DNA of 64,000 bases. Origin: Mammaliicoccus vitulinus. GTDB lineage: Bacteria > Bacillota > Bacilli > Staphylococcales > Staphylococcaceae. Shown piece after piece: positions 1 through 64,000 of this stretch. A program made the translations under genes and the position numbers. Location of the stretch: contig NZ_CP118974.1 of NCBI RefSeq assembly GCF_029024305.1, positions 2,511,069 through 2,575,068 of the forward strand, in the 5' to 3' direction. The notes beneath the pieces were generated by a model. It saw only the letters and a program-made list of their open reading frames with translations, was not told where the DNA came from and ran no database searches. Position 1 is the first letter of the stretch. Every line of letters starts with the position of its first letter.

Positions 1-2075
1 AGGTCATCAATATTTGGCTCTTCTTCGTGAGCTGGCTCTTTTGATTCGCTATCTGAATCTGCATCTTCATTTTTTTCTTCATGAGATACTTCATCTTTAA
101 CTTCTTCATAAGATTTACCAACTTCATCGTCTTCAATATCTAATGTACCTTCTTGTTCTTTTAAGTCACCTTCATATTTATCTTCATCTGAATCATCATT
201 TTCGTTTAAATGAGAATCATCATATTTAACTTCTGGTAACTTACCTTCATGGAATAATGATTGAATTTGTTCAGCCACTAACGTTTCTTCAACTAATAAA
301 GTTTTAGCGATTAATACTAATTGTTCTTTATTTTCAGTTAAAATTCGTTTACAACGTTCGTATTGTTCTTTAATAATACGTTGAACTTCTGAATCAATTT
401 CATACGCAATTTGGTCTGAATAGTTTGGTTCAGATTGCATTTCTTTACCTAAGAATACTTGTCCACTATCAGAACTACCAAATTGTAATGGACCTAATTT
501 TTTACTCATACCATATTCAGTAACCATCTTACGTGCAATACTTGTCGCACGTTGGAAGTCATTATGAGCACCAGTTGATGCTTCTCCAAAGTTAATTTCT
601 TCAGATACACGACCACCTAGTAAACCAACTATTTTATCCAATAGTTCTGGTTCAGTCATAAAGTAACGATCTTCTTTAGGAAGCATCATTGCGTAACCAC
701 CAGCTTGTCCACGTGGAACAATGGTAACTTTATGAACCATTTCAGCTTCATCTAATACACAGCCGATAATTGTGTGACCAGCTTCATGATAAGCAACAAT
801 ATTTCTTTCTTTTTCAGAAATCATTCTTGTTTTCTTAGCAGGACCTGCAATCACTCTATCTGTTGCTTCTTCTATATCTCTCATATCAATTTTAGTTTTA
901 TTAGAACGCGCAGCTACTAATGATGCTTCGTTTAATAAGTTTTCTAAATCTGCACCAGAGAATCCTGGTGTTCTTTGAGAAACTGCTTTTAAATCAACTG
1001 TTTCATCAAAAGGTTTATTACGAGCATGCACTTTAAGTACTGCTTCACGTCCTCTAACATCAGGACGTCCTACTTGAATTTGTCTGTCGAAACGACCTGG
1101 ACGTAATAATGCTGGGTCTAAAATATCAGGACGGTTTGTTGCAGCAATCATAATGATGCCTTCATTTTCACCGAATCCATCCATTTCAACTAATAATTGG
1201 TTTAACGTTTGTTCACGTTCGTCGTGACCGCCACCAACACCAGCTCCACGCTGACGACCAACTGCATCAATCTCATCTATAAAGATGATACATGGTGCAT
1301 TTTTCTTAGCATTTTCAAATAAATCACGTACACGACTGGCACCGACACCAACGAACATCTCAACAAAGTCAGAACCACTTATTGAGAAGAATGGTGTTCC
1401 TGCTTCACCAGCTACCGCTCTAGCAAGTAATGTTTTACCTGTACCTGGAGGACCAACGAGTAAAACACCTTTAGGAATACGTGCACCCATTTTTTTGAAC
1501 TTACGATTATCTTTAAGGAAATCGACAATTTCTACTAATTCTTGTTTCTCTTCATCAGCACCTGCTACATCAGAGAATCGTACACGTTTCTTCTGGTTAT
1601 CATAAAGCTTGGCTTTTGATTTACCAAAGTTCATTACTCGGCCGCCGCCACCGCCGCCGCCTTGCATTTGGCTTAAGAAGAATATGAATAAAAATGCAAT
1701 AATTAAAACAGGGATAAGCGTTGTTAAGACACTAACAAAGACACTTTGTTTTTCTTCTTCTTTAACATTAAATTTCAATTCATCTTGTTTCTCGGCAGTT
1801 TCAGTAATTTTTTTCAAATCATCTTGGTTGTTAAACAAGATAGAAGATGTATATGTTGCATCTTTACCTTTTTTCAGTTCACCGCTAACCATATAAACAT
1901 TCTGTTCGGGTTGAATAGTTAACGTTTTTAAATCGCCTTTTTCAAGCTTCGTCATAAACTCGTTATATGTAAGCTGTTTTGGTGATTGTCCATTGCCATT
2001 AATGAACTGGAAAACACCAAATAGGACGATAGCTAAAAGCGCGATCATTAATATATTTCGAAAAGCTTTTTGCAT
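1..2075 (-). CDS. ftsH: ATP-dependent zinc metalloprotease FtsH, 3' end outside window
   Basis: Membrane-anchored AAA+ protease that degrades misfolded membrane proteins and short-lived regulators. The start ATG at 2073-2075 follows a GGAGGACAAATTGA ribosome site. An N-terminal membrane segment (about residues 5-25) is followed by an extracytoplasmic stretch. A glycine-rich linker precedes the AAA domain, which has Walker A GPPGTGKT near residue 207 and Walker B IIFIDEID. The zinc site HEAGH starts at residue 430. The C-terminal tail after about residue 610 is highly acidic (many E, D, S) and is still open at base 1. About 691 codons are visible, so only the last few residues are missing. It is the last gene of a colinear minus-strand series after tilS and hpt. 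Confidence 0.97.
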
Positions 2076-2167
2076 TCAATTTGTCCTCCTACTCAATTAA
2101 TAAAACTAACAAAAATTTTACCATATTTGTAATTTCTTACGCTAGTAATTAACCTTAATTATACGCA

Positions 2168-2704
2168 TCATTGGTATATTTCTGGTTTAAGCGTACCAAT
2201 GTAAGGTAAGTTACGATATTTCTCTGCAAAATCAAGGCCATATCCTACTACAAATTCATCAGGAATTTTTTCGCCTACATATTTAGCTTCAATAGCTACT
2301 TTACGTTTCATCGGTTTATCTAATAATGTTACGATTTCAATAGATTTAACATTTCTATATTTCAATAAATCGACTATAGAATTTAATGTCGTACCCGTTT
2401 CTAAAATGTCTTCAATAATAATGACATCTCTATTTTCTACTGAAGTACTTAAATCTTTTAAAATTTTAACTTCTCCCGTTGATTCCGTACCACCATGATA
2501 ACTAGATACATCCATGAAATCTAATTCAATATGCGTATCAATGTATTTTACTAAATCAGCCATAAACATGATTGAACCTTTTAAAATACCAACACAAATA
2601 GGTGTCTTTCCATTATAATCTTCAGTGATTTGCTTTCCTAATGTTTTGCATCTTTCTTGAATCTGTTCCTCTGATAATACAACAGACTTAATCGAATCAT
2701 TCAT
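2168..2704 (-). CDS. hpt: Hypoxanthine phosphoribosyltransferase
   Basis: Salvages hypoxanthine and guanine to IMP and GMP using PRPP in the cytoplasm. The PRPP loop [12 protein letters not shown] and the flexible-loop region DVSSYHGGT are intact. The product is 178 aa, normal for the family. An upstream TTG at 2717-2719 would lengthen it by five residues, but the TTGGAG ribosome site covers that position, so the ATG at 2702-2704 (MNDSIK) is preferred. The start overlaps the end of tilS by 8 bases, indicating translational coupling. The tilS-hpt-ftsH order is the classical Bacillus/Staphylococcus arrangement. Confidence 0.96.
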
Positions 2705-3968
2705 TAAAGTCATCTCCAATATAAGTAATAGTTAATGCGTTTTTAAAGTTAGAATCTATCCAAAAGTCACCAATTGCAATAATAACATCACCATGTAAAA
2801 TAATTGGACAATTGTTTCGTTTATGTATGTCTATCTTGTTGTCAATCATGATTCTGTTAACTTTTTTGTGATGTTTATTTCCCCGGTTATAATACTGAAT
2901 ACGATCTCCAGACAATCTCGTTCTTACAAATAAAGGCGATGCTATGTCGTTCGCTTCAATTAACCAATTCCCAAATACATATTGTTCATTACGATTTATA
3001 AATATAGAATTTGCATTGAACTCAATATCTTCACATAGTAATAATTTATCATATGCAACAATAAACTGCCAATCATCAGATATATGAAAGATGGATTGTT
3101 TTTCAAAATTGTCAAATATACTCATCCATTCTTTATAAGCCTTAACGCTGAACCTTTGCTGCACATATGTTTCTAGCAATTGATCTAGTACTTGTGTTTT
3201 AACTAAAGGGTTTAATTGATTAAATGCGCATCTATTAATCACTACTTTATCTAGTTGCTGAACTTCATTATTTATAAATGCTTTAGCTTGATCAATAATT
3301 AAACTTCTTGCATCGTTCATCCATTGATTTAAATCGAGTAAATGTCCTGTTGAAAAATCTTCTCGTTGCTCTATAACCGGTAATATTTTATTGCGTATAT
3401 AATTGCGTGTATATTTATTATCGTTATTTGAAGCATCTTCAAAATAACGAAATGCAAATTCTTGCTGATATTTCTTTAGTGTTGATTTAGATACGTTTAA
3501 AAATGGTCTGCAAATAACATAATCATTTCTTTTTTGAACTTGATTGATGCCTAATGAAGCACGGCCAATTCTTCCAGTAAATAATCGATATGATATTGTT
3601 TCTTTTTGATCATCTAAGTGATGTGCTGTTAATAACACGTCACTCTGAGTGCGTTGCATCATTTCATCAAACCATTCATACCTTATCTTTCTAGACACAT
3701 CTTGTATGCTTTTATTTCGATTAACAACTTCGCTTAAATCTAGTGTTCTAATATATATTTTAATGTTATGTTCTTTACAATATTGTTCAATAAATTCCGC
3801 TTCTTCTTTTGACTCTGACCTTAAACCATGATTAACATGTAAACAAATTAAATGATGATATGTGTGCTTGTATGTTGTATTTAACATGTGTAATAGCGAC
3901 ATACTATCTATCCCAGTCGAAACAGCCAATGCTAAATTATCATTTTCATTCCAAGTTATATCAAGCAT
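2697..3968 (-). CDS. tilS: tRNA(Ile)-lysidine synthetase TilS
   Basis: Converts the wobble C34 of the CAU-anticodon tRNA(Ile) to lysidine, allowing AUA decoding without Met charging. The PP-loop is the staphylococcal variant S17-T-G-I-D-S22 instead of SGGxDS. HVNHGLR and [10 protein letters not shown] motifs follow, with a C-terminal substrate-binding domain after about residue 300. The start ATG at 3966-3968 has a GAGGTG site 7 bases upstream. The frame is open 14 codons further up but without a better ribosome site. The product is 423 aa. It lies downstream of the yabR terminator and overlaps hpt. Confidence 0.95.
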
Positions 3969-4013
3969 TGTTACACACCTCAATTTTAAAAATTCACTTG
4001 ATCTGTTCAAAAT

Positions 4014-4044
4014 AAAAAGAGGCTCAACTAATTAGCCTCTTTTT
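4014..4044 (-). terminator. Rho-independent terminator after yabR
   Basis: Stem AGAGGCT / AGCCTCT (4018-4024 with 4034-4040) with an A-run on the left, giving a U-tract on the minus strand. The right side also has TTTTT, so it could act both ways. It lies 12 bases after the yabR stop. Confidence 0.85.
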
Positions 4045-4055
4045 ATTATAATCAA

Positions 4056-4439
4056 TTATCGTTTTGCACCTTTTCCACCACGACGTGATTCAGTTTGTCT
4101 TTTAATAGACGTCAACTTATCTTCACTATCTTTCAAAAAGTTTGTTAATTTCTTCTCAAAATCTTCAGGCTTTGGTTCTTTCTTTGGAGCTTGACGTTTT
4201 GGACGTTCTTTAGCTTTTTTTATAGATAAACTAATTTTCCCATCGTCGGCTACTGTTAATACTTTAACTTCTACTTCGTCGCCTACAGTTAAATGGTCAT
4301 TTACGTTCTCGACGTAGTTATCAGCAACTTCACTGATGTGCACAAGGCCACTTTTACCTTCAGGTAATTCTACAAATGCACCAAAATTCTTAATACCTGT
4401 AACTTTCCCTTTGACTTTATTGCCTACTTCAATTGACAT
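4056..4439 (-). CDS. yabR: S1-domain RNA-binding protein (YabR/GSP13 family)
   Basis: Small ribosome- and RNA-associated protein. Residues 1-70 form one S1 OB-fold, with the characteristic GxVTGIKNFGAFVEL and GLVHISEVAD strands. The remaining 55 residues are a basic, lysine-rich tail ending RRGGKGAKR. The length (127 aa) fits the YabR/GSP13 family, known as a general-stress or virulence-related RNA-binding protein in Firmicutes. It has its own promoter (4481-4509) and terminator, so it is probably transcribed alone as well as by read-through from divIC. The start has an AGGAGG site about 11 bases upstream. Confidence 0.9.
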   Translation of the reverse strand: MSIEVGNKVKGKVTGIKNFGAFVELPEGKSGLVHISEVADNYVENVNDHLTVGDEVEVKVLTVADDGKISLSIKKAKERPKRQAPKKEPKPEDFEKKLTNFLKDSEDKLTSIKRQTESRRGGKGAKR

Positions 4440-4480
4440 ATTATTACTGTATCCTCCTGATATAATTTCACTTTAACCTT

Positions 4481-4509
4481 ATTATATGCTTCTATACAAA
4501 ATTATACAA
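4481..4509 (-). promoter_or_regulatory. SigA-type promoter of yabR
   Basis: On the minus strand, -35 TTGTAT, 17-base spacer, -10 TATAAT. Transcription would begin about 35 bases before the yabR start. Confidence 0.65.
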
Positions 4510-4529
4510 CGTCATATATAGATTATTTA

Positions 4530-4907
4530 TCATTTTTCCGATTCTTTTTTCTCTTCTGGTAATTTAAATATTATTTCACCATCATTACTTAAGAAGTATT
4601 CACTTCTTGCAAGCTTTTCAATATATTCTTTATCATTAAGTCGTTTAATTTGTTCTTTTAACTCGATTTCTTTATCTTGCATTTTTTCATATGTTACAGC
4701 TTTCTCTTTACGCTCTTGCACTAATTCATCATTACGATTTTTTTGAAGAACCAACATGATAATCATGATAAGAATCATTAACAATAATACTCCACCAAAT
4801 AAGGTTAGTCGCTTTCGTACCACTTGGCGCGTTTTATTGACAGTCTTCTTTCGTTTATTTTGAGACTGCGTAAATTCATTATCTAGATTTTTAATTTTTT
4901 GCGCCAT
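4530..4907 (-). CDS. divIC: Cell-division protein DivIC (FtsL/DivIC family)
   Basis: Bitopic divisome protein that works with DivIB and FtsL at the septum. The basic cytoplasmic N-terminus (about 32 residues) is followed by a single membrane helix (about residues 33-56) rich in L, I, M, V. An extracytoplasmic coiled coil rich in E, K, Q follows, then the conserved C-terminal motif with YIEKLARSEY and IIFKLPEE. The product is 125 aa, normal for the family. It follows rqcP by 16 bases in the same operon, the usual yabO-divIC-yabR order. Confidence 0.93.
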   Translation of the reverse strand: MAQKIKNLDNEFTQSQNKRKKTVNKTRQVVRKRLTLFGGVLLLMILIMIIMLVLQKNRNDELVQERKEKAVTYEKMQDKEIELKEQIKRLNDKEYIEKLARSEYFLSNDGEIIFKLPEEKKESEK

Positions 4908-4923
4908 ATACGTACCTCCTTAT

Positions 4924-5190
4924 TTATAAAGAATCTTGTATTTTTTCTTCTTTGATTACTTCAAACATCGTCTTAGCATTTTCTTTATTTGCATGCTCAG
5001 ACAATCCCGTTACTTTCACAACGATAATTCTATTTCCAAGTCTTATTTCTAGTTCGTCTTCTACACTTACCACTGTTCCTGCTTTAGCAGTTTGACCATT
5101 CACTTTAACTCTACCTTGGTCACTTACTTCTTTCGCAAGCGTACGACGTTTAATTAGTCGAGATACTTTTAAATACTTATCTAATCTCAA
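4924..5190 (-). CDS. rqcP: S4-domain ribosome quality-control protein RqcP (YabO)
   Basis: An 88-residue protein made almost entirely of one S4 RNA-binding fold (MRLDKYLKVSRLIKRRT, then GRVKVNGQ). The family stabilises tRNA on the obstructed 50S subunit during alanine tailing with RqcH. The start overlaps the end of yabN by 4 bases (ATGA type), so the two are translationally coupled. Confidence 0.92.
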   Translation of the reverse strand: MRLDKYLKVSRLIKRRTLAKEVSDQGRVKVNGQTAKAGTVVSVEDELEIRLGNRIIVVKVTGLSEHANKENAKTMFEVIKEEKIQDSL

Positions 5191-6353
5191 ATTGTTAAGT
5201 CTCCTTTGTTTATAAATTCTTTTAGTCCATCTTCTCCAAGACCCTCTAATTTGGTTTTATCATACAGCTTCAAAAAGTAATCAGCAAATATTTTTTCTAA
5301 TTTCTCGCGTTCTACTTTACCTTCTTTAATTTTTTCACTTTGCCAAATTCGATTAAGGTCTTCAATATCATTGGCTTCTTGATCTGAAAAGACATGCGGA
5401 TGTCTACGGATCATCTTACTTGTTAGTTCTTGTACCACTTCTCTAACATCGAAGAAGCCTTCTTTTTTACCTATAGAAGCATGCAACATTACTTGTAATA
5501 AGATATCGCCAAGCTCCTCTACCATATGATCAATATCTTCTTCATCAATTGCTTCAATCAATTCAAACGCTTCTTCAATAATATAACGTTTTAAGGAATC
5601 ATGCGTCTGCACTTTATCCCATGGACAACCATCTTCAGATACAAGTGTATCAATCGTATGTTCTAAATATTGGAAATCGTTATACATTTGATGTTCTTCT
5701 AAAATCTTAGGAACAAATAAACTCGTCAAATTAGATAATTCGGCATGATGATCCATTTCGTATAAAGGACAAGTTATAACATCCGCTTCACCCAATCGAG
5801 CGTTAGACACGATCATGACTTCATGCTCGTCAGGATATCTTTCCATTAATGTCACTTTTATATCTGAAGCAACTAATTGGTCATACACTTGAGTAATAAT
5901 CGTATTTGTTCTTACATTTAATGTTGTTTCAGATAAATTAGTTCCATCTAATAATGTAAAGCCATCATTGGGATCAATGTTAACTGCTCTAAACATATCA
6001 TCTAAAAAGCTTTTTCCTCCAAGAATTTTTACATTTGGGAACTTTTCTAACAGAAGTTGTGTCGTTGTTTCTGCAACTGATGGGTCACCAGGAACAGCAT
6101 AAATGACATCTTCAGTTTCAGCTTTTTCAATTAATGTATCTACTATTTCCGTATATACATTAATAAAGTCGTCATGCTTTTCATAAACACTGTCAAAGCT
6201 TTTCCAGTTTATATCCTTTAATTCATTTATGACTGGATGTTCTAATGTTCTCGCATATACTGTGTCAACAGACTGCAGTTTACGATAGACACCCATAGGT
6301 AATTCATCAATACTATAATTACCTAAACCAACAACTACAATTTGTTGTGCCAT
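5187..6353 (-). CDS. yabN: YabN: tetrapyrrole-methylase-like domain fused to MazG pyrophosphohydrolase
   Basis: Two-domain protein of 388 aa. Residues 1-210 resemble the SAM-dependent tetrapyrrole (corrin/porphyrin) methylase fold, starting VVVGLGNYSIDELP with a GDPSVAET loop. Residues 225-375 are MazG, with the metal-binding EEAFELIEA and EELGDILLQV helices and CPWDKVQTHDSL. The MazG half hydrolyses NTPs to NMP and PPi. The methylase substrate in this fusion is not known. It follows the flippase gene by 7 bases. Confidence 0.92.
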   Translation of the reverse strand: MAQQIVVVGLGNYSIDELPMGVYRKLQSVDTVYARTLEHPVINELKDINWKSFDSVYEKHDDFINVYTEIVDTLIEKAETEDVIYAVPGDPSVAETTTQLLLEKFPNVKILGGKSFLDDMFRAVNIDPNDGFTLLDGTNLSETTLNVRTNTIITQVYDQLVASDIKVTLMERYPDEHEVMIVSNARLGEADVITCPLYEMDHHAELSNLTSLFVPKILEEHQMYNDFQYLEHTIDTLVSEDGCPWDKVQTHDSLKRYIIEEAFELIEAIDEEDIDHMVEELGDILLQVMLHASIGKKEGFFDVREVVQELTSKMIRRHPHVFSDQEANDIEDLNRIWQSEKIKEGKVEREKLEKIFADYFLKLYDKTKLEGLGEDGLKEFINKGDLTI

Positions 6354-6360
6354 GATTTAA

Positions 6361-7869
6361 TTACTCCTTTATTATTTTATCCATTAAAGGTAAATGTTTC
6401 CATTCATCTTTTATTAGTATTTTCATCTTTATTATACCTATTATGACTACAATTACGCCAACAATACCCGCCACTAACATTAAAGCTAAATTAGTTAATC
6501 TTGAATCTGCCGGTATCAGTAGTATTATTTGTACAAATACCGACATAATTATAAGAAGTGACATAACTTTAACGATAAATAATCCCATGTTTTGAATTTG
6601 ATAAAGCTTCATTACAAATACATGCAAGACTATTGTGTAGATCGCTAATGACAACACCGTTGATAAGCTTGCTCCTAGTATGCCAAATTGCAACACAAAT
6701 ATATAATTTCCTACCACTTTCGTAATAAGCCCTACAAGTAACGCTGTAAATAATACCCTTCTTTTTAACTTCACTTGTAATAAAGCGGTATACATAATAA
6801 TAAATGTGACAAATACGACAGCAAGCATAAAGATGCTTAATGTTCCGGTTAATTCATTTGTCTTGAAGAAGACTTTATTAAGCAGTGGTAATAAATTGAT
6901 TAAACCAATTGCCGCCGCCATACTAAACAACACAGTTATTTTTAAAGAAGTGTTAGCATACTCATTCACAAGCTTCGTATTTTTCTTTTGCAATTGTTCC
7001 GTTAGTAACGGAATTAAGACAAAACTAAACGTTGTCGTGATAATAAGCCCCATCTGAATAAGGGATGCACCTCTATCAAACACACCTTTTACTTTTATAC
7101 TTTCGTGAAAAGAATATCCTGTTTCTTGAAGCAGATGAATTAGCGTAAACGAATCTACAATTTGCCATAAAATAAGTATCAAATAAGAAATTGCATACAA
7201 AACGGTCATCGTTATAATATTCTGAGTATCTTTCAACTTTATTTCCCAGGAAAATTGTAATTTAGGCTTTCTCTTAAACCAAAAGTAAACAACAACACAG
7301 CTTAACCCTAACACTGAGCCGCCAATAGCTAATGTGCCAGCTTGATAAATAGAGATATCCATTGCTACAAAAAGAACGATAGCAAATAATATGACACTCA
7401 CCCTTAGTACTTGATCAATGACTTGAGAGATCGCAATCATATTCATTCGATGGTTCATCTGATAATATCCACGAACCATCGAGATAAAAACGAGTGGTAA
7501 CATTGCCAAACTAGCCATTCTAATCATAGGCGTTAAATTGGCGTCACCCATCAATTCACTTATAAACCGAGCACTAAGAAATATGACTAACCCGAGCAAG
7601 AAACATACAATTTGTAAAAACCAAAACATCCCAACAATCTCAGACTGTCGTCTTTTAGTCATCCAACCACTCATAACACTTGGTAAAGCGTTTAAACTTA
7701 CCACACTCACTATTGCTACAAGCGGATATACTTGTTGATAAGCATATAACCCTTCATCACCTAGCACATTTTGATAAGGCACTCTATATATCGCACTTAA
7801 TATTTTCACTATGACCATTGTGCCCGTTAACAGCAATACACTATTAAAAATAGGTTTAGATTGTGTCAT
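6361..7869 (-). CDS. MOP-superfamily polysaccharide/lipid flippase (YabM/SpoVB/MurJ-like)
   Basis: Polytopic membrane protein of 502 aa with about 14 hydrophobic helices spread over the whole length. The N-terminal [22 protein letters not shown] is of the kind seen in SpoVB/MurJ-type flippases. The family moves lipid-linked glycans such as lipid II across the membrane. Which substrate this copy moves cannot be told from sequence. Its start lies 14 bases inside the end of mfd, as in the conserved mfd-yabM-yabN cluster. Confidence 0.88.
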
Positions 7870-10800
7870 CGTCTACCAAACTTTCGTTTATCACTTTAGT
7901 TAAGAATTTTAAATCATCCATCCATTGCTTCGTTTTTTGTAATTTAAATACCATTTGATTATCTGCCACTGCTATTTTCAGCTTTCTACCTAGAGGTTCA
8001 GTCACTTTGAATAGTACATCACCTTTTAAATGATTGGTCGTATATTCAGATGCTGTTAATTGTATTGTTTTAGCGACTTCTTTAATTTCTGTAATACCGA
8101 AATGAATACCGTTCAACCTAATTTCGACAACATCTAATAATCGTTGCACTTCTACTGGATATTCTCCAAAACGATCCATTAATTCATCTTTTATATCTTC
8201 AAGCTGACTATGTGTCGTGATAGATCTTAATTTTTTATACATTTCAATTTTAGCTTGTTCATTTTTGATATATTCAGCTGGAATATATGCGTCTATTTTA
8301 ATATCGACTTCTAATTGCGGTACTTCAGATTCAGGTTCAATACCTCGCTTCACATTAACTGCTTCTTCTAACATTTGAGAATACAAGTCGTAACCTACAG
8401 AATCTATAAATCCGTGTTGTTGACTACCTAAGAGGTTACCTGCGCCACGAATATTCAAATCTCGCATTGCAATTTTAAAGCCAGATCCTAATTCAGTAAA
8501 CTCTTTAATGGCTTGTAGCCTTTGTTCCGCAACTTCTGTTAACACTTTATTTTGTTCATGTAGAAAATATGCATAGCCAATTCGACTCGAACGGCCAACT
8601 CTTCCTCGTAATTGATACAACTGACTTAGGCCAAATCTATTTGCATCTTCTATAATTAGTGTATTAGCATTCGGAACGTCTACACCTGTTTCGATAATCG
8701 TTGTCGTAACAAGAATATCATATTCTCCACCTACAAAATTCAGCATTGTTTCTTCTAGTTCACGTTCTGACATTTGTCCATGTGCAACACCTATTCTTGC
8801 GTTCGGCATTAACATGGATAACTGTTCGCTTTTTTGGTAGATAGACTGCACTCTGTTGTACAAATAGAAAGCTTGCCCGCCTCTTGAAACCTCTCGCTCA
8901 AGTGCTTCTTTTACAAAGTTCATATTTTGCTCTAACACATATGTCTGAACTGGAAATCTATTTTCAGGTGGCGTTTCAATAACTGATAAATCTCTTACAC
9001 CTAATAAACTCATATGAAGCGTTCTCGGTATTGGTGTTGCTGTTAATGTCAGCACATCTACATTTGTTTTTAATGCTTTTATTCGTTCTTTATGTTTTAC
9101 ACCAAATCTTTGCTCTTCATCAACAACCAACAGTCCTAAATCTTTATATTCTACATCTTTACTTAACAGTTTATGCGTACCTACAACAATATCTACAAAG
9201 CCTGATTTAATGCCTTCTTTAGTTTCTTTTACTTGTTTTGGCGTTCTAAATCGACTCATCATTTGTATTTCTACAGGATATTCTTGCATACGTTCTCTAA
9301 ATGTTTCAAAGTGTTGCTGTGCAAGGATTGTGGTCGGCACTAGTATGGCAACTTGCTTGCCTTCTAAGACAGCTTTAAATGCAGCTCTAATAGCTACTTC
9401 AGTCTTACCGTAACCTACATCACCACATAGCAGTCTATCCATCGGTCTTCTTTTTTCCATATCTGCTTTGATTTCTTCTAAAGAAGTCACTTGGTCAGGT
9501 GTAGGTTCATAAGGAAAGTCCATTTCAAATGTCATTTGTTCTTCGTTATCAGGACCATATTGATATCCTTCAACTTGCTCGCGCTCTTGATATAGCTTTA
9601 ACAATTCATCTGCAATATCTTCAACATTTTTTTGTACTTTCGCTTTAGTTTTCTTCCACTCAGTACCACCAAGTTTATTAACTTTTGGTACTTTATCATC
9701 TGAACCAACAAATTTTTGAACATCATTCATTTGGTCAACAGGCACAAATAATTGATCCGTACCTTTATACTGAATTTTAATATAATCTTTGTGTATACCA
9801 GAAACTTCTAAAGTTTCAACACCTAAGTATTTACCGACACCGTGATGAACATGTACAACGTAATCTCCAACATTAAGCTCTTGGTATGATTTTATTTTTT
9901 CTGCATTAGATAATTTTTGTCTTCTTTTAGATTGTTTACGTTCACGCGCTTTGAATAATTCTTTTTCCGTGACAACAACCAATTTCATATAAGGCAGTTC
10001 GAATCCTTCTGATAAAGCACCGTCCGTTACAACAGCTTGACCTCTTTCACCAACTTGTTCTACCCTATCGATTACTGTTGGTATCTTCATATCAGTTAAC
10101 ATACCTTGAATTTTAGACTTTCTCGTTTCAGATTCAGCCAATAGAACAACTGTAAATCCTTGTTTCATAAATCGGTCAAATTCCGATTGCATAATGTCAT
10201 ACTGTCCGTAAAACCTTTGAACTGGTTTACATGAAAACTTAACCATCTCTTCGATTTCAACTGGCATACTTGCTGTAAATAAAGTAAAATAAGCAACTTT
10301 ATGCTGATTCAATAAATCAGTAAAAGCATTCTCAGCAATGAAGCGCTGTCCTATAAAACCTTGACCCGATTCAACAAGAGATTGTGTAAACTCTTCAATT
10401 TCAACATCTAAAGCATTCTCTGTTTCCTTGATTCGATTATATTCATCTACAACAATCAGTGCATCTTCAGCTAAATAATCTGTAAAAGTTGTAACCTCAT
10501 CATACATAAACGCTATAACACGTCTCAAAATTTGATGATCTTTCAATTCATCGCTTTGCATCAAGATATTTTGATATGTATCTTTTAAGTCTGCACGCAT
10601 TTCAGTCGGTAATTTTTGTCGAGTTTTTTCATATGAATCTTCCATACGTTCTGATAGTTGATTGATTTGTTCACTTGTGAAAATATAATCACTTGCAGTT
10701 GTAATTTCAACTTGTTCAACATTCCCTAAAGAACGTTGTGTTTCGACATCAAACAACCTCATACCATCAACTTCCGTATCAAATAACTCGATACGAACTG

Positions 10801-11365
10801 GGTCAGCTGTTACTGGATAAATGTCAATTAAGCCACCACGAATAGAAAATTCACCAATTGTCGAAACTAATGATTGTCTCTTATAGCCCATATCAACTAG
10901 TTGTTTAGCCCACTCATCTAAATCAATGTCGTCACCAATTTTAATAGATTTGTAGTGTTCATTCCAAATATTTTTTGGCGTTAATTGCTTTTTCAAGCCA
11001 TTAATAGGCACGATAAATAGACCCTTCTTGCCTTGTGCAAGATGGGTTAATGTTCTAATTCTTTCACTCATTAAATCTGGACTTTGTGTTGAAAATGCTT
11101 CTATCATAATATCTTGCACAGGGAACTTAAATACTTCTTCCGAAGGTAGTAATTGCAGGATGTCTGCTTCTAATTTATCCGCCTGATACAAGTTGTTTGT
11201 CACAATAACTAATTGCTTATCATTTTTAAGGTATTGTTCTAAAATAAGCAATGCTTTACTCGATTGATTCAATCCAGTAATCAGTATGTTTTTGTCACCA
11301 AAAATATGTTCTAAATCTTGAAATCGTTCATCTGCTTGTATGATTTCATGAATAACATGCTTCAT
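7856..11365 (-). CDS. mfd: Transcription-repair coupling factor Mfd
   Basis: 1169-aa motor that removes stalled RNA polymerase from lesions and recruits UvrA. Order of parts: UvrB-like N-terminal region (residues 1-450), RNA-polymerase-interaction domain starting near [14 protein letters not shown] (about 500), RecG-type helicase with Walker A GDVGYGKT and DEEQ box (VVDEEQRFG), second helicase lobe with QLRGRVGRS, and a C-terminal TRCF domain. Length and motifs are complete. The start ATG overlaps the pth stop (ATGA), so the two are coupled. Confidence 0.97.
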
Positions 11366-11934
11366 TTTATCTCACCATTATACTGGTTCATTACATTCTG
11401 AAAAGTTTCCCCTTTAATTAAAGCTTCACAAGCATCAGCTGCGCGCTCGATCACTTTTTCCATTGTGATCATTTCATCGTCAGAGAACTTTTGAAGCACA
11501 TAACTAGGTACACTCATACCATTTGTTGGACGATCAATTCCGATTCTTATTCTATCGAATTGATCTGTTCCTAAATGTTGAATTAATGACTTAATACCAT
11601 TATGGCCACCAGCACTTCCTTTCTGACGTAACCTCAAACGTCCTTGAGATTGGTCCATATCATCGTAAAGTACCACTAAGTCTTCGATGTCTACGTTGTA
11701 ATAATCCATAAGTGGTCTTACAGCTTCTCCTGATAAATTCATAAAAGTCATGGGTTCAATTAACATGACTTTTTCTCCATTTATTAATCCTATTGTATAT
11801 GCACCTTTAAATTTTTGTTTATCTATTTGTAATTGATGGCGTTTAAGAAGCTCATCTACTACTTCAAATCCAATGTTATGACGTGTACGGTCATATTTTT
11901 TTCCGATATTTCCAAGTCCAACAATACATTTCAT
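11362..11934 (-). CDS. pth: Peptidyl-tRNA hydrolase
   Basis: Releases tRNA from prematurely dropped peptidyl-tRNA. Conserved [18 protein letters not shown] with the catalytic His in [17 protein letters not shown], and [24 protein letters not shown]. The product is 190 aa, full length. It lies downstream of the rplY terminator and couples to mfd by a 4-base overlap. Confidence 0.96.
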
Positions 11935-12009
11935 GTTGTAACCTCCATATTAATACTAAGTATATATTATAGCATTTTTATAATTATTTTCATCTAACTA
12001 TACTCAAAT

Positions 12010-12040
12010 AAAAAAACCCAACACATAAGTGTTGGGTTTT
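12010..12040 (-). terminator. Terminator after rplY
   Basis: Perfect 8-bp stem CCCAACAC / GTGTTGGG with a 4-base loop, preceded by A7 (a U-tract on the minus strand) and followed by TTTT. It ends the rplY transcript. Confidence 0.9.
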
Positions 12041-12062
12041 AGTTGTTTAGAAGATTACTTTC

Positions 12063-12683
12063 TTATTCAGCGTCTTCTGCTGATACTGCGTTAGCTTCTT
12101 CAGCTGCAGTTTCTTCAGCATCTTCAGCAGGCTCATCTGTTGGAGGAACTACTGTTACAACTGCATCTTCTTTATCGTTTTCGATAGAGTATTTATCAGT
12201 TGCATCTAAGTCACCTACTAAGTAACTATCGCCAATTCCTAATTCTGTAATATCAACTTCGATATTTTCAGGAATTGCATCTGGAGTAGTTGTAACTTGT
12301 AAGTCGAATAATGGTTGTTGAACTACGCCACCTTCAGAAGCACCAACTGCTTCACCTACTAATACTACAGGTACATCAACAGTTAATTCTTCTTTCATGT
12401 TAATTGCTAAGAAATCAACATGTGTGATTTGGTTTTTAAGAGAATCAAATTGATAATCTGAAACCATAACTTTGATCGTTTTAGAACCAACGCCTAATTC
12501 GATAACACCGTTACGTCCAACTTCACGAATTGTTTTGATGAATTCAATTTCATCAACTTTTACAGATGTATTTTTAGCACCGTAACCGTATACTACTGCT
12601 GGAATAATACCTGAAGTTCTTAATTTACGTAAACTAGAACGAGTTTGTTTACCTTGACGGATAACTGACTTTAATGAAGCCAT
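12063..12683 (-). CDS. rplY: 50S ribosomal protein L25 / general stress protein Ctc
   Basis: 5S-rRNA-binding protein of the long (TL5/Ctc) type: an N-terminal L25 domain (residues 1-95), then a beta-rich domain (95-185), then an acidic alanine/glutamate-rich tail ([11 protein letters not shown]...). The product is 206 aa. The start ATG at 12681-12683 (MASLKS) has AAAGGTGG eight bases upstream. A reading frame exists four codons further up but overlaps this site. The gene has its own promoter and a leader of about 100 bases with small hairpins. Confidence 0.95.
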
Positions 12684-12792
12684 TATCTTTTCCACCTTTC
12701 ATATATGCGCAATATGCGCTCCTACACTCACCCATCAACAATAAATGTTGCTTGTAAGTGGTTATTTAGTCCATTAAAATGAACCGTTTGTT

Positions 12793-12821
12793 ATTATACA
12801 CGATTATTAAAAATTAATCAA
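12793..12821 (-). promoter_or_regulatory. Promoter of rplY overlapping the prs stop codon
   Basis: Minus strand: -35 TTGATT, 17-base spacer, -10 TATAAT. The -35 box includes the last codons of prs. The resulting leader (about 12684-12786) can form CAACA-TTTAT-TGTTG and GCGCA-TAT-TGCGC hairpins, the second 11 bases upstream of the ribosome site. Confidence 0.7.
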
Positions 12822-13776
12822 ATAGCACACTAACAGATTCTTGTTCATACACACGAACAATCGCTTGCGCTAATAATTCTGCTACTGATAATTCTTTAAC
12901 ATTAGATGGTTTTCTATCTTCTGGTAATTGTATAGAGTTTGTAACTACTAATTCTTTAATTTGAGAATTTTCAATACGTTCTTTTGCCGGCCCTGATAAT
13001 ACAGGATGCGTACAACAAGCATATACTTCTTTTGCACCTTTTTTAATAAGTGCATCAGCCGCTAATGTAATCGTTCCAGCTGTATCAATAATATCATCGA
13101 TAATGATAGCAGTCTTACCATCAATATCTCCGACGATATTCATCACTTCTGCGACATTAGGTTTTGGACGACGTTTGTCAATAATTGCTATAGGTGTTTT
13201 TAGACGGTCTGCCATTTTACGAGCTCTTGTTACCCCACCATGATCAGGTGATACAACTACTGTCGTTTCAGGGTCTAAACCTTTTTCAAAGAAGTAGTTA
13301 GATAAGATTGGTACGCCCATTAAATGATCAATCGGTATATCAAAGAATCCTTGAATTTGAGGAGCATGTAAATCAAGTGCAATCATTCTGCTAGCACCCG
13401 CTTTTTCAATAATGTTTGCCACAAGTTTCGCTGTGATTGGTTCACGGCTTCTTGCTTTGCGGTCTTGTCTAGCATAGCCATAATAAGGCATTACGATATT
13501 AATGTTTGCAGCTGATGCGCGTTTACAAGCATCAATCATAATTAATAATTCCATCAAGTGTTCATTTACTGGATTTGATGTTGGTTGAATTATAAATACA
13601 TCACAACCACGGATACTTTCTTCAATATTGATTTGAACCTCACCATCAGCAAACCTTTTAACAGTAGATTTTCCTAGTGGAATTCCTACTAAATTTGCAA
13701 CCTCTTGTGCTAAAGGCTGATTACCTTCAAGTGAAAATATTTTTAATGAAGAGTTCTTATATTCAGTATTCAACAT
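12814..13776 (-). CDS. prs: Ribose-phosphate pyrophosphokinase
   Basis: Makes PRPP from ribose-5-phosphate and ATP, feeding purine, pyrimidine, His and Trp synthesis. The 320-aa class I enzyme has [15 protein letters not shown], the ribose-phosphate loop [11 protein letters not shown], and the PRPP loop [13 protein letters not shown]. The start at 13774-13776 (MLNTEYKN) has a GGAGG site 7 bases upstream. The frame extends upstream into glmU but has no supporting ribosome site. It lies 46 bases after glmU in the conserved glmU-prs pair. Confidence 0.96.
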
Positions 13777-13822
13777 TTCTGTACCTCCGATATCATTTTG
13801 ACTCATGTTTTGACGGCTCCTT

Positions 13823-15196
<1,374 letters not shown>

Positions 15197-15214
15197 TTAT
15201 ACACACTTTAGTCT

Positions 15215-15244
15215 ATTATAATTTAATCTACATATGACTATCAA
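15215..15244 (-). promoter_or_regulatory. Promoter of glmU-prs
   Basis: Minus strand: -35 TTGATA, 18-base spacer, -10 TATAAT, about 35 bases before the glmU start. It sits downstream of the spoVG terminator, so glmU-prs forms its own unit. Confidence 0.7.
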
Positions 15245-15316
15245 GGAAGAGTTATTTTTATATGAATTAATTTGGTGTAAATAACACTTCTTATTACAAT
15301 ATTATAGAAAATCACA

Positions 15317-15357
15317 TAAAAAAACTGTCGCAAAGTTTCAAGGCTTTGTCGACAGTT
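15317..15357 (-). terminator. Terminator after spoVG
   Basis: Long stem AACTGTCG(A)CAAAG / CTTTGCGACAGTT with one bulged base, followed on the minus strand by seven T. It lies 37 bases after the spoVG stop. Confidence 0.88.
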
Positions 15358-15393
15358 AAATAAAATCCAACGAAATTGTATCGTTTTGATTGG

Positions 15394-15747
15394 TTATACT
15401 TCTTTTTCGTTTTCGTTTTTATCTTCATTTTCATTTTCATTTTCTTCATTCTCTGATTTAGACGCTTCTTGAGCAGATTTAGGAATGATTACTTCATCAG
15501 TTTCATCATAAACTTTCATAACCGCTTCTTGTATTTCTTGTCTCATTTCAGAGTTAATAGGATGCGCAATATCTCTAAACTCCCCATCAGGCGTACGTTT
15601 ACTTGGCATAGCAACAAATAGCCCTGAATTTCCCTCAATCACTCTTAAATCGTGAATGACAAAGGCATCGTCTAATGTAATTGAAACTAATGCCTTCATT
15701 CTTCCATCTGTTTGAATTTTTCTTAATCTCACATCTGTTACCTTCAT
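15394..15747 (-). CDS. spoVG: SpoVG family RNA/DNA-binding regulator
   Basis: Site-specific nucleic-acid-binding protein. In staphylococci it affects capsule, methicillin resistance and virulence downstream of SigB. Residues 1-85 are the conserved core ([29 protein letters not shown]). The C-terminal 25 residues are a low-complexity run of E, N, K repeats, longer and more repetitive than the core needs. It follows yabJ as in all staphylococci. Confidence 0.95.
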
Positions 15748-15804
15748 GATTTGTGTGCCCCCTGTTTCGTCTATTTAAAGCAGCATCATATTAATTGAAG
15801 TTAG

Positions 15805-16179
15805 TTATTTTATTTTAGCGATCATTTCAATCTCAACTTTTACATCTTTAGGTAAACGTGCTACTTCCACACAACTTCTAGCAGGCAAATGCTCATCAAA
15901 ATATTCTCCGTATACTGAGTTGATGTCTTGGAAATCATTCATATCTTTTATAAAGATTAATGATTTAACGACACTATCTAACGTCGCGCCACTCTCTTCA
16001 AGTACTGTTTTTAAATTCTCAAGTACTTGTTTAGTTTGTGCTTTAACATCATCTGATACGATTTCACCTTGCTGATTTAATGGTATTTGACCTGAAGTAA
16101 ATACTAAATTATCTACTACTACTGCATGGCAATATGGTCCTAATGCTTCTGGAGCGTTTGCTGAGTTAATACTTTTCAT
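15805..16179 (-). CDS. ridA: RidA family enamine/imine deaminase (YabJ)
   Basis: 124-aa trimeric RidA/YjgF/UK114 protein that hydrolyses reactive 2-aminoacrylate-type enamines. The catalytic arginine lies in HLPARSCVEVARLPK near the C-terminus, and GPYCHAVVVDNLVFTSGQIPL is the family N-terminus. It lies 17 bases after purR, in the purR-yabJ-spoVG operon. Confidence 0.94.
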   Translation of the reverse strand: MKSINSANAPEALGPYCHAVVVDNLVFTSGQIPLNQQGEIVSDDVKAQTKQVLENLKTVLEESGATLDSVVKSLIFIKDMNDFQDINSVYGEYFDEHLPARSCVEVARLPKDVKVEIEMIAKIK

Positions 16180-16196
16180 GTTGAATACCTCTCCTT

Positions 16197-17021
16197 TTAA
16201 TTAAATCTTTTTAAACAGTTGCCTTCTTCTACTGAAAATTGTTGATTGTATTCGTCTACGTCAGATAATCTCACTAAAGATGTATAATCTTCAATCAATC
16301 GATGTTTAACTTCTTTTGATTCTACAAGTACTGATACCCCTTTTACTGTAGCTTTAAACTCATTCATCAAATTGATTACGCCATTTATAGAGCCGCCTGC
16401 TCTCATGAAGTCATCGACGATTAATACATTCGAATATTCATCTAATGTTCTTTTAGATAAAACCATTGTTTCAATTTTCCTCGATGAACCTGAAACATAG
16501 TTAATTGACACTGTTGACCCTTCAGTCACTTTATTATCTTTTCTTATGACAACAACTGGCAAATTAAGCACTTTTGCGACTGCGTTAGCTAAAGAAATCC
16601 CTTTAGTCGCTATTGTAACTACCGCATCAAGTTCTTCATCCATGTACATTGTAGCTATCAATTCTCCAACTTGATTCAACAGCTTAGGATTACCTACTAA
16701 ATCTGACATGAATAAATAGCCGCCTGGCAATAGCCTTTCTTTCTCTTTTAGCAACTCACACAATCTTGCTATCAGTTCACGCGCTTCTTCAACGTACATT
16801 TTAGGGCGATAAGTAACACCGCCACTTGCTCCTGCAGTTGTTTCGATAATGCCAAGTCTTTCAGCATTAAACGTTTCTTTGATAATTTGTATGTCTTCAC
16901 TAATAGATGACTTAGCCTGACCAAAATGATTAACAAAATAAGTCAACGGCACTAATTCATTCGGATGTTTCAATAAATATTGTGTCATATAAACGATTCG
17001 TTCACTTCGTTTAAAACGCAT
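16197..17021 (-). CDS. purR: Purine operon repressor PurR
   Basis: PRPP-sensing repressor of purine biosynthesis. The N-terminal winged helix (residues 1-75, RSERIVYMTQYLLKHPNELV...) is followed by a phosphoribosyltransferase-like effector domain. Its PRPP loop is VLIVDDFMRAGGSINGV. The product is 274 aa, full length. PRPP made by the neighbouring prs product would be its inducer. The promoter lies immediately upstream. No convincing PurBox was found by eye. Confidence 0.96.
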   Translation of the reverse strand: MRFKRSERIVYMTQYLLKHPNELVPLTYFVNHFGQAKSSISEDIQIIKETFNAERLGIIETTAGASGGVTYRPKMYVEEARELIARLCELLKEKERLLPGGYLFMSDLVGNPKLLNQVGELIATMYMDEELDAVVTIATKGISLANAVAKVLNLPVVVIRKDNKVTEGSTVSINYVSGSSRKIETMVLSKRTLDEYSNVLIVDDFMRAGGSINGVINLMNEFKATVKGVSVLVESKEVKHRLIEDYTSLVRLSDVDEYNQQFSVEEGNCLKRFN

Positions 17022-17059
17022 TTATAAAACTCCAATCTCTACTACGTATTTTAAGCATA

Positions 17060-17088
17060 ATTATACTATAACTGTAAGCGTTCTACAA
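17060..17088 (-). promoter_or_regulatory. Promoter of purR-yabJ-spoVG
   Basis: Minus strand: -35 TTGTAG, 17-base spacer, -10 TATAAT, placed just after the ispE stop codon. Confidence 0.7.
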
Positions 17089-17090
17089 AA

Positions 17091-17939
17091 TCACCCAAGT
17101 AGACGTGCAATATACACATCATGACAACAACCCATTAAAGCGTTGTATACTTGCTTAGCTTGTCTTTCCTTTTGTACAAACCCATATATAGTTGGTCCGC
17201 TTCCACTCATCAGTGCAGCATCAACTCCACTGTTTTTCATTGTATTCTTTAATTTCTCTACTTCGGGATACAACTTCATTGTGATTTTTTCAAGGCTATT
17301 GCCAAGAGATTGGCACAGCAATTCATAGTTATTATTTTCTATCGCATCTAGGCAGTCTTGCGTACGCACTTCAACTTTCTCATTCAAATCTAATGCACCA
17401 TATATTTCTGGTGTTGAAACACCGATATCTGGTTTAGCAATCACAACCCATGCTGAAGGCGGTTTCGGAAGATGAGTGATTTGCTCACCTCTTCCTTGGC
17501 ACAATGCAGTCTTACCATAAATACAAAAAGCTATGTCCGATCCAATTTCTGCTGCCAATTCACTTAGAACTTCTAGTGACTCATTAATCTCCCAGAGCTC
17601 ATTTAGGCCTCTGAATGTTGCAGCTGCATCGCTTGAACCACCTGCTAATCCAGCAGAAATGGGTATACTTTTTTCTAATGAAATCTTTACGCCCTTTTTA
17701 ATATTGTATTTATCTTGCATCAATTTCGCTGCTTTATATGCTAAATTTCTATGATCGCTTGGAACGAAATTATGTTCAACATCAATTATGATTTCACCGT
17801 CATCTCTACTTTCGAAAGTTAATCGGTCGTTTAAATCGACAGTCGTCATGATCATCTCTACTTCATGATAACCATCATCACGTTTGTACAATGTATCTAG
17901 CGTTAAATTAATTTTTGCTGGTGCAGTCTCATAAATCAT
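17091..17939 (-). CDS. ispE: 4-diphosphocytidyl-2-C-methyl-D-erythritol kinase-like GHMP kinase
   Basis: 282-aa GHMP kinase of the IspE family. The N-terminus is [22 protein letters not shown], the ATP loop [14 protein letters not shown] is near residue 95, and the C-terminal motif is [11 protein letters not shown]. In MEP-pathway bacteria it phosphorylates CDP-methylerythritol. Staphylococci make isoprenoids by the mevalonate route, so its real substrate here is uncertain although all kinase motifs are intact. It lies between veg and purR as in Bacillus. Confidence 0.9.
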
Positions 17940-18025
17940 ATACTTGCCCTCTCTAAAACTTATTATTATGATTTTACCATAAATAAAAGTTAGAAAGTAT
18001 TAGCTTTAAGCTATTTTTTGCATAA

Positions 18026-18072
18026 TAAAAAACCCTACGCCATATCACAGTCATATCGCGTAGAGTTTTTTA
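18026..18072 (-). terminator. Terminator after veg, probably bidirectional
   Basis: Stem ACTCTACGC / GCGTAGGGT on the minus strand, extended by ATAT/ATAT, with T-tracts on both sides. It lies 15 bases downstream of the veg stop. Confidence 0.85.
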
Positions 18073-18087
18073 TTACATACCTTTAAA

Positions 18088-18351
18088 TTATTGAACTATA
18101 AATTCTTCTTTAAGTTCGTTCATAAAAGTTACTTGGACATTCTCAGTTAATACATCAGTGTATGTATAAGATACACGCTCAAAATTATGTTTCTCTTGAT
18201 CTAATTCGACCACGAAAACTGATGGATACGTTTCCTTAAGCACACCACTTCGCTCAATTAACTTCTTACGTCCTCCATTAGCTTTAAGTACAATACGATT
18301 TCCTAATTGACAATCCAATATTTTTTTGATGTCTACTAAAGTCTTCGGCAT
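18088..18351 (-). CDS. veg: Veg family protein
   Basis: 87-aa protein with a small beta-barrel-like sequence ([21 protein letters not shown]). In B. subtilis Veg promotes biofilm matrix gene expression. The biochemical role is unresolved. It is a single-gene transcript, with a full consensus promoter upstream and a terminator downstream, which predicts very high expression. Confidence 0.94.
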
Positions 18352-18377
18352 ATTGCCCTCACCTCGCTATAAATAAA

Positions 18378-18406
18378 ATTATACTACGAAAGCAAGGTTT
18401 TGTCAA
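18378..18406 (-). promoter_or_regulatory. Consensus SigA promoter of veg
   Basis: Minus strand: TTGACA, 17 bases, TATAAT, a perfect consensus match. It parallels the strong B. subtilis veg promoter. The ribosome site GAGGTGAGG follows. Confidence 0.88.
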
Positions 18407-18450
18407 ATAATCTTAAATTTTATCAATTAGGGAAAGTATTGTCAATATAT

Positions 18451-19889
<1,439 letters not shown>

Positions 19890-19904
19890 GATATCTTCCT
19901 TCTT

Positions 19905-19942
19905 TTAAAGATGCCCCAAAACCACAGTTTTGGGGCATCTAA
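19905..19942 (-). terminator. Hairpin terminator after tatD
   Basis: Perfect 14-bp stem (19909-19922 with 19927-19940) directly after the tatD stop. The U-tract on the minus strand is short (TTT), so strength is uncertain. It separates tatD from rnmV. Confidence 0.65.
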
Positions 19943-19944
19943 TT

Positions 19945-20709
19945 TTATAATTTAAATAGTCTTTCTGCATTTTGTGTAGTTGCTTCACACACTTCTTCAT
20001 ATGAGATGCCTCTTAATTCGGCAATTTGTTCAGCAACAAGTTTAACACGCGCAGGCTCATTTCTTTTTCCTCTATAAGGATGCGGTGATAAATATGGTGC
20101 ATCCGTTTCAACTAGCAATCTATCTAAAGGTACGTGTTGTGCTACTTCTTTAGGTTGTTTAGCATTTTTAAAAGTAACTGGTCCTCCTAATGAAATATAA
20201 AAATTCATTTTTAGTATTTCATCAGCTATTTCATTCGAACCACTGAAACTATGCATGATACCGCCTATTTCACTTGCATTTTCTTCTTTCAAAATATCCA
20301 CACAATCTTGTGTAGCTTCTCTATTATGAATAATGATCGGCAGTTGAACTCGTTTAGCTAACGCTATTTGCTTCCTAAACACTTCTTTTTGGACATCTTT
20401 AGGTGATTTGTCCCAGTGATAGTCTAGTCCCATTTCACCTATGCCGATTATTTTAGGGTGCTTAGATAGCTTTTCAATCCACTCTAAACGTTCTTCAGTG
20501 CAGTCGATCGCATCGACAGGATGCCAACCAATAATTCCATATATGAACTCATATTCGTCGATTAACTTCATTGTTCTTTCGATTGTTTTTGTATCAAATC
20601 CAACAACGAACATTCTGTCGATTCCTTCTTCTAATGCTCTGTCTATAACTTCTTGTAAATCCTCGTCATATTGATCAGCATTTAAATGGACATGTGTATC
20701 TATTAGCAT
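19945..20709 (-). CDS. tatD: TatD family metal-dependent DNase
   Basis: 254-aa amidohydrolase-fold nuclease. Metal ligands are visible in DTHVHLN (residues 4-10), GEMGLDYH, IIHNREA, MHSFSG and VETDAPYL. The family has 3'-5' exonuclease activity and is linked to oxidative damage repair. It lies 20 bases after metG in the conserved metG-tatD-rnmV-rsmA series. Confidence 0.95.
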   Translation of the reverse strand: MLIDTHVHLNADQYDEDLQEVIDRALEEGIDRMFVVGFDTKTIERTMKLIDEYEFIYGIIGWHPVDAIDCTEERLEWIEKLSKHPKIIGIGEMGLDYHWDKSPKDVQKEVFRKQIALAKRVQLPIIIHNREATQDCVDILKEENASEIGGIMHSFSGSNEIADEILKMNFYISLGGPVTFKNAKQPKEVAQHVPLDRLLVETDAPYLSPHPYRGKRNEPARVKLVAEQIAELRGISYEEVCEATTQNAERLFKL

Positions 20710-20729
20710 TCGAATCTTCCTTCCAATTA

Positions 20730-22742
<2,013 letters not shown>

Positions 22743-22760
22743 CTAATATCTTATCTATAT

Positions 22761-22789
22761 AATATACCGAAAATTAAGCATTTTTTCAA
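22761..22789 (-). promoter_or_regulatory. Promoter of metG
   Basis: Minus strand: -35 TTGAAA, 17-base spacer, -10 TATATT, about 30 bases upstream of the metG start codon. Confidence 0.72.
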
Positions 22790-22864
22790 TATTGCCCTAT
22801 TATGGTAAAGTACTTACAAAATGTTTTTATTTCAAAAATTAACCGTATGCAATATATTGTTTTA

Positions 22865-22896
22865 TTGACATTTTCTTGAATTCATATTAGTATACT
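22865..22896 (+). promoter_or_regulatory. Promoter of the AbrB-like gene
   Basis: TTGACA at 22865-22870 with TATACT at 22891-22896 (20-base spacer). TAGTAT at a 17-base spacing is an alternative -10. It drives the gene divergently from metG. Confidence 0.5.
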
Positions 22897-22962
22897 ATTT
22901 ATATAATTGTCGAACGAATGTCGAATTAGATAATTATGGATTTATTAAACGGAGGTAAAGAA

Positions 22963-23238
22963 ATGAAATCAACTGGAATTGTGCGTAAAGTAGATGAACT
23001 AGGCCGTGTAGTAATTCCTATCGAGTTACGACGCATATTAGACATCGCTGAAAAAGATGCTTTAGAGATATACACTGACAATGACAAAATAATCTTAAAA
23101 AAATACTCACCAAACATGACATGTCAAGTTACTGGTGATGTTTCAGAAGAGAACTTTGTATTAGCTGATGGTAAAATTGTCTTAAGTAAAGAAGGCGCTC
23201 AGCAATTAATGAATGAGATTGAAAATAAATCAAAATAA
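22963..23238 (+). CDS. AbrB/SpoVT-family transition-state regulator
   Basis: 91-aa protein whose first 50 residues form a swapped-hairpin AbrB DNA-binding domain (TGIVRKVDELGRVVIPIELRR, split here by a conserved R-R-I-L). The C-terminal half contains one cysteine and a multimerisation-type sequence like that of AbrB. The ATG at 22963 has GGAGGT six bases upstream. An earlier in-frame ATG at 22936 precedes that site and is rejected. B. subtilis carries abrB at this same place between metG and rsmI. It is the only plus-strand gene in the left 29 kb. Its targets are unknown. Confidence 0.9.
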   Translation: MKSTGIVRKVDELGRVVIPIELRRILDIAEKDALEIYTDNDKIILKKYSPNMTCQVTGDVSEENFVLADGKIVLSKEGAQQLMNEIENKSK

Positions 23239-23250
23239 TAAATGAAACAT

Positions 23251-23299
23251 AAAAAAAGGAAAATTCAAAGTGCATAAAGTACTTTGAATTTTCCTTTTT
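23251..23299. terminator. Bidirectional terminator between the abrB-like gene and rsmI
   Basis: Long perfect stem of about 19 bp (AAAAAGGAAAATTCAAAGT with its complement) around a 9-base loop. A-run on the left and T-run on the right serve the two convergent genes. Confidence 0.88.
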
Positions 23300-23301
23300 A
23301 A

Positions 23302-24144
23302 TTATTCTTGTACATGGTACGATTCATAAACATCTCTTTTTTTCATTTTTCTATCAAGTGCTACTTGCTTTATTGCGTCTTTAGAGCTCATATCGTGTTC
23401 ATTTATATAAGTTTCGACATGTTGATTTAAATCTATACCTTCCCACCAATGTATCTCTTGACTAGCTTCATCTACACCTTCGATTAAGATAACAAATTCA
23501 CCTTTTTGTGGAATGGTCGCATCTTCTAACATCTGCTCAATAATTTCTATTTGATTTGTTTCAACTTGTTCAAACTTTTTAGTAAGTTCTCTACCTATTG
23601 CTACTTTTCTTTCAGGGTCGATTTCAGCAATGGCTCGCACAGTTTGTTTAATTCTATATGGCGATTCATAAATCATAGATGTCGACTCTCTACCCATCCA
23701 TTTTTGAAGCACTTCATTTTTTTCTTTTGCATGTCTTGGTAAAAATCCTAAAAACACAAATTTATATGAAGGCAAGCCACTCGTCATCAATGCTGTTATT
23801 GCAGCATTTGGTCCAGGAATCGTTTCAACACGATAATCATTTTCTCTCGCTTGATTAACAAGTTCATATCCCGGATCACTAATACAAGGACACCCAGCAT
23901 CAGAAACTAGCGCAACTTGTTTGCCTTCTTCCAACAACTTCAAAATTTGTTCTGAGGATTTATCTTTATTATGTTCATGATACGACTTTAAAGGCGTCTG
24001 AATTTGATAATGTTGACACAGTTTAGCTGTTACACGTGTATCTTCACAAAAAATATAATCCGCTTCTGTTAAAGTCCGCACTGCACGATATGTGATATCT
24101 TCTAAATTTCCGATTGGGGTTCCGACTAAATATAGTATAGACAT
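23302..24144 (-). CDS. rsmI: 16S rRNA (C1402 2'-O) methyltransferase RsmI
   Basis: 280-aa tetrapyrrole-methylase-fold enzyme that 2'-O-methylates C1402 in the ribosomal P site. The N-terminus is LYLVGTPIGNLEDITYRA, with SDAGCPCISDPGYELV and GPNAAITALMTSGLPS. The last 60 residues form the usual C-terminal region. It lies one base after the GIY-YIG gene. Confidence 0.95.
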   Translation of the reverse strand: MSILYLVGTPIGNLEDITYRAVRTLTEADYIFCEDTRVTAKLCQHYQIQTPLKSYHEHNKDKSSEQILKLLEEGKQVALVSDAGCPCISDPGYELVNQARENDYRVETIPGPNAAITALMTSGLPSYKFVFLGFLPRHAKEKNEVLQKWMGRESTSMIYESPYRIKQTVRAIAEIDPERKVAIGRELTKKFEQVETNQIEIIEQMLEDATIPQKGEFVILIEGVDEASQEIHWWEGIDLNQHVETYINEHDMSSKDAIKQVALDRKMKKRDVYESYHVQE

Positions 24145-24145
24145 A

Positions 24146-24394
24146 TTACCCCTCCTTTATAAGTGCTAGTTTTTGTTTTCTACTTAATTGTTTAAGCGCA
24201 TATTCTCTCTTTAATGCCTCTGACTTATTATCAAAAGTCTCATGATATACAAGTTTAACAGGACGTCTAATCTTTGTATATTTAGCACCTTTTCCGTCAT
24301 TATGAACTTTCAATCTTCTTTCTAAATCTGTTGTATATCCAGTATATAGTGTATGATCCTTACATTCTAATATATATGTATAATGTTTATCCAT
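24146..24394 (-). CDS. GIY-YIG nuclease-superfamily protein (YazA/UPF0213)
   Basis: 82-aa single-domain protein with HYTYILECKD and LYTGYTTDLERRL forming the GIY-YIG core. The catalytic Arg is in ERRLKVHN and the Glu in REYALKQL. Its cellular role is not established. It overlaps the methyltransferase gene upstream by 8 bases. Confidence 0.9.
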   Translation of the reverse strand: MDKHYTYILECKDHTLYTGYTTDLERRLKVHNDGKGAKYTKIRRPVKLVYHETFDNKSEALKREYALKQLSRKQKLALIKEG

Positions 24395-25115
24395 AATAGA
24401 CAGCCTTCATTTCTTGTGAATATTCACCATTTGCATCATAAATATAAAATGGTTGTTCAACTTTCAAGCCTGCTTGTCCACCACTTCGCCCTTCGACTAA
24501 TATCGTAACAGCTTCTGGCTTATTAGGGGTACTGTATACCATTTTCAATCTTTTAGGTTCAATACTATACTGTCTAAAAGCACTTAAGACATCCATCAGT
24601 CTTTCCGCTCTATGGACCATCACTAATTTACCACCTTGCTTTAATAAATGTTTGCTCGCTTTTACGACATCCTCTAGTGTACATAATATTTCATGCCTAG
24701 CAATTTTATGCGCTTCTTTTTGATGTTGCATTTGCTGATTTTCTTTAAAATACGGAGGGTTAACGGTTACGACATCAAATGTAGAAGGCTTATATACGTT
24801 CGATACATTTTTCAAATTCATAAGCTCAATTGAAATTCGGTCATCAAGGTGATTATGACGTATTGTTCTATGAGCCATTTCAACTAATGCTTCTTGAATT
24901 TCTATGCCTTTAATGTTTGATTGTGACTTATATGCTAAAAGTAACGGGATAATACCATTTCCAGTACATAAATCCATAACCTTATCTTTGTTACGTATTT
25001 TCGTAAATTCACCTAATAACAATGCATCAGTTGAAAATGAAAACACGTCGTCATTTTGAATAATTTCATATTTTTCTCTCAATAATTGATCGAGTCTTTC
25101 TCCTGGATTAAGCAT
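24387..25115 (-). CDS. tRNA1(Val) (adenine-37-N6)-methyltransferase-like protein (YabB/TrmN6)
   Basis: 242-aa Rossmann-fold SAM methyltransferase with motif I VMDLCTGNGIIPLLL and the N6-adenine catalytic motif NPPYFKENQQ. N6 modification of adenine 37 is the family function in E. coli (YfiC). The tRNA target here is inferred. Downstream of the yabA terminator, it begins a small group with the GIY-YIG gene and rsmI. Confidence 0.9.
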   Translation of the reverse strand: MLNPGERLDQLLREKYEIIQNDDVFSFSTDALLLGEFTKIRNKDKVMDLCTGNGIIPLLLAYKSQSNIKGIEIQEALVEMAHRTIRHNHLDDRISIELMNLKNVSNVYKPSTFDVVTVNPPYFKENQQMQHQKEAHKIARHEILCTLEDVVKASKHLLKQGGKLVMVHRAERLMDVLSAFRQYSIEPKRLKMVYSTPNKPEAVTILVEGRSGGQAGLKVEQPFYIYDANGEYSQEMKAVYYG

Positions 25116-25130
25116 TAAAACACCTCATTT

Positions 25131-25159
25131 AAAAAATCAGGCATATAAAATGCCTGATT
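25131..25159 (-). terminator. Terminator after yabA
   Basis: 9-bp stem ATCAGGCAT / ATGCCTGAT with a short loop. A6 on the left gives a U-tract on the minus strand. It lies just after the yabA stop. Confidence 0.85.
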
Positions 25160-25162
25160 CAT

Positions 25163-25498
25163 TTAGTCTCTATTCAGCACTTCTAAACAAAATAAACAAT
25201 CTTGTCCTTGTCTATGTTTACCAAATAGTTCTCCACGACATATGTGAAAACCTTCATGATATAACATAGCGAAATTGTCTCTACTTTGAAGTGGTTTCAC
25301 TTTTTTATTCGCCTTTTTCTGTTGAGGCGCTTCATTAGATTCAATCACTCTCTTCAAGCTATCATTTTCCATTTGAAGCGCAACATTATCTTCAACTAAT
25401 TCCACTGCCTGGTTTTTCAACTTTTCCATATGCTCATTAATTTGTTTTAGTTCACTTTCTAACGTCATAATTGTTTCAAACAACTCGTCCCTATTCAC
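25163..25498 (-). CDS. yabA: Replication initiation-control protein YabA
   Basis: Negative regulator of DnaA at the origin, tethering it to DnaN. The N-terminal tetramerising coiled coil spans residues 1-60. After a linker, the C-terminal zinc finger is formed by His-x2-Cys (HICRGE) and CLFC. The product is 111 aa. The start codon is GTG (25496-25498), with GGGAGG eight bases upstream. It sits next to holB and ricT as in B. subtilis. Confidence 0.94.
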   Translation of the reverse strand: MNRDELFETIMTLESELKQINEHMEKLKNQAVELVEDNVALQMENDSLKRVIESNEAPQQKKANKKVKPLQSRDNFAMLYHEGFHICRGELFGKHRQGQDCLFCLEVLNRD

Positions 25499-25512
25499 AA
25501 TATAATCCTCCC

Positions 25513-26319
25513 TTATGAATGGACTTCAAGCAATTCATCAAGTTTATAATCAAAAAGTTGTTCGAAACCTTTTACTTTAACTTGCATTGTAATATCTAAA
25601 ATATTCAACCCAACAACTTTGCCGTCACCTTCAGGCGTAACAACAGTTGTTCCAACGTCAGGCAATTCATTTCTTACATCTTCATAATAGTCATTTTCAT
25701 ATTTTAAACAACACATTAATCGGCCACAAGCACCTGATATTTTAGTTGGATTTAAAGATAAGTTTTGATCTTTAGCCATTTTAATAGAAACTGGCTCGAA
25801 ATCACCTAAAAATGTTGAGCAGCAAAGCGAACGACCACATGGACCAATTCCACCTAATAATTTCGCTTCATCTCTTACACCTATTTGTCTAAGTTCGATA
25901 CGCGTTTTTAATTCATATGCTAAAGATTTAACTAAAGTTCTAAAATCTATTCGATCATCTGCAGTAAAGTTAAAAATGACTTTGCTTTTATCTAAAGTAT
26001 ATTCACAGTTTACAAGTCTCATATTTAATTCATGCTCTGTCACAAGCTCTTTACACAGTGACAATGCATCATCTGCGTCTTTTAAGTTATCCTGATACTT
26101 CTGAACATCTTCTTCTGTAGCATGTCGAATAACTTCTTTAAGTGGTAAGACAACATCATCTTTGCCGACGTGACGATTCGTCAGTTTAACTTGGCCAAGT
26201 TCAACGCCACGCTTAGACTCTACTACTACTAAATCATTTTCTCTAAAACGTTCCCCGTTAGGTGAGAAATATTCTTTCTTTCCAGCTTCTTGAAATTGAA
26301 CACCTATTATTTCATACAT
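25513..26319 (-). CDS. ricT: RicT/YaaT (PSP1 domain) regulatory protein
   Basis: 268-aa PSP1-domain protein. Its cysteine-rich centre (CGRSLCCSTF and CGRLMCCLKY) matches the Fe-S-binding RicT. In B. subtilis, RicT with RicA and RicF forms the Y-complex, which directs RNase Y cleavage of mRNAs. It is encoded between holB and yabA with short gaps. Confidence 0.93.
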   Translation of the reverse strand: MYEIIGVQFQEAGKKEYFSPNGERFRENDLVVVESKRGVELGQVKLTNRHVGKDDVVLPLKEVIRHATEEDVQKYQDNLKDADDALSLCKELVTEHELNMRLVNCEYTLDKSKVIFNFTADDRIDFRTLVKSLAYELKTRIELRQIGVRDEAKLLGGIGPCGRSLCCSTFLGDFEPVSIKMAKDQNLSLNPTKISGACGRLMCCLKYENDYYEDVRNELPDVGTTVVTPEGDGKVVGLNILDITMQVKVKGFEQLFDYKLDELLEVHS

Positions 26320-26323
26320 TTAA

Positions 26324-27250
26324 TCACCTCTTCCCATTTATAACCATTTGTTCTAATACTAACGTAGCATTAACATTTTGTGCTAATTTGCGGTTTGCTT
26401 CCGTAATAACTTGTATATATTTCGAAATATCATTTAATGATAAATGCTTACTTATTTCCGTAATTTCTGCCTCTAAATCTGGATATGCTTTGATAACCTC
26501 TAGCTGTATTTTAGCATGTAATACATCTTGAAAATAAGCGTTTAAACTATTTAAATACAATTGCTGTAAAGGACGTGTATTAGCAATTTTTGTGCATTCG
26601 ATCAAATATATCATGGCCATTTGCGTATCTTTCACCATTAATTCAGCTAATTTAGTGACTGATTTTCTTAGTTGTGTAAACGACTGCTCTTCTGTTAATA
26701 CAATAGCTTCTTCTTTATCAGAAGTAACAAAGCTTAAAGTATGTGCAATCGCCGAAGAAATACCAGACAGTTTTAGTTCTTCTATATAATTCTCTTTCGA
26801 TGCTGGTTTAAAATGAACAAGTTGGCATCTTGAGTGTATTGTTGGCAATATTTGATCTTTCTTAGTTGTAAGTAACAGGGCTATCGTATTTGGAGGTGGT
26901 TCTTCCAAAAATTTCAGTATACTATTTTCACCCTGTACTGTTAGTTTATCAAAAGCTTCAATAATGTAAACTTTATATTGACTTTCTATTGGTTTTTGAT
27001 TCATTTTTCTTAATAATTCTTCTATTTGTTGTTTCTTAATCGTTGTTTCATCTGATTGTATATATACGAAGTCAGGATGATTAAAGCTCTGAACTTTTGA
27101 AACACAATTTTGTTCAGCATCACATAATATCTGCTCAGCAAAATACATAGCTGTAGACTTCATTTCAAACAGGTTATCTCCTTCAAATAAGTAAGCATGA
27201 GATAACTGTTTAGCACTTATTAAATGATCAATTTCTTTTGTTAATTGCAT
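26324..27250 (-). CDS. holB: DNA polymerase III subunit delta' HolB
   Basis: Clamp-loader subunit, 308 aa. The Walker-A region is degenerate (GDNLFEMKST), as expected for a non-hydrolysing delta'. The arginine-finger motif IHSRCQ and sensor EEPPPNTIALLLTT are intact. The C-terminal collar domain covers residues 200-308. The DnaX partner is encoded 17 kb away in this window. Confidence 0.94.
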   Translation of the reverse strand: MQLTKEIDHLISAKQLSHAYLFEGDNLFEMKSTAMYFAEQILCDAEQNCVSKVQSFNHPDFVYIQSDETTIKKQQIEELLRKMNQKPIESQYKVYIIEAFDKLTVQGENSILKFLEEPPPNTIALLLTTKKDQILPTIHSRCQLVHFKPASKENYIEELKLSGISSAIAHTLSFVTSDKEEAIVLTEEQSFTQLRKSVTKLAELMVKDTQMAMIYLIECTKIANTRPLQQLYLNSLNAYFQDVLHAKIQLEVIKAYPDLEAEITEISKHLSLNDISKYIQVITEANRKLAQNVNATLVLEQMVINGKR

Positions 27251-27268
27251 ATTTTACGCTCCTTGCAA

Positions 27269-27293
27269 TAAAAAAGCTGCACTAACGGCAGCT
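27269..27293 (-). terminator. Terminator after darA
   Basis: Stem AGCTGC / GCAGCT (27275-27280, 27288-27293) with A6 at left, a U-tract on the minus strand, 9 bases after the darA stop. Confidence 0.75.
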
Positions 27294-27301
27294 AATCAGT
27301 T

Positions 27302-27649
<348 letters not shown>

Positions 27650-27664
27650 TTATTATATCATATT

Positions 27665-28285
27665 TTAAACTTGTTTCAGAAATTTTACTATCATAGAATA
27701 TGCTTCTTCTATAACCTTTTCCAATGGTTGAGTCGCATCAATAACTTTAATTCTATCTGGATACTCAGCAATCAATTTTTTGTATCCATCAGTCACTTTA
27801 TGATGAAATTCTATCTTCTCTTTATCGAGACGATTAGCATCGCGCTGATTATCTTTAATTCTATTTAATCCAACTTCAGCTGGCACATCAAAATACAAAG
27901 TTAAATCAGGATATTGGTTCTCAATAGCAAATTCATTAATTGCCTTAACTTCTTTTACCCCAATTTCACGAGCATAACCTTGATAGCTTAATGAACTGTC
28001 AACAAAACGATCACAAAGTACAGTACCACCTTTATTTAATTGCGGTAAAATTTTCTCTACTAAATGTTGTCTCCTTGCAGCAGCAAATAGTAAAGCTTCA
28101 GTTCTTTCATCCATTTCATCATCACTGTCTAACAATAGATTTCTTATAGCTTCACTTATTTTAATACCACCCGGTTCTCGCGTTAGTAATATGTCGTAAT
28201 CATGTTTCAACATTTCAAAAACTTTATGTATAACTGTTGTTTTTCCAGAACCTTCTGGCCCTTCAAACGTTATAAACTGACCCAT
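27665..28285 (-). CDS. tmk: Thymidylate kinase
   Basis: dTMP kinase of 206 aa with P-loop FEGPEGSGKTTV (residues 6-17), DR motif (CDRFVDSSLSYQGYAR) and LID region. It supplies dTDP for DNA synthesis. It follows the decarboxylase gene directly and precedes darA. Confidence 0.96.
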   Translation of the reverse strand: MGQFITFEGPEGSGKTTVIHKVFEMLKHDYDILLTREPGGIKISEAIRNLLLDSDDEMDERTEALLFAAARRQHLVEKILPQLNKGGTVLCDRFVDSSLSYQGYAREIGVKEVKAINEFAIENQYPDLTLYFDVPAEVGLNRIKDNQRDANRLDKEKIEFHHKVTDGYKKLIAEYPDRIKVIDATQPLEKVIEEAYSMIVKFLKQV

Positions 28286-29629
28286 TTATTGTTCATCCTT
28301 TACCTTAATTTGCTTATTTCTTATACCTTCCACTCTACCACCTCTATTAAGCCATTGTAAAAGAGAATCCACTATGTCTTGGCTAATAATTTCTCCCTTT
28401 AATATGACAGGCACACCAGGTGGATACGGAACCACATCTACTGCAGAAATCTCCCCTACTGAAGAACATAATTCAATATTCCTAATATCTTCAATATCTA
28501 TATATTTGTATGTAGTTGAATGACAAGGTAAATCAAATTGTTCCTCTTGCACATGGATACGCTCAACATCTATTTCAAATTTATTAATCCGTTCGATTAA
28601 TTCATCAAAAGGAAATCTATCCAAATGATGCCACAATGGCAGTACGAGAAGAATGAATTTTTGGTGGCATAACTCAACAAAGATATTTGATTCCTCAAAT
28701 ATACTTTGAACTTCAAATCCAGTTAACTTTTCGTGAGATACAATTAATTTAAGAGGGTCTTCTAGACTCCCTACCTTGAATCCTACTTGCTGTAAAGTCT
28801 CTATTAATCGTTTTCTATTCCTTTTGAAAAACTGATCATTATAGTTTTTATAAAAATTTTCTGCACTTTCAAGACTTGCCATTACTAAGTACGATGGGCT
28901 TGAAGTTTGTAACATTTTTAAATAGTCTTGAATGTCTGTTTTTATGTTTAAATTTTCTTTAATGTAAATAACCGATCCCATCGTCAAAGCTGGCAATGTC
29001 TTATGATAGGATTGCACAACAATATCTGCTCCATATACTATTGATGATTTAGGGAAATATGAACTGACGCCAAAATGTGCGCCATGCGCTTCATCTACTA
29101 ATATAGGAATATTATGAGCCTTTAATAACTTAATACTTTCTTCAATATCAAATGTTTCTCCATAATAATTCGGATAAGTAAAAACAGCTAACTTTATATT
29201 AGATAAATCCATACTAGATAACGCCTCCACACCGTTATACTGTCCTGTCTTTTCCGAAACAGTCATCGGCATCCATCTTGCATCTTGCTTTGTTAAATTC
29301 AAAGCATTATATATAGATTTGTGCGCATTTCTAGGAATAAGTATTTCACCAGATAAGTGTTGTACAGCATATATCACAGATAATATACCGACTGTTGTAC
29401 CATTTACTAAATACTGTCCATTATAGTGAGGAAACCTGTTTAGTTGAGACATGCTTTTTTGAATACATTCTTCTGGTTGGTGTAAATCATCTAATCCAGT
29501 TATTTCAGTCATATCCATAGCGACATTCAACTCATTTAAATAACCTATCGTATTATTATGATGACCAGGTACATGGAGAGAAATTGCTTTCTTCTTTTGT
29601 AGTGAATTCAGCTTTTCATTTATATTCAT
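28286..29629 (-). CDS. Orn/Lys/Arg decarboxylase family PLP enzyme (YaaO-like)
   Basis: 447-aa fold-type I PLP enzyme: SLHVPGHHNN near the N-terminus, VDEAHGAHFG, and the Schiff-base lysine in QSYHKTLPALT. The family includes arginine and lysine decarboxylases, but a short form is encoded in this position next to tmk in most staphylococci, and its substrate is not proven. The C-terminus carries the PPGVPVILKGE motif. It has its own promoter and lies just right of the first rrn operon's upstream genes. Confidence 0.88.
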   Translation of the reverse strand: MNINEKLNSLQKKKAISLHVPGHHNNTIGYLNELNVAMDMTEITGLDDLHQPEECIQKSMSQLNRFPHYNGQYLVNGTTVGILSVIYAVQHLSGEILIPRNAHKSIYNALNLTKQDARWMPMTVSEKTGQYNGVEALSSMDLSNIKLAVFTYPNYYGETFDIEESIKLLKAHNIPILVDEAHGAHFGVSSYFPKSSIVYGADIVVQSYHKTLPALTMGSVIYIKENLNIKTDIQDYLKMLQTSSPSYLVMASLESAENFYKNYNDQFFKRNRKRLIETLQQVGFKVGSLEDPLKLIVSHEKLTGFEVQSIFEESNIFVELCHQKFILLVLPLWHHLDRFPFDELIERINKFEIDVERIHVQEEQFDLPCHSTTYKYIDIEDIRNIELCSSVGEISAVDVVPYPPGVPVILKGEIISQDIVDSLLQWLNRGGRVEGIRNKQIKVKDEQ

Positions 29630-29660
29630 AACGATTACCTCTTATTTTATATTCTTCACT

Positions 29661-29689
29661 ATTATATCAATGATTACATTAGTCGTCAT
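29661..29689 (-). promoter_or_regulatory. Extended -10 promoter of the decarboxylase-tmk-darA group
   Basis: Minus strand: ATGACG, 17 bases, TATAAT preceded by TGA (extended -10). It lies between the rrn terminator and the decarboxylase start. Confidence 0.65.
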
Positions 29690-29705
29690 TTTTATTAAAA
29701 AATGA

Positions 29706-29731
29706 CAAAAAAAAGAGACCTAACAGGTCTC
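29706..29731 (-). terminator. Terminator of rrn operon 1
   Basis: Stem GAGACCT / AGGTCTC with an AAC loop and A8 on the left (a U-tract on the minus strand), 35 bases beyond the 5S 3' end. Confidence 0.88.
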
Positions 29732-29765
29732 GAGTGCGGCTCATCGCATCCATTTATAAATATTT

Positions 29766-29880
29766 GCCCGGCAACGTCCTACTCTCGCGGAACGTAAGCC
29801 CAACTACCATCGGCGCTAAAGAGCTTAACTTCTGTGTTCGGCATGGGAACAGGTGTGACCTCTTTGCTATCGTCACCAGA
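29766..29880 (-). rRNA. rrf: 5S ribosomal RNA, copy 1
   Basis: 115-nt gene reading TCTGGTGACGATAGC at its 5' end and ending GCCGGGC. The universally conserved region CCCATGCCGAACACAGAAG is present. End positions are estimated by similarity to staphylococcal 5S. It is separated from 23S by 89 bases. Confidence 0.95.
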
Positions 29881-29969
29881 CAAATAGTAAAAACTATATT
29901 AGAATGTATTGCACATTCAAAACTAGATAGTAAGCAGATTTTACGGCAAAAAACCGATTTAAAAATTTT

Positions 29970-34704
<4,735 letters not shown>

Positions 34705-34843
34705 TAGAAGTAAGCTTGATTAGCTCATCTTTGATTGGTTAAGCCAATCACTCTTTGAAGTACTTTCAGTACTCAATTATCGGAATTAAACGTTGACATA
34801 TTGTCATTCAGTTTTCAATGTTCATTTCGTCTCACAAGAATCT

Positions 34844-34872
34844 ATTATACACACTTCTTAAATCGAAGTCAA
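34844..34872 (-). promoter_or_regulatory. rrn operon 1 promoter P2
   Basis: Minus strand: TTGACT, 17 bases, TATAAT, 140 bases upstream of mature 16S. The leader between contains hairpins such as TGATTGG/CCAATCA. Confidence 0.85.
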
Positions 34873-34938
34873 CAACTTATTTAAAATTAATTTCCAAAGT
34901 GTTTTGATGTGTTAGTTATCTCTCGCTCACAAGATATA

Positions 34939-34967
34939 ACTATACACGCTATATACACCTAACTCAA
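34939..34967 (-). promoter_or_regulatory. rrn operon 1 promoter P1
   Basis: Minus strand: TTGAGT, 17 bases, TATAGT, 95 bases upstream of P2. This is the usual tandem-promoter arrangement of Firmicute rRNA operons. Confidence 0.75.
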
Positions 34968-35005
34968 GCCTAAAAATTACACAAAATAACCCATTGTTTT
35001 CAAAT

Positions 35006-35182
35006 ATGATTTTCTTCCACAATAATCTTGAACAATCATACTTGAAATCAATGGATGTTGTAGAAGATAATCAAGAAATTGTAGGATATACAAGGTTTTT
35101 ACCTGATCAAAATGTAACTCTGTATATAAATGCTAATTTAACTATGTACACACATGACGATTTAAAGTTGGAACTACGATGA
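35006..35182 (+). pseudogene. Orphan N-terminal fragment, possibly of a GNAT acetyltransferase
   Basis: A 58-codon open frame starts at the very edge of the rrn repeat (MIFFHNNLEQSY..., DVVEDNQEIVGYTRF) and stops just where IS21-like sequence begins. Its C-terminal part, IVGYTRFLPDQNVTLYIN, resembles the first strands of GNAT enzymes. The matching GNAT C-terminus lies on the far side of the IS remnant. No good ribosome site is seen. Assignment to GNAT is inference. Confidence 0.4.
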
Positions 35183-35443
35183 AGTTACTAGATGAAATAT
35201 ATGCTTACCAACGTCAACTTAGTCTTCAAGAATTGTATGATTTCATCGGAACATTAAATGATAGAGTTAATAGTCAATTACATCAAAGAACAGGGGATTA
35301 ATCGCAGTCCACGAAATCAGTAAATCAAAACTTAATTATAAAGAAGATCACTATATAGAGTCACTTAGGGTATCTTCTTCAAATTATCCAGAGATTGACG
35401 ATTTAGCAAAAGAGAATTTGAATGCGATTGAAGACATGTGCAA

Positions 35444-35447
<4 letters not shown>
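35179..35447 (+). pseudogene. istA remnant (IS21 transposase C-terminus), frameshifted
   Basis: Frame 1 (35179-35301) reads KLLDEIYAYQRQLSLQELYD and ends at HQRTGD-stop. The sequence then continues in another frame from about 35292, reading AVHEISKSKLNYKEDHYIES to a TGA at 35445-35447. The second part matches the conserved tail of staphylococcal IstA proteins. The DDE catalytic core is absent, and material is also missing between the two parts. Confidence 0.75.
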
Positions 35448-36119
<672 letters not shown>

Positions 36120-36169
36120 TTTTGCACATAATTATTTAAGAATAAATGTATATATTAACCTCGACGTTT

Positions 36170-36354
36170 ATACTCTGTATATTACAGAAATCATCATATC
36201 TAAAAGCCATAGAAAGAAAGGGTACGCAAAAGCATCCATTAACTACTTACAAAACCTTTATCCTGCAATCCGAATAGAATTACTGTCAGAAAACAATGGA
36301 TTTTATGAGAAACTAAACTTCCGCAACATTGGAACTGGATACAGATTACCTTAA
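36170..36354 (+). pseudogene. C-terminal fragment of a GNAT N-acetyltransferase
   Basis: An open frame without its own start reads YITEIIISKSHRKKGYAKAS and later NGFYEKLNFRNIGTGYRLP-stop. The R-K-K-G-Y-A loop is the acetyl-CoA pyrophosphate-binding motif A (Q/RxxGxG/A-like), and the FYEKLNF segment is motif B. The stop codon lies inside the first bases of rrn repeat copy 2. The 5' part is missing, probably split off by the IS21 insertion. Confidence 0.7.
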
Positions 36355-36360
36355 AAAATG

Positions 36361-36386
36361 ACAAAAAAAGAGACCTAACAGGTCTC
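36361..36386 (-). terminator. Terminator of rrn operon 2
   Basis: Same GAGACCT/AGGTCTC stem as copy 1, with A7 instead of A8 at left. Confidence 0.88.
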
Positions 36387-36420
36387 GAGTGCGGCTCATC
36401 GCATCCATTTATAAATATTT

Positions 36421-36535
36421 GCCCGGCAACGTCCTACTCTCGCGGAACGTAAGCCCAACTACCATCGGCGCTAAAGAGCTTAACTTCTGTGTTCGGCATG
36501 GGAACAGGTGTGACCTCTTTGCTATCGTCACCAGA
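36421..36535 (-). rRNA. rrf: 5S ribosomal RNA, copy 2
   Basis: Identical by eye to the 5S at 29766-29880, 115 nt. Confidence 0.95.
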
Positions 36536-36625
36536 CAAATAGTAAAAACTATATTAGAATGTATTGCACATTCAAAACTAGATAGTAAGCAGATTTTACG
36601 GCTAAAAAACCGATTTAAAAATTTT

Positions 36626-41360
<4,735 letters not shown>

Positions 41361-41499
41361 TAGAAGTAAGCTTGATTAGCTCATCTTTGATTGGTTAAGC
41401 CAATCACTCTTTGAAGTACTTTCAGTACTCAATTATCGGAATTAAACGTTGACATATTGTCATTCAGTTTTCAATGTTCATTTCGTCTCACAAGAATCT

Positions 41500-41528
41500 A
41501 TTATACACACTTCTTAAATCGAAGTCAA
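41500..41528 (-). promoter_or_regulatory. rrn operon 2 promoter P2
   Basis: TTGACT, 17 bases, TATAAT on the minus strand, identical to operon 1 P2. Confidence 0.85.
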
Positions 41529-41594
41529 CAACTTATTTAAAATTAATTTCCAAAGTGTTTTGATGTGTTATTTATCTCTCGCTCACAAGATATA

Positions 41595-41623
41595 ACTATA
41601 CACGCTATATACACCTAACTCAA
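41595..41623 (-). promoter_or_regulatory. rrn operon 2 promoter P1
   Basis: TTGAGT, 17 bases, TATAGT on the minus strand. The boxes equal operon 1 P1, but the upstream AT-rich stretch differs at four positions, which could alter UP-element strength. Confidence 0.75.
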
Positions 41624-41665
41624 GCATAAAAATTACACCAAAACACCCATTGTTTTCAAATATGA

Positions 41666-42514
41666 TTAATTCTCAACATATTCTTTTAATTTATCGTATA
41701 TTTTTTCAGCATCTTCGTAACCTTGCTTATATAAAGCGTCTAATTTCCTAGGATTTTTCTCAACTCTATCCACTGAGAGCGTATCAGAAGGTCTTATTAC
41801 GAATAAATTGCCTTTTTCTTCTTCCGCTTCTATCCATTCTAATGTTTTATTGTAATGTTTATATCTAATTGCCATAAGATGATTCACTTTAGGATATGCT
41901 TTTAGTCTAAAAACTTTAGAAAACTTACTTTGCTTTTTACGATAGCCTTTTGGTCTCGTTAGAATAAGAACGTTTTTCTTATATCCTTCTTCAATCGTTT
42001 TATTAAGAGGGATAGGGTTTACGACTCCTCCATCTAATAAAGTGTGTCCTTTGTATTGAACTGGATTAGCCATCAATGGTAATGAGCTTGTTGCTTCTAG
42101 CGCTGTTAATATTGAACCTTTAGTTTCATTCTTATCAAAATATACAGCTTCTCCAGTTTCACAGTCAGTTGTTACAACAACAAACTCCTCTTTAGCTTGA
42201 TCAAACTTTTCAAAATCAAAAGGTTCCAAATAAGTTGGTATATAATGATAAACAAAATCCATTCCAAATAATTCTTTTCTCTTCACATAATTAGAAAGAG
42301 AAATATATCGTTTATCTTTAATGTACTTTGTCGTCACACGATGGTTACGTCTAAATTGTCTAGATAAGTAACTTGCTGCCATGGAAGCACCAGCTGAAAC
42401 ACCGATATTGTATTCAAAATACAAATCCTTTTCAATAAAGTAGTCTAGAACACCTGCAGTGTATAAACTTCTCATTCCGCCGCCTTCTAATATTAATGCT
42501 GTATCTTTTATCAT
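41666..42514 (-). CDS. Patatin-like phospholipase (YjjU/RssA-type)
   Basis: 282-aa cytoplasmic-type patatin. Oxyanion loop LEGGGMRSLYTAGV (residues 9-22), nucleophile in G38-V-S40-A-G42, and catalytic Asp in D161-G-G. It probably hydrolyses acyl esters of membrane lipids. The natural substrate is unknown. No signal peptide. It is downstream of recR, and its stop codon is the exact edge of the rrn repeat. Confidence 0.88.
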   Translation of the reverse strand: MIKDTALILEGGGMRSLYTAGVLDYFIEKDLYFEYNIGVSAGASMAASYLSRQFRRNHRVTTKYIKDKRYISLSNYVKRKELFGMDFVYHYIPTYLEPFDFEKFDQAKEEFVVVTTDCETGEAVYFDKNETKGSILTALEATSSLPLMANPVQYKGHTLLDGGVVNPIPLNKTIEEGYKKNVLILTRPKGYRKKQSKFSKVFRLKAYPKVNHLMAIRYKHYNKTLEWIEAEEEKGNLFVIRPSDTLSVDRVEKNPRKLDALYKQGYEDAEKIYDKLKEYVEN

Positions 42515-42559
42515 ATTTACACTCTTTTCTATACCGTTAGTCTTTAGTTGAATGAAAGC

Positions 42560-42589
42560 AACCTGCTACATATTATATGTGAGCAGGTT
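42560..42589. terminator. Inverted repeat after recR, possible weak terminator
   Basis: AACCTGCT / AGCAGGTT (42560-42567, 42582-42589), with inner CATAT/ATATG pairing. There is no clear U-tract on either strand, so it may be a weak terminator or an mRNA stabiliser. Confidence 0.4.
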
Positions 42590-42601
42590 GTGTGTTAATT
42601 A

Positions 42602-43198
42602 TTAAATTTCCGTTCTTCCCGTTATAGCTTTAGAAAGTGTGACTTCATCAGCATATTCTAAATCGCCACCTACCGGCAATCCATGTGCAAGTCTAGTTGT
42701 TTTAATACCAATAGGCTTAACAAGTCTAGAAATATACATTGCTGTTGATTCACCTTCTATATTTGCGTTTGTCGCTAATATAATTTCGTTTACTTCATCA
42801 CTCTTCAAACGCTCTAATAATGATGGAATATTTATATCTTCCGGTCCAATACCTTCCATTGGAGAGATAGCACCGTGTAATACATGATATAAACCTTTAT
42901 ATTCGCGCATTTTTTCCATAGCTATAACATCTTTAGAATCTTGTACAACGCATATCACTGAGCGGTCTCTTTGCTTATCTTGGCAAATATGACAAGGAGA
43001 TACGTCCGTTATATGCCCACAAGTTTCACAATAAGTGAGTTCTCGCTTTACATCTACAAGAGATTTAGCAAAAAGTACAACATCGTCTTCTTTCATATCT
43101 AATACATGAAAAGCTAAACGTTGAGCTGTTTTAGGACCTATTCCTGGCAACTTCATAAAGCTATCAATTAGTTTAGATATTGGTTCTGGATAGAACAT
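42602..43198 (-). CDS. recR: Recombination mediator RecR
   Basis: 198-aa ring-forming repair protein that loads RecA together with RecF/RecO. HhH motif [17 protein letters not shown], a four-cysteine zinc site ([16 protein letters not shown]) and TOPRIM region ([24 protein letters not shown]). Two adjacent ATG codons are possible (43201 and 43198). The second gives the usual length. It overlaps or abuts the ebfC stop, so the genes are coupled. Confidence 0.96.
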
Positions 43199-43200
43199 CA

Positions 43201-43521
43201 TTACATCATTCCGGGAATGTTAAGACCTTGTGTATGTTTACCTAAACGATCTGCTGTTACATCGTCAGCTTTAGATAAAGCGTCATTTGTTGCAGCTAAT
43301 ACTAAGTCTTGTAGCATTTCGATATCTTCAGGGTCTACTACATCTTCTTTAATGATAACGTCTAAAATTTCTTTGTGTCCAGAAACAACAACAGTAACCA
43401 TTCCGCCACCTGCTGTTCCTTCAATTTTTTCTTCTTTTAGCTTTTCTTGTTCCTCAGCCATTTTCTTTTGCATTTTTTGCATTTGTTTCATCATTTGTTG
43501 CATATTTCCGCCACCGCGCAT
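43201..43521 (-). CDS. Nucleoid-associated protein EbfC (YbaB)
   Basis: 106-aa DNA-binding dimer. The N-terminal methionine/glutamine-rich helix ([19 protein letters not shown]) and central beta-sheet [15 protein letters not shown] are typical. It is encoded between dnaX and recR, its conserved position in bacteria. An exact role in nucleoid organisation is not defined in staphylococci. Confidence 0.93.
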
Positions 43522-43611
43522 AATTTCGTCCTCCTAATATCTATTTTGTTCATTATAGAAAATTAATTTTGTCATATTTATTATACATACCTTTAGAGGT
43601 GATGTCATGTA

Positions 43612-45303
43612 TTACTCATCAGTAACATGTACTGTATCTTCACCAAATAATTCTTGTGCTTTTTTTACAACATCTGCTTCTGCAGGCTTTGCTTCTTCCT
43701 CTGTTTCACTTTGAGTAGGATTCGCTTTTTTAGATTGAATGTATTGTTGTCTAACTTGTAACCACTGTGAATTAGGCACGCCAACTACTTTTACCGTTTT
43801 ATCTACTATCTCACAGACAATCGATTCAATATGATTTCTTTTTTCATCATTTTTATTAACTATTTCACAATGGATGTCTTCATCAAACTTTACAAGTACG
43901 TGATCTTCACTAGCAGCGACAGGTTCAGAATTCAACAATAAGCTTACTAAAGCTCTTTGTTCTTTCTCTTTCACTGATTCAATAACTGCTTGCCACTTTT
44001 CTTTTAGTAAATTCAAATCATCTCGATTAGCATGATCAAGCACACGCTCTATTTGTCTAATAGAGAAAACATGTTTAGATTGTTTTTTAGAAATGTTTTG
44101 TTTGTTTTCGATAGGTTTTGTTTTTTGACTAACACCATTTTGAGAAAGTTGATTAACTTGTGTTTCAAGTTGTTTAATTTTATTCATGACTTCACTTGAT
44201 TCTACATTGTTGTTTTGATCGCCAGATGTTGCTTGTTCTGTATTGTTATGTGCAATTAATTCCGTTAATTTAACGATAAGTATTTCTATATGAACATTTT
44301 GATTAATTGCGAAACGCATTGAAACTAACGTGTCGTTAATACAATCAATCATCTTATACATTGTATTTAAATTTATATGATGAAGTGCGTGTTGATCGTC
44401 GTCTTGCTCAGTTGTTTTAGCTACGATTGCATCTCTAATGAAATAAATCATATCATTTACAAGTCTATTCACTTCTTTACCGTCAGCAATAAACTCATGA
44501 TATCTCGTGAATGCCTGTTTTATATCTTTAGCAACAATATCACCGAACAACGCATTCAACGCTGCTTTATCAACACTACCCGTTACGTTCAATGCATGTT
44601 CTAACGATAAATGTCCATCGCCAAATGCAATTGCTTGATCCATAACGCTAAGTGCATCACGCATACCGCCTTCTGAGACTTGCGCAATAAATGATAAAGC
44701 GTCTTGTTCGTAAGTAATGTTTTGTTCATCTGCAACAAAAGCCAATCTACTTTCAATTTCTCCAGAATGAATAGCTTTAAAATCAAACCTTTGACATCTT
44801 GAAATAATAGTAGGTGGTATTTTGTGGGGTTCTGTCGTAGCAAGAATGAATATAGCGTGACTTGGTGGTTCTTCAAGTGTTTTTAAAAGTGCATTAAAGG
44901 CACCAGTTGTTAGCATGTGTACTTCATCTATAATATATACTTTGAATTTAGATTCACTTGGTGCATATTTTACTTTATCTCTAATATTTCGGATTTCATC
45001 TACACCGTTGTTACTTGCAGCATCTATTTCAATAACATCTGAATTTGTACCTTGTGTAATACCTTTACAAATTGCGCATTCATTACAAGGTTCTCCATTT
45101 GTATTTTCTGTACAGTTGATTGCTTTAGCAAAAATCTTAGCAATACTCGTCTTACCAGTTCCGCGTGGGCCATTAAATAAGTAAGCATGTGATTGCTTTT
45201 CTTTTTGGATTGCATTTCTTAATGTTTTTGTGACATGCTTTTGACCTACAACATCTGAAAATGATTGCGGTCTATACATTCGATACAAAGCCTGGTAGTT
45301 CAA
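43612..45303 (-). CDS. dnaX: DNA polymerase III subunits gamma/tau
   Basis: Clamp-loader ATPase of 563 aa. Walker A GPRGTGKTSIAK (about residues 45-56), zinc Cys in CTENTNGEPCNECAICKG, DEVHM box, and SRC arginine finger. The tau region after residue 365 is Q/K/N-rich. The start codon is TTG (45301-45303), with GGAGGTG about 7 bases upstream. No other start fits the conserved N-terminus NYQALYRMYRP. Promoter with extended -10 upstream. Confidence 0.96.
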   Translation of the reverse strand: MNYQALYRMYRPQSFSDVVGQKHVTKTLRNAIQKEKQSHAYLFNGPRGTGKTSIAKIFAKAINCTENTNGEPCNECAICKGITQGTNSDVIEIDAASNNGVDEIRNIRDKVKYAPSESKFKVYIIDEVHMLTTGAFNALLKTLEEPPSHAIFILATTEPHKIPPTIISRCQRFDFKAIHSGEIESRLAFVADEQNITYEQDALSFIAQVSEGGMRDALSVMDQAIAFGDGHLSLEHALNVTGSVDKAALNALFGDIVAKDIKQAFTRYHEFIADGKEVNRLVNDMIYFIRDAIVAKTTEQDDDQHALHHINLNTMYKMIDCINDTLVSMRFAINQNVHIEILIVKLTELIAHNNTEQATSGDQNNNVESSEVMNKIKQLETQVNQLSQNGVSQKTKPIENKQNISKKQSKHVFSIRQIERVLDHANRDDLNLLKEKWQAVIESVKEKEQRALVSLLLNSEPVAASEDHVLVKFDEDIHCEIVNKNDEKRNHIESIVCEIVDKTVKVVGVPNSQWLQVRQQYIQSKKANPTQSETEEEAKPAEADVVKKAQELFGEDTVHVTDE

Positions 45304-45339
45304 AATGGCACCTCCAAAGTTTAATACGATATACCTTAT

Positions 45340-45348
45340 ATTATATCA
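45340..45348 (-). promoter_or_regulatory. Extended -10 element of the dnaX promoter
   Basis: Minus strand TGATATAAT, an extended -10 without a convincing -35 box, about 40 bases before the TTG start. Confidence 0.5.
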
Positions 45349-45376
45349 CGAATCGATACTGACTTCTTATTACAAA

Positions 45377-45910
45377 TTATTGAAAAGCTTCTGGATAATG
45401 AACAGTGCCTCTTATTTCTTTAGTAGGATGATCCCATAAGTATTTAAACATAAAGTTTTCGTCTGGAACTTCGAATGGCGTATAAATATCAAAGTCGGAA
45501 GCTATATGGTAGCCTAATTTTTGATGATACTCAGAATGACCAAGCACAACAACACCTATATAACCATTTTCATAAGCTCGATATTCTAACGCTTCTATTA
45601 ACGCTTTACCTATTCCTCTATTTTGATATTCTGGCAAAACCGAAACAGGTGCTAATGCTAATACAACATTGCTTTGTTCATCAGAATTTACTGTTACTTC
45701 TGACATCATTGCGTGACCTAGAATTTTTCCTGATTCAGTTTTTGCTACGACTTCAAGTTCTGCATTATAAGTTGGCGATTTTCGGATTTTTCCAATCAAT
45801 TCATGTTCATTTCCATCTGTATGTTCTTCACCTAAAAAAGCTTGTTTAACAACCTCTTTAGCTAGCTCATATTCCGACTCCACAATAGTACCAATTAGTA
45901 ATTGCGTCAT
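45377..45910 (-). CDS. GNAT family N-acetyltransferase (YhbS-like)
   Basis: 177-aa acetyltransferase. The motif-A acetyl-CoA loop V-L-P-E-Y-Q-N-R-G-I-G-K-A lies at about residues 96-108, and the motif-B region GHSEYHQKLGY follows. The N-terminal 30 residues resemble the YhbS family. Substrate unknown. AGGAGG lies 8 bases before the ATG. Located between the SRP RNA and dnaX. Confidence 0.87.
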   Translation of the reverse strand: MTQLLIGTIVESEYELAKEVVKQAFLGEEHTDGNEHELIGKIRKSPTYNAELEVVAKTESGKILGHAMMSEVTVNSDEQSNVVLALAPVSVLPEYQNRGIGKALIEALEYRAYENGYIGVVVLGHSEYHQKLGYHIASDFDIYTPFEVPDENFMFKYLWDHPTKEIRGTVHYPEAFQ

Positions 45911-45934
45911 GTATGATATATCCTCCTGATATAA

Positions 45935-45965
45935 GAAAAAGAGTGACCGCGGTCACTCTTTTTTT
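45935..45965 (-). terminator. Terminator after the SRP RNA
   Basis: Perfect stem AAGAGTGACC / GGTCACTCTT with U-tracts on both sides. It lies 40 bases past the RNA 3' end and just upstream of the GNAT gene's ribosome site. Confidence 0.85.
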
Positions 45966-46004
45966 GAATTTATATATAATTTAATAAGTTTTTAAAATTT
46001 AAAA

Positions 46005-46275
46005 CCGTGCACCTTTGCTTTGAACAAACATCACAAGCGTAACCTCAGTCGTTAGCTAAACTTCGGCAACCCTACGGCACATACAATGATCCACTTAATG
46101 CTGCTTCCTTCCGGACCTGACATGATTCATGGGTTTGTATTGCATAGGACCGACGTCTTCAGACACCACGTGCTGAGGGCAGACCTCACAACAATATGTC
46201 CGCGGCAAAGGAATTCAGTCCTGCATAAGCGGATTTCAAGTACAGGGAACCGCTACCTCCCCACTTAGCACGGCA
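46005..46275 (-). ncRNA. ffs: Signal recognition particle RNA, large Bacillus type with Alu domain
   Basis: The minus strand contains the universally conserved SRP helix-8 sequence GTCAGGTCCGGAAGGAAGCA. The ends pair (GCCGTGC at the 5' end with GCACGG at the 3' end). The length of about 271 nt indicates the Gram-positive form with an Alu domain, not the short 4.5S RNA. It has a promoter immediately upstream and lies upstream of dnaX, as in staphylococci. Confidence 0.95.
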
Positions 46276-46281
46276 ATTTAT

Positions 46282-46311
46282 ATAGTACAACATAACCTTT
46301 ACGTTTGGCAA
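46282..46311 (-). promoter_or_regulatory. Promoter of the SRP RNA
   Basis: Minus strand: TTGCCA, 18 bases, TACTAT, ending 7 bases before the RNA 5' end. Confidence 0.7.
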
Positions 46312-46325
46312 GGAAAAACTATTCT

Positions 46326-47057
46326 CTATGAATATGTTTTATTAATTACTCTGCGCGAAAAGTCGACAAATTTAAATTCTGTTGCAATATGTCTAGATAT
46401 ATTATATTGGAATCGCTCTGCATTATTAAGGTGCACGATTCCCCTAACTGTTGCTGTAAAAGGCGGGTCCAACTGACCAAAGTAAGCTGTTTCTTTCTCA
46501 GTCATTCTTTCAAATGTAATAGATTTATTTGAATAACTGATTTCTACATTCATTTCGTGTTCAATATATTTATAAATCGATTGTGCTGCAACTTCTTTCG
46601 TCAGTTTAGGAATAACACTACATATGAAGTAGTCCTCATCCATGATATGCACTTTATCATCTTTTGTCCTTGTTCTAATGACATGCCACAATTTATCATG
46701 ATCATTTAACTCAAGTGCATGTTTTACAATAGGCACTTCTTCAGCGCGTATTGCTTCAAGAACTTCGACTTTCGTTTCATAGTCTAAACCTAACCTTTGA
46801 TTAATCTCTTGAAAACTAATCATCTCCGAAATTGGAAATTGTATGATGTCTTCATAAATGACAACTGAACCTTTACCTTGCAACTTTTGTATATAACCTT
46901 TTTCTTGCAATAAATTCAAAGCTTTCCTTACAGTTTCTCTAGAAGTTGAATATATCTTTGTTAATTCATTTTCGGAAGGTAGTTGCTGTAAATGAGCATA
47001 TTCACCATTTATAATTTTTTCACAAATAGATTGGTAGATTTTCATATACTTGTTCAT
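46326..47057 (-). CDS. treR: Trehalose operon repressor TreR (GntR family)
   Basis: 243-aa repressor. The winged helix of the GntR type occupies residues 1-70 (QLPSENELTKIYSTSRETVRKAL), followed by a UTRA effector domain that binds trehalose-6-phosphate in homologues. It is the third gene of the tre operon, 29 bases after treC, and should bind the palindrome at 50227. Confidence 0.93.
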   Translation of the reverse strand: MNKYMKIYQSICEKIINGEYAHLQQLPSENELTKIYSTSRETVRKALNLLQEKGYIQKLQGKGSVVIYEDIIQFPISEMISFQEINQRLGLDYETKVEVLEAIRAEEVPIVKHALELNDHDKLWHVIRTRTKDDKVHIMDEDYFICSVIPKLTKEVAAQSIYKYIEHEMNVEISYSNKSITFERMTEKETAYFGQLDPPFTATVRGIVHLNNAERFQYNISRHIATEFKFVDFSRRVINKTYS

Positions 47058-47086
47058 GTGTTCACCTCTATACCTTCAAAAATAGC

Positions 47087-48730
47087 TTAATTTCCACTTA
47101 TCTTAACTACAAATGCGTCATATGGTTGTAATATATTACCTTTTAAATCGTTATTAGCGATCATGATTTCACCTTCTAAATCAATATCTTCTGGGATATC
47201 CACTGCTCTGTTAGAATAATTTGCGATAATCAACCACGTTTCATCATTCAAATGTCTTTTGTAAACAAATAAATCTGGATGTTCCATATGAAGTGGTTCT
47301 ATTTCTCCATAAGTTACAATATCATATTTATGACGGATTTGAATTAATTTTTGATACGTATAGAAGACAGACGTTTTATCTTCAAGTGCCGCTTCAACGT
47401 TAATATGCTTGTAATTTTCTGGAATTCCGATCCATGGAGTTCCTGTTGTAAACCCTGCATTATCATGATCATTCCACTGAATAGGCGTCCTTGAATTATC
47501 TCTAGATTTTTGACCGATTACTTTCATAATCAGTTCTTCATCCATACCACGATTTTTTAATAGTTTATATGCATTAAGTGACTCAACATCTCTATATTGA
47601 TTGATATCCGTAAACTTAGGATCCGTCATCCCAATTTCTTCACCTTGATATATATACGGCGTGCCTTGTAACATGTGTAACGATATTGCCAACATCTTAC
47701 TAGACTTCACTCTATCCTCTTCAGTTGTATCATTACCAAACCTCGTCACAACTCTAGGTTGATCATGATTACACCAGAATATCGCATTCCACCCGTTACC
47801 TTTAGCGATATTTACTTGCCATTCCATTAAAATACGCTTCAATTCAAGAAAATCAAATCTCATGTCCGACCACTTTTCACCATTCTTATAGTCTACTTTT
47901 AAATGATGAAAATTAAATACACTGCTTAACTCATGACGCTCAGGATTTGTATACTTAATACAATGTTCTATTGTCGTTGATGACATTTCCCCAACCGTCA
48001 TAATATCTTTATCACCAAAAGTCTGTTTGTTCAGCTCTTGTAAATATTCATGAACTTTCGGACCATCTGTATAAAATTCTTTCCCGATTGCTTTAGAATT
48101 TTCGAATGCACCTTTAGATATGAGGTTAATCACATCAAATCTAAAACCATCGACACCAAAATCGATCCAATAATTGAGCATTTCATAAATCTCGGATTTA
48201 AGCTTGTCGTTCTCCCAGTTTAAATCAGCTTGAGATACATCGAACAATCTCAAATAATAGCTTTCAGTTTGTTCATCATAAGTCCATGCATTACCACCAA
48301 ATTTAGACTCCCAGTTTGTTGGCGGCTCGTCTTTAGAACCTTCTTTCCAAATGTAATAATCTCGATAAGGATTGTCTTTTGATTTACGAGACTCTACAAA
48401 CCAACGATGAGCTGTGGACGTATGGTTAATCACGATATCTAACATAACTTTAATACCTAATCGATGTGCTTCATTGAGTAGCTTTTCAACATCTTCTTTA
48501 GTTCCAAAATCAGGATTAATTTGATAGTAATCACTAATATCATAGCCATTGTCATTCATTGGCGACTCATATATTGGCGTTAACCAAACATAATCGACAC
48601 CTAACGTTTGTAAATAAGGTAACTTTTCAATAATCCCTTGTAAGTCCCCTTGTCCATTTCCAGTCGTATCATTAAATGATTTTGGATACACTTGATAAAC
48701 GACAGACTTTTTCCAATCTGAAACCGCCAT
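47087..48730 (-). CDS. treC: Trehalose-6-phosphate hydrolase (GH13)
   Basis: 547-aa alpha-amylase-family enzyme splitting trehalose-6-phosphate into glucose and glucose-6-phosphate. GH13 motifs are in order: DIVINHTS, GFRFDVINL with the nucleophile Asp near 199, VGEMS with the acid Glu, and NHDQPR. Intracellular, no signal peptide. It lies 22 bases after treP. Confidence 0.95.
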   Translation of the reverse strand: MAVSDWKKSVVYQVYPKSFNDTTGNGQGDLQGIIEKLPYLQTLGVDYVWLTPIYESPMNDNGYDISDYYQINPDFGTKEDVEKLLNEAHRLGIKVMLDIVINHTSTAHRWFVESRKSKDNPYRDYYIWKEGSKDEPPTNWESKFGGNAWTYDEQTESYYLRLFDVSQADLNWENDKLKSEIYEMLNYWIDFGVDGFRFDVINLISKGAFENSKAIGKEFYTDGPKVHEYLQELNKQTFGDKDIMTVGEMSSTTIEHCIKYTNPERHELSSVFNFHHLKVDYKNGEKWSDMRFDFLELKRILMEWQVNIAKGNGWNAIFWCNHDQPRVVTRFGNDTTEEDRVKSSKMLAISLHMLQGTPYIYQGEEIGMTDPKFTDINQYRDVESLNAYKLLKNRGMDEELIMKVIGQKSRDNSRTPIQWNDHDNAGFTTGTPWIGIPENYKHINVEAALEDKTSVFYTYQKLIQIRHKYDIVTYGEIEPLHMEHPDLFVYKRHLNDETWLIIANYSNRAVDIPEDIDLEGEIMIANNDLKGNILQPYDAFVVKISGN

Positions 48731-48752
48731 ATTGATAAACTCCTTTTATTAA

Positions 48753-50189
48753 TTATTCTTTTACCATTTCTTTCGCTTTTTCTTGTGCAAAGTTCGAAAG
48801 TACAACGGTTAGTATAGCTGGTAACACCATAGCTATCAATGTCGCAATACCGAACACGCTCCAATACTCTCTTTGAATCGAGATGATTGCAGGTACGCCA
48901 CCAACACCCACGCTACCTAACACTTTATTAGCTCCAATAAATGCACCTAATAAACTAGATGAAATAATTGCTGCGAAGAATGGGTATTTCAATGGTAAGT
49001 TGACACCGAACATCGCTGGTTCAGTAACACCTAGGAATGCTGAAATACCTGAAGTAACAGCCAAACCTTGTTCTTTAGCCATTTTACGTTTTTTGTATAC
49101 TAACCAAGCACCAAATGCTGCTGAACCTTGACAAATATTTGAAATCGCAACAATCGGCCATAAATAAGTGCCGCCTAAAGGACTTCCCATCAGTTGGAAA
49201 TCTACTGCTAAGAACATATGATGTAAACCTGTAATAACAAGTGGTGCATAGAATAATCCATACACTGCTCCGCCTAACCAACCAGCACTGTCAAAGATCG
49301 CTTTAATACCATCCGTAATCAGTGTACCTAAGCCTAGCGCTAAAGGTCCAATTACAATAAATGCTAAGAATCCAGTAATTAATAGTGCTACTGGTCCAAC
49401 GACTAACATCTTGATTGAATCATGAACACGTTTTGTGAGGAATTTCTCTATCACTGATAATACCCAAGTTGCGAATAGTATAGGTAATACTTGCCCTTGA
49501 TAATTTAATTGTTTAATTTCCAAACCGAACATGTGCCACACAGGTATCTCACTTGATTTACCGCCACCTAAGTCATATTGAGAAGCAAGTTGTGGATGTA
49601 ATAAGATTAAACCTAATACTAAACCTAAAATCGGACTACCTCCAAACACACGCATTGCTGACCAACCAATTAAAGCTGGCAAAAAGATAAACGCGGTACT
49701 TGCGATAACGTTAATAATATTTGCGAAATCTGCTAACCAAGCATATTGTTCAACAAGTGGTTGAGCACCAAACAAATTTTTCGCTGTTAACACATTGTTT
49801 AAACCTAAGAGTAAACCAGCCGTAACGATGGCTGGAAGAATCGGAATAAACACATCACCTAGCAACTTAATTAAACGTTGAAATGGATTCATTTTTTGTT
49901 CTGACGCTTTCTTCACATCATCTTTCGAACTTTCTTCAACACCCGTTTCTTCTTGAAAAATTTTATACGCTTCATCAACAGTTCCTTGACCAATTACAAT
50001 TTGAAATTGGTTATTCGCTGCAAAAGACCCCTTAACTAATTCAATTTCGTCTAACGCATCTTTATCAACCTTACTTTCGTCATTTAATACTAATCGTAAG
50101 CGTGTCACACAATGTGTTGCTGCGTCGACATTGTCTTGTCCACCTATAGCATCAATGATCCGTCTAATATCTTCTCTCTTCACAGCCAT
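48753..50189 (-). CDS. treP: Trehalose-specific PTS enzyme IIBC
   Basis: 478-aa membrane transporter that phosphorylates trehalose during uptake. The IIB domain (residues 1-85) has its phospho-cysteine in ATHCVTRLRLVL. The IIC domain has about 10 membrane helices from residue 105. No IIA domain is present, so a glucose-type IIA must act in trans. The start ATG at 50187-50189 (MAVKRE) has GGGGAG nine bases upstream. The longer frame above it overlaps the operator and promoter. Confidence 0.94.
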   Translation of the reverse strand: MAVKREDIRRIIDAIGGQDNVDAATHCVTRLRLVLNDESKVDKDALDEIELVKGSFAANNQFQIVIGQGTVDEAYKIFQEETGVEESSKDDVKKASEQKMNPFQRLIKLLGDVFIPILPAIVTAGLLLGLNNVLTAKNLFGAQPLVEQYAWLADFANIINVIASTAFIFLPALIGWSAMRVFGGSPILGLVLGLILLHPQLASQYDLGGGKSSEIPVWHMFGLEIKQLNYQGQVLPILFATWVLSVIEKFLTKRVHDSIKMLVVGPVALLITGFLAFIVIGPLALGLGTLITDGIKAIFDSAGWLGGAVYGLFYAPLVITGLHHMFLAVDFQLMGSPLGGTYLWPIVAISNICQGSAAFGAWLVYKKRKMAKEQGLAVTSGISAFLGVTEPAMFGVNLPLKYPFFAAIISSSLLGAFIGANKVLGSVGVGGVPAIISIQREYWSVFGIATLIAMVLPAILTVVLSNFAQEKAKEMVKE

Positions 50190-50220
50190 TGAACTCACTC
50201 CCCTATATTTATTTAACTGA

Positions 50221-50249
50221 ATTACAACTTGTATATACAAGTATGTAAA
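50221..50249 (-). promoter_or_regulatory. Promoter of treP-treC-treR
   Basis: Minus strand: TTTACA (50244-50249), 17-base spacer, TGTAAT (50221-50226). The spacer consists almost entirely of the TreR palindrome. Confidence 0.78.
50227..50242. promoter_or_regulatory. TreR operator
   Basis: Perfect 16-bp palindrome ACTTGTATATACAAGT lying between -35 and -10. Its core TTGTATATACAA is of the type described as the tre operator in B. subtilis, so repression by steric block is expected. Confidence 0.85.
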
Positions 50250-50257
50250 GGCTTACA
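50244..50257. promoter_or_regulatory. Catabolite-response element (CcpA site)
   Basis: TGTAAAGGCTTACA is a 14-bp palindrome matching the cre consensus TGWAANCGNTNWCA at all but one position. It overlaps the -35 box of treP, so it would repress trehalose use when glucose is present. Confidence 0.6.
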
Positions 50258-50308
50258 ATTAATATTACATTTATAATGTAGTATGATTATATAAAGGAGG
50301 TTTTATAT

Positions 50309-51055
50309 ATGTCTTTTTTAACTCATGAATTCATAGATCACGAAGAGGTTTCAGTCGAATTCGCTAATGAAAGTTCTACGATTTTTACAAACCATCATCA
50401 CGAAAAAATATTTGAATCCGCAAGTTTAATTAAATTGCCGATTATGATTTATATTTTTGACCATACAACCCAAGAAGAGCGACAAGCGCAAATTAAACTA
50501 TCCAATATAGTTGGTGGTAGTGGCGTATTGCAAAAAATGAACATTGAACATTTAAGTATTAAAGATTTAATCTACCTCATGATTGTTGTATCTGATAATA
50601 CGGCTACAAATACTTTAATTCATTATTTTGGCCTTCAACATATCAATTTATTTATAAGTGAAACACTTCGCACTGAACATACCGAACTCAATCGCTTTAT
50701 GATGGATGAACATGCCATTCTTGAAGGTAAACAAAACATTACGACAGCACAAGACATGATCACAATACTTCGCTATATATCACAACACGAAGACAAGAAA
50801 GAAATGATGGACATTATGTATAATCAACATTTAAACGACAAAGTTTCAATTTATAAATCTTTCTATGAAGACACACTTTCTTTTTATTCAAAAACTGGTG
50901 AATATGGCAATGTTGTAAATGATGTGGGCATCATCCAACACGAACACGATTTATATTATTATTGCTTTTTATCCAACACAAATAAACCCAAAAAAGTGAT
51001 CGACTTCTCTCACCAATTTGGGTCATATATTATTCAATCTATTTTAAAAATCTGA
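50309..51055 (+). CDS. Cytoplasmic serine hydrolase with class A beta-lactamase fold
   Basis: 248-aa protein with the three penicilloyl-serine-transferase motifs: S39-L-I-K42, S95-D-N97 and K195-T-G197, plus GGSGVL (69-74), all in class A order and spacing. There is no signal peptide or lipobox, so it should stay in the cytoplasm. In the omega-loop region the sequence is E123-H-T-E126-L-N128, so the general-base Glu166 equivalent (ExxLN) is displaced or absent. It faces the ykfC gene convergently, with stop codons overlapping by 12 bases. AAAGGAGG lies 9 bases before the start. A peptidase or amidase acting on muropeptides is the inferred role. A true beta-lactamase is less likely. Confidence 0.85.
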   Translation: MSFLTHEFIDHEEVSVEFANESSTIFTNHHHEKIFESASLIKLPIMIYIFDHTTQEERQAQIKLSNIVGGSGVLQKMNIEHLSIKDLIYLMIVVSDNTATNTLIHYFGLQHINLFISETLRTEHTELNRFMMDEHAILEGKQNITTAQDMITILRYISQHEDKKEMMDIMYNQHLNDKVSIYKSFYEDTLSFYSKTGEYGNVVNDVGIIQHEHDLYYYCFLSNTNKPKKVIDFSHQFGSYIIQSILKI

Positions 51056-51952
51056 TAACCTAGCTGCTTTTGCGAGTATTTTTTGATAATAACTACCTGT
51101 TATTTTGACAATTTCAATACTTTTCGGGGTATGCGGTGCATGAATCATCATGTCTTCACCCATGTATATACCAACATGTGACAAGAAACCATTCTCTTCA
51201 GGCTTACTAAAAAATAGTAAGTCTCCCGGTTCGAAATTTTTTGACTCAATTGAAACATCTTTCATTGCTTCATATTGTTCATCCGCATCTCGAGGTATAT
51301 AGAAATTTTGACTTTTATACATTTGAAAACAAAGTCCCGAGCAATCATATCCATAACTAGACATGCCTCCCCATAGATAAGGTAAGTCTATAAAGCGTTT
51401 GGCATTTTCAATAACGCCTTGCATCGTTCCCGTTTGGAAATTGCCGTTTTCATCGCTAAATTCAACGTCGTTAGAATGGATTAAGCCTTTACCTTCAGGT
51501 GTGTCTACTTCAACATATTCATCTTCACCTTTCGTTACAGGCAACACCGTATTGAACGAAAGAATTTGCTTTGTAGTAAAATCTAAATTAAACAAAGTTG
51601 ATTTAGGTACTATAACACGTAATTTTTGATGTGCTTTATAATCTTTCATTTCGCCTAACTGACTAGAAGGTATAAAGCCAGGGTAACCCTTTGGATGTTG
51701 TTTCGAAGGTTGCTCTATACATAACACATGACTCCAGCCATCTTGTTCTTCTATTACTTCAACCATTTCTCCATACAATACTTGAGTATCTATTCTACTA
51801 TCTTCTGTAAACGACAACTTTTGTGCCAAATTCAGTTCTAGTAACCATCTTTGAATATCAGCTGGGTACATGATGCCATCTCTATCAATATCTCTAGCTT
51901 TATCAATATTTCTCCATATGGTCCCTACATTTACTCTACAATATTTCTTCAT
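51044..51952 (-). CDS. Gamma-D-glutamyl-L-diamino-acid endopeptidase, NlpC/P60 (YkfC-like)
   Basis: 302-aa enzyme with SH3-like domains (residues 1-165) followed by an NlpC/P60 catalytic domain. Catalytic Cys204 is in GYDCSGLC, His259 in LSHVGIYMG and His271 in MMIHAP. YkfC-type enzymes cut between D-Glu and the diamino acid of free murein peptides, releasing L-Ala-gamma-D-Glu. No signal peptide is evident, fitting cytoplasmic recycling. The start overlaps the epimerase gene by 4 bases (ATGA). Confidence 0.88.
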   Translation of the reverse strand: MKKYCRVNVGTIWRNIDKARDIDRDGIMYPADIQRWLLELNLAQKLSFTEDSRIDTQVLYGEMVEVIEEQDGWSHVLCIEQPSKQHPKGYPGFIPSSQLGEMKDYKAHQKLRVIVPKSTLFNLDFTTKQILSFNTVLPVTKGEDEYVEVDTPEGKGLIHSNDVEFSDENGNFQTGTMQGVIENAKRFIDLPYLWGGMSSYGYDCSGLCFQMYKSQNFYIPRDADEQYEAMKDVSIESKNFEPGDLLFFSKPEENGFLSHVGIYMGEDMMIHAPHTPKSIEIVKITGSYYQKILAKAARLSDF

Positions 51953-53049
51953 GTTCGCACCTTCTTGTATAAAGATTTTCTATCTATCCCTAAACCGAAT
52001 CCTTCTGAAGCCTTCACTTTAGCACCTTCATAAACGATACCACCTTCAACTTGCCTTTCAACCACCATTAATGGTGCATCAAAATCCACACGGCTTACTT
52101 GTTTAGCAGCTAAACTAAAATGTAAAGCAGCGGTTACAGAAACATGCGTCTCTATCATACATCCAACCATGCAAGATATACCTTCATCTTGAGCAATATC
52201 ATGTATTTTTAAAGCTTGATGTAGGCCACCAGTCTTCATCAACTTAATATTCCACAAATTATTTGCGCCTACTTCTACTAATCGACGCGCATCATAAGTG
52301 CTAAACAAACTTTCATCTACCATTAAAGGTATGTTAAATTGCTTTGTTAAAGCACCTAGAATAGTATATTCATAACGTCCAACAGGTTGTTCGATACTTT
52401 CAATTTTCAAGTCAGCTTCATCAAAATGTTTCAAGGCATGTCGCGCGCCTTTTTCATCCCAAGCTTGATTAGCGTCCGCGCTCAATATGACATCACTAGG
52501 CAACGAAGATCTCAATGCTTTCAGTCTACTTAAATCTGTTTCGACATTGTCTTTCCCCACTTTTATCTTCAAATGATTAAAACCTTCATCGACATATTTC
52601 AATCCATCTTCCACCATTTCAACAGCTTCATTCAAACTGACCGTATAGCATGTCTCTAACGTTTTATTTCCCGGGTTATGATTGATGTACTTATATAAAG
52701 GCAATTCTGCTTCTTGAGATAATAAGTCATAAAGCGCTATATCTATTGCTGCTTTTGCACTTGTATTACCGACAATGACTTGCTGTACTTCGTCTAATAA
52801 CTTCACTGTTAAATGCTTATTAATTAATAATGGCTTAAATACTTCTTCAATTGCGGCTTCAATTCCACCTTTAGTATCACCTGTAATAACATATGTAGGT
52901 ACAGCTTCGCCAACACCTATAACATCATCATAATTTGTTTCGATAAAAACATATATACTTTCTATTACTTCTACTGTTCTTAAAGCTGTTTTGAATGGTT
53001 TCTTCAAAGGTGTTCCATATCTATAGTATTTAATATCTGTTATAAACAT
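51949..53049 (-). CDS. L-Ala-D/L-Glu epimerase (enolase superfamily, YkfB-like)
   Basis: 366-aa dipeptide epimerase. Active-site residues of the muconate-lactonising subgroup are visible: K161-x-K163, metal ligands D192, E220 and D245, and K269. The D322-F-D324 motif binds the dipeptide amino group and is diagnostic of Ala-Glu epimerases. It converts L-Ala-D-Glu to L-Ala-L-Glu so that a normal dipeptidase can degrade it. Placed 12 bases after the carboxypeptidase gene. Confidence 0.9.
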   Translation of the reverse strand: MFITDIKYYRYGTPLKKPFKTALRTVEVIESIYVFIETNYDDVIGVGEAVPTYVITGDTKGGIEAAIEEVFKPLLINKHLTVKLLDEVQQVIVGNTSAKAAIDIALYDLLSQEAELPLYKYINHNPGNKTLETCYTVSLNEAVEMVEDGLKYVDEGFNHLKIKVGKDNVETDLSRLKALRSSLPSDVILSADANQAWDEKGARHALKHFDEADLKIESIEQPVGRYEYTILGALTKQFNIPLMVDESLFSTYDARRLVEVGANNLWNIKLMKTGGLHQALKIHDIAQDEGISCMVGCMIETHVSVTAALHFSLAAKQVSRVDFDAPLMVVERQVEGGIVYEGAKVKASEGFGLGIDRKSLYKKVRT

Positions 53050-53061
53050 ATAACTGCCCCT

Positions 53062-53985
53062 TTATTCTATATTTACACCTGATGCTATGTTCAGCACTTT
53101 TTGATCGACATCTAACGTTGCTTTTGTTCCAAATGGTATCGCAAAATGAGGCGTACAATGACCGATGTTCAAATCAAATGCTGCAGGTTTATTCAATCGT
53201 GTGATAAAAAAGTCTAAAACTTCTTTCATCGTTAACGATTTATTAGGATTTTTAGGTTTACTATTTGTAAATGGCCCAATGATAAATCCAATTGCATCAT
53301 CTAATTTCCCTGCCGACTTTAATTGTTGAAGGAAACCATCAATCTTATACGGCTCTTCTCCTATATCTTCAATAAATAGAATCTTTCCCTTTGTATCAAT
53401 TTCGTATGAAGTGCCTAAACTAGAAACTAAGAGCGATAAACATCCCCCAACTATTTCACCTTCAACTCGACCCGATACGAGAGGTTCGAAAGTTAATTGA
53501 TCAGTTGGATATGAAATATCTTTACCATCGAATAACTGTTCAAAGCTTTTTAAAGATATTTCATTATAAGCATCACCTATATCGGAAGCAATCATTGGTC
53601 CTTGATATGTAATCAATCCCGTTTGTTGTCTAATAGCGTTATGCAAACACGTTATGTCACTATAACCCCAAATGATTTTAGGATGTTTCTTAACAAGCTC
53701 ATAATCAATGCGTTCTACAATCCGAGGTGTCCCATATCCTCCACATGCACATATGATACCTTTAACTTCATCATCCCTTAACATGTCATGTAAACTTTGT
53801 AATCTCTCTTCGTCCGTTCCTGCTAAATGACCATAAATTTGATCAATATTATTCGCCAACTTAAATTTAACTTGATATCGCGCTTCTAAACGTTCTAAAC
53901 CATTCTTTAAATGTTGTTGATTAGGCGGGCTCGCTAATGCTACTACACCTAATACATCTCCCCGTTTTAATCCCTTTGCTTTCAT
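53062..53985 (-). CDS. LD-carboxypeptidase, S66 family (YkfA-like)
   Basis: 307-aa enzyme with the nucleophile Ser109 in IWGYSDIT and the catalytic His276 in NIGHCTPHFAIPFG. S66 enzymes remove the terminal D-Ala from cytoplasmic murein tetrapeptides. First gene of the three-gene recycling operon, with a promoter just upstream. Its ribosome site AAAGG is modest and 10 bases from the ATG. Confidence 0.9.
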   Translation of the reverse strand: MKAKGLKRGDVLGVVALASPPNQQHLKNGLERLEARYQVKFKLANNIDQIYGHLAGTDEERLQSLHDMLRDDEVKGIICACGGYGTPRIVERIDYELVKKHPKIIWGYSDITCLHNAIRQQTGLITYQGPMIASDIGDAYNEISLKSFEQLFDGKDISYPTDQLTFEPLVSGRVEGEIVGGCLSLLVSSLGTSYEIDTKGKILFIEDIGEEPYKIDGFLQQLKSAGKLDDAIGFIIGPFTNSKPKNPNKSLTMKEVLDFFITRLNKPAAFDLNIGHCTPHFAIPFGTKATLDVDQKVLNIASGVNIE

Positions 53986-54016
53986 TTAGACACGACCTTT
54001 ATCAGAATATTCTTAT

Positions 54017-54047
54017 ATTATAGCAAAGTTATAAAACATTTGTACAA
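54017..54047 (-). promoter_or_regulatory. Possible promoter of the murein-peptide recycling operon
   Basis: Minus strand: TTGTAC, 19-base spacer, TATAAT, about 30 bases upstream of the LD-carboxypeptidase start. The spacing is wide. Confidence 0.45.
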
Positions 54048-54049
54048 AA

Positions 54050-54086
54050 CAAAAAGCGCTACCTACAAATGTAGGTAGCGCTTTTC
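54050..54086 (-). terminator. Terminator after tRNA-Ser
   Basis: Perfect 12-bp stem AGCGCTACCTAC / GTAGGTAGCGCT with an AAAT loop, and U-tracts on both sides. Confidence 0.88.
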
Positions 54087-54116
54087 TATATATTAGTCTT
54101 GGAATTTTAAAAATAA

Positions 54117-54209
54117 TGGCGGAGGAAGAGGGATTCGAACCCCCGCGAGCCGTTAAGCCCCTGTCGGTTTTCAAGACCGATCCCTTCAGCCGAACTTGGG
54201 TATTCCTCC
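54117..54209 (-). tRNA. tRNA-Ser (anticodon UGA)
   Basis: 93 nt including the encoded CCA. Acceptor GGAGGAA pairs with TTCCTCC, the long variable arm is present, the anticodon loop CTTGAAA gives TGA, and the T-loop is GGTTCGAATCC. Own promoter and terminator. Confidence 0.96.
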
Positions 54210-54225
54210 AAATAAGACAATACTT

Positions 54226-54254
54226 ATCTTATAACATGCCATCACTTATGTCAA
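54226..54254 (-). promoter_or_regulatory. Promoter of tRNA-Ser
   Basis: Minus strand: TTGACA, 17 bases, TAAGAT, about 17 bases before the tRNA 5' end. It sits directly after the gltD stop. Confidence 0.6.
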
Positions 54255-54269
54255 CAATAAACGTCGAAA

Positions 54270-55727
54270 TTAAATTGTAATTTTCTTCTTTAAGGATTCA
54301 TCTACAGCTTTTGCAACTGCACGACCCTCTTTAATAGCCCAAACGACTAAACTTTGCCCTTTTCTTGCATCACCAGCGACAAATATTTTATCTTGATTTG
54401 TTCTAAAATCTTTTTCGTTTGCTACGATTTTATTTCGTTCAGTATTCAAATTGAATGAATGAGGCACTAAATGCTCAGTTCCTTCGAATCCAATTGATAA
54501 TAGAACTAAATCTGCTGGCCAATGACGTTCAGTTCCTTCTACAATAACCATACCATCTTCAGTTTCTTCTAACACTTGTGTGTAAAGACCTCGAATATTA
54601 CCATTTTCATCAACATCATAACGCATCGTTTGAATACCGTAAGCTCTTGGTTCGAATCCGAACTTTTCGCGATACTCTTTATGTGCATAGTCTAATTTGA
54701 AAATTGGCATTGGTAATGGCCAAGAAGTATTTTGTTCTATTTTATCAGTTAATCTTACATATTTATTAAATTGGACAACTGATTTACAGTCATCTCTCAA
54801 TGCTGTTGCTACGCAGTCAGCACCTGTATCACCCGCACCTATTACAATCACATTTTTGCCTTTAGCTGTTATTGTCGGTTCATTAATTTCTCCCATTTGT
54901 AATTGCGTTTGTTCTGTTAAATAATCCATTGCAAAATGAATACCAAAACTCATACGTCCTTCTAATGGTAAATCTCGTCCTTTTTGTGAGCCTGTACAAA
55001 CAATAATGGCATCATATTGTTCATCTAGCTCTTCTTTCGTGATGTCTTTCCCCACATTAACATCTGTTATAAAGACGATACCTGCTTCTTCCATTAATTT
55101 AACACGTCGCTCAATCACTTCTTTGTCTAATTTCATACTTGGTATTCCATACATGAGCAAGCCACCTGGACGATGGTTTCGCTCATATATCGTCACATTG
55201 TAACCTAATAAATTTAATTCTTCGGCTGCTGTTAATCCTGCTGGACCACTACCGATGATGGCTACTTTTTCATCTAATCGGTGTTCTGGAAACTTCGGTT
55301 TAACAAGTCCCATATCATATGCTTCATCTATAATTGTACGTTCAATTCCTTTAATGGCTACTGACTCATTATTAATTGCTAACACACATGACGATTCACA
55401 CGGCGCCGGACAGACGCGACCAGTAAATTCAGGGAAGTTATTTGTTTCAGATAGTCTTTCATATGCCTCTTTGTAATCTTTTCGATACACTAGATCGTTC
55501 CACTCTGGTATATAGTTACCAATCGGACAACCTATTGTATCTCTACCGAATGATGAGCCTGTCTGACAAAATGGTGTTCCACAGTCCATACAACGCGCAC
55601 CTTGTGTTGCAGCATCTTCTGTTGTAAAACGTTGTTGGAATGGTTCATATCCCTTAATTCTATCTTTTAATGGCAACTCATCAAGTTGTTGCTTAGGATA
55701 CTTCATAAATCCTTTAAATTCACCCAT
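54270..55727 (-). CDS. gltD: Glutamate synthase small subunit
   Basis: 485-aa NADPH-side subunit. The N-terminal 4Fe-4S cysteines are in CMDCGTPFCQ and further Cys in GRVCPAPCESSCV. The FAD site is IIGSGPAGLTAAEE and the NADPH site VIGAGDTGADCVATA. It transfers electrons to GltB for the GOGAT reaction. It is 15 bases after gltB in the same operon. Confidence 0.96.
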   Translation of the reverse strand: MGEFKGFMKYPKQQLDELPLKDRIKGYEPFQQRFTTEDAATQGARCMDCGTPFCQTGSSFGRDTIGCPIGNYIPEWNDLVYRKDYKEAYERLSETNNFPEFTGRVCPAPCESSCVLAINNESVAIKGIERTIIDEAYDMGLVKPKFPEHRLDEKVAIIGSGPAGLTAAEELNLLGYNVTIYERNHRPGGLLMYGIPSMKLDKEVIERRVKLMEEAGIVFITDVNVGKDITKEELDEQYDAIIVCTGSQKGRDLPLEGRMSFGIHFAMDYLTEQTQLQMGEINEPTITAKGKNVIVIGAGDTGADCVATALRDDCKSVVQFNKYVRLTDKIEQNTSWPLPMPIFKLDYAHKEYREKFGFEPRAYGIQTMRYDVDENGNIRGLYTQVLEETEDGMVIVEGTERHWPADLVLLSIGFEGTEHLVPHSFNLNTERNKIVANEKDFRTNQDKIFVAGDARKGQSLVVWAIKEGRAVAKAVDESLKKKITI

Positions 55728-55742
55728 AATATGCCCTCCTTC

Positions 55743-58700
55743 TTAATATACAGAAGCCAGTTCTTCTTCATCACCTATAGATTTTCGATCATCAAAGAAT
55801 GCATTTAAAAGCGCATCTTCTTCGTTCTCTAATTTGTGTAGTGAAATCTTCTGCATCATGAGTTTGTAGTCTTTAGGAATAACTTTAACGACTCTTTCTA
55901 CAATTGTGTCAAATGATGCTAAGACTGCTTTTGCTTTTTTACTATTTGTATATTTAACATGTTCTTCTAACATATGTTTCAAATTAGCTATTTCATCTGC
56001 ATCTTTTAATGTTTCAAATTCCAGCGTGTCTAGCTCGTTCTCTTCTTTGAATGTTTCAACATCTGTAGGCATTGCGTAACAGACACCACCACTCATACCT
56101 TGACCGAAGTTACGTCCGACATCTCCTAAGATGACAACACGACCACCAGTCATATATTCTAGTCCATGGTCTCCAACACCTTCTACAACGACATTGACGC
56201 CACTATTTCTAACACAGAAACGTTCTCCTGCTCGTCCATTTATATAAGATGTTCCACTCGTAGCACCATAGAAACAAACATTACCCACAATGATATTGTC
56301 TTCTCTATCTTCATTCGGTGCATTCAAGATTAATTTTCCTCCTGATAAACCTTTACCGAAGTAATCATTAGCATCACCAGTATGATGTAAAGTCATGCCT
56401 TTAGGTATAAATGCACCATAGCTTTGACCAGCATGTTTAAACGTCTTAACATGTATTGTATCTTCTGGTAAACCAGGTTCACCATGCACTTCTGTAATAT
56501 AACTACCTGTAATCACACCGACATCTCGTTCTGTATTACGTACATTGTAGCTGCCTACAAATTTTTCGCCGTGATCAATAGATGCTTTTGCATCTTCATA
56601 TAACGTCGTTAAATCAAATCCTTCATCAAGATGATGATTTTGATTAGTAGAGCGATATCTTTCACCTTTGTTTACGAACAATAATGCTTCTAAGTCCAAT
56701 TCTTTTGCTTTAGGATGAGCATAACAACGGCTAGAAACTTCTAATAAATCTGTTCTACCAATAAGGTCATCCATCTTCTTCAATCCTAACGAAGCAAGAA
56801 TTTCTCTTATTTCCTCGGCAATAAAGTACATGAAGTTCACGATATGATCCGCTTTACCTGTGAACAATTTACGTAATTCTCCATTTTGAGTCGCTATACC
56901 GACAGGACATGTATCTTTATGACAAACTCTCATCATAATACATCCAAGTACCACTAATGGCGCAGAGGCAAATGCAAATTCTTCGGCACCAAGTGCACAT
57001 GCTAATGCTACATCGCGCCCAGTCATTAACTTCCCATCTGTTTCTAACGTCACACGTGAACGAAGTCCATTTAACATAAGCGTTTGATGTGTTTCTGCTA
57101 ATCCAATCTCCCATGGTAAACCAGCATGTTGGATACTCGTCTTAGGAGAAGCACCTGTACCACCATCGTAACCACTGATGACAATTTTATCTGCATATGC
57201 TTTTGCAACACCTGCTGCAATTGTACCGACACCCGATTTAGAAACGAGTTTAACGCTAATGTCTGATTTTCTATTTGCATTTTTCAAGTCATGAATTAAT
57301 TGCGCTAAATCTTCAATAGAATAAATATCGTGATGTGGCGGTGGCGAAATTAAACCAACACCTGGTGTAGATCCACGAACTTCAGCAACCCAAGGGTAGA
57401 CTTTTGTACCAGGTAATTGACCACCTTCTCCAGGTTTAGCACCTTGAGCTACTTTGATTTGAATTTCTTTTGCGTGTTGTAAATAATCACTCGTTACACC
57501 AAAACGACCGGAAGCTACTTGTTTAATGGCACTCATGTAATTTGTGCCGTCTGGTTTCACGATAAAGCGTTCTGGGTTTTCTCCACCCTCACCACTGTTA
57601 CTTCGTCCACCAATTCTATTCATCGCTTCTGCTAACGTTTGATGTGCTTCTTGAGAAATAGAACCAAAGCTCATTGCACCAGTTTTGAATCTTGTAACGA
57701 TTTGATCGGCAGATTCCACTTCATCTAAATCAATTGCACGCTCTGCTTTAAAATTAAGTAAATTTCTTAAATGACTCATGCGTTCGCTATCAGCCGCTTC
57801 AGAATATTCTTTAAACATTTCAAAGTTGTTATCTCTACAAGCATGCTGTAATAAATGAATCGTTTTAGGGTTAAACGCGTGGTATTCTCCTTGTTGTCTC
57901 CATTGGAAAGTACTACCTGTATTTAAATGGTTAATGCGTTCCGATTGTCTCGCTTTATTCTCTTTATCGATTGTTTCAATAGATATACCAGAAAGTTTAG
58001 ACGGTGTACCTGTGAAATATTCATCGATTACGTCTTTACCTATACCAATTGCTTCAAATATTTGAGCACCTTGGTAACTTTGAACTGTTGAAATACCCAT
58101 TTTAGCCATAACTTTTATGACACCTGCTGATAGTGTTTGACTATACGTGTCGATATTTTGCTCGACAGTGCCTTCGAGACGTCCCGAAGTCGTTAAGTCT
58201 TCTATCGTATAATGTGCTAAGTATGGTACAACGGCATTTGCGCCATAACCAATTAATGTAGCTAAGTGGTGCACTTCTCGACATTCGCCAGAGTATGCAA
58301 CAATACTTGTATCAAGACGTTGTCCAGTTCTGATTAAATGTTGATGAATATGACTAACCGCTAATAACATAGGCATTGCAAATGACGCTTCTTCTTCATC
58401 AACAGATTCATCTTCTAAAACGATGATTTCAGCACCATTTTTAACGGCTTTTGAAACTTTGTGACCTAAGTCATCTAACGCATCTTTAAGAGACCCACTA
58501 TATGTTGTCGGAATCATCGTTAAGCCAAATTCACTATCTTGAATCCGTTCAAGTTGTGCCTTTGATAACACTGGATGATTCAACTGTATTCGCTTCGTAT
58601 TATCTTTATTCGGTTCTAATAAGTTACCTTCTTTTCCTAAGTAAACCAATTCACTTGTTACGATTTTCTCTCTATATGAATCAATAGGCGGATTCGTAAC

Positions 58701-60236
58701 TTGTGCAAAATGTTGTTTAAAGTAATTAAACAATGATTCAGGTCTTGTACTTAATACGGCAACAGGTGTATCAAAGCCCATTGCGCCAATAGGATCTTTT
58801 TTCTCGCTTGTGAGTTCAGACATATATTTGTTGATTTCTTCTTTTGTATATCCGAAACGACGTTGCAGTTGGAATAATTTATCCTGTTCTATATGAGATG
58901 GTGAAGCTACAATGTCATTTACATTTAATGCTTTATGACTAACCCACTCATCGTATGGATATTCGCTTGCAATACGTTGTTTTAATTCGTCGTTCTCGAT
59001 TACTTTATTTTCTTTAAAGTCTACTAACAATAGTTTCCCTGGGTTCAATTGACCTTTGTACACAACATGCTCTTCTTCGACGTCAATAACGCCTACTTCA
59101 GATGAAAATATAATTTCATTAGTATCTGTGATTGTATAACGTCCAGGTCTCAATCCATTACGGTCTGTTAAAGCACCTAACTTATCACCATCACAGAAGC
59201 TAATCATAGTTGGTCCATCCCATGGCTCCATTAAGTAACTATAATACTCATAAAACGCTCTAATTTTTGGATCTTGCGTGTCATTATATAACCAAGGTTC
59301 AGGAATCAATAACATCGCCGCTTGCTCAGGAGGAATACTCAAACTCAAAAACTCTAAAGCATTGTCGACAATAGCTGAGTCACTACCTGATTCATCTAAT
59401 ACTGTTCCAATTTTATCTTTCACATCTCCAAAGATCGTCTCGATTAATCGATCTTGACGAGCGCGCATCCAGTTCACATTACCTTTAATCGTGTTAATTT
59501 CACCATTATGCATAAGTAATCTGTTTGGATGTGCTCTTTTCCAACTTGGGAATGTATTCGTACTGAATCTAGAGTGGACTGAACCAAACTTCGAAACATA
59601 TGATTCGTCTAATAAATCGATATATAACCCTTTAATTTGGTCTGAGCGCAACCATCCTTTGTAAACGATTGTTCTTCTAGATAAACTTGCAAAGTATAAA
59701 TCTAAATTTTGTTCATCACCGTATCGTTCAATTTGTTTACGCGCAATAAATAAAGAGCGATCAAAATGTTCACTTGAATGATTTTCAACAAATACTTGTT
59801 GAATATAAGGCATTGTTTCTGCAACATGTTCAGCCAATACCGATATATCTACAGGTACATCTCTATATGAAATAACCTTTAAGCCTTCCGCTTCAAAAAA
59901 TGCATTAAATTTTGTTTCATGCTCACTGCCAGCTATTTTCTCATCAGTGAAGAACATACCTACAGCATAATTTTCTTCTTCAGGTAAATTTAATTTTAAT
60001 TTTTGTTTAAAATAGAGGTGAGGGACTTCAGTCATAATACCAGCACCATCGCCAGTAATACCATCAGCTCCAACTCCACCTCTATGATCTAACCTACAAA
60101 GCATTTCAATTGATTTTAATACAATATCATGTGACCTCTTGTTGTCCATGTTGGCATAAAAGCCAATTCCACAAGCATCATGCTCGTCCATTGAATCATA
60201 CAGGCCAAGTTGTCTTCTATCTTTCTTAAATGACAT
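55743..60236 (-). CDS. gltB: Glutamate synthase large subunit
   Basis: 1497-aa glutamine-2-oxoglutarate amidotransferase. After a 21-residue propeptide, Cys22 (HDACGIGF) is the N-terminal nucleophile of the glutaminase domain. The FMN-binding synthase domain has SGEGGENPERF, and the 3Fe-4S cysteines are in CIMMRVCHKDTCPVG. The C-terminal GxGxG beta-helix follows. Full length. The ribosome site GAGGTG lies 9 bases before the ATG. It is expected to be activated by the divergent GltC. Confidence 0.97.
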   Translation of the reverse strand: MSFKKDRRQLGLYDSMDEHDACGIGFYANMDNKRSHDIVLKSIEMLCRLDHRGGVGADGITGDGAGIMTEVPHLYFKQKLKLNLPEEENYAVGMFFTDEKIAGSEHETKFNAFFEAEGLKVISYRDVPVDISVLAEHVAETMPYIQQVFVENHSSEHFDRSLFIARKQIERYGDEQNLDLYFASLSRRTIVYKGWLRSDQIKGLYIDLLDESYVSKFGSVHSRFSTNTFPSWKRAHPNRLLMHNGEINTIKGNVNWMRARQDRLIETIFGDVKDKIGTVLDESGSDSAIVDNALEFLSLSIPPEQAAMLLIPEPWLYNDTQDPKIRAFYEYYSYLMEPWDGPTMISFCDGDKLGALTDRNGLRPGRYTITDTNEIIFSSEVGVIDVEEEHVVYKGQLNPGKLLLVDFKENKVIENDELKQRIASEYPYDEWVSHKALNVNDIVASPSHIEQDKLFQLQRRFGYTKEEINKYMSELTSEKKDPIGAMGFDTPVAVLSTRPESLFNYFKQHFAQVTNPPIDSYREKIVTSELVYLGKEGNLLEPNKDNTKRIQLNHPVLSKAQLERIQDSEFGLTMIPTTYSGSLKDALDDLGHKVSKAVKNGAEIIVLEDESVDEEEASFAMPMLLAVSHIHQHLIRTGQRLDTSIVAYSGECREVHHLATLIGYGANAVVPYLAHYTIEDLTTSGRLEGTVEQNIDTYSQTLSAGVIKVMAKMGISTVQSYQGAQIFEAIGIGKDVIDEYFTGTPSKLSGISIETIDKENKARQSERINHLNTGSTFQWRQQGEYHAFNPKTIHLLQHACRDNNFEMFKEYSEAADSERMSHLRNLLNFKAERAIDLDEVESADQIVTRFKTGAMSFGSISQEAHQTLAEAMNRIGGRSNSGEGGENPERFIVKPDGTNYMSAIKQVASGRFGVTSDYLQHAKEIQIKVAQGAKPGEGGQLPGTKVYPWVAEVRGSTPGVGLISPPPHHDIYSIEDLAQLIHDLKNANRKSDISVKLVSKSGVGTIAAGVAKAYADKIVISGYDGGTGASPKTSIQHAGLPWEIGLAETHQTLMLNGLRSRVTLETDGKLMTGRDVALACALGAEEFAFASAPLVVLGCIMMRVCHKDTCPVGIATQNGELRKLFTGKADHIVNFMYFIAEEIREILASLGLKKMDDLIGRTDLLEVSSRCYAHPKAKELDLEALLFVNKGERYRSTNQNHHLDEGFDLTTLYEDAKASIDHGEKFVGSYNVRNTERDVGVITGSYITEVHGEPGLPEDTIHVKTFKHAGQSYGAFIPKGMTLHHTGDANDYFGKGLSGGKLILNAPNEDREDNIIVGNVCFYGATSGTSYINGRAGERFCVRNSGVNVVVEGVGDHGLEYMTGGRVVILGDVGRNFGQGMSGGVCYAMPTDVETFKEENELDTLEFETLKDADEIANLKHMLEEHVKYTNSKKAKAVLASFDTIVERVVKVIPKDYKLMMQKISLHKLENEEDALLNAFFDDRKSIGDEEELASVY

Positions 60237-60327
60237 ACGACATCACCTCAACAATAAATTTCAGAATCTTCAATAATTGATAGTATATATCATACTTTAT
60301 AATGACTCATCTTAACAATATATAAAA

Positions 60328-60354
60328 TAGATGAAATATATCTAAAAATTAGAT
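60328..60354. promoter_or_regulatory. GltC-type LysR binding sites between gltB and gltC
   Basis: ATCTA-N5-TAGAT (60340-60354) is a perfect inverted repeat with the geometry of the B. subtilis GltC box ATCTC-N5-GAGAT. A third half-site TAGAT lies at 60328-60332. It sits within the divergent promoter region, close to the gltC -10. Confidence 0.6.
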
Positions 60355-60378
60355 AATATAAAACGTGAGGTGTTATAT

Positions 60379-61266
60379 ATGGAGATTAAACAATTAATTT
60401 ACTTTAGAGAAGTTGCGTTAAGAGAACACATTTCAGAGGCTGCATTAGAATTAGAAATCGCCCAATCTGCGGTGAGTAGACAAATTGCTAATTTAGAAAA
60501 AGAACTTAATACGACTTTATTTTTAAGAGAAGGTAGAAATGTTAAATTAACTGATAGTGGCGAACTGCTTCTGTCACAAGCGAACCGAATTTTAAATTTG
60601 ATTGATGAGACGAAAGAGCTCTTCATACATCAAGATCAAACAGATAAACGCTCCATTAAACTCGCTTATACAGAAAGCTATGTTTCACAAGCTTTACCAG
60701 CGATCATCAAAACATATGAGCGCGACTTCAATATAGAAATAAGACCGATGATGATGACACCTGCAGAAATTGAAGAAGCTTTACTTTCACATCAAATAGA
60801 TGTTGCGTTATGCGAATTAACGCCGAAACTTTCAAACAACAAAAATACTCATAAACATGTTCTATTCGAAGAAACGTACAATTTATATGTACACAACAAT
60901 AATGATTTATCTATGAACCCTAAACCACCGTTATCTCAATTAAGTCATCAATACATTTATCATTTCAACACTTTGCCTGACCAAATTTCACAATTAATAC
61001 GTAAACATGCATCACAGAAAGCATATCCTATTTCGAATTTTGCATTGCTACGTCAAACATTGCTGTCGGAAAAAGGCGTGCTCATTATACCTGACTATTT
61101 GAGTAATGGAATGGAAGACGAACATCTCACTAAAATTCCTTTAACACATACTGAATTAAAAAGGACGATTCATATCGTTTACCAAAACAACAGTCAAAAC
61201 AATCAATTAAAGACTTTTATAGAACATACACGCTCACTATTGCAAAGACAAACAACGTATCATTAA
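60379..61266 (+). CDS. gltC: LysR-family regulator GltC
   Basis: 295-aa transcription factor. The winged HTH is at residues 1-60 ([37 protein letters not shown]), and the effector domain follows. The start ATG at 60379 has GAGGTG six bases upstream. An in-frame GTG three codons earlier lies within this site. Divergent from gltB, as expected for the activator of glutamate synthase. Confidence 0.93.
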
Positions 61267-61283
61267 GGAGGATTTATTTTAAA

Positions 61284-61895
61284 ATGGATTTTATTAATAG
61301 ACCGACGGAAGAAACTGCTGCAGATTTACTTGGCGTTAAACTTATTCATGAAACTAAAGATATCACTTATACAGGCTATATTGTAGAAACAGAAGCCTAT
61401 ATTGGCAAACATGACCAAGCTGCGCACTCCTTTAATGGAAAGAATACGAAAAGTGTACAATCACTTTATTGCGAAGGCGGTACAATTTATGCACATTCCA
61501 TGCATAAACAGTTGCTCATTAACTTCGTTACGCAAGTTGAAGGAGAGCCTCAAGGTGTCTTGATTAGGGCTGTCGAACCTGAAGATGGTATTGAACAAAT
61601 GGCAATCAATCGCAATGGCCGAACAGGTATAGAATTAACGAATGGGCCTGGCAAGTTCACACAAGCGATGAATATTTCTAAATCACTAGATGGCACTAAG
61701 CTTAATGCTGGATGTCTTAAAATAGATACAATAAATCGAAAGTTCCCTAAAGACATCGACTTATCTGCTAGAATCGGTGTACCTAATAAAGGGGAATGGA
61801 CGGAAAAACCTTTACGATTTACTGTAGCAGGACATCCTTACATTTCAAAAGCCAGAAAGCGTGATTCAATACCTTGCGAAGAAACATGGAAATAA
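61284..61895 (+). CDS. DNA-3-methyladenine glycosylase, AAG/MPG family
   Basis: 203-aa base-excision glycosylase: [15 protein letters not shown], catalytic Glu in [21 protein letters not shown], and the C-terminal [16 protein letters not shown]. It removes alkylated purines. Located 17 bases after gltC, with GGAGG 12 bases from the ATG, so it may be read from the gltC promoter. Confidence 0.92.
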
Positions 61896-61923
61896 TTGAA
61901 GTAAGAACTTGAAGGACGTATAC

Positions 61924-61929
61924 TATAAT
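61924..61929 (+). promoter_or_regulatory. Possible -10 box for the yibE-yibF pair
   Basis: TATAAT about 37 bases before the ATG at 61966. No convincing -35 at normal spacing. It supports the shorter start for the following gene. Confidence 0.35.
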
Positions 61930-61965
61930 TTATTAAAATCAAACGAAAAACGATGGTGCAATCAC

Positions 61966-63084
61966 ATGAATTCACAACTTAAAACACAATTTAAAAAGCC
62001 ATTTAACATTACCATTTTGACCTTCTTCATTTTAATCATGGGTGCTTATATCTTTACGCAGTATAACGCACAATTTTATAAGACACCGATCGGACAAATT
62101 ACCGATATTACAAATAAGACGTCTGAACAGACCGTTGATCAAAACAAAAATAAAGACACACTTCATAAAGAAAAAATTGAATTAAAAGTGTTGAATGGGA
62201 AGCATAAAGGAGATAACATTCAAATCTCTCATAAGTACACGGATTCTTTAACAGATTCCGAAAAATATCATAAAAATGATCAAGTTCTACTATCTTATAA
62301 AGGCAAAGAAGATACTGCTATTATTAAAGGCTTAAAAAGAGATGGATCCGTTATATTAATGTCTGGGTTATTTTTATTAACACTACTTCTAGTCGGTAGA
62401 AAGTCTGGATTATACTCCATCATTTCACTCATCATCAATGTTGCGGTTCTATTGTTTATGATTGATTATTTTATGAAATACAATAACCAGCACTTCTTCG
62501 TACTTATGACAGCTACTGTTATCTTTTCAACAATTGTTTCATTATTGCTTGTAAGTGGGTTTAAACGGAGAACTTTCGTCGCAATTATTTCAACATTACT
62601 TGGAACATTCTTAAGCATTGGAATATCTCAATTAGTGATGATGTTGACGAACAGTGACGGAATTAAATATGAAACGATGAGCTTTTTAACCATTCAGCCG
62701 ACTCAAATCTTTCTTGCGTCAGTATTGATTGGTTCACTTGGTGCTGTTATGGACGTTGCAATTACTTTAACGAGTTCTTTATACGAAATTAAAGCGCAAC
62801 ATCCTAACATATCACTTAAACAGTTAAGACAGTCGGGTATTAATATCGGCAAAGATATTATGGGTACTATGACGAATATATTATTTTTTGCATATTTGTC
62901 AGGGAGTATTCCTATGGTCATTCTCTATTTCAAAAATAGTAACACCGTAACATATACCCTCTCTATGAACTGGTCGTTAGAAATTACGAGAGCTCTTATG
63001 GGTGGCATCGGTATTGTTATCACGATACCCATTACAATATTTGTTGCGATGATATTTTTGAAGAGAGAGGAGGCTAACCGATGA
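61966..63084 (+). CDS. YibE/YibF family membrane protein, first of two
   Basis: 372-aa protein. One N-terminal membrane helix (residues about 14-31) is followed by a hydrophilic outer domain (35-130), then about six to seven membrane helices. The conserved loop LYEIKAQHPNISLKQL lies between helices, and a glycine-rich helix is near the end. Function unknown in the family. A TTG start 19 codons upstream is open, but it overlaps the -10 box and lacks a ribosome site. It overlaps the next gene by 4 bases. Confidence 0.82.
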   Translation: MNSQLKTQFKKPFNITILTFFILIMGAYIFTQYNAQFYKTPIGQITDITNKTSEQTVDQNKNKDTLHKEKIELKVLNGKHKGDNIQISHKYTDSLTDSEKYHKNDQVLLSYKGKEDTAIIKGLKRDGSVILMSGLFLLTLLLVGRKSGLYSIISLIINVAVLLFMIDYFMKYNNQHFFVLMTATVIFSTIVSLLLVSGFKRRTFVAIISTLLGTFLSIGISQLVMMLTNSDGIKYETMSFLTIQPTQIFLASVLIGSLGAVMDVAITLTSSLYEIKAQHPNISLKQLRQSGINIGKDIMGTMTNILFFAYLSGSIPMVILYFKNSNTVTYTLSMNWSLEITRALMGGIGIVITIPITIFVAMIFLKREEANR

Positions 63085-63851
63085 CAACATTTTTATTAGC
63101 CCTCATCTTATTGGTACTTATGATTTTAGTTGGCGGAAAGAAAGGTGTTAGATCCTATATAACGTTATTTTTAAATTTAATCACTTTATTTATAGCGTTA
63201 TTATTAATTGTATATAAAGCACCTATATTCATCGTGTTAATCATTTTCTGCTTGTTAATCGCATGCATTAATTTGTTTTACATCAATGAATACAATACAA
63301 AGACGATTGCGGCCTTCTTCGCCACTATACTATCTACACTTATATTAATAGGATTAATCTATTTCATTGTCGATATTTCTATGTTGCAAGGATTTACCGA
63401 AGAAGAACAAGATGAAACTTATATATTTTCAATGAACATCGGGATAAACTATGCTCAACTCATGGTATTCACAATTGTATTAGCCGTTATTGCAGCAGTT
63501 ATTGATTTAACTATTTCAATCAGCTCGCCGATGTATGAGTTATATGATGCACATCCAAATATTTCAATGAATCAACTATTCAAATCAGGCTTAACAATTG
63601 GGAGGGACATCCTTTCAACAACAACAAACACGATTTATTTCGCATATATCGGTGGCCAAATCACGTTATTCTTCTGGTTTGGTAAACTGAACTACACATT
63701 TGGTGAAATTATCAATGCTAAAATATTTGCCGCAGAAATCATTACAATATTGCTAGGCGGAATTGCTGTCAGCATTGCAATACCTATAACATCATTTATA
63801 ACAGTGCGATTAATCAGGAAACAACAACACGTTAAAGAAAAAGAATATTAA
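63081..63851 (+). CDS. YibE/YibF family membrane protein, second of two
   Basis: 256-aa integral membrane protein with about seven hydrophobic helices. It carries the same loop as its neighbour (MYELYDAHPNISMNQLFKSG), so the pair are homologous and probably form one complex. Start GAGGAGG nine bases upstream, coupled by ATGA-type overlap. A transport role is suspected for the family but not proven. Confidence 0.85.
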   Translation: MTTFLLALILLVLMILVGGKKGVRSYITLFLNLITLFIALLLIVYKAPIFIVLIIFCLLIACINLFYINEYNTKTIAAFFATILSTLILIGLIYFIVDISMLQGFTEEEQDETYIFSMNIGINYAQLMVFTIVLAVIAAVIDLTISISSPMYELYDAHPNISMNQLFKSGLTIGRDILSTTTNTIYFAYIGGQITLFFWFGKLNYTFGEIINAKIFAAEIITILLGGIAVSIAIPITSFITVRLIRKQQHVKEKEY

Positions 63852-63858
63852 CATTACA

Positions 63859-63883
63859 AAAAAGCTAGGACATAAATGTCCTA
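63859..63883 (-). terminator. Minus-oriented terminator
   Basis: Stem TAGGACA / TGTCCTA (63866-63883) with A6 on the left, a U-tract on the minus strand. It probably serves a gene to the right of the window that converges on yibF. Confidence 0.65.
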
Positions 63884-63894
63884 AACTATAATGT

Positions 63895-63984
63895 TTTTGT
63901 AAAGTGCATGCTTGCCTGGGGGTATGGTTCGAGCCTGTAGTCTCTCTCACATACTATTCCCCCGGGCGTCAGCACTTTACAAAA
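63895..63984. repeat. 90-bp long-stem palindromic intergenic element
   Basis: The outer arms TTTTGTAAAGTGC and GCACTTTACAAAA pair perfectly over 13 bp. A 7/5-base internal loop is followed by a second stem CCTGGGGG / CCCCCGGG and an inner TATG/CATA. No U-tract, so it is not a normal terminator. It resembles the dispersed palindromic units found between staphylococcal genes, but no second copy is in this window. Confidence 0.6.
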
Positions 63985-64000
63985 TTAGAAATATAAAAAC

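Follow-up and report, generated by a model that had tools for sequence, protein, structure and literature searches.

Gene content and order of the segment

The window, that is, the whole stretch of 64,000 nucleotides of Mammaliicoccus vitulinus DNA that was analysed, contains four neighbouring protein genes between treP and a tRNA-Ser gene. Three of them are read from the reverse strand: ldcA (53,062–53,985), which encodes an LdcA/YkfA-like LD-carboxypeptidase of peptidase family S66; aee (51,949–53,049), which encodes an L-Ala-D/L-Glu epimerase (a YkfB homologue of the enolase superfamily); and ykfC (51,044–51,952), the gene of a YkfC-like endopeptidase with the domains NLPC_P60 and SH3_YKFC_2nd and without a signal peptide. 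The fourth gene, SerH (50,309–51,055, forward strand), encodes a serine hydrolase of 248 residues with a class A β-lactamase fold (Pfam Beta-lactamase2), predicted to be cytoplasmic. The original prediction had the four genes and their coordinates right, as well as the tight spacing of the LD-carboxypeptidase, NlpC/P60 endopeptidase and Ala-Glu epimerase genes (a 4-nt overlap between ykfC and aee, and 12 nt between aee and ldcA) and the class A fold, convergent orientation and missing signal peptide of SerH; the active-site residues are present in the alignments of all four proteins. Its equivalence to the B. subtilis ykf genes holds for the homology and fails for the order, since transcription runs ldcA-aee-ykfC (51,044–53,985, reverse strand), which is ykfA-B-C and not A-C-B.

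A candidate promoter for this operon, TGTACA-18-TATAAT with a TG before the second hexamer, lies upstream of ldcA (54,017–54,046, reverse strand); it is a consensus match only, of a kind that turns up in shuffled sequence at least as often as in the region. In the divergent region between treP and SerH there is a perfect palindrome, TTGTATATACAA (50,229–50,240, no strand), which resembles a TreR operator, is kept in 8/8 Mammaliicoccus and is probably a backbone feature of treP. On the opposite side, the tRNA-Ser(tga) gene (54,117–54,209, reverse strand) is a conserved backbone flank outside the module, and gltD starts beyond it, at 54,270.

The assignment of the endopeptidase is based on an alignment to 3h41, in which its catalytic residues Cys204, His259 and His271 correspond to Cys238, His291 and His303 of BcYkfC, while Asp222 and Tyr90, invariant in 10 aligned family members, correspond to Asp256 and the SH3b residue Tyr118, the marks of specificity for a free N-terminal L-Ala. 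The protein is thus predicted to be a YkfC-subfamily endopeptidase for L-Ala-γ-D-Glu-Lys/DAP peptides. The epimerase finds its best PDB match in 1jpm/1tkk (E 1e-84 over 359 residues), and its aligned motifs LKIKVG, DANQ, EQP, DES, KLMK and DFDAPLM reproduce the KxK...D...E...D...K plus DFD pattern, that is, the catalytic lysine pair, the metal ligands and the C-terminal DxD of a YkfB epimerase. LdcA has both the N and C domains of S66 and the GxSD, Glu and His of a Ser-Glu-His enzyme, with a score under the strict NCBIfam cut-off. The S66 family also includes MccF-type enzymes, and the linkage to ykfBC favours LdcA.

In B. subtilis, YkfA is an LD-carboxypeptidase, YkfB an epimerase and YkfC a γ-D-Glu-diamino acid endopeptidase. 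The dppABCDE-ykfABCD operon of that species shares with the Mammaliicoccus module the ldcA-aee-ykfC order, homologous enzymes and the S1/S2 residues of YkfC. Unlike that operon, the module adjoins no transporter or importer genes, sits between tRNA-Ser and treP, has the additional convergent SerH, and belongs to a genome in which no M55 DppA homologue was found; the claim that it is complete therefore stands for the intracellular peptide enzymes only. Our preferred reading, with a probability of roughly 0.6, takes the segment for a module that breaks down murein peptides in the cytoplasm, its three enzymes being homologues of the ykfABC portion of the Bacillus dpp-ykf operon, with SerH as a conserved fourth enzyme.

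Association of SerH with ykf genes

Of 108 Staphylococcaceae genomes, 13 have both SerH and ykfC and the remaining 95 have neither; in all 13 the two genes are adjacent and convergent. This is the co-occurrence that the original prediction proposed to look for. Only the adjacency is conserved: the tail-to-tail overlap of the two genes, which is 12 nt here and had been regarded as meaningful, gives way to a gap of up to about 20 nt in other genomes. In four genera the module is flanked by tRNA-Ser and treP. It is present in 8/8 Mammaliicoccus and in some Macrococcus and Macrococcoides, and was found in 0/84 genomes of a large genus that is probably Staphylococcus. In relatives without the module, tRNA-Ser adjoins treP as well, so only the protein genes are variable and not, as had been proposed, the tRNA gene with them, and an insertion that carried the tRNA is ruled out. 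Among the family members that have the module, LdcA is missing from it outside Mammaliicoccus. A search for close plasmid copies of SerH returned only matches below 60% identity, and a plasmid origin was rejected on this ground.

The linkage extends across the class. In a survey of 398 Bacilli genomes, in which SerH was counted as near when less than 12 kb from ykfC, nearness rises with similarity to SerH: 4/4 homologues above 200 bits, 7/9 at 160–200 bits, 3/12 at 140–160 bits and, among the matches listed and counted, 3/37 below 140 bits. Of 80 named SerH loci, 46 have YkfC within 12 kb and 51 have YkfC or the epimerase, the usual order being dppA-dppBC-ATPase-dppE-ldcA-aee-ykfC-ATPase-SerH. 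In many distant Bacillaceae, complete dppA-dppBCDE-ldcA-aee-ykfC-ykfD operons end with SerH, a position conserved in unrelated genera, and SerH also occurs in ykf clusters that are arranged differently (Staphylococcaceae, Sporolactobacillus, Paenisporosarcina, L146/L147), which point to a repeated association. Mapped onto the tree of SerH, linkage to ykf requires 4 changes, compared with 33.4 when the labels are shuffled. Homologues without ykf genes nearby occur in a Salinicoccaceae-like family (f4), Fictibacillus, Pontibacillus and Peribacillus frigoritolerans, and the fold family is thus not confined to this pathway. The suggested membership of SerH in the pathway has strong support in its co-occurrence and adjacency with ykfC and in the dpp-ykf operons of Bacillaceae, and from this genomic pattern it very probably belongs to the ykf murein-peptide pathway.

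Fold, catalytic motifs and candidate substrates of SerH

SerH has the motifs S39-x-x-K42, S95-D-N97 and K195-T-G197, and Met131 occupies the site of the class A Glu166. In 43 aligned ykf-linked rows the motif residues are invariant, except for Thr196, which is Ser in three, and the Glu166 position is Met (37/43) or Leu (6/43). No signal peptide was found in SerH; in its structure model (pLDDT 91) the domain begins at about residue 14. The closest solved structure, the "Beta-lactamase class A-like protein" of Veillonella parvula (PDB 4hes; Z 32.3, 27% identity), has the R-x-M-M-D motif in common with SerH and an entry title that gives no function. It is followed by 4ewf (Z 30), PBP-A (Z 29) and true class A β-lactamases (Z 28–29). 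Given the values of the latter and the mere 23% identity to PBP-A, the fold alone is not decisive.

PBP-A of Thermosynechococcus elongatus, a cyanobacterial enzyme near the class A β-lactamases, has proven activity as a DD-carboxypeptidase and a DD-endopeptidase (PMC11189452). SerH has in common with it the combination that marks PBP-A-like DD-peptidases, namely the class A fold with SxxK, SDN and KTG and without Glu166; in the profile alignment from which residue positions were taken, the Glu166 site falls on PBP-A Leu158, the site of the L158E mutant. Both proteins have an acidic residue after KTG. They differ in the Ω-loop, which is shorter in PBP-A (a 5-residue alignment gap), in the Glu96 by which PBP-A selects amidated peptides and whose counterpart in the alignment is SerH Gly70, and in location, for the known substrates of PBP-A are wall peptides and SerH has no export signal. 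Because of its three motifs, the Met in place of Glu166 and the position of PBP-A as closest characterised structural relative, SerH is proposed to be a cytoplasmic DD-carboxypeptidase, a role to which we give about an even chance.

Imported stem peptides, L-Ala-γ-D-Glu-L-Lys-D-Ala(-D-Ala), would then be shortened stepwise, beginning at their D-Ala end. In the role of a serine DD-carboxypeptidase of the PBP-A type, SerH would take the terminal D-Ala off pentapeptides or, alternatively, act on the Lys-D-Ala-D-Ala left by YkfC; LdcA would take off the next D-Ala, YkfC would separate L-Lys from the L-Ala-γ-D-Glu dipeptide, and the epimerase would convert L-Ala-D-Glu into L-Ala-L-Glu, a substrate for ordinary dipeptidases. 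For the YkfC of B. subtilis, tri-, tetra- and pentapeptides with L-Lys are all substrates (PMC2954226), so D-Ala ends do occur among them and lysine is no barrier; the Lys-driven shift of substrate range that had been suggested as a possibility is not needed.

By the same token a DD-carboxypeptidase is not strictly required, for YkfC could cut tetra- and pentapeptides directly and leave Lys-D-Ala(-D-Ala). It is possible, if rather unlikely, that SerH is another murein-peptide hydrolase, such as a D-aminopeptidase or a dipeptidase that acts on L-Lys(or mDAP)-D-Ala or on L-Ala-L-Glu; the module does not otherwise encode an L-Ala-L-Glu dipeptidase. Macrococcus-type modules retain SerH but not LdcA, of which the rest of those genomes yielded no close homologue either. 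The nearly constant acidic residue after KTG (38/43 ykf-linked rows) might be a better fit for a cationic group than for a carboxylate, which would count against a DD-carboxypeptidase. Against these points stands PBP-A, the nearest characterised structural relative without Glu166, with its DD-carboxy/endopeptidase activity.

Murein fragments and β-lactam induction are linked through BlaI, and SerH has the fold, three of the four catalytic motifs and the Ω-loop arginine of TEM, PenP and BlaZ. When BlaP induction was assayed in B. subtilis, mutants in ykfA and in ykfB produced less β-lactamase (PMC3305447). It is nevertheless very improbable that SerH serves as a β-lactamase, or senses β-lactams in the cytoplasm, and lies beside ykf by chance: the deacylating Glu166, general base of the Ω-loop, is replaced by Met or Leu in 43/43 aligned ykf-linked proteins, which makes efficient β-lactamase activity unlikely, the score against the NCBIfam class A model is 43 bits (cut-off 200), the signal peptide is missing, and no bla/mec regulator is among the genes flanking the module. 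The absent glutamate and the low score were the grounds on which the β-lactamase itself was rejected.

A more serious chemical question for the module than lysine is amidation. MurT is present in the M. vitulinus genome and in 7/7 tested SerH-positive relatives of the family, so the D-isoglutamate of the host murein is probably amidated, unlike that of the B. subtilis system, and YkfC binds the free α-carboxyl of D-Glu (PMC2954226). SerH might on these grounds remove the amide and let amidated staphylococcal peptides enter the pathway, an equally improbable role that was rejected: MurT is absent in 10/10 tested SerH-ykf genomes outside the family, and the linkage is thus independent of amidation. 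Least probable of all is that SerH is an unrelated neighbour and the convergent overlap an accident of genome compaction beside treP; a single arrival inherited jointly in Staphylococcaceae, where YkfC and the epimerase form one clade each, would yield the same co-occurrence, but the shared operons and clusters of distant families with other gene orders, the clustered label on the tree and the class-wide linkage contradict it.

Implications for murein-peptide recycling

Knowledge of peptide recycling in Gram-positive bacteria comes mostly from B. subtilis. The published ykf operon of that species is described as ykfABCD only (PMC3305447), without the SerH that many other Bacilli carry as its regular last gene; no literature on SerH in the dpp-ykf operon was found, nor anything on SerH in that on Mammaliicoccus peptidoglycan recycling and staphylococcal murein peptide recycling. 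SerH is very probably a conserved, uncharacterised extra member of the pathway across many Bacilli, and more likely a peptidase that removes D-alanine than an antibiotic-resistance enzyme. The Staphylococcaceae offer a clean natural contrast between presence and absence of the module.

If SerH trims D-Ala-D-Ala ends, the chemistry would be complete from pentapeptide to free amino acids, with a step that the described B. subtilis operon lacks, and class A-fold proteins filed in databases under β-lactamase would gain a cellular role. Tentatively, SerH might be the founding member of a serine DD-peptidase family that is cytoplasmic and specialised in the catabolism of imported murein peptides; it would then be an intracellular recycling enzyme on a class A scaffold lacking Glu166, and possibly a relative or forerunner of the resistance enzymes. 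In β-lactam-inducible systems murein fragments serve as signals, and an enzyme that sets their pool could therefore matter for β-lactam induction.

Layout of the module and history of its site

The four genes constitute a real and conserved module, in which three encode well-known enzymes and the fourth, a class A β-lactamase-fold serine hydrolase (SerH), is an uncharacterised yet regular partner. The SerH gene (50309-51055, + strand; Pfam Beta-lactamase2) converges with ykfC (51044-51952, - strand; NLPC_P60 and a second SH3b domain of the YkfC type), aee (51949-53049, - strand; MR_MLE) and ldcA (53062-53985, - strand; both S66 domains), and all the ORFs are as originally predicted. The proposed tight operon of three Ykf genes holds with respect to spacing (one 12-nt gap and one 4-nt overlap) but not to gene order, given that transcription runs through ldcA, then aee, then ykfC. 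Upstream of the trio lie tRNA-Ser(tga) and a strong hairpin terminator (54051-54086); a consensus promoter-like site, TGTACA-18-TATAAT with TG, is located just upstream of ldcA, between the terminator and the gene, and matches of this kind are no more frequent here than in shuffled sequence.

Two palindromic sites lie side by side in the divergent region between treP and SerH (50190-50308). The first, TTGTATATACAA, is perfect and has no other copy in the window at ≤1 mismatch; the second, ATGTAAAGGCTTACAA, is a near-palindrome that resembles a cre site. The former is identical and the latter nearly identical across 8/8 Mammaliicoccus genomes; judged by the position of these palindromes, SerH and trehalose uptake may be regulated together. 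Elsewhere in the window, a set of ORFs repeated 6656 bases apart (30110-30986 versus 36766-37642; pairs 30110/36766, 30438/37094 and 33209/39865) probably corresponds to two rRNA operons in tandem.

Among 108 Staphylococcaceae genomes, the top matches fall within Mammaliicoccus, and the module is present in 8/8 Mammaliicoccus, 3/9 Macrococcoides, 1/6 Macrococcus, the single genome of a fourth group and 0/84 of a fifth, which is probably Staphylococcus because of its genome number and its gltD-tRNA-Ser-treP order. Wherever the fetched stretch covers both flanks, carriers have the module between tRNA-Ser and treP. The tRNA had been regarded as part of the inserted segment, an idea that has to be abandoned, since it is close to treP in most relatives without the module as well (in a few loci it falls outside the fetched stretch), and gltD precedes tRNA-Ser-treP in several probable Staphylococcus genomes that lack the module. 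The family sequences of YkfC and of the epimerase each form one clade (support 100), as do those of SerH (support 81). The simplest reading, in which gain and loss are not formally separated, would be a single ancestral arrival at the tRNA-Ser/treP site and then repeated loss. LdcA belongs to the module in Mammaliicoccus only; a search of the other family genomes for a close homologue at another site yielded nothing but weak partial matches in three module-less Macrococcus. Modules without LdcA fit the published finding that YkfC can cleave tetra- and pentapeptides itself (PMC2954226).

SerH as a very probable member of the ykf pathway

SerH and YkfC occur in the same 13 family genomes, are missing from the same 95 and are neighbours in 13/13, although these genomes are kin and their co-occurrence represents one or few events. 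Independent evidence comes from outside Staphylococcaceae. Across 398 sampled Bacilli genomes, the best SerH matches lie <12 kb from ykfC in 7/9 cases at 160-200 bits, 3/12 at 140-160 bits and 3/37 among the listed matches <140 bits that were counted, against a chance rate that we estimate at ~0.6% in a 4-Mb genome. YkfC is also nearby in 46 of the 80 best named SerH loci, which were picked by similarity to an alignment already containing linked proteins, so that this is not an unbiased rate and the Bacilli sample is the fairer measure. The usual order in the named loci is dppA-dppB-dppC-ATPase-dppE-ldcA-aee-ykfC-ATPase-SerH, in genera that include Neobacillus, Metabacillus, Cytobacillus, Rossellomorea and Priestia (the last without ldcA); other arrangements are LdcA-SerH-permeases-SBP-AEE-YkfC (Sporolactobacillus), AEE-YkfC-SerH (locus L137) and ABC-LdcA-SerH-NlpC (L146 and L147). 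On a tree of 100 SerH proteins, the ykf-linked state changes 4 times, versus 33.4 when shuffled. SerH therefore very probably belongs to the ykf pathway, as the original prediction had suggested; a literature search limited to open-licence papers found none describing it in a dpp-ykf operon.

At three loci of other Bacilli (L142-L144), SerH-like genes belong to a different conserved cluster, together with a membrane protein of ~437 aa (cl14) and a regulator-like protein (cl15), plus an epimerase-like enolase at L144, perhaps another D-amino-acid pathway that uses this hydrolase family. In part of a Salinicoccaceae-like family (L067-L071), ykf genes are absent from the surroundings of the SerH homologue, which include a GntR-type regulator and peptide-binding proteins of the DppE kind.

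Active sites of the four enzymes

The AlphaFold model of SerH (pLDDT 91.2) shows a complete class A fold that begins at approximately residue 14 and therefore leaves no space for a signal peptide. The nearest solved structures are 4hes (Z 32.3), 4ewf (Z 30.2) and PBP-A (Z 29.3). Next come the ordinary class A β-lactamases, at Z 28-29, and their nearness to PBP-A makes the fold alone undecisive for function. Ser39, Lys42, Ser95, Asp96, Asn97, Lys195 and Gly197 are invariant in 43 ykf-linked SerH proteins, with Thr or Ser at position 196, as are Arg129 and Asn143, which, counted from the motif, fall at the Ω-loop positions Arg164/Asp179. The residue aligned with Glu166 is Met (n=37) or Leu (n=6), much as in PBP-A, whose Leu158 lies opposite this column in a profile alignment (L158E mutant entries have Glu there). 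PBP-A is a demonstrated DD-carboxypeptidase and DD-endopeptidase, whose preference for D-isoglutamine peptides has been attributed to Glu96 (PMC11189452); SerH differs in having Gly70 there, counted along the profile alignment, so this preference need not be shared.

YkfC aligns over nearly its full length with B. cereus YkfC (3h41), in which Asp256 and Tyr118 define the subfamily specific for a free N-terminal L-Ala (PMC2954226). Their equivalents in this alignment are Asp222 and Tyr90, and Tyr226, Trp228, Asp237, Ser239 and Arg255 are likewise retained. The epimerase matches the L-Ala-D/L-Glu epimerases 1jpm/1tkk (E 1e-84), and LdcA is an ordinary S66 enzyme whose score falls short of the strict threshold that NCBIfam sets for the equivalog PRK11253.

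Proposed pathway and the amidation puzzle

Beyond the observed gene content, homology, linkage and residues, we infer that murein peptides would be imported by a general oligopeptide system, for which four homologues of dppE-type binding-protein genes, in a row elsewhere in the same genome (contig C1, 1940470-1947478), are candidates. Terminal D-Ala would be trimmed by SerH and then by LdcA, after which YkfC would cleave, epimerisation would follow and a dipeptidase would act last. Another view is that SerH is a different peptide hydrolase of the pathway, acting for example on the Lys-D-Ala(-D-Ala) released by YkfC, which we consider about half as likely as D-Ala trimming.

MurT, the partner of GatD in D-isoglutamate amidation, is present in this genome and in 7/7 tested SerH-positive family relatives, and missing from 10/10 tested SerH-ykf genomes outside Staphylococcaceae. 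The substrate of the epimerase is L-Ala-D-Glu. YkfC, for its part, hydrogen-bonds the free α-carboxyl of D-Glu (PMC2954226). The Lys-type murein, which had been expected to shift the substrate range, is no obstacle, as Lys peptides are cleaved by B. subtilis YkfC (PMC2954226). The Gly bridge carried by the Lys side chain, in contrast, adds a second obstacle to that of the amide. With MurT present and both enzymes directed to the free acid, three possibilities follow for these cocci: the two enzymes accept amidated substrates, the cells have a deamidase, or the peptides used by the module come from other bacteria.
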